From contig PGXB01000042.1 of assembly GCA_002838945.1 (NCBI GenBank), positions 1 through 32,050 on the forward strand: DNA of 32,050 nt. Reading direction: 5' to 3'. Position 1 is the stretch's first letter. Each line of letters begins with the position of its first letter. Source of the DNA: a candidate division Zixibacteria bacterium HGW-Zixibacteria-1 (GTDB lineage Bacteria; Zixibacteria; MSB-5A5; GN15; PGXB01). Positions 1 to 32,050 of this stretch are shown here, in pieces. A model generated the notes under the pieces. It was not told the DNA's origin and did no database searches. It worked only from the letters and a program-made list of their open reading frames with translations. Position numbers and translations under genes: made by a program.

Positions 1-136
1 CGCCGTCATTCGAGCCTGGGTTTTAAAAATCCAGTTGACTTCGAACGGGCGGCTACCCTATCTTAACTATGTGTCCATTTTTTTAGGGGAAGACCAGATT
101 TATAATGAAAGCTAAAGAAACACTTCCTAGCCATAC

Positions 137-583
137 TCACGCTCCCTTCTTTAAAAAAATAATACTTACCACCGCGAAGGCTGCGAGAATGGATAAGTAG
201 AACCAAAGAATCGACCATGAGAACGCAATCCGCAGGGTAATCTGCTCGAACTTTTCATACGCCTTGAAGTTCATTGAGAAGGGGTCTTCTAACTCACCTG
301 AGCGGACTGCACTGTACAAGTGCCGGAACAATCGTCCGAGACGCAGATACTGTGCGTCCATAATCCAAAACACTACTACAGGAAAACAACCCGCAAGTAG
401 ATACAACCAATTTGGTTTTTGAACCGCCCCCAAAAACGCTAGCACTGCAACCGCAAGCGTCATCGCCAACGCCTTTAGGGTAAAGCAATTAGTCTCAAGT
501 CGAGTAACGATTCCTTGAATCATGGCCATGTGTGCAATGGTCGACTCGTTAAACTTCTTTCTCTCAGAGTTATCTCCATTCAT
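137..583 (-). CDS. Small membrane protein, unknown function (148 aa)
   Basis: No function is recognised. The protein has a short polar N-terminus, a segment with the pattern MIQGIVTRLETN at about residues 21-32, and three hydrophobic helices at about 37-54, 58-78 and 119-144, with a basic/aromatic cytosolic-looking stretch (about 80-118) between helices 2 and 3. The layout resembles a widespread family of roughly 150-residue membrane proteins that start with an IQxVITRM-like motif; that likeness is from memory. The ATG (581-583, read on the minus strand) is preceded by a good GGAAG ribosome site about 8 bases upstream, so the start is well supported. It stands alone, with no co-directional neighbour, and lies beyond the 3' end of tRNA-Arg, a common place for acquired genes. 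Confidence 0.65.
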   Translation of the reverse strand: MNGDNSERKKFNESTIAHMAMIQGIVTRLETNCFTLKALAMTLAVAVLAFLGAVQKPNWLYLLAGCFPVVVFWIMDAQYLRLGRLFRHLYSAVRSGELEDPFSMNFKAYEKFEQITLRIAFSWSILWFYLSILAAFAVVSIIFLKKGA

Positions 584-957
584 CAGTAAACTTCCTTTCT
601 ATGAGACCGGTAATGCCTCAGAGTTCTGCGAAGAGTAACTAATCTACTTCACTTCTGCTTTCAGCTCATCTTCTTAATGGACTAAAATCCTCTATATAGG
701 AATCGGAGAAAAGCACAATATGCTACCCAGAGCCAGTCATTTGTTTATTGAAACTAATATTTACCGCAATGTAATCCGCTAGTTCAATATTAGTAGGTGT
801 AGAGGAGAAAAGCAATAGATAAGCAAAAAAAATATAAGAGGAGTAAATTGGGTTAATTATGCGGACTTCTTAATTTTCAGCATCTCGTTTACAATTTAAG
901 CGGCAAAATAATTTTGTATTTTTCATGAATTTGTCCCCAACCGAAGCCAATAAAAAA
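584..957. other. Intergenic region without a recognisable gene
   Basis: This AT-rich stretch lies between the start of the small membrane protein gene and the 3' end of tRNA-Arg. I see no convincing ORF with a ribosome site, no T-run terminator and no tRNA-end duplication in it. The promoter of the minus-strand gene should lie in its left part, but no clear -35/-10 pair stands out. Confidence 0.5.
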
Positions 958-1029
958 TACCCCCGCCTGGAATCGAACCAGGATTACCGGCTCCGGAGGC
1001 CGATGCGTTATCCGTTACACCACGGGGGC
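958..1029 (-). tRNA. tRNA-Arg (anticodon CCG)
   Basis: Read on the minus strand, the 72 bases fold as a tRNA. The acceptor is GCCCCCG against CGGGGGT, with a G-U first pair. The D-arm contains GTGTAACGGATAAC, the anticodon stem is TCGGC/GCCGG around loop CTCCGGA, and the T-arm is CCTGG-TTCGATT-CCAGG. The loop gives anticodon CCG, which reads the arginine codon CGG. CCA is not encoded; the discriminator is the A complementary to position 958. Confidence 0.95.
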
Positions 1030-1233
1030 ACAAGCTTGCTTGTTTTATTTTACATCTCGGTACTTATTTTAGCCAAATGCAAAAAACAAAGCTAATTACC
1101 GAAAGAAACTACTATCTCAACGGCCTCTTGTCAACTACTGATTTACTTCGAATTAAATACGTCCGATCGGTAATTCCGGCTTGATTTTGGGCCAAATTAT
1201 AGTTAACTTTATAGCCTTTAAAGGGATATCGAT

Positions 1234-1917
1234 GTGATCGAATGGATTTCGAAACAAGTTGTTCTGTATTGGGATATCTTGAAGTATCTGCTTCCGGCGG
1301 TCCCCTGGACAATTCTTATTACGATATGCTCATTTGCCCTGGCGCTGGTGCTGGGGCTGATTATCGGGGTGTCGCGGATTTCGAAGAATAAGTGGGTCGC
1401 CTGGCTGGCGGGAACATATATCAATGTCATCCGCGGGGTGCCGCTACTGGTGCAGATTTTCTTCATTTACTTTGGGCTGGGCGGAATTCTCAATCTGGAT
1501 CGCTTTATGGCCGGAGTAATGGCGGTCGGAATATGTTATTCGTCTTATCTGGCCGAGATTTTCCGCTCCGGGATTGAAGCGATATCGCTCGGTCAGCATG
1601 AGGCGGCGCAGTCGCTGGGAATGACCCGTTTCCAGACCCTTCGCCATGTGATTCTTCCGCAGTCCATGCGGATTGTTCTGCCGCCGACGGCCAACGAGTT
1701 TATTGCATCACTGAAGGACTCCTCGCTGGTGTCGATTATCGGCATGCGGGAACTGACGCGGGCGGGAAGAGAATATTATTCGCAATATTTTGTCGATTTC
1801 CAGACCTGGTTTGTGGTCGGGTTGATTTATCTGGCCATGACGATTACCTTGTCGAAAGTGGTCAAATATCTCGAAAAAGTATATTCGGTCAAGGGATTCG
1901 GGAGTCAAAAAGTTTGA
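1234..1917 (+). CDS. Polar amino acid ABC transporter permease (HisM/GlnP type)
   Basis: This is the inner-membrane permease of an ATP-driven polar amino acid importer (His/Glu/Gln/Arg family). It has about five hydrophobic helices and the family coupling region near residues 115-145, where [20 protein letters not shown] matches the EAA loop that contacts the ATPase. The 227-aa length is normal. The start is a GTG at 1234 with AAAGGG about 8 bases upstream; an ATG two bases earlier is in another frame. The ATPase gene overlaps its stop codon, so the two are translationally coupled. No periplasmic substrate-binding protein is encoded beside them, so the substrate cannot be named and a binding protein must be encoded elsewhere. 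Confidence 0.9.
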
Positions 1918-2639
1918 TTATCGAGATCAAAAATCTGGTGTGCCGTTTCGGCGATATCGCCGCTGTGGATGATGTCAGCCTGTCGATTGACAGGGGCGAG
2001 GTGGTGGTCATCATCGGGCCCTCCGGATCGGGCAAATCGACTTTGCTGCGATGTCTCAATGCGCTCCAGGAATTTGATTCCGGGGAGATCGTGTTCGATA
2101 AAATCGTGGTGGACAAAAATCATCGGAATATTCATGATCTGCGTCTGGAAGTCGGCATGGTTTTTCAACAATTCAACCTTTTCCCTCACTTAAGCGTTAT
2201 AAATAATATAGTCCTGGCGCAGCGGGTGGTGCGCAGGCGGAGCAAGGAAAAGGCCGTCCAAAAAGGGATGGAGCTGCTCAGGATGGTGGGCCTGACCGAT
2301 AAAGCGGAAGCCTTTCCGGCGCAGCTTTCGGGCGGCCAGCAGCAACGGGTGGCAATCGCCAGGGCGCTGGCGATGGACCCGAAAATGATGTTGTTCGATG
2401 AGGTAACTTCGGCGCTCGACCCGGAGATGATCGGCGAGGTGCTTGAAGTGATGAAAAAGCTCGCGGCGGGAGGAATGACCATGATGGTGGTGACGCATGA
2501 GATCGGTTTTGCCCGTGAAGTCGCGGACCGGGTAGTGTTTATGGATAATGGCCGGATTATCGAGACCGGGCCGCCTTCGGCGGTCATTAACAATCCGCGG
2601 GAGAAAAGAACACAGGAATTTTTAAGCAAGGTTTTATAG
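1914..2639 (+). CDS. Polar amino acid ABC transporter ATP-binding protein (GlnQ/HisP type)
   Basis: This is the cytoplasmic ATPase that powers the preceding permease. Walker A GPSGSGKS is at residues 35-42, the Q-loop lies in [10 protein letters not shown] (about 83-92), the signature LSGGQQQR at 138-145, Walker B MMLFDE about 158-163, and the switch histidine in VVTHE. After Walker B the sequence reads DEVTSALD rather than the usual DEPTSALD, a common variant. The start is an unusual TTG at 1914 that overlaps the permease TGA stop (TTGA), with GGAG about 9 bases upstream; conserved sequence begins at once (MIIEIKNL), which supports it. The 241-aa length is typical. Confidence 0.93.
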
Positions 2640-2649
2640 AGGTAAGGAT

Positions 2650-4662
2650 ATGTGGAAATATGTAAGCATCGTTATTGTCCTGTTCACATTAGCAACTGCT
2701 TTTGCCGCCGAACCACCTCTTAAGATTGACACCAAAGAGCAGAAGATCGAAAAAAAGCTGGAGCAAAAACTTCAGAGTATTAAACCGGACGAGCGGATCA
2801 AAGTCTGGGTCTTTTTCACCGATAAGGAAGTTTTTGATCAGGCCTCACTGAAAAAATCGACCGCCGAGGCGCGGGACAGATTCACCGACCGGGCAGTGGC
2901 ACGCCGGGCAATGCGGGCGCCGGACGGTGACCGTTATGATTTTTATGATGTGCCGGTCAGTGAAAATTATATTGATGCATTAAAATCGGCCGGGCTGGAG
3001 ATAAAAAGAATCTCGCGCTGGCTGAATGCGGTTTCGGCTTACGGCGACCGTCAGACAATTAATGAAATTTCGCAGTTTCCCTTTGTTGCCGAAATCAGGG
3101 AAGTGGCCCGCGGAGTGCGGCAGCCTGAGCCCGAAGTCATCCCCGAAGAGGGAAATCTTGTGCCGGGTACGAAAGAGATACCGGCGGATATTCCCGATTC
3201 GGTAGTCGGCTGGTACGGGGCGTCATTTGTCCAGCTGAATCTGGTCAATGTTCCGGCGATGCATCAACTCGGTTACACCGGCGCGGGCATATTGATTGCC
3301 ATCTTCGACACCGGTTTTAAGTTGTCGCACCCGGCCTTCGATCAATTGAACCTGATCGATCAATATGATTTTATAAATGACGACGGCAATGTTACCGACA
3401 GCCTACCGGAAGCATATCAACTTTCGCACGGCACGGCGGTTTTGTCGGTCATAGGCGGCAGGGCGGACAGCGTTATGATAGGCTCGGCCTATGACGCCGA
3501 TTATTTGCTGGCCAAGACCGAGATTACCAGTACGGAAGATACGGTCGAGGAAGATAACTGGGTAGCGGCGGCGGAATGGGCCGATTCGCTCGGGGCGGAT
3601 GTGATATCGTCATCAGTGGCATATTTTGATTGGTACACATATTCCGACCTTGACGGCCAGACCGCCAAGATAACGATTGCCGCGGAGGTTGCTTCCTCGC
3701 GCGGAATCACCGTGGTTAACTCGGCCGGCAATGAGCGAAACGGGAGCTTTTTCTGGATTACACCTCCCGCCGACGGGCCGTCGGTGATAGCGGTCGGAGC
3801 GGTGTCATCAGCGGGGATCATAACCTCGTTTTCATCCAGCGGGCCGACCTATGACGGGCGAATCAAGCCGGATGTGGTGGCCATGGGCAGTGAAGTCTAC
3901 CGGGCTCTGTATACCAATGATGATTATGCCGGCGGCGCTTCGGGGACATCCTATGCGGCGCCGATCACCGGGGGGGCAGTGGCCCTGTTGCTGCAGGCGC
4001 ATCCGGACTGGACGCCGGCCGATGTCAAACAGGCATTGCTTGAATCGGCCGATCGGTATGAGAATCCGGACACCCTTTATGGATATGGTTTATATGACAC
4101 TTATAAAGCGGTCAAACTGATGAGTTTTGAGCCGATTTCGCCGGTTTTGATGGCGGTGGGAGATTCCCTCAATCTGACAATTTCATTGACCGGGTATGAG
4201 GAGACCAGCGGTGTTACGGTCATAACCGCCGACAGTCTGCCGGAAACGGCTGAATTTACCGACAATGGCGACCGAACCGCGACCCTGAGATATTCCGGAA
4301 AGAAGGAAGATATCGGTCGCCGTCGGCTGGTTTTCAGCGCAGTTTCGGGCGAGGCTGAAGCCTCGGCGGTGGTTTCTTTCACGGTTACTTTGGAGCGTGA
4401 AGTTGCGGCGGGGCCGAATCCATTTACTGACTCGCTGACCATTTTCGTGGGCGCGGGAAGCGGAGAAGTCGAAGAAATATCGATATTTACCGCAAATGGT
4501 GAGAAAGTTTGGGATAATTTTTCCGATAACTACAATAAGGAGACCGGAACGGTTGTATGGAAAGGGGTTAATAACAGCGGAACCCGAGTAACATCAGGCG
4601 TTTATCTGGTCTATGTTAGAACCGAGAAGTTAACGGAAAAATTTAAGGTATTTAGAAAATAG
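2650..4662 (+). CDS. Secreted subtilisin-family (S8) serine protease with C-terminal FlgD-Ig/sorting-like domain
   Basis: This is an exported serine peptidase. It opens with a signal peptide (residues 1-20, hydrophobic core ending AFA-A), then a propeptide-like region (about 21-190). The S8 catalytic domain (about 200-480) has the full set of active-site residues: Asp220 in AIFDTG, His260 in SHGTAV, the oxyanion Asn361 in NSAGNE, and Ser434 in GTSYAAP. A beta-rich region follows, and residues about 585-670 (NPFTDSLTIFV to the GVYLVYVRT segment) resemble the FlgD-Ig/secretion-sorting domains common in FCB-group bacteria, suggesting cell-surface attachment or a dedicated secretion route. The ATG at 2650 has AGAGGTAAGG just upstream and lies 10 bases after the ATPase stop. 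Substrate is unknown; a link to amino acid import through peptide degradation is only suggested by position. Confidence 0.92.
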   Translation: MWKYVSIVIVLFTLATAFAAEPPLKIDTKEQKIEKKLEQKLQSIKPDERIKVWVFFTDKEVFDQASLKKSTAEARDRFTDRAVARRAMRAPDGDRYDFYDVPVSENYIDALKSAGLEIKRISRWLNAVSAYGDRQTINEISQFPFVAEIREVARGVRQPEPEVIPEEGNLVPGTKEIPADIPDSVVGWYGASFVQLNLVNVPAMHQLGYTGAGILIAIFDTGFKLSHPAFDQLNLIDQYDFINDDGNVTDSLPEAYQLSHGTAVLSVIGGRADSVMIGSAYDADYLLAKTEITSTEDTVEEDNWVAAAEWADSLGADVISSSVAYFDWYTYSDLDGQTAKITIAAEVASSRGITVVNSAGNERNGSFFWITPPADGPSVIAVGAVSSAGIITSFSSSGPTYDGRIKPDVVAMGSEVYRALYTNDDYAGGASGTSYAAPITGGAVALLLQAHPDWTPADVKQALLESADRYENPDTLYGYGLYDTYKAVKLMSFEPISPVLMAVGDSLNLTISLTGYEETSGVTVITADSLPETAEFTDNGDRTATLRYSGKKEDIGRRRLVFSAVSGEAEASAVVSFTVTLEREVAAGPNPFTDSLTIFVGAGSGEVEEISIFTANGEKVWDNFSDNYNKETGTVVWKGVNNSGTRVTSGVYLVYVRTEKLTEKFKVFRK

Positions 4663-4664
4663 CC

Positions 4665-5540
4665 ATGCATCGCGAGCCAGCCTCAAATGGGACAGAGAGG
4701 GACAAATCAAAGCGCTGTGCTGTCATTAAAATAGACTTCAATGGTCGATTTGTTTATATCGACGCCCTCGCCGAAAGATTTTTCGGCCTTCCTCTCGAGA
4801 ATCTTTTCGGACAGAGTATCAAGGATTTTCTGGATGAAAATTCCTACACGCTGCTTCTGTCGGTTCTTCCGGCGCAAAAACATTATGAAAGCTTTTTCGA
4901 GGCCACCCGACTCGTTTTTATAGACGCCCGCAAGGATCGTCATGAAGTCGATATTATCATATCGCTCAATTTTATCGCCGGTAATCCGGCCAACTATCAG
5001 ATTATTATCAGTCCGCTGAATGAAGTTTTGAATCCGGTCGCGGGATGTTCCACGTTCGATGAAATGCCGCGCCATTTGATGGATTATGTCTCGACTATCG
5101 GGAAAGATGTTGACTGGAAGAAATTATGCGGGCTGTTTACTTCCCTCGATGATATTTTCCAGGTCGGGATATACCGACTTGCCAATGATGAATTAGCGCC
5201 GCTGGCGAATGAATCAGGCGATATGCCCGCCGATATGAAAACCGATCTCGAAAAGACAAGCAAGAATCTGATATCGGCGGTTATGAAGGGGAACCCGTTT
5301 ATCGAGAAGCAATCGACCGAATCCCAAAAAGGGGAAAGTGCCGGCACTTTCGATATATTGGACGCCGCTTTCCCGCTGATGCAGGGCGGCAACTGCTGGG
5401 GTGTTTTGAGATTCGTTTACAACGACAGCTCCCCCGATCTGAAAGACAATCTCAATAATATCGCGGCCTTTTTGGGCAAGGCGCTTTATTCTTATGTCGT
5501 CGCGCCTCAGGCCGACCGGCAGACAGTTTCGATTCAATAG
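4665..5540 (+). CDS. PAS domain protein with GAF-like C-terminal half
   Basis: This looks like a cytoplasmic sensory protein without an output domain. Residues about 15-120 form a PAS fold: AVIKIDFNGRFVYID is followed by the helix of the FFGLPLENLFGQSI type and closing strands ending QIIISPL. Residues about 140-285 look GAF-like, with a strand reading CWGVLRFVY and a final long helix. No histidine kinase, GGDEF or DNA-binding domain is visible in its 291 aa. The ATG is 2 bases after the protease stop; the nearest ribosome-site-like AAGG is rather far upstream, so it may be translated by coupling. It is followed 18 bases later by the histidine-kinase-like gene, its likely partner. Ligand unknown. 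Confidence 0.75.
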   Translation: MHREPASNGTERDKSKRCAVIKIDFNGRFVYIDALAERFFGLPLENLFGQSIKDFLDENSYTLLLSVLPAQKHYESFFEATRLVFIDARKDRHEVDIIISLNFIAGNPANYQIIISPLNEVLNPVAGCSTFDEMPRHLMDYVSTIGKDVDWKKLCGLFTSLDDIFQVGIYRLANDELAPLANESGDMPADMKTDLEKTSKNLISAVMKGNPFIEKQSTESQKGESAGTFDILDAAFPLMQGGNCWGVLRFVYNDSSPDLKDNLNNIAAFLGKALYSYVVAPQADRQTVSIQ

Positions 5541-5558
5541 ATTTTCAGGTGATAAACA

Positions 5559-6230
5559 ATGACTGAGAAACGGAAGGCTCTGGTTTATACCGGGACGGAA
5601 ATCAAGAACCCCGAAAAATGCGATTTTTGCGCCGATGATCCGGGTCTGGAGTGCTGTTTTGCTTCGGATCGCGAGAGTCTGAGTCAGCATCTGAAACGGA
5701 ACAATTTCGACCTGATGATCATCGACAATGAGATTGCCGCCGATTCGGGGCAATTTCATTACCTCATGTCGGTTGCCGGCGCCAGAAATATCCCGGTGGT
5801 GGTGACGCGGGTGGTCGGGAAAGAGGCCGAGTCATCGGCGCCGGAAGAAGAGCCGGTGGAGCCGTTTATCAGAAAGCTGATACTTCGCCGCAACCAGGCC
5901 GAGTCGATTGTCGATTACCGCGACAAACTCAATATTGTCTCCGAAACAGCCGCGACTTTGAGCCACGAAATCAATAACCCACTTTTGGCGATCACCGCCA
6001 ATGTCGAGATGCTTCTTCGCCGGAAAGATTATATGTCGCCCGACATGGTCGAGAAGGCCGAAGCCATCACGCAGGCCGCCGAGCGGATCAGGAAAGTCAC
6101 ACAGCGGCTGACCGACCTGGATACCCTTCGTTTCCGCGATACGGCGGCAGGGCGGATGATCGATTTCGAGATTTCGGTCAACCGGGCCGATTTCGAGCCG
6201 GTTCCCGCGGGCGGGAAAGCCGACGAATAA
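5559..6230 (+). CDS. Histidine-kinase-like protein: degenerate receiver plus HisKA domain, no ATPase domain
   Basis: The N-terminal 100 residues resemble a response-regulator receiver (strand-helix pattern with LMIIDNE, Asp56 in the phospho-acceptor position), but the rest of the acidic pocket and the conserved lysine are not evident. Residues about 118-190 are a HisKA dimerisation domain with the H-box LSHEINNPLLAI, phospho-acceptor His136. The protein then ends after about 35 more residues, with no N, G1 or G2 boxes, so the HATPase_c catalytic domain is missing. The ORF has a proper stop, and no kinase remnant follows before the tRNA-Ala promoter. It may act as a phosphotransfer or dimerisation partner, or be a remnant. 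AGGTGA six bases before the ATG supports the start. Confidence 0.78.
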   Translation: MTEKRKALVYTGTEIKNPEKCDFCADDPGLECCFASDRESLSQHLKRNNFDLMIIDNEIAADSGQFHYLMSVAGARNIPVVVTRVVGKEAESSAPEEEPVEPFIRKLILRRNQAESIVDYRDKLNIVSETAATLSHEINNPLLAITANVEMLLRRKDYMSPDMVEKAEAITQAAERIRKVTQRLTDLDTLRFRDTAAGRMIDFEISVNRADFEPVPAGGKADE

Positions 6231-6235
6231 ATTCC

Positions 6236-6263
6236 TTGACTTATCATTCCTGAGAAATATATT
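6236..6263 (+). promoter_or_regulatory. Promoter of tRNA-Ala
   Basis: TTGACT (6236-6241) and TATATT (6258-6263) are separated by 16 bases, placing transcription start about 10 bases before the tRNA. The -35 box begins five bases after the stop of the upstream gene. The same box pair and spacing recur before rplM and before the aldehyde dehydrogenase gene. Confidence 0.75.
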
Positions 6264-6280
6264 AAGATTCCCGATTTAAT

Positions 6281-6353
6281 GGGGCCGTAGTTCAGATGGG
6301 AGAACGCTTGACTGGCAGTCAAGAGGTCAGGGGTTCGATCCCCCTCGGCTCCA
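6281..6353 (+). tRNA. tRNA-Ala (anticodon GGC)
   Basis: This is a 73-base cloverleaf. The acceptor GGGGCCG pairs with CGGCTCC and carries the G3-U70 pair that identifies alanine tRNA. The anticodon loop CTGGCAG gives GGC, and the T-arm is AGGGG-TTCGATC-CCCCT. The discriminator is A at 6353; CCA is not encoded. A T7 run follows directly at 6354-6360, which may aid termination. Confidence 0.96.
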
Positions 6354-6579
6354 TTTTTTTATTGGGTATTTTTCCCGAAAATTGTCTATATTGTAATTGT
6401 TGGAAAAGTCGGATTTTATAAATGACAATTTTGACGGGCAGATGTGGACATCAATCGGTTGCGAAAATAACGGTGTCGAAACCGCCCTTCGCCTCTCTCT
6501 AGTCATAGTGCTCAGGGTCTGCGACAGGGTTATGGCCTACTCAAACTTTTTGGAGAATCAAATGCAAATGGAGGAATAA

Positions 6580-7518
6580 GTGCCAATCTTTAAACTGGTA
6601 ATGGATGCGGGCAAAGTTGAAACAGGCAGACTGATGCATGCAAAATTTTCGAGCCTAAAACTTGAAGAACACTTGGAAAATTGGCTGGAAAACAGCCCTT
6701 GGGCAATTGCCCAGGAAACATTGCTTATAATAGGCCGACAAACGACGGTTTCTGATGGAGCCTACCGCCGATTTCCGGATTTACTGGCTATTGATAAAGA
6801 CGGCTTCCTGACAATTATTGAACTTAAGAAGGGACGGACACCGCGTGAGGTTGTCGCGCAAATACTTGAGTATGCCTCCTGGGCAGAGAGACTTGATGAT
6901 GAGGATATTGCATCCATTGCAAGAGACTATTGGCAAAAAATCGAGGGTAATTCTGAAAAGAATTTGGCGCAAGCATTTATGGATGCATTTGAGTCAGACG
7001 CGCCAGCGACATTCAATCAGCGACAACGGCTTTTTATTGCTGCGGAAGAGATAACCGATGATGTTGCTGGTGTTTGCCGTTACTTGAGAACATCTTATGG
7101 TATGGATATTAGTTGTGTCAGTTTTACGCTGTATGAGACAGAGTCGGGCGAAATACTGATTGATTCAGAAAAGGTCGTGGGAATGGAAGATATCGAAGAC
7201 CCAGTAAATACTCAAATTCCAAGGTGGTCAGGTGACAAACCGGTAAGAGAAGTGGTCCATGATGCTGTTATGGAGTTTACTGAAGGCAAAATGGATAAGA
7301 TATTTGCGCCGAAGGATATTAAAGAACTTGTACTTAATAAATACCCTGAGTTTAAAAGTAGTACTCTTGGAGCGCAAATCATTGGTGATTGTGTAAACCA
7401 TGCATCCCGGCATCATTATCCCGGTGGTAAAGATTTCTATTGGTGGTTGGATAAGGGTAAATACAGACTATTTGATCCAACGCAAGACGTAGTTCCAAGT
7501 GCTTCAAGCAAGAAATAG
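6580..7518 (+). CDS. PD-(D/E)XK nuclease-like protein (NucS/DUF91-like) with C-terminal DUF7669-like domain
   Basis: The N-terminal half carries a restriction-endonuclease-fold signature: FPDLLAIDKDG (Asp67), the strand LTIIELKKG (Glu81, Lys83) and a following helix with QILEY (Gln94, Tyr98), the QxxxY motif of many PD-(D/E)XK nucleases. The acidic and lysine residues needed for metal-dependent DNA cleavage are therefore present. Residues about 222-300 form a separate small domain (PVREVV, then HASRHHYPGGKDFYWW and a final KYRLF) like the winged-helix-type domain I associate with DUF7669, often C-terminal in restriction-like proteins; that naming is from memory. The start is GTG at 6580, with GAGGAA 3 bases upstream of it. 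It sits just past tRNA-Ala, in a position typical of acquired genes. A defence or DNA-repair role is an inference. Confidence 0.78.
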   Translation: MPIFKLVMDAGKVETGRLMHAKFSSLKLEEHLENWLENSPWAIAQETLLIIGRQTTVSDGAYRRFPDLLAIDKDGFLTIIELKKGRTPREVVAQILEYASWAERLDDEDIASIARDYWQKIEGNSEKNLAQAFMDAFESDAPATFNQRQRLFIAAEEITDDVAGVCRYLRTSYGMDISCVSFTLYETESGEILIDSEKVVGMEDIEDPVNTQIPRWSGDKPVREVVHDAVMEFTEGKMDKIFAPKDIKELVLNKYPEFKSSTLGAQIIGDCVNHASRHHYPGGKDFYWWLDKGKYRLFDPTQDVVPSASSKK

Positions 7519-7564
7519 CTAGGCAGATCGGATTCCGAGAGCATGAGTGATGGCGAATGGTCGA

Positions 7565-7711
7565 GCAACCCGACATAAGGCAACATAATACATAGAGAAA
7601 AGAGGACGGGCAGATCCTTCGCGGCTCAGGAGGCCTGTGGACATCTGCCGCGCACAGGAATACAGCATGCGGTAATATTGATAAGAATATATTATTTGAC
7701 ATGATATATTA
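7565..7711 (+). repeat. Intergenic repeat, copy 1
   Basis: This shares ordered blocks with 8260-8420. A block of 27 identical bases beginning AGAGAAAAGAGG runs from 7594 to 7620, and the 20-base block GGCTCAGGAGGCCTGTGGAC lies at 7623-7642. AATATTGATAAGAATAT is at 7674-7690 and ATGATATATTA at 7701-7711. Inside it GGCAGAT (7609-7615) and ATCTGCC (7643-7649) can pair as a stem. It ends just before the ribosome site of the membrane protein gene. Confidence 0.85.
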
Positions 7712-7713
7712 AT

Positions 7714-8208
7714 GTGGAGGAAATGTCGTTGTCAAAAGAGATTGACGTGAAGCGGTTTGTGCTGGATATTTTAGCCCAGACGGCCGTAACCCTGTTAAGT
7801 TATTTTATTTTATGTTTAATGCTTAGTCAATTGACCGGGGGTTCTTTTTATGGCAGTATGTTATTATTTAGTCCGGTAGTTGCTTTGGGTTATCCTGAGG
7901 TTCTACTGGGGGTTTACATAAAACACTACAATCGTTATCCATTTGTAAAAATAGGAGATAGCGGATCGATTGTACAAAATTATCGCATATTCAGTTTGAT
8001 TTTGAAATCTTTCATTGTAGTATTAGTAGTTTGTGTATCTTTTTGGTATGGCGTCGGTTTTCTTTTGTCAAAAAAATATATCGCGCTTGATATAGGCCTG
8101 ATTGTTCTGGGAGTGTTTTTATCAATTTGGCATCCCAGATATACGTCCAGATTATTGTATTTATTACGATCAAGGATAAAGCAGCCTGGATGCCAGGTGA
8201 ATAAGTGA
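7714..8208 (+). CDS. Multi-pass membrane protein, unknown function (164 aa)
   Basis: I do not recognise this protein. It has four likely membrane helices at about 16-38, 46-68, 96-117 and 122-140, a polar central loop (about 69-92) and a basic C-terminus (RLLYLLRSRIKQ). The start is uncertain. The longest reading begins at GTG 7714; ATG 7723 lies only two bases past GGAGG, and TTG 7729 has the best ribosome-site spacing (8 bases). The gene is more AT-rich than the core genes and is bracketed by two copies of the same intergenic repeat (7565-7711 and 8260-8420), which suggests it arrived or was duplicated together with those sequences. Confidence 0.55.
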   Translation: MEEMSLSKEIDVKRFVLDILAQTAVTLLSYFILCLMLSQLTGGSFYGSMLLFSPVVALGYPEVLLGVYIKHYNRYPFVKIGDSGSIVQNYRIFSLILKSFIVVLVVCVSFWYGVGFLLSKKYIALDIGLIVLGVFLSIWHPRYTSRLLYLLRSRIKQPGCQVNK

Positions 8209-8259
8209 AATAATCGGACAGGTTGGGTTTCACGCGCGTGAACGCAAGCTAATGAACGA

Positions 8260-8420
8260 GAAACCCGACAAAAGGCTGCATAATGCAAAGAGAAAAGAGG
8301 ACGGGCAGATCCTTCCCTTCGAAGCTCAGGGCTTGCGAGGCTCAGGAGGCCTGTGGACCCGCCGCGGCGGGCCGTGCACGAAAAAATATTGATAAGAATA
8401 TTGTTTGATATGATATATTA
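8260..8420 (+). repeat. Intergenic repeat, copy 2
   Basis: This is the second copy of the element at 7565-7711 in the same orientation, ending just upstream of the DsrC-like gene. The identical 27-base block is at 8289-8315, GGCTCAGGAGGCCTGTGGAC at 8339-8358, AATATTGATAAGAATAT at 8385-8401 and ATGATATATTA at 8410-8420. Compared with copy 1 it has an insertion of about 23 bases after the 27-base block, and the right stem arm ATCTGCC is replaced by CCGCCGCGGCGGGC, itself a hairpin. Confidence 0.85.
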
Positions 8421-8466
8421 GCTGGAGTAGATATAAAATAAGCTTTTTTTTTAATAAGGAGAAGCC

Positions 8467-9120
8467 ATGGGAATTTTTAAGTTCGGAAACAAGACATACA
8501 CTGTGGACACGGAAGAGTTTCTGTCTGATTTCAACGAATGGGATGAAGATTTTGCAAGGGGGATGGCTCCTAAAGTCGGTATAATCAGTGGTTTGTCGGA
8601 AGATCATTGGAAAATCATTTTCTTTATTCGTGATATGTTCAAGAAAACCGGGAAATGCCCGCTGGTTTATGAAACCTGCCGGATGAATCGGCTTCATCTC
8701 GAAGAGCTTAAGAAGCTTTTTCCTGCGGGATATCTTCGTGGGGCATGCAAATTGACGGGAATCACCTATAAGGAAGGATACTTAGATCAAGCAGGGCTGG
8801 AGGATTTGGCGGAACGTGTAACTTCTCCGGCTCAGGAAAAGAGCTATGAAATCGACGGTCGGGGATTTCTTCTGAACTCATTCGATTGGGATGAAAGTTT
8901 CGCCAAATTGAAAGCTTACGAGATGAAAATGCCCAAGCTGTCGGAAAAACATTGGCATATTATTAACTTCCTTCGCAAAAGTTTTGAAAAGAACAATGTC
9001 GTGCCCACGGTTTATGATACTTGTGATGCAAATGGCATTGAATTGGATGAGCTTGAAAAGTTATTTCCCGACGGGTATCACCGGGGAGCTGTAAAAATCG
9101 CAGGACTCCGGGTCAGGTAA
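8467..9120 (+). CDS. Tandem double-domain DsrC/TusE-like sulfur-relay family protein
   Basis: Two DsrC/TusE-type domains lie head to tail (about residues 5-105 and 124-217). Both share the family features: F..W(D/E)E.FA, LSE.HW.II.F.R, then P.VY.TC and LFP.GY.RGA.K..G. DsrC-family proteins carry sulfur on C-terminal cysteines in sulfite reduction or tRNA thiolation; most have one domain of about 105-115 residues. Here Cys94 of repeat 1 (GACKLTG) matches the upstream conserved cysteine, but the penultimate cysteine position is Tyr105, and repeat 2 has Val209 in place of the first and ends before the second. Other cysteines are Cys64, Cys71 and Cys186; the VY(E/D)TC cysteine is in both repeats. 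AAGGAG upstream of the ATG supports the start. No dsrAB or tus genes are nearby, so the role is open. Confidence 0.82.
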   Translation: MGIFKFGNKTYTVDTEEFLSDFNEWDEDFARGMAPKVGIISGLSEDHWKIIFFIRDMFKKTGKCPLVYETCRMNRLHLEELKKLFPAGYLRGACKLTGITYKEGYLDQAGLEDLAERVTSPAQEKSYEIDGRGFLLNSFDWDESFAKLKAYEMKMPKLSEKHWHIINFLRKSFEKNNVVPTVYDTCDANGIELDELEKLFPDGYHRGAVKIAGLRVR

Positions 9121-9162
9121 TTTCGATTATCGGCTAATATAGAAGTCGAAGCAGCATCCGTA

Positions 9163-9286
9163 GGGCAGAATCCAAATCCCGTGAAGCGGAATGGAGTGGT
9201 TCTGCCGATTCAAGCGTCTTTGTATAATTTCATAAATGGCAGAACCATTTCGTCCCTGATTATATTCGGGGTCTCCGGGTTCTGCC
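9163..9286. repeat. Alternating inverted GGCAGAACC motifs
   Basis: Four copies of one motif alternate in direction: GGGCAGAATCC (9163-9173), GGTTCTGCC (9198-9206), GGCAGAACC (9238-9246) and GGGTTCTGCC (9277-9286). Adjacent copies can pair to make two hairpins of 9-10 base pairs. The block fills the gap between the converging DsrC-like and lectin genes, ending at the lectin stop codon. It resembles a REP/BIME-type element or a bidirectional terminator without T-runs. Confidence 0.7.
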
Positions 9287-9865
9287 TCACTCTGCTGATC
9301 CAATAAAAGCGCATGGAGGCGGCCCGCTTTTATATAGGTAATTTATAGTATGAATTATATCTAATAAGTTAATAAGGCCATCACAATTGACATCGCCATT
9401 TTGATATACTGAATCCGTCGACATTTCGCATTCTATAATGAATACTTGGGTATCCAAAAACCAGTTTCTCATGTCATTCCATTGACTATCCAATGGTGAT
9501 AATCCTATATAATCTTCATCCGACCATGCATTATTGGGCTCCCCTTGACGCCATGCAGTAAGTGACCATTCTTCATCTGTTATCCAATGCCATTGTCCTT
9601 CGGAGTCTTCATCGGTACCACCCAAAAATGTGATGTAAGGATATGCTAATTGGGCAAGAAAGTTATTTTCTTCTTGTGAATTTGCTGTTGCCAGATATCC
9701 CCCCAATGCGATGGCGGAGTCTCTGCATTGGTGCCAGGTTGTGTAAGGTGGTATTATTATTTTGTAATAATAATGCCCAGTAAGATTGAGATACACTTTT
9801 TCACTTGAGTGCACCAATGACACATGTAATAAAATTGCGATCAGAATTAGTACTTTGGTTTTCAT
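9287..9865 (-). CDS. Secreted C-type-lectin domain protein with dockerin-like repeat
   Basis: This is a small exported protein, probably carbohydrate- or surface-binding. A signal peptide (residues 1-20, core VLILIAILLHVSLVHS) precedes a C-type lectin fold (about 30-148). The lectin domain carries the calcium/sugar motif EPN at 109-111 in WRQGEPNN, WND at 129-131, and the usual paired cysteines Cys47 and Cys146. EPN is the mannose-type specificity motif in animal C-type lectins; applying it here is an inference. The C-terminus (about 157-182, GDVNCDGLINLLDIIHTINY) is one calcium-loop repeat of the dockerin type, where classical dockerins have two. The ATG has GGAGAT six bases upstream. It is the only minus-strand gene in the middle of the window and its stop abuts the inverted motifs at 9163-9286. 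Confidence 0.83.
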   Translation of the reverse strand: MKTKVLILIAILLHVSLVHSSEKVYLNLTGHYYYKIIIPPYTTWHQCRDSAIALGGYLATANSQEENNFLAQLAYPYITFLGGTDEDSEGQWHWITDEEWSLTAWRQGEPNNAWSDEDYIGLSPLDSQWNDMRNWFLDTQVFIIECEMSTDSVYQNGDVNCDGLINLLDIIHTINYLYKSGPPPCAFIGSAE

Positions 9866-10129
9866 ATGATCTCCTTTATGCCCTTGACAGATTAGACGGT
9901 ATCTACGGCTGTCCGACTAAGTTGAAATATAATATCATAAAGAATAATGTCAAGAGTAGAAAGACCATGATCCGCAAATGGTTAACGGGATGGATATGGC
10001 CGCCTTTATATATGTTTGTTTTTCATATATTCGCTTTTGTTAACCCAAATAACATTTTCCTGAAGATTCATCACTTTTTTAAGATTTCTGTTTCATTGAG
10101 AAGAGGAAAAACGTATTTTAGCGCTCATT

Positions 10130-10720
10130 ATGGCAAAATCGAAAAAACAATTGAAGGCGCTTGCGACGGTCATTTTCGACCTGTTTCAACCGGCCACTGA
10201 CAAGACTGTCCCGATTGAGGTATTTCCGGAGCCGGCCGGAACGGATTTAAAGACTGCGGTGACACTGCCGCCGGTATCGCTTCTGGACAGCATGTATGAC
10301 GATTTCAACCGGGAATATTTCGGGGGGAAGCTGCCCAAGGCGACGATTTCATATTCAGGGCGGATGCTGACGGCCGGATCATACACGCCGGGCCGGAATG
10401 AAATCAAAATCGGCCGGAAATATCATGAGATATTTCCGGAGGAGATTGCCGACACGCTCAAACATGAGATGATCCATGTCATAAATCAGAGCCATGACCG
10501 GCGGTTCAAGGCGATGGCGGACAAAATCGGGGCCTCGGTCAAGGCAAAGGCCCACCCGGCATTACGAGGTAATTGCAAATATATGTACATTTGCCCGGAA
10601 TGCGGGCGGGAGTATCCGCGGCGTAAACGGCTGCGGATGGCTTCATGCGGAATCTGCACCAAAGGCCGGCGTTATGACGAAAATTTCAAACTTCGGCTGG
10701 CTAAATCAAAAAAAGTTTAA
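10130..10720 (+). CDS. SprT-like zinc metalloprotease family protein
   Basis: Residues about 48-180 match the SprT/SPRTN family. A helix (LLDSMYDDFNREYFGGKLP) leads into the strand ISYSGRM, followed by the zinc motif HEMIH (His112, Glu113, His116) and a third histidine at 122 (SHDRRF). A C-terminal zinc ribbon has Cys155, Cys158, Cys173 and Cys176. Eukaryotic members cut DNA-protein crosslinks; the bacterial role is poorly known. The N-terminal 45 residues are lysine-rich and then low-complexity. No strong ribosome site precedes the ATG: AGAGGA is about 24 bases upstream, so the start is only moderately sure. It precedes the rplM operon, which has its own promoter. Confidence 0.82.
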   Translation: MAKSKKQLKALATVIFDLFQPATDKTVPIEVFPEPAGTDLKTAVTLPPVSLLDSMYDDFNREYFGGKLPKATISYSGRMLTAGSYTPGRNEIKIGRKYHEIFPEEIADTLKHEMIHVINQSHDRRFKAMADKIGASVKAKAHPALRGNCKYMYICPECGREYPRRKRLRMASCGICTKGRRYDENFKLRLAKSKKV

Positions 10721-10764
10721 TCGACGGGAACAACGGGCCGTATAAAGCATTAATAACCGAAAGA

Positions 10765-10810
10765 ACGGCAATATTTTGCCGTAAAACATAAATAGTCGGG
10801 AAAATTTTCC
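10765..10810. other. Hairpin and palindrome between sprT-like gene and rplM
   Basis: ACGGCAA (10765-10771) and TTGCCGT (10776-10782) form a perfect 7-bp stem with loop TATT. Then GGAAAATTTTCC (10799-10810) is a perfect 12-base palindrome followed by GATTTTG. They lie between the sprT-like stop and the rplM promoter; termination of the upstream gene is the simplest reading, but the T-run is poor. Confidence 0.4.
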
Positions 10811-10850
10811 GATTTTGTGGTTCAAGGCAACAAAAGAGCCTTAAAAAGAC

Positions 10851-10878
10851 TTGACAGTAGAATGATATTTGCTATATT
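10851..10878 (+). promoter_or_regulatory. Promoter of the rplM-frr translation operon
   Basis: A perfect -35 TTGACA (10851-10856) and -10 TATATT (10873-10878) are spaced by 16 bases. Transcription would begin near 10885, leaving a leader of about 50 bases before the rplM ATG. Confidence 0.82.
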
Positions 10879-10933
10879 CTATGGCTCTGTTAGTATTTGG
10901 AATTTGGATTAACCGGTTTTGTCCGGGGGAAAG

Positions 10934-11371
10934 ATGAAGACATATATACCGAAGGTTGAAGAATTAGAAAAGCAGAAAAAGTGGCACCTGATCGACCTTG
11001 ATGGTCTCACACTGGGCCGGGCCGCGATTGAAATCGCGAATATTCTGCGTGGAAAAAACAAACCGATTTTTACACCTCATTTGGATACGGGCGATTTTGT
11101 TATTGCTGTCAATGCTTCAAAGGTGGTGGTTACCGGGGGCAAGGATGAGAAGATGTCCTATTTCCGGTATACCGGTTATCCGGGCGGTTTGAGAGAGACA
11201 TCTTACAAGAAGATGAAGGTCAAAGACCCATCGCAGATTGTGATTCATGCGGTGAAAGGGATGATTCCGAAGAACAAACTGGGCCGCAAGGTCATCAAGA
11301 AGCTGCATGTCTATGCCGACGAGAATCACCCGCACCAGGCTCAGAAACCAGAAGTTTTGAAATTATCTTAA
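10934..11371 (+). CDS. rplM: 50S ribosomal protein L13 (uL13)
   Basis: This is a large-subunit ribosomal protein that binds 23S rRNA early in assembly. Family sequence is clear throughout: WHLIDLDGLTLGRAA near the N-terminus, then a central GDFVIAVNASKVVVTGGK segment, and near the end GMIPKNKLGRKVIKKLHVY. I place the start at the ATG at 10934 (MKTYIPK, 145 aa) because GGGGGA lies directly upstream; a TTG at 10919 would add five residues but lacks a ribosome site. It is the first gene of the operon, and rpsI follows after 18 bases, the usual L13-S9 pairing. Confidence 0.97.
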   Translation: MKTYIPKVEELEKQKKWHLIDLDGLTLGRAAIEIANILRGKNKPIFTPHLDTGDFVIAVNASKVVVTGGKDEKMSYFRYTGYPGGLRETSYKKMKVKDPSQIVIHAVKGMIPKNKLGRKVIKKLHVYADENHPHQAQKPEVLKLS

Positions 11372-11389
11372 TCTTGATAGAGATTGTAA

Positions 11390-11782
11390 ATGAGCGAAAT
11401 TATTTTTTCTGCTACGGGAAGACGGAAAGAGGCTACCGCCAGAGTGACCATGAGGGTCGGCGGCGGCGTACTGACGATCAACAATAAGGCACCCAGGGAA
11501 TACCTGAAGCGCGGCGTTCTGGTTGACATTATCAACCAGCCGATCAACGAGACCGGAACCAGCGGCAAGCTCGACATCAGTTGTCGTGTCCTCGGCGGCG
11601 GCTTGACCGGTCAGGCCGGCGCCCTTCGTCTGGCTATCGCGCGCGCCCTGTCCAAGCTTGATCCCGATCTTCGTCCGGCTCTGCGTCGCAAGGGTTACCT
11701 GACCCGTGATGCCAGGATTGTCGAGAGGAAGAAGTACGGTCAGCCCAAAGCCCGTAAGCGCTTCCAGTACTCGAAACGATAG
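11390..11782 (+). CDS. rpsI: 30S ribosomal protein S9 (uS9)
   Basis: This small-subunit protein reaches the P-site tRNA with its C-terminal tail. The N-terminal ATGRRKEATARV, the glycine-rich GGGLTGQAGALRLAIARAL and the closing KARKRFQYSKR (final Lys-Arg) are diagnostic. The 130-aa length is standard. The ribosome site is weak (TAGAGA about 9 bases before the ATG), so translation may be coupled to rplM 18 bases upstream. The 3' half has sharper codon bias than its neighbours, as expected for a highly expressed gene. Confidence 0.97.
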   Translation: MSEIIFSATGRRKEATARVTMRVGGGVLTINNKAPREYLKRGVLVDIINQPINETGTSGKLDISCRVLGGGLTGQAGALRLAIARALSKLDPDLRPALRRKGYLTRDARIVERKKYGQPKARKRFQYSKR

Positions 11783-11897
11783 ACATTATTCGGCCTTGGC
11801 CGAAAATAATCACACTTCGATTTGAATCCGGTGGTCCTGATCAGGTCCGGGTTAATTGTTCGGGGTGGCAGTTAAACCAAATTCGAAAGGTCTTCAG
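11783..11897 (+). promoter_or_regulatory. Structured leader upstream of rpsB
   Basis: The 115-base gap holds two hairpins. One is ATTATT-CGGC-CTTG-GCCG-AAAATAAT (11785-11810, with a small bulge). The other is built on the palindrome CCTGATCAGG (11836-11845) flanked by CCGG (11828-11831) and CCGG (11847-11850). No T-run follows either. rpsB mRNAs of several bacteria carry a leader by which S2 represses its own synthesis; this position fits such a leader, but I did not confirm the known fold. Confidence 0.4.
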
Positions 11898-12677
11898 ATG
11901 GTAAAGCCCAAAGTAAAGGAGCTTTTGGAAGCGGGGGCGCATTTTGGTCATCAGACCAGAAGGTGGAACCCCAAGATGAAGCCGTTCATTTTTACCGAAC
12001 GGAACGGCATTTATATCATTGATTTGAACAAGACGCTCGAAGCCATAGAGAGAGCCTGTCTCAAGGTGAGAGAGGTTATTTCGCGCGGCCAGTCGATTCT
12101 TTTTGTCGGCACCAAGAAGCAGGCCAAGGATGTTATCAAGACCGAAGCGGAACGCTGCAAGCAGTTTTTTGTGACCGAGAGATGGCTGGGCGGCATGCTG
12201 ACCAATTTTTCCACGATTAAATCGTCGATCAAGAAGCTCAAGGATCTGGAGCGGATGTTCGAAGAGGACGAGTACGGCAAATTCACCAAGAAAGAGCGTA
12301 TTAAGCTCGATCGCCAGAGAGAGAAGCTTGACAAGGTTCTCGGCGGCATCAAGGATATGAATTATATCCCGGGCCTGGTTTTTGTGGTCGATGCCAAGAA
12401 GGAAAAGATCGCCATAGCCGAAGCGGCCAAGCTGGGTATTCCGATTGTTGCGATAATCGACACCAACGCGGATCCGGATCCGATCGATTTTCCGATTGCG
12501 GCCAACGATGATGCTATCAAGTCGATCCGACTGATCACCCGGACGCTGGTGGATGAGGCTATCGATGCGAAGAATTCGATATCGGAGCAGGAAATAATGC
12601 AGAAGGTCGAAGCGGAAACGGGCGACAATCTGAGAGCGTATATTTCAGCCGATGATAGTGAAGCTGACAAGGCATAA
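11898..12677 (+). CDS. rpsB: 30S ribosomal protein S2 (uS2)
   Basis: This is a late-binding small-subunit protein between head and body. The family opening VKELLEAGAHFGHQTRRWNP is present, as are GIYIIDLNKT, the LFVGTKKQA segment, WLGGMLTN and the C-terminal IPIVAIIDTNADP. The true start is the ATG at 11898 (MVKPKVKE, 259 aa), with AAAGG seven bases upstream; the same frame is open back to a TTG at 11856, but that extension is not conserved-looking and lacks a ribosome site. tsf follows after 15 bases, the near-universal rpsB-tsf order. Confidence 0.97.
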   Translation: MVKPKVKELLEAGAHFGHQTRRWNPKMKPFIFTERNGIYIIDLNKTLEAIERACLKVREVISRGQSILFVGTKKQAKDVIKTEAERCKQFFVTERWLGGMLTNFSTIKSSIKKLKDLERMFEEDEYGKFTKKERIKLDRQREKLDKVLGGIKDMNYIPGLVFVVDAKKEKIAIAEAAKLGIPIVAIIDTNADPDPIDFPIAANDDAIKSIRLITRTLVDEAIDAKNSISEQEIMQKVEAETGDNLRAYISADDSEADKA

Positions 12678-12692
12678 GAAGGATTTGGATAA

Positions 12693-13286
12693 ATGGAAAT
12701 AACAGCACAATTAGTCAAGGATCTTCGTGATAAAACCGGGGCCGGGATGATGGACTGCAAAAAGGCTCTTTCCGAGACCGGCGGCGACATGGAGAAAGCA
12801 ATACATTACCTGAGAGAAAAAGGGATTGCCAAAGCGGCCAGTAAGGCGGGCCGGAGCACCAGTGAAGGCATCATTGCCTCCTATATTCATGCCGGCAGCA
12901 AACTGGGCGTTCTGGTCGAGATAAACTGCGAAACCGATTTTGTGGCCCGGACGGCCGATTTTCAGACCTTTGCCAAAGATGTTGCCATGCAGGTGGCGGC
13001 CTCGAATCCGCTGGCAGTATCCCGCGAGGAACTGCCCCAGGATAAGATAGCGGAAGAACGGGTGATATATCAGCAGCAGGCGCTCAATGAAGGCAAGCCG
13101 GAAAAAATTGTTGATAAAATTGTTGACGGCAAGCTTGAAAAATATTATTCCGAAGTATGTCTTTTGGAACAGCCGTTTGTAAAAGATAGTGATAAAACGA
13201 TTCAGGATTTGATTAATGAAGCTATTGCCAAGCTGGGTGAGAATATAGGCGTCAAGCGCTTTATCCGATTCCAGCTGGGTGAGTAA
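12693..13286 (+). CDS. tsf: Elongation factor Ts
   Basis: This is the guanine nucleotide exchange factor for EF-Tu. The N-terminal UBA-like domain with LRDKTGAGMMDCKKAL and the core motif INCETDFVAR are present. At 197 aa it is of the short type, with a single dimerisation-core subdomain as in Thermus, rather than the about 280-aa enterobacterial form. The C-terminal GENIGVKRFIRFQLG is typical. AAGGA about 9 bases before the ATG supports the start. Confidence 0.97.
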   Translation: MEITAQLVKDLRDKTGAGMMDCKKALSETGGDMEKAIHYLREKGIAKAASKAGRSTSEGIIASYIHAGSKLGVLVEINCETDFVARTADFQTFAKDVAMQVAASNPLAVSREELPQDKIAEERVIYQQQALNEGKPEKIVDKIVDGKLEKYYSEVCLLEQPFVKDSDKTIQDLINEAIAKLGENIGVKRFIRFQLGE

Positions 13287-13288
13287 AT

Positions 13289-14011
13289 ATGGATTCCGAC
13301 CCGCAACTAAAATATCGCCGGATACTTCTGAAACTTTCCGGGGAAGTTCTTGCCGGGTCCAAACCGTTTGGTATTGATTCCGAAGCCCTGGAATCACTGT
13401 GCCGGCGGATCAAGACAATCAAAGAGTTGAAAGTCGAAATTGCCCTCGTAATTGGCGGGGGCAATATTTTTAGGGGGCTGAATGCCTCGCAAAACGGCAT
13501 GGACCGGGTCAGCGCCGACCAGATAGGCATGCTGGCGACCGTTATCAACTCGCTGGCGCTCCAGGAGAAATTCGAGAAACTGGGCGTTCCGGCCCGGGCT
13601 CTGTCGGCGATTCCAATCGGGAAATTTCTTGAGACTTACAGCCGACAGGCGGCGGAAAGATATCTCGGTGAGGGCAGGCTGGTCATATTGGCGGCTGGGA
13701 CCGGGAATCCTTTTTTCAGCACCGATACGGCGGCGGCTCTGCGCGCCGGAGAACTTAAGGCCGACGTTATTCTGAAAGCGACCAAGGTTGACGGCGTTTT
13801 TTCGGACGACCCGCTCAAGAATCCCAAAGCGGTCCATTATCCCGCGCTGGAATATCTTGATCTGGTAAAGGACGATCTCAAAGTGATGGATCTGACGGCG
13901 GTAACATTGTGTCGGGAGAATAAAATCCCGATAATTGTATTTGATATGAACCGACCCGATAATTTGAAAAAGGCGGTTCTCGGTGAACCGGTCGGGACAA
14001 TCATATCCTGA
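13289..14011 (+). CDS. pyrH: UMP kinase (uridylate kinase)
   Basis: This enzyme phosphorylates UMP to UDP in pyrimidine nucleotide synthesis and belongs to the amino acid kinase fold. YRRILLKLSGE opens the protein, and GGGNIFRG is the phosphate-binding loop. DRVSADQIGMLAT and the GTGNPFFSTDTAAALRA segment, where UMP binds, follow; the C-terminus reads IPIIVFDMN. The 240-aa length is normal. The ATG is 2 bases after tsf; a GGTGAG ribosome site lies in the end of tsf. Confidence 0.97.
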   Translation: MDSDPQLKYRRILLKLSGEVLAGSKPFGIDSEALESLCRRIKTIKELKVEIALVIGGGNIFRGLNASQNGMDRVSADQIGMLATVINSLALQEKFEKLGVPARALSAIPIGKFLETYSRQAAERYLGEGRLVILAAGTGNPFFSTDTAAALRAGELKADVILKATKVDGVFSDDPLKNPKAVHYPALEYLDLVKDDLKVMDLTAVTLCRENKIPIIVFDMNRPDNLKKAVLGEPVGTIIS

Positions 14012-14054
14012 ATAAAGTCTCGTATAAAAAAATATAGATCAAAGGAGAGATCCC

Positions 14055-14612
14055 ATGATCGAGAAAATCATTGCCGAATCCGAAGAAAAAATGGCCAAGA
14101 GTTTCCATGCGGTGAAAAAGGATTTCGCCTCGGTGCGGACCGGAAAGGCTAATGCTTCATTGCTTGACGGAATCCGGGTCGATTATCACGGCACCATCAT
14201 GCCCCTCAACCAACTGGCCTCGGTATCCGCTCCCGAGCCGCGGCTGATCGTGGTTCAGGCCTGGGATAAGAGTATTGTCGGGGAAATTTCAAAGGCGATC
14301 CAGAAGGCCGACCTGGGGCTGAATCCGATGGTGGAAGGAAACATAATCCGTCTGCCGGTACCGACGCTGAACGAAGAGCGCCGCAAGGAACTGGTCAAAC
14401 ATTGCCGTAAGCTGGCCGAGGAGGGGAAGATAGCCCTTCGCAATGTCCGTCGTGAGGCCAACGACAATGTCAAGAAGGCCGAAAAAAGCAAGGAAATCTC
14501 CGAAGATCAGCAAAAGAAGGGTCTGGATAAGGTCCAGGAACTGACCGGCAAATACAATGAAAAAATCGATGATTTGATGGCGGCCAAGGAAAAGGAAATC
14601 ATGGAAGTTTAG
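14055..14612 (+). CDS. frr: Ribosome recycling factor
   Basis: With EF-G this protein splits post-termination ribosomes. Diagnostic segments are SVRTGKANASLLDGI, VDYHGTIMPLNQLASV and the PTLNEERRKELVKHCRK helix, with the long C-terminal helix pair. The 185-aa length is exact for the family. AAAGGAGA lies eight bases before the ATG. It is the last gene of the operon, closed by a terminator 24 bases downstream; pyrH-frr is a conserved pair. Confidence 0.97.
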   Translation: MIEKIIAESEEKMAKSFHAVKKDFASVRTGKANASLLDGIRVDYHGTIMPLNQLASVSAPEPRLIVVQAWDKSIVGEISKAIQKADLGLNPMVEGNIIRLPVPTLNEERRKELVKHCRKLAEEGKIALRNVRREANDNVKKAEKSKEISEDQQKKGLDKVQELTGKYNEKIDDLMAAKEKEIMEV

Positions 14613-14635
14613 TTTTCGGAGTCAGTCAGATTAGA

Positions 14636-14668
14636 GCCGGTGGTTGTGATGATCGCCGGCCTTTTTTT
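14636..14668 (+). terminator. Rho-independent terminator after frr
   Basis: GCCGG (14636-14640) pairs with CCGGC (14656-14660), followed by a run of seven T (14662-14668). It ends the rplM-frr operon. Confidence 0.75.
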
Positions 14669-14782
14669 GTGCTTTATCCGAAACCTGACACAGGCTGATT
14701 TCGGGTCAAAAAAAGCGTGATAATGGGCCGTCAAAAAAGGCCAAAAGAGTTGTTTTAGCGGGCTCTTTCCACCCCAAAAGAA

Positions 14783-14810
14783 TTGACATTGCTGAAATAA
14801 TTGATATATT
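14783..14810 (+). promoter_or_regulatory. Promoter of the aldehyde dehydrogenase gene block
   Basis: TTGACA (14783-14788) and TATATT (14805-14810) are spaced by 16 bases, matching the rplM promoter. The predicted transcript would have a leader of roughly 90 bases with no obvious hairpin before the ribosome site. Confidence 0.78.
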
Positions 14811-14908
14811 AGGAATCTTGTCTGTGCATTAGGTGTGAATAATTTCACAAAAGGGCACTTATAAGAGGTATGAAAATGTCTTGAATCATAAAAACTTAGG
14901 AGCGAGTC

Positions 14909-16402
14909 ATGGCGGATGTCAAGGAATATAAAAATTATATTGGCGGAGAATGGGTAAAATCAAAGTCGGGAAAGACTTTTGAGAATTTCAACCCCGTCAA
15001 TAAGGACGAAGTTGTCGGCATTTTCCAGAAGTCCACTCCCGAGGATGTTAACAATGCGGTAGCGGCCGCAAAAGAAGCCTTCAAAAAATGGCGCCTGGTG
15101 CCGGCTCCCAAGCGGGCCGAGATCTTATATCGTGTTGCGTCACGTGTGACGAAGGAAAAAGAAAGATTGTCGCAGGAAATGACCCGCGAGATGGGCAAGG
15201 TGCTCAAGGAAACGCGCGGCGATGTTCAGGAAGCGATCGACCTCGGTTTCTACATGGCGGGTGAAGGGCGGCGGCAGTGGGGCGTGACGACTCCGTCCGA
15301 AATGCCCAATAAATTTCAGATGTGTGTTCGTCAGCCGAAAGGTGTTGTCGGTCTTATCACGCCATGGAATTTCCCGATGGCGATTCCCTCGTGGAAAATG
15401 ATGCCGGCGCTGGTCCTGGGCAACACGGTCGTTATCAAACCGGCGACGGATACGCCGCTATCGGTATATAACTATGTGAAGATTCTCGAAGAGGAAGGCC
15501 TTCCCGCCGGGGTGGTCAACATGGTGACCGGTTCGGGCGGTTCGGTCGGTTCGCCGCTGATGAATCACAAGGATGTCGCGGTGATAAGTTTCACCGGTTC
15601 GACCGAAGTCGGCCGCAAGGTATCCGAAGCCTGCGCCAAGGATTTCCGCGGCTGCCATCTGGAAATGGGCGGCAAGAATTGCATCATGGTGATGGATGAT
15701 GCCAATGTCGATCTGGCGGTTGACGGTGCGGTCTGGGGCGCTTTCGGGACCACCGGTCAGCGCTGCACGGCCTCTTCACGGTTGATTGTCCATAAGAAAG
15801 TCATAAAGGAATTTACGCAGAAACTGGTGGCGCGGGTCAAGGCGCTGAAGGTTGGCAACGGCCTTGATGAGTCGGTCGAAATGGGGCCGGCGGTCAACGA
15901 GAGCCAGATGAAATCGGTTTTGGAATACATGGAAATCGGCAAGAAGGAAGGCGCCAAACTTTTGTGCGGCGGCGGTCGTTTAACGGGCGGCGCTTATGAC
16001 AAGGGGTGGTTTACGATGCCGACGGTTTTCGGCGATGTCACTTCCGACATGAGAATATTCCAGGAGGAAATTTTCGGATCGGTGACATCCATCACCGAGT
16101 TCGGCTCGCTCGAAGAGGGCATTGCCCTGTGCAACAATACCGCCTATGGATTGTCCGGTTCGATTTACACGCAGGACGTGAACAAGGCCTTCGTGGCGAT
16201 GCGTGATATCTATACCGGCATATTTTATGTCAACGCTCCGACCATCGGCGCCGAGGTGCATCTGCCGTTCGGCGGTGTCAAGGAAACCGGCAACGGACAT
16301 CGTGAAGCCGGCGTCGCCGGTCTGGATGTTTTCTCGGAATGGAAGTCGATCTATATCGACTTTTCGGGAACGATACAGAGAGCGCAAATAGATAATAACT
16401 GA
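14909..16402 (+). CDS. NAD(P)-dependent aldehyde dehydrogenase
   Basis: This enzyme oxidises an aldehyde to the acid with NAD(P). All catalytic residues are visible: Asn154 in TPWNFP, Lys177 in VIKPAT, Glu252 in LEMGGKN and the nucleophile Cys286 in GQRCTASS, plus the cofactor-binding FTGSTEVG (228-235). The 497-aa length is typical. The closing [19 protein letters not shown] is of the type seen in aldehyde dehydrogenases annotated as semialdehyde or pyrroline-carboxylate enzymes, but the substrate cannot be fixed from sequence alone. TAGGAG is upstream of the ATG. It is the first gene behind its own promoter; the next gene starts 66 bases on, after a short CCCGA/TCGGG hairpin. Its link to the genes that follow is unclear. 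Confidence 0.93.
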
Positions 16403-16468
16403 TGATAGATATAACATGAACGAATCCCGATCTGACATTGTCTCGGGGCTGAAGAAGGAGTCCAGTCT

Positions 16469-17815
16469 ATGAAGAAGAAAATCATCATCATGGGTGCCGC
16501 GGGCAGGGATTTTCATAACTTTAACGTTCTTTATCGCGACAATAAGGATGTCGAGGTGGTTGCTTTCACCGCGACGCAGATTCCCGATATAGAAGGGCGC
16601 GTTTATCCGAAGGCTCTGGCCGGAGCGAATTATCCCAAGGGTATTCCTATTTTTCCGGAAGAAGATTTGCTCAATCTGATCGCCAAACATAATATCGATG
16701 AAGTCGTTTTTTCCTATTCCGACGTTCCCTATGAATATGTCATGGACAAGGCTTCTTATGTCATGTCCTGCGGGGCAAGATTCGCTCTCGAGGGCGGCGC
16801 TCCGACCATGATAAAATCATCCAAGCCGGTGGTTTCGGTGTGCGCCATCCGGACCGGCTGCGGCAAGTCGCAGACGACGCGCCGCGTGGCTGAAATCCTT
16901 CTGAAGATGGGTTTGAAGGTGGTTGCTATCAGGCATCCCATGCCGTACGGTGACCTGGCCAAGCAGGCCTGCCAGAGGTTTGCCACCCTGGCCGATTTGA
17001 AAAAACACAAATGCACCATCGAAGAGATGGAAGAATACGAACCGCATATCAACCGTGGTATCGTCGTTTATGCCGGTGTCGATTATGAGATGATTATTCG
17101 TGAAGCCGAGAAGGAAGCGGACGTGATTCTCTGGGACGGCGGCAACAATGATATGTCGTTCTATAAATCGGATCTGTATATCACGGTGGTCGACCCGCAC
17201 CGCCCCGGGCACGAGATCAATTATTATCCCGGACAGAACAATTTCCTGATGGCCGATGTCATCGTCATCAACAAGATCGATACAGCATCGATCGAGGGCA
17301 TCACCGAGGTCCGGCAGAATATCGGCTATTATAACCCCGAAGCGGTGGTTATCGATGGGGCCTCGCCGCTCGGCGTCGAAAATCCCGATGTCATCCGGGG
17401 CAAGAAGGTCCTGGTCGTCGAGGACGGCCCGACCACGACACATGGCGAGATGGCTTACGGCGCCGGGATGATGGCGGCGGCCAAGTTCGGCGCAGCCGAA
17501 ACGGTCGATCCGCGGCCGTACACGGTCGGAACGATTACCGAGACATTCAATAAATATCCTGAAATCGGATCGCTTCTTCCGGCCATGGGTTACTCCGGAA
17601 AGCAGATTGCGGACCTGCAGAAGACGATCGAGAAGACCAAGTGTGACTCGGTCATCATTGCGACACCGATCGATCTCAGACGGGTGATCGACATCAAGAA
17701 GCCCTCGACCAGGGTTTACTATGATCTGCAGGAAATCGGCAAGCCGGATCTTCAGGACGTGCTGGAAGAGTTTGTCAAACGGCACAAGATCACCAAAGGA
17801 AAAGGCAAGAAGTAA
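16469..17815 (+). CDS. COG2403-type P-loop NTPase (cyclic 2,3-diphosphoglycerate synthetase-like)
   Basis: The N-terminal about 110 residues form a nucleotide-binding-like domain (IIIMGAAGRDFHNFN). It is followed by a P-loop AIRTGCGKS at about 126-134 and a base-recognition-like motif VINKID at about 269-274. Such proteins are filed as predicted GTPases (COG2403) and often labelled cyclic 2,3-diphosphoglycerate synthetase after a methanogen enzyme; no cyclic DPG role is expected in this kind of bacterium, so that label is doubtful. The C-terminus is lysine-rich. The 448-aa length agrees with the family. GAAGGAG lies ten bases before the ATG. Carbamate kinase starts 10 bases downstream, suggesting a shared carbamoyl-phosphate or ATP-linked function (inference). 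Confidence 0.72.
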   Translation: MKKKIIIMGAAGRDFHNFNVLYRDNKDVEVVAFTATQIPDIEGRVYPKALAGANYPKGIPIFPEEDLLNLIAKHNIDEVVFSYSDVPYEYVMDKASYVMSCGARFALEGGAPTMIKSSKPVVSVCAIRTGCGKSQTTRRVAEILLKMGLKVVAIRHPMPYGDLAKQACQRFATLADLKKHKCTIEEMEEYEPHINRGIVVYAGVDYEMIIREAEKEADVILWDGGNNDMSFYKSDLYITVVDPHRPGHEINYYPGQNNFLMADVIVINKIDTASIEGITEVRQNIGYYNPEAVVIDGASPLGVENPDVIRGKKVLVVEDGPTTTHGEMAYGAGMMAAAKFGAAETVDPRPYTVGTITETFNKYPEIGSLLPAMGYSGKQIADLQKTIEKTKCDSVIIATPIDLRRVIDIKKPSTRVYYDLQEIGKPDLQDVLEEFVKRHKITKGKGKK

Positions 17816-17825
17816 TTTATAGATT

Positions 17826-18782
17826 ATGACGGTGTTAAACGGAAAGACTGCGGTCATCGCGCTCGGTGGTAATGCTATCACCGAGCCGGGCCGCGAAGAT
17901 ACGATCGCCAATCAGTTTGCCAATACGCGAAAATCTCTCGATGGTGTGGTGGAACTGATCAAGGCGGGGTACAAGCTGGTAATCAGTCATGGCAACGGCC
18001 CTCAGGTCGGCAACGCCATCCTGCGGGTGGAAATCGCCCGCGGCAAAGCGCCGATTCTGCCGCTCGGAATCTGTGTCGCCGATACTGAAGGCGGGATGGG
18101 TTATATGATCGAGCAGTCGCTTCAGAACCGGCTCAAGGCCGAGGGTGTCAATCGCAAGGTTGTCACGATTATTTCGCAGGTGCTGGTGGATTTCAATGAT
18201 CCGCAAACTCATAATCCGACCAAGTTCATCGGGCAGTTTTATACCGAGGAGGAGGCCAAAAGGTTTGCGGTGGAGCGGGACTGGGTGGTTAAGAAGGATG
18301 CCAACCGCGGCTGGCGCCGCGTGGTTCCTTCGCCGCAGCCCCTGTCCGTGGTCGAATCGGATACTATCAAGATGCTGGTGGAGAACGGAACAATAGTTAT
18401 CGCCGTCGGTGGCGGGGGCATTCCGGTCTACATCGATGAGAAGGGCAACCTGGAAGGGTTCGATGCCGTTATCGACAAGGACCTGGCTTCGGCTGTTCTG
18501 GGCAAGGATATCTCATCGGAAATCCTGATAATACTGACCTCGATCAACAAGGTGGCGCTTAATTTCGGCGAGAAGAACCAGAAGTGGCTGGATTCGTTGA
18601 CGGTTTCCGAGGTGGAGGAATACATGAAACAAGGTCATTTTCCATCCGGGTCGATGGGGCCGAAGTTGCGCGCGGCGGTTCAGTTTATACGTGGCGGGGG
18701 CAAACAGGTTATCATAACCTCAATCGAAAATGCCGGACGGGCGCTTGACGGCGCCGTCGGGACGAGGATACTGCCGGACTAA
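17826..18782 (+). CDS. arcC: Carbamate kinase
   Basis: This amino acid kinase family enzyme interconverts carbamoyl phosphate + ADP and carbamate + ATP. Family motifs include VIALGGNAI at the N-terminus, ISHGNGPQVGN and the AVGGGGIPV loop. VIDKDLASAVL and the C-terminal GSMGPKLRAA followed by ITSIENA are also present. The 318-aa length is standard. There are no arginine deiminase or ornithine carbamoyltransferase genes in the window, so the usual arginine deiminase operon is absent. Its partner here is the COG2403 protein 10 bases upstream. The ribosome site is weak, which again suggests coupling. Confidence 0.95.
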   Translation: MTVLNGKTAVIALGGNAITEPGREDTIANQFANTRKSLDGVVELIKAGYKLVISHGNGPQVGNAILRVEIARGKAPILPLGICVADTEGGMGYMIEQSLQNRLKAEGVNRKVVTIISQVLVDFNDPQTHNPTKFIGQFYTEEEAKRFAVERDWVVKKDANRGWRRVVPSPQPLSVVESDTIKMLVENGTIVIAVGGGGIPVYIDEKGNLEGFDAVIDKDLASAVLGKDISSEILIILTSINKVALNFGEKNQKWLDSLTVSEVEEYMKQGHFPSGSMGPKLRAAVQFIRGGGKQVIITSIENAGRALDGAVGTRILPD

Positions 18783-18784
18783 AA

Positions 18785-20143
18785 ATGTGCGGAATTTCCG
18801 ACAAGGTTGTTGAAGCCATTTTAAGCGTGGGCAGCATTTACGAAGTCGGGGGTGCGATTCGAGACAGGATGATGAATCGTAGTGTCGAGATCAAAGACAG
18901 GGATTATCTTGTCTGCGGAATTCCCTATCGGGATTTGTCCAATATTCTGAATAAATTCGGTCAGGTTGACCTGGTCGGACGCTCATTCGGCGTTATCAAG
19001 TACACCGAATATCATCACGAATCCCCCTGCACGTTCGATATCGCTCTGCCCAGAAAAGAATTTTCGACCGGTCCCGGGCACCGGGATTTTTCCGTTACGT
19101 TCGATCCGGGGCTCAGGGTCGAGGATGATTTGTTTCGACGCGATTTTACCATCAACGCCATGGCCGTATCGCTGGAAAACAATGATCTCATCGATCCTTA
19201 TGGCGGGATGGAGGATTTAAAAAACAGGTGTATCCGAATTGTCTCGCCCGTCTCGTTTCCCGAGGATCCCCTGCGGATGCTCCGCGCGGTGCAGTTCGCC
19301 GCCAGGTTCGAGTTCGACATCGATCCGGCTACGCTGGCTTCGATGAAAGAACATGCGGCGCTGATAACGAGCGTTTCGCCGGAGCGGATTTCCGAGGAGC
19401 TGAACAAAATGCTGGTTCGGGCCGAGCGGCCGTCGATCGGGTTCCGGCTGATGGAGCAGACCGGATTGCTGGAACATGTGATTCCTGAAATGATGGAAAT
19501 GATCGGGGTCGATCAGCCGGGCGGGTATCATAAGTATGATGTCTATGAGCATACTTTGTATGCGATCGATGCCTCGCCGAAAGTCCTGCATGTCCGTCTG
19601 GCGGCGCTGTTTCATGATATCTGTAAACCGCAGACGCGGCAGCTGACGGAGGATAAGGCGACCTTTTACGGCCATGAGTCATACGGCGCCAAGGTGGTGG
19701 TCAGGGTGTTGAAGCGGCTGCGCTATTCGACCGAGGTGATCGATAATGTCAGGATGCTGGTGGAGAGGCATATGTTCACCACCGAAGTGACCGACAAAGG
19801 GCTCCGGCGATTGGTTCGAAAGGTCGGCAAAGAATTGATTTTCGATCTTCTGGATTTAAGGCGGGCCGATGTGGAAGCTCAGGGGATGGGCGGAATAACC
19901 GACGATGTCGATAAATTCGAGTCGGATATCCGGGACGAGTTGGATCGGAAGCCGCCGTTCAGTGTGGCCGATCTGGAATTGGACGGCCGGGATATCATGG
20001 CAATATTCGAAATCCCGCCGTCGCCGCTGATCGGGGCGGTGCTGAATCACCTGCTGGAGATAGTCCTTGATGATCCGACGGAAAATGTACGAGATAAGTT
20101 GATTGAGTACGCGCGGACTTACCTTGAAGATAGAAAGAAATAG
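18785..20143 (+). CDS. cca: CCA tRNA nucleotidyltransferase / polyA polymerase family protein with HD domain
   Basis: This is a class II nucleotidyltransferase that builds or repairs the tRNA CCA end. The head has YEVGGAIRD (19-27) and the metal-binding pair Asp38/Asp40 in KDRDYLV. RRDFTINAMA (118-127) and the neck PLRMLRAVQFAARF (162-175) follow. A C-terminal HD domain carries His256 (YEHTL) and His277-Asp278 (LFHDICK), which gives phosphodiesterase/phosphatase activity in some family members. The two tRNA genes here lack encoded CCA, so such an enzyme is required, though I cannot tell CCA-adding from A-adding or polyA polymerase types by eye. The ATG is 2 bases after the carbamate kinase stop. 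Confidence 0.88.
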   Translation: MCGISDKVVEAILSVGSIYEVGGAIRDRMMNRSVEIKDRDYLVCGIPYRDLSNILNKFGQVDLVGRSFGVIKYTEYHHESPCTFDIALPRKEFSTGPGHRDFSVTFDPGLRVEDDLFRRDFTINAMAVSLENNDLIDPYGGMEDLKNRCIRIVSPVSFPEDPLRMLRAVQFAARFEFDIDPATLASMKEHAALITSVSPERISEELNKMLVRAERPSIGFRLMEQTGLLEHVIPEMMEMIGVDQPGGYHKYDVYEHTLYAIDASPKVLHVRLAALFHDICKPQTRQLTEDKATFYGHESYGAKVVVRVLKRLRYSTEVIDNVRMLVERHMFTTEVTDKGLRRLVRKVGKELIFDLLDLRRADVEAQGMGGITDDVDKFESDIRDELDRKPPFSVADLELDGRDIMAIFEIPPSPLIGAVLNHLLEIVLDDPTENVRDKLIEYARTYLEDRKK

Positions 20144-20180
20144 AAATGTATAATAAACAAACTTACGTGGAGACGGCTTT

Positions 20181-21326
20181 ATGAAGATACACGAGTATCA
20201 GGCCAAAGAGATTTTTGCCGCGGCCGGTATTCCGGTTCCGCAGGGTCGGATAGCGACGACGCCGGCGGAGGCGGTCGAAATCGCCGAGGAAATCGGGCGC
20301 CCGGTAATGGTTAAGGCGCAGGTTCATGTCGGCGGACGCGGCAAGGCGGGCGGCATTCAGTACGCTGAAAATCTCGAGGCGACCCATGTGTGGGCCCAGA
20401 AAATTCTCGGAATGGATCTTAAGGGGCTGCCGGTAAACAAGGTTCTTATCACCGAGGCGGCGGATATTTTGACCGAATGCTATGTCGGCATAATCATCGA
20501 CCGGGCCTCGAAGGCGCCGGTTATCATGGTATCGCCGGCCGGCGGGGTCGATATCGAAGAAGTGGCGGCCAAGACCCCGGAGAAGATTTTCAAGCTGGCG
20601 GTCGATCCGGCGGTCGGTTTGAAGGCTTACCAGGCGCGAGACCTGGCCTTTAAGCTGTACAAGGACATCAAGTATGTCCGCCAGGCGGCTGATATTCTCA
20701 TGAAGCTGTATGATGTTTACTGGAAGATCGATGCCTCGCTGGTCGAAATCAATCCGCTGATTACGACTCCCGACGGCAAAGTCGTGGCACTCGATGCCAA
20801 GATTAATATCGATGACAACGGCCTTTTCCGTCAACCGGCGGTGGCCGCGATGCGCGATCTCGACGCCGAGGATCAGTCGGAAATCGAGGCGCGCGAAAGT
20901 GATCTTTCATTTGTCAAGCTGAGCGGTAATATCGGATGTATTGTCAACGGCGCCGGTCTGGCCATGGCCACCATGGACCTGGTTCATCACTACGGCGGTG
21001 ATCCGGCCAACTTCCTCGATATCGGGGGCTCATCCAATCCACAAAAAGTACTGACCGCGATGCGTATTATTCTCAGGGATCAGCATGTGCGGTCCATACT
21101 GATTAATATTTTCGGCGGCATTACGCGCTGCGACGATGTCGCCAATGGCATCGTTATGGCTTACGAGGAACTGAAACCGGAAGTGCCGATTGTTGTCAGG
21201 CTGACAGGAACCAACGAAGACAAAGCCAGGAAGATACTGAAGACCATTAATCTGGAGTCGGGCAGCACCCTGGATGAAGTTGTCAAGAAAGCCATCGAGC
21301 TGGCGGAAGCCGAGATTACGGTATAA
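20181..21326 (+). CDS. sucC: Succinyl-CoA ligase, beta subunit
   Basis: With SucD it interconverts succinyl-CoA and succinate, coupled to ADP or GDP phosphorylation. The N-terminus [20 protein letters not shown] is diagnostic and starts an ATP-grasp domain with [14 protein letters not shown]. The C-terminal CoA-ligase domain has [12 protein letters not shown] and FLDIGGSS, then [11 protein letters not shown]. The 381-aa length is normal. GGAG about 10 bases before the ATG supports the start. sucD follows after about 10 bases. Nucleotide preference is not decided here. Confidence 0.97.
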
Positions 21327-21337
21327 GGGAGGCCATG

Positions 21338-22345
21338 ATGAGTATTTTAATAAATAATAAGACGAAAGTCATCGTTCAGGGTATAACCGGCCGTGACGGT
21401 TCATTCCATGCCGAGCAGATGAAAAATTACGGGACCAATGTTGTCGGCGGTGTGACTCCCGGCAAGGGCGGCACCAAGGTTAACGGCATTCCGGTTTTCG
21501 ACACGATGGCCGACGCGGTTGCGGCCACCAAAGCCAACACTTCGGTCATTTATGTGCCGCCGGTCTTCGCCGTCGATGCCATCTATGAAGCGGCCGATGC
21601 CGGTATTTCGCTGATTGTTTGTATTACCGAAGGTGTTCCGGCCAATGATATGCTCAAGGCATATGAATACATCAAGAATAAAGGGATTCGCCTGGTCGGT
21701 CCCAACTGCCCCGGACTGATTTCTCCGGGTCAGTCGAAGGTCGGGATCATGCCGGGAAATATCTGCAAGAAGGGCCCGGTCGGCGTTGTTTCCCGCTCGG
21801 GCACCCTGACCTATGAAGCGATCTGGGCGCTGACCTGCGCCGATCTGGGGCAGTCGACCTGTATCGGCATCGGGGGCGATCAGATTATCGGGACTAATTT
21901 TATCGATGTCCTGCGTATGTTTGAGGAAGATAAGGCGACCAAAGCGGTGGTAATGATCGGTGAAATCGGCGGCTCGGATGAGGAAGAAGCGGCCAAATTC
22001 ATCAAGAAGCACATGACCAAGCCGGTGGTCGGCTTTATCGCGGGGCGGACGGCTCCTCCGGGAAAACGGATGGGGCACGCCGGCGCCATTATATCGGGCG
22101 GATCGGGAACGGCCAAGGAGAAGGTGGAAGCGCTTAATGCCGCGGATATCCCGGTGGCGGCTTCCCCGACCGAACTGCCGACGCTGATAAAAGAGAAAAT
22201 GGCCGCGGGCAAAGCCAAAACGAAGGCGAAGCCCAAAGCCCCGTCCAAAGACAAGGCCATGGCAAAAAAGACGAAAAAAACCACTTCCAAACCCGCCGCG
22301 AAAAAAGCACCGGCTAAAAAGGGCGGATCGAAGCGAAAAAAATAA
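21338..22345 (+). CDS. sucD: Succinyl-CoA ligase, alpha subunit, with lysine-rich C-terminal tail
   Basis: This is the alpha subunit, with a CoA-binding Rossmann domain ([18 protein letters not shown]) and [12 protein letters not shown]. The active-site phosphohistidine is in [14 protein letters not shown], near residue 247. The family normally ends near residue 290; here 46 more residues follow (22205-22342), of which 19 are lysine and most others alanine, proline, serine or threonine, like a histone-H1-type tail. Two ATGs stand in tandem (21335, 21338); the second has the better spacing to GGGAGG, so I use it. The tail shows no frameshift or in-frame join. Confidence 0.95.
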
Positions 22346-22389
22346 ACTATTAATAGGTTCAAATTGATTGCCTCCGAAGGAGAAATGAG

Positions 22390-22677
22390 ATGACTGACCA
22401 GAATCCGAAACCTGATGTTTCGGAAGAAAAGCCTGAAAAGGCTGAGGTGAAAAACGAACCCAAGGCGAAGTATCAATATGACGGGAAAACACCTCCCCTG
22501 AATATTTTTCTTCACTGGTGCAAGGCGTGCAACATCTGTATAGCGTTTTGTCCGCATAAAGTGCTGGAACCGGATCGGGACGGCAAACCAATTTTGGTTC
22601 ATCCCGAGAAGTGCACCCAGTGCGCTATGTGCTGGCTCCACTGTCCTGATTTTGCGATAACTTCCAATTATAAATGA
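22390..22677 (+). CDS. korD: 2-oxoglutarate:ferredoxin oxidoreductase, delta (ferredoxin) subunit
   Basis: This small electron-transfer subunit carries two 4Fe-4S clusters. It has CKACNICIAFCP and CTQCAMCWLHCP, each a CxxCxxCxxxCP motif, as in KorD/PorD. A charged extension of about 35 residues (lysine/glutamate-rich) precedes them. GAAGGAG lies upstream of the ATG. It overlaps or abuts the alpha-subunit start and is the first gene of the four-subunit set korD-A-B-C. Confidence 0.92.
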   Translation: MTDQNPKPDVSEEKPEKAEVKNEPKAKYQYDGKTPPLNIFLHWCKACNICIAFCPHKVLEPDRDGKPILVHPEKCTQCAMCWLHCPDFAITSNYK

Positions 22678-22688
22678 TGGAGCAGATG

Positions 22689-23831
22689 ATGACCAATAAA
22701 AATACGAAAGCCCGACTTTTGCAGGGAAATGAAGCCTGCGTCCAGGGTGCCTTGTACGCAGGAGTCGATTTTTTCGCCGGGTATCCGATAACGCCCTCGA
22801 CCGAATTGGCTGAGGGTATGGCCCGCGAGCTGCCCAAAATCGGCGGCAAATTCATTCAGATGGAAGACGAGATTGCTTCCATCGCGGCGGTTGTCGGCGC
22901 CTCCAATGCCGGATGCAAATCGATGACGGCGACATCCGGTCCGGGATTCTCTCTGATGCAGGAAAATATCGGTTATGCCTATATCACCGAAACGCCCTGC
23001 GTAATTGTCAACGTTCAGCGCGGCGGGCCTTCGACCGGTCTTCCGACCAAGATCGGCCAGGCCGATACCATGCAGGCCAAATGGGGAACGCACGGCGACT
23101 ATACCGCCATTGTCCTGGCACCCTCGACCGTAAAGGAATGTTTCGAGGAGACCGTTCGGGCGGTCAATCTTTCGGAACGGTTTCGAACCCCCGTTGTTGT
23201 TCTGACGGATGAGGTTCTGGGGCACATGCGGGAAATGATGATTGTACCAGACAAAGGCGAACTGCATGTGAACAAGCGCCAGAAACCGGACGTGCCGTCG
23301 GACTGGTACAAGCATTTCGAAATGACTCCCAGTTTCACCAGTCACATGGCATCCTTCGGTGAGGGATACCGCTATAACGTAACCGGGCTGACTCATGATC
23401 AGGAAGGCTTTCCCACGGCCAATCCGGTCGAGATCAAGGCGAAACTCGACAAGCTGCATCTCAAGATCGACCGCTACACGGATGAGATCTACAAGATGCG
23501 CGCCGACATGATGGAAGATGCGCATATCGCGATTATCTCTTATGGTACGGTCTCGCGCTCCGCGCGCCAGGCGATCAAAATGGCCCGCGAACGGAGAATC
23601 AAGATCGGCGCCATACAACTGCTGACGATATGGCCTTTTCCGGATGCCAAGCTGAACCAGATGCTCAGCGGTGTCCGCAAGATCATTGTTGCCGAACTTA
23701 ATATGGGACAACTTGTCCACGAAATCGAAAGAATCGCGCCGCGGCATGCGGAAGTTTTCGGATTGCAGCGTTATGATGGTGAAGTAATGGCCCCGCAGCA
23801 GATACTCGACAAGATTAGAGAGGTGAAGTGA
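22689..23831 (+). CDS. korA: 2-oxoglutarate:ferredoxin oxidoreductase, alpha subunit
   Basis: This subunit helps oxidise 2-oxoglutarate to succinyl-CoA with ferredoxin as acceptor, or does the reverse. Family motifs include GNEACVQGALYAGVDFFAGY, the YPITPSTEL loop, QMEDEIASIAAVVGAS and TSGPGFSLMQE. GPSTGLPTKIGQAD follows, and residue patterns favour 2-oxoglutarate-type (Kor) over pyruvate-type enzymes. Four ATGs are in frame (22674, 22677, 22686, 22689). GGAG at 22679-22682 is correctly spaced only for 22689; the earliest ATG would overlap the korD stop by four bases (ATGA). About 380 aa, normal. Confidence 0.94.
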   Translation: MTNKNTKARLLQGNEACVQGALYAGVDFFAGYPITPSTELAEGMARELPKIGGKFIQMEDEIASIAAVVGASNAGCKSMTATSGPGFSLMQENIGYAYITETPCVIVNVQRGGPSTGLPTKIGQADTMQAKWGTHGDYTAIVLAPSTVKECFEETVRAVNLSERFRTPVVVLTDEVLGHMREMMIVPDKGELHVNKRQKPDVPSDWYKHFEMTPSFTSHMASFGEGYRYNVTGLTHDQEGFPTANPVEIKAKLDKLHLKIDRYTDEIYKMRADMMEDAHIAIISYGTVSRSARQAIKMARERRIKIGAIQLLTIWPFPDAKLNQMLSGVRKIIVAELNMGQLVHEIERIAPRHAEVFGLQRYDGEVMAPQQILDKIREVK

Positions 23832-24682
23832 TGGAAAAAATATCCCATGAATCCGATATTACTCATCATTATTTGAGACCGAAAAAGAAATTCCCGAATG
23901 TCTGGTGCGCCGGATGCGGCAACGGCATCGTCATGGGTGCATTAATTCGCGCCATCGACCGGATGAAGCTCGACAAGGACAATGTCGTGGTCGTTTCCGG
24001 GATCGGCTGTTCCAGCCGTATGCCGGTTTACCTCGATTTCAACACGCTTCATACCACGCATGGTCGCGCCCTGGCTTTCGCCACCGGCGTCAAGGTGGCC
24101 AAGCCGCATCTCAAGGTGATTGTCATCACCGGCGATGGCGATGCGCTGGCTATCGGAGGCAATCATTTCATACATGCCTGCCGCAGGAATATCGACATCA
24201 CGACGATTCTGATTAATAATAAAATATACGGCATGACCGGCGGGCAGTTCGCCCCGACCACGCCCGGCGGTTCCTTTGCCACCACGGCGCCGTACGGCAA
24301 CTACGAAAAGCAGTTCGATGCGGTGAAGCTGGCGGTCGGCTCGGGTGCCTCCTATGTTTCGCGCGGAACGGTTTATCATGTTCAGCAGCTCGAAAAACTG
24401 ATCGAGGGCGGCCTCAGGAAAAAAGGGTTTGCGCTGGTCGATGTTTACTCGAATTGCCATACGTATTACGGTCGTTTCAACAAGGAAGGCGATGCCGTCA
24501 GAATGCTGGATTGGTTCAAGAAGCATGCCATGCCGATCGAAGCGGCCAGGAAACTCCCGCCGGAGAAAATGCAGGATAAATTCGTGACCGGCCTGATACA
24601 TGAAACCGATACCACCGAATTCTGTGAGGAATACGATATGTTGCTCAAACGCCTCGGCAGCACGAAGGAGGTTGAAGAATGA
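23831..24682 (+). CDS. korB: 2-oxoglutarate:ferredoxin oxidoreductase, beta (TPP-binding) subunit
   Basis: This is the thiamine diphosphate and 4Fe-4S subunit. WCAGCGNG and SGIGCSSRM carry cluster/cofactor cysteines, with a further cysteine in YSNCHTYYG. The TPP motif runs from ITGDGDALAIGGNHF to ILINNKIYGMTGGQ. The 283-aa length is right. I start at ATG 23831, which overlaps the korA TGA by one base and has AGAGG seven bases upstream; a GTG three bases earlier is the alternative. korC starts within its stop codon. Confidence 0.95.
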   Translation: MEKISHESDITHHYLRPKKKFPNVWCAGCGNGIVMGALIRAIDRMKLDKDNVVVVSGIGCSSRMPVYLDFNTLHTTHGRALAFATGVKVAKPHLKVIVITGDGDALAIGGNHFIHACRRNIDITTILINNKIYGMTGGQFAPTTPGGSFATTAPYGNYEKQFDAVKLAVGSGASYVSRGTVYHVQQLEKLIEGGLRKKGFALVDVYSNCHTYYGRFNKEGDAVRMLDWFKKHAMPIEAARKLPPEKMQDKFVTGLIHETDTTEFCEEYDMLLKRLGSTKEVEE

Positions 24683-25269
24683 GTACGCCGCATATCAAGA
24701 AAAACGACAAGAAGAACCCGGAGGATCGCTATGAAATCCGGTTGTCCGGGTCCGGCGGTCAGGGTCTGATTCTGGCCGGCGTTATTCTGGCGACCGCCAT
24801 CGGGGTGGGTGACGGCAAAAACGCGGTGCAGACGCAATCATACGGGCCGGAGGCCCGCGGGGGCGCCAGCCGCGCCGATGTCGTTATCTCCGAAGGTGAA
24901 ATATACTACCCCAAGACGATGAAGCTTGATCTGCTCCTGGCGCTGACGCAGGAAGCCTGCGACAAGTACTATCCCGATATGAAGGAAGGCGGCATGCTTA
25001 TCGTCGATTCGAACCTGGTAACGCAGGCTCCGACCAAGCGTTATTTCGGTTTTCCTTTTGTCCGGCTGGCGAAGGAAGAGATCGGGCAGGTTATGGTGGC
25101 CAATGTTATCGCGCTGGGCGCCATTGCCGAACTGACCGGGATCGTGTCGAAGACGGCGATCAAGGAAGCGGTTCTGGCCCGCGCCCCGCGGGGAACCGAG
25201 GAAAAGAACAAGAAAGCTCTGGAACTCGGTTTCAGCATCGCCAAAAAGGTCAAGGACTCCACGTTGTAA
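24679..25269 (+). CDS. korC: 2-oxoglutarate:ferredoxin oxidoreductase, gamma subunit
   Basis: This subunit completes the four-subunit Kor complex. The glycine-rich RLSGSGGQGLILAGVILA and QTQSYGPEARGGASRADVVIS are diagnostic of the gamma family (CoA-binding side). It overlaps the korB stop by four bases (ATGA), so the subunits are translationally coupled. GAGGTTGAAG upstream acts as ribosome site. At 196 aa it is normal, with a lysine/aspartate-rich N-terminus. The ndk gene follows after 13 bases. Confidence 0.94.
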   Translation: MSTPHIKKNDKKNPEDRYEIRLSGSGGQGLILAGVILATAIGVGDGKNAVQTQSYGPEARGGASRADVVISEGEIYYPKTMKLDLLLALTQEACDKYYPDMKEGGMLIVDSNLVTQAPTKRYFGFPFVRLAKEEIGQVMVANVIALGAIAELTGIVSKTAIKEAVLARAPRGTEEKNKKALELGFSIAKKVKDSTL

Positions 25270-25282
25270 CAGGAGTGGTTTA

Positions 25283-25681
25283 TTGGAACGGACATTATTG
25301 ATTATCAAGCCTGATGCCGTTGAGAGAAACCTGGTTGGTCATATAATCGGGCGTCTGGAAAAGGCCGGATTTAAGATTCTCGCCATGCGGATGGAGCATC
25401 TCTCCGTCGACAAAGCGCGCGAATTTTACGCCGTGCACAAAGAACGCCCCTTTTATAATGATCTGGTCAAATATATGACTTCGGGGCCGGTGGTCCCGAT
25501 GCTTCTCGAGAAGGGAAATGCCATTGCCGATCTGCGGACTATGATAGGCGCCACCGATCCGGCCAAGGCCGCCTGCGGGACGCTGCGGCAGGAAATTGCC
25601 ATCGATGTCCAGTGCAATTCGGTTCATGCCTCCGATGCGCCCGAAACGGCGGCGGTGGAGACGGCGTTTTTCTTTGGATAG
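25283..25681 (+). CDS. ndk: Nucleoside diphosphate kinase
   Basis: This enzyme moves the gamma-phosphate between nucleoside di- and triphosphates through a phosphohistidine. TLLIIKPDAVERNLVG opens it, FYAVHKERPFY and the GATDPAKAACGTLRQ loop follow, and the active-site NSVHASD (His near residue 115) precedes the C-terminal AVETAFFFG. At 132 aa it is slightly shorter than the usual 135-140. The start is an unusual TTG at 25283, with AGGAG seven bases upstream and conserved sequence starting at once. Next to sucCD it could re-balance ATP and GTP. Confidence 0.96.
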   Translation: MERTLLIIKPDAVERNLVGHIIGRLEKAGFKILAMRMEHLSVDKAREFYAVHKERPFYNDLVKYMTSGPVVPMLLEKGNAIADLRTMIGATDPAKAACGTLRQEIAIDVQCNSVHASDAPETAAVETAFFFG

Positions 25682-25685
25682 ACGG

Positions 25686-26906
25686 ATGGTAATTACGATT
25701 AATTACGGCGATAAAAAACTGAACCTGAATCTGCCGGATCATGTACATCTTGACGAATTCCGGCATGATCCGGCCGGGGATACTGTGGATATTGATGCCT
25801 TTATGCAGGCTCTGTCATCCGTCAGGCCCGTGCCGTTCGATATTAAAGAGGCTGATCTTTATGTCGTTAATGACGCCTATCGACAGACACCTTCGGCAAA
25901 AGTACTGACCTGGCTCGACAGAGCCGGCCGGTTGAACAGGAAGGCGCGTTTCCTGATCGCCACCGGTTCTCATCAGGCGCCGAGTCCGGCGCAGCTCGAG
26001 AAGATTTTCGGATCGATAATGGCTGAAATCGAGAATAATATCATCGTGCATGACGCCGAAGATTATGATTCGATGGTCGAAGCCGGCCGGGATAGCGACG
26101 GTCATCCGGTCTATCTGAATCGAGTTCTGCTCGAAGCGGAGAGGGTGGTGGTGATCGGGTCGGTGGAGCCGCATTATTTCGCCGGATTCACCGGCGGAAG
26201 AAAATCGATTTTCCCCGGCCTGTGCGATCTGGAGACGATCGTACGTAACCATAATCGGGCGGTCAGTTTCGAGGCCATGCCCATGAAGCTGAACGGCAAT
26301 CCGATCGAGGAAGATCTTCGGAAATTGATGAAGCTGTTTTCCTGCGAGAAGATCCTTTCGATACAGATGGTTCTGGCATCGGAAACGGAAATACAGGCGG
26401 TCTTTGTCGGCGGTTTGCAGGATACTTTCGAGCGTGCCTGCATTGCGGCGCGGCAATTATACGGCAAGAACGTATCAGGAAAGTATGACCTGCTGCTGGC
26501 TGAAGCGCTGCCGCCGTTGGATGCCAACCTGTATCAGCTTCAGAAATCTCTGGAAAATAGTCAGTCTGCGGTTGTGGATGATGGTGCGGTTGTCCTGTTT
26601 TCTCCGTGTCATGAAGGTATCGGTTCGAAAGATTTCTATCGCCTGGCGGACAACTGGGTTCCATCGGAAGACGCCATGCCGGAAGGAAGAGCTTCGTTCG
26701 GGGTACACAAGTTGTCTCGGGTATTCAGGATCGGCCGGAGGATAAACGTCTATTTGTATTCGGATCTTCCCGGTGGTGTGGCGGATAAGGTCTATTTCAA
26801 ATCGATATCCGACCCGCAGGGTCTGATAGATAAACTGGTTGAAAAAAATAAAATATTAAGAGCTGCCCTGGTGCGTGATTCCGGGCAGACAGTATTGGCA
26901 AATTAA
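25686..26906 (+). CDS. LarA-family nickel-dependent racemase/epimerase homologue
   Basis: LarA (lactate racemase) uses a nickel-pincer nucleotide tied to a lysine. The family's key residues are here with constant offset from the Lactobacillus enzyme: His96 (TGSHQAP), His163 and Lys173 in EPHYFAGFTGGRKSIFPG, and His189 (VRNHN), equivalent to His108, His174, Lys184 and His200. The 406-aa length is right. The frame is open further upstream over ndk, but that part is out-of-frame ndk sequence; the ATG at 25686, 5 bases past the ndk stop, is the proper start. Cofactor genes larB, larC and larE are not in the window. LarA homologues act on several 2-hydroxy acids; the position beside mdh makes malate or lactate possible substrates (inference). 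Confidence 0.85.
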   Translation: MVITINYGDKKLNLNLPDHVHLDEFRHDPAGDTVDIDAFMQALSSVRPVPFDIKEADLYVVNDAYRQTPSAKVLTWLDRAGRLNRKARFLIATGSHQAPSPAQLEKIFGSIMAEIENNIIVHDAEDYDSMVEAGRDSDGHPVYLNRVLLEAERVVVIGSVEPHYFAGFTGGRKSIFPGLCDLETIVRNHNRAVSFEAMPMKLNGNPIEEDLRKLMKLFSCEKILSIQMVLASETEIQAVFVGGLQDTFERACIAARQLYGKNVSGKYDLLLAEALPPLDANLYQLQKSLENSQSAVVDDGAVVLFSPCHEGIGSKDFYRLADNWVPSEDAMPEGRASFGVHKLSRVFRIGRRINVYLYSDLPGGVADKVYFKSISDPQGLIDKLVEKNKILRAALVRDSGQTVLAN

Positions 26907-26942
26907 CGGACTGTTGTGTAATTATAAACTCGAGGAGGAGTA

Positions 26943-27869
26943 ATGAACAAGAAAATAGCAGTCATCGGAGCCGGAAACGTCGGCGCCAGTTGTGCGCAGT
27001 ATCTGGCCGAGGCCAATCTTGGCGACGTCGTCATGATCGACATTATCGAGGGTTTGCCGCAGGGTAAAGCGCTCGATCTGACCCAGGCCGGACCGGTCAG
27101 GGGTTACAACTGTATGGTCACCGGCAGCAACGACTACAAGGATATCAAGGGCGCCGACCTGGTCATCATGACCGCCGGTCTGGCCCGTAAGCCGGGTATG
27201 TCGCGCGAGGACCTTCTGAACATGAACGCCAATATTGTCGGAACGGCGGCCAAGAATATCAAGAAGTATGCCTCCAAAGCCTTCGTTATCGTGGTCTCGA
27301 ATCCGCTCGATATCATGACCTATCATATGATGAAGGTAACCGGATTCCCGACCAACCGTGTCTGCGGGCAGGCCGGTATTCTGGATTCGACCCGTTTCCG
27401 CGCCTTCATAGCGATGGAACTGGGCGTGGCAATGGCGGAAGTGCAGGCGATGGTGCTCGGCGGCCACGGCGACACGATGGTTCCGCTTCCGCGCTACACC
27501 ACCGTCGGCGGCATTCCGATCGGCGAGCTTATCGAAGCCAAGCGGATCGGTGAAATCGCCGAAAGAACCCGCATGGGCGGCGGCGAAATCGTCAAATTGC
27601 TCAAAACCGGTTCGGCTTATTATGCCCCGGCGGCGGCTTCGGTCGATATGGCCAGGGCCATTCTCTGCGACGAGAAGCGGGTCTTCCCGTGTTCGGCGCA
27701 TCTCACCGGGCAATACGGTATCAATGACATTTATATCGGTGTTCCGATCGTGCTCGGAGGCAACGGTGTCGAGAAAATCATCGAACTGAAACTCACTAAG
27801 AAGGAACTGGCCGAATTGCAGAATTCCGCCGGAACCTACAAGGGTGTTCTCAAAGAAATAGGATATTAA
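26943..27869 (+). CDS. mdh: Malate dehydrogenase (LDH-like type)
   Basis: It interconverts malate and oxaloacetate with NAD(H). The Rossmann GAGNVGAS opens the protein and an Asp (VVMIDI) ends strand 2, which favours NAD. The substrate loop ARKPGMSRED has the malate-specifying arginine. SNPLDIMT, the active-site loop VLGGHGDTMVP and a 308-aa length fit the short tetrameric MDH type of anaerobes and green bacteria. GAGGAGT lies before the ATG. icd follows after 12 bases, so the two are co-transcribed. Confidence 0.96.
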   Translation: MNKKIAVIGAGNVGASCAQYLAEANLGDVVMIDIIEGLPQGKALDLTQAGPVRGYNCMVTGSNDYKDIKGADLVIMTAGLARKPGMSREDLLNMNANIVGTAAKNIKKYASKAFVIVVSNPLDIMTYHMMKVTGFPTNRVCGQAGILDSTRFRAFIAMELGVAMAEVQAMVLGGHGDTMVPLPRYTTVGGIPIGELIEAKRIGEIAERTRMGGGEIVKLLKTGSAYYAPAAASVDMARAILCDEKRVFPCSAHLTGQYGINDIYIGVPIVLGGNGVEKIIELKLTKKELAELQNSAGTYKGVLKEIGY

Positions 27870-27881
27870 TGGAGGAAAGAC

Positions 27882-29132
27882 GTGCCACCAAAATTTAAAC
27901 ATATCCAGATTCCCAAGGATGGCAAGCGGATTGAAGTCAAGAACAAGAAGCTGGTTATTCCCGACAAGCCGATTATTCCGGTTATCGAGGGCGATGGTAT
28001 CGGCCGCGACATTATGAAGGCCACCCGCCGGGTGGTCGATGCCGCTGTCGAAAAGGCCTATAAAGGCAAGAAGAAAATCGTCTGGATGGATATCTATGCC
28101 GGTGAAAACGCCTTTGCGAAATACAAAGAGTGGCTCCCGCAGGAAACTTTCGACGCCATCAAGTATTACTACGTGGCGCTCAAGGGTCCTCTGACCACGC
28201 CGATCGGCGGCGGGTTCCGTTCGCTCAATGTGACCCTGCGCCAGGTGTTGAACCTGTATGCCTGTGTCCGCCCGGTGCGCTATTTCGAGGGTGTCCCGTC
28301 GCCGGTGACAAATCCGGAAAAGATGAATATCATCATTTACCGTGAGAACACCGAAGACGTTTACGCCGGTATCGAATGGAAAAAGGGAACGGCCGATGTT
28401 AAAAAGGTGATCAACTTCCTCAACAAGCAGATGAAAACGAACATCCGCGCCGATTCGGGTATCGGCATCAAGCCGATGTCGGTGACCGGTTCCAAGCAGT
28501 TGATCCGCAAGGCCATTCAGCATGCCATCGCCCGCAAGCTTACTTCGGTGACGCTGGTCCACAAGGGCAACATCATGAAGTACACCGAAGGCGCTTTCCG
28601 CGACTGGGGCTATGAGCTGGCCAAAAAGGAATTCGGAAAAGTAACCATTACCGAAGATGAACTGTGGAGCAAGTACAACGGCAAACAGCCGAAGGGCAAG
28701 ATCGTCATCAAGGATCGTATTGCCGATTCGATGTTCCAGCAGATTCTGACCCGGACCGATGAGTACAGCGTGGTTGCGACTCCGAACCTCAACGGCGATT
28801 ATCTGTCCGATGCTTCGGCGGCCCAGGTGGGCGGCCTTGGCATGGCGCCCGGCGCCAATATCGGCGATTATATCGGTCTTTTCGAGGCGACTCACGGCAC
28901 CGCGCCGAAGTATGCCGACAAGGACATGGTCAATCCCGGCTCGCTGATTCTCTCGGCTGTGATGATGCTGGAGTATCTCGGTTGGAACAAGGCCGCCGAT
29001 ATGATCACCAAGTCGATCGAGACGACCATCAAGAAAAAGACGGTCACTTATGATCTGGAACGGTTGATGAAGGGTGCGAAGAAGGTATCGACCTCCGAAT
29101 ACGGCACCGAGATCATCAAGAACATGAAGTAA
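27882..29132 (+). CDS. icd: Isocitrate dehydrogenase, NADP-type
   Basis: It oxidatively decarboxylates isocitrate to 2-oxoglutarate; the reverse occurs in reductive TCA cycles. [13 protein letters not shown] opens the catalytic part. [13 protein letters not shown] holds the substrate-binding serine equivalent to Ser113 of E. coli, and [14 protein letters not shown] and [11 protein letters not shown] follow. In [17 protein letters not shown] the Lys-Tyr pair marks NADP preference. The 416-aa length is like E. coli Icd. The start is a GTG at 27882, with GGAGGAAA six bases upstream. It is the last gene of the metabolic block, followed by a strong terminator. Confidence 0.96.
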
Positions 29133-29153
29133 GTGATTCTTATTATTGTTTGC

Positions 29154-29183
29154 AAGGCCGGGCATCACGCCCGGCCTTTTTTT
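29154..29183 (+). terminator. Rho-independent terminator after icd
   Basis: GGCCGGGC (29156-29163), loop ATCAC, and GCCCGGCC (29169-29176) form a perfect 8-bp stem followed by T7 (29177-29183), with two A-T pairs possible below it. It closes the large metabolic block. Confidence 0.92.
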
Positions 29184-29229
29184 ATTATGGTGAAATCGGA
29201 ATGCTCAACGGGAGAGCAGTCTATCATCA

Positions 29230-29248
29230 ATTATCTAGATAATATAAT
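29230..29248 (+). promoter_or_regulatory. Palindrome overlapping a -10-like box
   Basis: ATTATCTAGATAAT (29230-29243) is a perfect 14-base palindrome that runs directly into TATAAT (29243-29248), 15 bases before the GTG of the next gene. It could be an operator at the promoter of that gene; the matching -35 region is poor. Confidence 0.35.
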
Positions 29249-29263
29249 GCTTGTGTTAAATAA

Positions 29264-30838
29264 GTGAGTAGAATTATATTATATAGGTTTGTGTCGCAAA
29301 AATATTGGATAAATAATTATTTAAAGACCTTATTTGTTACCATTGTGCATAATCGTCTTGAAATACTTGCCGAGGAAGAATATTTGCGCATTGCAAATGA
29401 AATATCCAATTATGATCTTGTTCAATCCCTAGTATTTATTAAAAATTTCATACAGCAGCGAAGAAAAATCGATCACATTTTTATTAATATTAATGGCAAG
29501 GTCACAGGCTATCATATATTTCCATTCATAATTGATCTTGTTTTAAGGCATTCAACGTTGTTGCCTGGGAGAAATACATTCGATCTTTATGTCTTGGAAT
29601 GGCTTGTTGAAAAGCATTTAAACTATCCTGAAATGGTTCATCTTATTAAAAATAGGGAAGATATCAATAAATATGTCCCTGAGACTCTAATAAGATATGC
29701 TTTTGAGCAGATTCCTTATCAAGAGACAAATACATCATTGATCCCAAGGAGTTATCTTATATTTAAACAAATTCCGGAAGCCAATTCCGGCAAACATAAG
29801 AATTTCTTGAACGCTAGGGATTTGGTGCTGAATAGGCTATTCCGTGTTGATTTGGACGATATATTTTATTGTTCTTTTACATTGGCTGCGATTGCAGAGA
29901 AGAGTGATTTTTTGGGCGCTGGATTAACTACTGAAATAGATAGATTTAAAAAATATGTGGAAACCGACGCTATAAAAATTATTAGAGGCCTGTTGACAAT
30001 AAATAAAGATGAGTATATTTCGCAAGGAAATTCGAAAAATTCTTATATTTATAAAAAGTACGAATATTTTCAAATACTAAAGACCCCAATCGTGAAAATA
30101 AATAATTGCGATATAGTGCCAAATGTCTTCATAATTCCAGACAGAGTAACCAAATTGCTCAATGAATATTTCATTCAATATTTCTATGATAATCAACGGA
30201 TATCAGATTACACAAATCATTACGGGGATGTATTTAAGGAATATGTCGGATATTTATTGGATAATTGTTTTATTAATTGCCTTCATATTGATTTGGATGC
30301 AGTCGATTGGATGACTGGAAAAAAGGCGGATTACTTGATGCTAAATGGTGATAAGGCCACCATATTTGAGTGTAAGGCATTGAAATACCCGGCGGAATTG
30401 AAAAGGACTGGTTCGCTTGAAATATTGGAATCTTTTTTAGTAGAGAAAATAGCATACGCGGTGGATCAATGTACTGAAACCGAAAAGCAAATTTATGCTA
30501 ACAGAAATATTATCCCGGAGGTCAGTCAAATAAAATATATTTATAAATATGTGGTTATTGAAGATAGCTTTGAATATATAAATGATATAATTGATTTTAT
30601 ACCTGATTCTGGTATTGCTCAAAGAATTATGGCGACTAATACACAGATTATGTCTATATTAGAGCTTGAGACTCTAGTGGCTTCTAATTTCGCCAGTAAA
30701 TATGAGGTATTATCTGAAAAATCAAATGCTGCGTGTAGACATCTTTCATTTGATAAGTATTTGAAGGGAAAAAAAGGATTTGAATATACACGCAGATCAG
30801 TGCTGGATGAATTGTTAAAGAGATTTACCATTATATAA
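29264..30838 (+). CDS. Large protein of unknown function with PD-(D/E)XK nuclease-like motif (524 aa)
   Basis: I do not recognise the family. The protein is isoleucine-, lysine- and tyrosine-rich and strongly AT-biased in codon use, unlike the preceding metabolic genes, which suggests transfer. Near residues 350-372 is KKADYLMLNGDKATIFECKA, where Asp356, Glu369 and Lys371 fit the D...ExK core of restriction-endonuclease-fold nucleases; a preceding helix with FKEYVGYLL and a later helix with AVDQC fit the same fold. The N-terminal 300 residues look helical and carry no motif I know. The start is uncertain: GTG 29264 has no clear ribosome site, and GTG 29291 is an alternative. Next to a TM protein gene and an IS30 element, a defence role is plausible but only inferred. 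Confidence 0.65.
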   Translation: MSRIILYRFVSQKYWINNYLKTLFVTIVHNRLEILAEEEYLRIANEISNYDLVQSLVFIKNFIQQRRKIDHIFININGKVTGYHIFPFIIDLVLRHSTLLPGRNTFDLYVLEWLVEKHLNYPEMVHLIKNREDINKYVPETLIRYAFEQIPYQETNTSLIPRSYLIFKQIPEANSGKHKNFLNARDLVLNRLFRVDLDDIFYCSFTLAAIAEKSDFLGAGLTTEIDRFKKYVETDAIKIIRGLLTINKDEYISQGNSKNSYIYKKYEYFQILKTPIVKINNCDIVPNVFIIPDRVTKLLNEYFIQYFYDNQRISDYTNHYGDVFKEYVGYLLDNCFINCLHIDLDAVDWMTGKKADYLMLNGDKATIFECKALKYPAELKRTGSLEILESFLVEKIAYAVDQCTETEKQIYANRNIIPEVSQIKYIYKYVVIEDSFEYINDIIDFIPDSGIAQRIMATNTQIMSILELETLVASNFASKYEVLSEKSNAACRHLSFDKYLKGKKGFEYTRRSVLDELLKRFTII

Positions 30839-30928
30839 TACAATAAACAGTAATAAATATCTACTTTGAAATGATATTAATATAAATCCATGAATCATAA
30901 ATAACTATATAATATATGGAGGTCGCAA

Positions 30929-31429
30929 ATGGACTCAACGAATGTAGTGATAGAGCCAATAGTCACTGGGCATGCAATATTCGCTGCTTTTCTTGGTATA
31001 GTAGCAGCGGCATTTGTTGGCATTATATCATCATATTTGACATATCGATTTACTAGAAAAATCAGACTTGAGGCAGAATGGAGAATTGATAAGTTAAAAC
31101 ACTATCAGGATATATTGGCAGCATTATCAAAAATGGTCAATTGGCGATCGGAGGAGGATTTTGATGAATCCATGAAAGATTATGCACATGCGTCAAACAC
31201 GATATCTCTTGTTGCCCCGCAGTCATTAATTTGTGCTCTGAACGAATTGACCGAAGCGCTTAAATCAATGAATACTGATAAGTCGTCAAATGCGGATAGA
31301 AAGGCCAAAGAGTCGATAAGACGTCTGGTGCTTGCGGTCAGAAAAGACCTTAATATATATCCAAATGACGATGAATCGACATTCAAATATGAGCTTCTTT
31401 CTGGACATTCTACGGGTACGAAGCGCTAG
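30929..31429 (+). CDS. Single-TM protein with helical cytosolic domain, unknown function (166 aa)
   Basis: One strong membrane helix at about 14-38 is followed by a charged, helix-forming region (about 40-145, with KIRLEAEWRIDKLKHYQDIL as a coiled-coil-like stretch) and a short acidic then basic end. No catalytic motif is seen. GGAGG seven bases before the ATG gives a good start. It lies 90 bases after the nuclease-like gene on the same strand and shares its AT-rich composition, so the two probably arrived together. Small membrane-anchored helical proteins occur in many defence units, but nothing in the sequence proves such a role. Confidence 0.7.
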   Translation: MDSTNVVIEPIVTGHAIFAAFLGIVAAAFVGIISSYLTYRFTRKIRLEAEWRIDKLKHYQDILAALSKMVNWRSEEDFDESMKDYAHASNTISLVAPQSLICALNELTEALKSMNTDKSSNADRKAKESIRRLVLAVRKDLNIYPNDDESTFKYELLSGHSTGTKR

Positions 31430-31453
31430 AATCCAAGTTGTTGACCAGCGTGG

Positions 31454-31478
31454 CCCGGAGCTTCGCTCCGGGTTTCTT
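31454..31478 (+). terminator. Terminator after the TM protein gene
   Basis: CCCGGAGC (31454-31461), loop TTC, and GCTCCGGG (31465-31472) form a perfect 8-bp stem followed by TTTCTT. It lies 24 bases past the stop. Confidence 0.75.
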
Positions 31479-31865
31479 AAACCATGATCCTTACAAAATC
31501 ACCATCACTTTGATGGTAAATGGGTCGCCGGGGGGTATTATAGAGGAGTGTTCTTTTATTATGGCTATGAGTGCGTCAAAAATACGAATCGTCACCACGG
31601 TGGCCGCGCCAAATTTATTTGGGGCTGTACCTTTAAAAAGACATCCCCAAACAAGTTTGGGAATGCCACCCAAGCGCCCACAATTCCACCATATTAAGGA
31701 CAGACGATTATTTTGCCGGGGAATAAGTTCTGAAAATATTTAAAAACGCAAAAACAAAGCCAATTTCGTGTAATTATATGGAGCCTTTCTTATTACAGGA
31801 AAATATTGATGAGAAAACCAAGGCACGGAACATCAATTTGTTAGCGATTTGGTCATACTGATGCT

Positions 31866-31924
31866 TGTGATCAGTCGGTCGGGAAAAGATCGACCGCGGC
31901 AAGTCGGAGGACTTGCCGATCACA
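31866..31924. repeat. Nested inverted repeats forming a three-way junction
   Basis: An outer stem TGTGATC (31866-31872) / GATCACA (31918-31924) encloses two hairpins: CGGTC (31876-31880) / GACCG (31892-31896), and a perfect 9-bp stem CGGCAAGTC (31897-31905) - GGAG - GACTTGCCG (31910-31918). The layout suggests a structured repeat, such as a REP-like or non-autonomous element, just outside the IS30 end. Confidence 0.65.
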
Positions 31925-31964
31925 GTGACTCGCTGGCCGCATAAATTATAAGAATGGATTCCCT

Positions 31965-32050
31965 AAATTCACAAACGAAGTGCAACACCTGTATAAGGTG
32001 TTGTTATGGGACAAATCTACAAACAACTTACGGTTGAAGAACGGTGCGAA
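31965..32050 (+). mobile_element. Left end of an IS30-family insertion sequence (cut by window edge)
   Basis: The stretch holds the first codons of an IS30-type transposase and the about 40 bases before them (AAATTCACAAACGAAGTGCA...), which look like the terminal inverted repeat region of this family. A hairpin CAACACC (31983-31989) / GGTGTTG (31997-32003) ends two bases before the start codon. The exact left boundary cannot be set without the right end. Confidence 0.6.
32006..32050 (+). CDS. IS30-family transposase, N-terminal fragment
   Basis: The 15 codons read MGQIYKQLTVEERCE and run off the window. YKQLT.EER is the standard opening of IS30 transposases, leading into the helix-turn-helix DNA-binding domain. 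No Shine-Dalgarno site is visible; the start is just after a hairpin, which may limit expression when transcripts enter from outside. The catalytic DDE domain lies beyond the window, so intactness is unknown. Confidence 0.72.
   Translation, partial: MGQIYKQLTVEERCE

Follow-up and report, generated by a model that had tools for sequence, protein, structure and literature searches.

The window, by which we mean the whole 32,050-nucleotide stretch of DNA analysed (contig C42 of a 3.8 Mb genome from Zixibacteria, an uncultured group of sulfur-respiring bacteria), encodes a 217-residue protein in which two DsrC-type domains are joined in a single chain. This tandem DsrC belongs to a widespread and apparently undescribed family, part of which may already be in print. 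The first repeat retains the CysB cysteine of DsrC, and we tentatively propose that through it the protein is a cytoplasmic thiol partner for DsrK, Hdr or hydrogenase modules. We hold this proposal to be quite possible, though short of probable, and in it we infer the chemistry, the docking role and the partner of the solitary window copy; observed directly are the domain architecture, the residues, their conservation, the distribution of the family and the linkage of its genes in relatives. The nearest named relatives are Candidatus Zixiibacteriota MAGs.

The two-domain character, first noticed in a sequence-only reading of the DNA, is borne out by profile and structure comparisons. The whole protein matches Pfam DsrC (PF04358) with an E value of 8.5e-41, and the halves alone match it with values of 2.6e-19 and 2e-20 (70.1 and 73.7 bits; cut-off of 24.9); each half separately also passes the cut-off of NCBIfam dsrC_tusE_dsvC. 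An AlphaFold model built from 70 relatives (mean pLDDT of 87.2, pTM of 0.80) shows two folded domains joined by a linker of low confidence, and both halves superpose on solved DsrC structures, including 3or1_C and 2v4j_C (VIA Z of 16.7–17.1). In the alignment to Desulfovibrio DsrC (2v4j_C) Cys94 falls on CysB and Tyr105, 11 residues further on, lies at the CysA place. The C-terminal end of repeat 2 is FPDGYHRGAVKIAGLRVR, with Val209 at the CysB place and no arm. The sequence-only reading had named these residues correctly, together with Cys71 and Cys186 in the YxTC motifs, and had rightly described repeat 2 as lacking the C-terminal arm, the protein ending after the CysB loop. The features are collected in Table 1.

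Table 1. Positions in the window of the tandem DsrC gene and of the features of its product
Feature	Positions	Strand	Basis
AAGGAG, Shine-Dalgarno-like	8456..8461	+	Seen directly in the sequence; 5 bases ahead of the ATG
Tandem (two-domain) DsrC-family gene, 217 aa	8467..9120	+	Two PF04358 stretches; ATG start
Repeat 1, a DsrC domain that has CysB (Cys94) but no CysA (Tyr105)	8476..8778	+	Profile, alignment and structure match
Cys64 (CP motif)	8656..8658	+	Cys in 60/70 aligned family members
Cys71 (YETC)	8677..8679	+	Cys in 63/70 family members
Cys94, CysB equivalent	8746..8748	+	Cys in 70/70 aligned members
Linker, residues ~104–123	8776..8835	+	Low model confidence, poor conservation
Repeat 2, a DsrC domain without the C-terminal arm, stopping just behind the CysB loop	8836..9117	+	Profile and structure match
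Cys186 (YDTC)	9022..9024	+	Cys in 70/70 aligned members
Val209 in the CysB position	9091..9093	+	Cys there only in 8 clade-B members of 70

The window copy stands alone, with no sulfur or redox gene linked to it; its neighbours, named by eye, comprise a membrane-protein gene, a lectin-like gene on the opposite strand and, farther off, ribosomal genes. The product of a gene at 6580–7518 (+) contains DUF7669, weakly matches an HSDR_N-like nuclease and is unrelated to the tandem DsrC. The ratio dN/dS between the window gene and its nearest relative, L014, is 0.07 (proteins 87% identical), which, together with the recurrence of the architecture in 72 named loci, places the tandem form beyond chance.

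These 72 loci, all from genomes titled as MAGs, were returned when 84,980 species genomes were scanned, a search for two-domain DsrC proteins that the sequence-only reading had proposed. They are distributed over Zixibacteria, Desulfobacterota, Acidobacteriota, Ignavibacteriota, Calditrichota, Chloroflexota, Myxococcota, Gemmatimonadota, Planctomycetota and other phyla. A two-domain gene is present in 34 of 132 Zixibacteria genomes (in one, G067, the match is cut at a contig end), and on these counts we rejected a fused form confined to the window's own genome. Two genomes that were reached twice, with the same places and scores (G066/G152 and G111/G153), were each counted once. The gene dsrA was found whole or in part in 53 of the 132 genomes, several of these being partial and two further weak matches (G107 and G126, of 55) being left uncounted. 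It occurs in 29 of the 34 genomes with a two-domain gene against 24 of the 98 others (Fisher p = 4.6e-10, related genomes not being independent). A single-domain DsrC with both cysteines was present in all 20 further host genomes that were checked.

Conservation was assessed in a 70-row alignment of 65 of the 72 named loci and the five tandem genes of the window's own genome; L032, L036, L047, L049, L053, L058 and L084 were left out as near-copies, partial, interrupted or belonging to a longer protein of repeats. All 70 proteins have Cys94 and Cys186 and none has CysA; column 209 holds Val in 53 and Cys in eight. Conservation is strongest in the CysB loop (residues 85–98; mean top-residue frequency of 0.87) and in its Cys-less counterpart in repeat 2 (residues 200–213; 0.91), compared with 0.60 overall. 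The sequence-only reading had supposed an unusual chemistry, and this is upheld as far as the loss of CysA chemistry is concerned but not for the VYxTC cysteines: the column of Cys71 and Cys186 is Cys in 20 and Ser in seven of 27 sampled canonical DsrC sequences, so that these residues are not special to the fused form. They were rejected as evidence of new chemistry, the strongest conservation lying in the CysB loops instead. Net charge was tried as a discriminator and discarded (median of −3).

The tandem proteins form two sister clades, A (with the window protein) and B. In a single-repeat tree, which has few columns (108) for its 113 rows, the repeats lie apart from the single-domain proteins (SH-aLRT of 100), the exception being L145, a short single-domain fragment placed among the repeats; repeat 2 of both clades is joined (SH-aLRT of 89). 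Because the tree splits the repeats from the single-domain proteins and unites repeat 2 of both clades, one duplication would be the simplest reading of the origin of the family. A 365-residue relative that seemingly has more than two DsrC repeats was observed in L058 and at G038:C18:21400-22395.

A PF04358 search of the window's own genome gave 12 domain matches. The genome encodes one canonical 105-residue DsrC with both cysteines and five two-domain genes (on C1, C42 and C46 and twice on C13), in agreement with the earlier suggestion that single- and two-domain forms coexist; there is also a 102-residue single-domain DsrC-like gene on C66. A look for dsrAB, tus or hdr genes elsewhere in the genome, likewise suggested earlier, turned up dsrA (G000:C6:94546-95706) and a dsr operon in which the canonical dsrC sits with dsrA, a DsrL-like oxidoreductase, an RsbRD_N protein and DsrMKJOP-like genes (the DsrL and DsrMKJOP assignments were made by eye on translated sequences). 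The five tandem paralogs are scattered over the 70-protein tree, from which they are judged to be old. In the C66 gene (L013 12349-12654, −) the repeats of a close paralog have recombined into one domain, with loss of CysB as well. Its residues 1–72 have 66 identities in 72 with repeat 1 of the window protein and the remainder has 27 in 32 with repeat 2, and the gene is flanked by homologous DNA on both sides. Contig C10 (L218 2939-3121, +) carries the repeat 2 remnant of a further tandem gene, 63% identical to the window protein and without a start region. Contig C66 ends in the same 96 bases with which the window begins (positions 1–96, 100% identity), the two contigs sharing an assembly break.

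Gene neighbourhoods were compared within 6 kb for 76 tandem loci and 39 random stretches from four host genomes, one of 40 control stretches (L159) having been dropped for its closeness (about 2 kb) to two-domain genes. Several of the 76 loci are near-copies, which are not independent and inflate the locus counts. Hydrogenase-type genes are found at 18 of the 76 loci against one of the 39 controls (p = 0.003) and Hdr/DsrMK-type genes at 17 against none (p = 0.0006). Sulfurtransferase neighbours are not enriched within the same distance (8/76 versus 2/39, p = 0.49), and a sulfurtransferase neighbourhood was rejected as a general rule. At least one of the tested families is present at 38 of the tandem loci and three of the controls; the other 38 tandem loci have none, which, like the solitary position of the window copy, counts against the thiol-partner proposal.

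Some individual loci are informative. The C1 copy of the window's own genome precedes a sulfhydrogenase-like operon that includes Hyp genes, an order that is kept in L035. The window subfamily (seven rows of the protein tree, SH-aLRT of 85) includes L018, where a copy lies between aprA and HdrA-type and qmoC genes, and L015, where three tandem copies lie downstream of an Mvh/Vhu-like hydrogenase. In two Chloroflexi genomes (L061 and L063) the tandem gene comes first and is followed by RsbRD_N-dsrM-dsrK-J-O-P (J, O and P named by eye), and in L038 it stands beside an Hmc-type complex. The tandem gene adjoins a NifS-SelD fusion gene in the C13 locus of the window's own genome and in L026. In L011 the fusion gene (9324-11525, −; about 732 residues) lies between two tandem DsrC genes, with a Sir2-type gene there too. 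A SelD separate from the fusion is encoded in the window's own genome; it has a single in-frame TGA (G000:C13:33392-34312), which probably specifies selenocysteine.

In an Acidobacteria MAG (L055 742-2610, +) a single 622-residue ORF comprises a cysteine desulfurase (TIGR01977, E value of 4.3e-124) followed by a tandem DsrC; it lies upstream of a PhsA-like enzyme and dsrA, in surroundings that also hold an Rrf2 regulator and TtrB/PhsA-like genes. Two Chloroflexi genomes (G132 and G133) encode a DsrK/HmcF-like iron–sulfur protein with a C-terminal DsrC domain whose loop is without cysteines (L220 2405-4057, + and L221 1861-3513, +), the gene having a DsrM-like gene on one side and another DsrC-like gene on the other; DsrC-type domains therefore do attach to CCG enzymes. 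A rhodanese-rubrerythrin gene accompanies the tandem copies of Desulfobulbus. A conserved 69-residue protein is encoded directly after the tandem gene in the Desulfobulbus loci (L072 6767-6976, + and homologs); its identification as DsrE-like was rejected, as it has no Pfam or NCBIfam match.

DsrC couples sulfite reduction to membrane energy conservation through a disulfide or trisulfide of two cysteines on one arm. DsrAB makes the DsrC trisulfide and DsrMK(JOP) reduces it (PMC10504309). In A. vinosum DsrC sulfur binding is restricted to CysA, CysB being irrelevant to binding, and CysB, with few exceptions, is found only where DsrAB is (PMC3397948). Since CysA carries the sulfur used by DsrAB and is absent here, the window protein, as judged from its sequence, cannot be a co-substrate of DsrAB as DsrC is. 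In the mechanism that we propose, a DsrC domain would have been duplicated long ago and the flexible C-terminal arm, and CysA with it, would have gone from both copies, the first retaining CysB and the second becoming Cys-less in the CysB loop. The thiol of Cys94, provided as the second thiol, might take up a persulfide, or might join in a mixed disulfide or trisulfide whose other member could be CysA of the canonical DsrC. The restriction of sulfur to CysA in A. vinosum weakens the persulfide role for a CysB-only protein (PMC3397948). The adduct on Cys94 could then be reduced or oxidized by cysteine-rich (CCG) enzymes of the DsrK/HdrB-D type or by hydrogenase-linked Hdr modules, to which the conserved Cys-less loop of repeat 2 would dock. 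Separate paralogs may serve separate modules: sulfhydrogenase-like, Mvh-like, Apr-Qmo, DsrMKJOP and NifS-SelD.

Clade B comprises eight of the 70 tandem proteins (SH-aLRT of 100) and has CysB in both repeats. Ten of the 12 distinct clade-B genomes examined also encode a TusE-type single-domain protein, and in eight of these ten its gene and the tandem gene share a contig, at a spacing of up to about 5 kb, with dsrM and dsrK. The order is TusE-type gene, dsrM, dsrK, tandem gene in seven of the eight loci (with dsrJOP between in L083), and L080 is divergent. In all 12 TusE-type loci read (one match, G096, lies outside them) dsrM and dsrK follow and CysA is present, with Tyr (11) or Phe (one) in place of CysB. 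Among the Zixibacteria genomes six have both clade B and the TusE-type protein, three the TusE-type protein alone, one clade B alone and 122 neither (p = 8.8e-8); the single genome with clade B alone is 74% complete. A MerR-like regulator gene (PF12728/PF00376 in L079) was observed upstream of the TusE-type gene in several clade-B loci (L079–L083). In L080 and L083 a second DsrK-like gene has Macro-domain-like genes nearby.

This arrangement raises the possibility of a 'split DsrC', in which the two cysteines of a 'bacterial heterodisulfide' would be carried by two proteins (CysA by the TusE-type protein and CysB by the clade-B tandem protein), dsrMK acting on an intermolecular disulfide or trisulfide, and clade A would be a CysB half that pairs in trans with the canonical DsrC. 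We consider this picture as a whole unlikely. No TusE-type protein was found in the window's own genome, so that a CysA partner of the window protein could only be the canonical DsrC or another protein.

A thiol function has to be weighed against a role as a non-catalytic regulator or scaffold in the 'RspA' sense, in which a pseudo-dimer of two HTH-like DsrC domains would bind DNA or partner enzymes and tune hydrogenase, hdr and dsr expression by sulfur status. DsrC domains do include an HTH-like part, several copies stand on their own, come first or diverge beside the operons (L064 and L067), and PMC4411801 restates an older proposal that rdsr expression is under the control of DsrC. There is a weak similarity to LexA in sequence (Pfam LexA_DNA_bind, E value of 0.012, below the cut-off) and in fold (Foldseek E value of 0.3; LexA chains with Z of 3.5–3.6), and HTH likeness to TetR, sigma factors and LexA in the structure comparison is weak (Z of at most 5.5). 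The recognition helices, however, show no special conservation (top-residue frequencies of 0.53 and 0.61 versus 0.60 overall) and that of repeat 2 is acidic (mean net charge of −2.5), an argument against a sensor that binds DNA; it is the CysB loop that forms the conserved surface. The fusion to a cysteine desulfurase in L055 would also be ill suited to a DNA regulator, and we judge this role to be somewhat unlikely.

The same fusion would suit a carrier of sulfur or selenium akin to TusE, charged by cysteine desulfurases or rhodaneses and passing persulfide to biosynthesis (SelD, metal-centre maturation) and not to respiration. The rhodanese-rubrerythrin gene of Desulfobulbus and the NifS-SelD fusion gene beside the tandem gene in C13 and L026 are in keeping with such a carrier, as is the presence of the fusion and a tandem gene on one contig, no more than about 3 kb apart, in G000, G087, G079 and G083. 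TusE, however, works through CysA, which the tandem protein is missing, and sulfurtransferase neighbours are not enriched. A selD match is found in 129 of the 132 Zixibacteria genomes, so that its co-occurrence with the tandem gene tells nothing, and selenium was rejected as a common theme; by our reading the SelD fusion and the tandem gene are also apart in five of the nine genomes that have both. We regard the carrier as quite unlikely. That the window gene is a degenerating paralog without a function of its own is very improbable: the recombinant copy on C66 and the remnant on C10 show the kind of decay that this would involve, but the low dN/dS and the residues that are invariant across phyla oppose it. 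The role as a CysB thiol partner is the reading that we carry forward.

No recognisable description of a tandem DsrC, a CysB-only DsrC or a split pair was found in the open literature searched, subscription papers lying mostly outside it. If the thiol-partner reading is true, sulfur-respiring bacteria couple electrons from H2 and sulfur through additional protein-bound thiols. The CysA-only and CysB-only proteins and the DsrK-DsrC and desulfurase-DsrC fusions are natural experiments for how CCG enzymes read DsrC. Annotation that scores any PF04358 match as dsrC or tusE will mis-score genomes with tandem proteins.

Each domain of the window protein lies within the DsrC/TusE superfamily (PF04358), above the curated cut-off. 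With DsrC (PF04358, TIGR03342) the tandem protein shares the fold and sequence family of each repeat, the CysB loop FPxGxxxGACK and co-occurrence with dsrAB and dsrMKJOP; it differs in having two domains per chain, no CysA or C-terminal arm, and GY for GP in the loop. DsrC proper has a penultimate CysA together with CysB in an organism that encodes dsrAB. The organism here does so, as dsrA and a dsr operon are present, but the protein falls outside DsrC proper, with CysB in repeat 1 only and CysA in neither repeat. With TusE of the Escherichia coli sulfur relay it shares the superfamily, and some tandem relatives are beside or fused to cysteine desulfurases. TusE, however, keeps CysA, usually without CysB, and the window protein is the reverse; without CysA, and with 62.2 bits against the NF008562 cut-off of 191, it is not a TusE. 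Venceslau and colleagues reportedly defined in 2014 an RspA group of DsrC-like proteins that have lost one or both C-terminal cysteines and occur in several copies per genome; we know of no tandem architecture in that group. HdrDE of methanogens acts with two thiols, CoM-SH and CoB-SH, and is a working analogy for clade B, with two separate thiols beside a reductase of the DsrK/HdrD type; in clade B, unlike HdrDE, both putative thiols would be on proteins.
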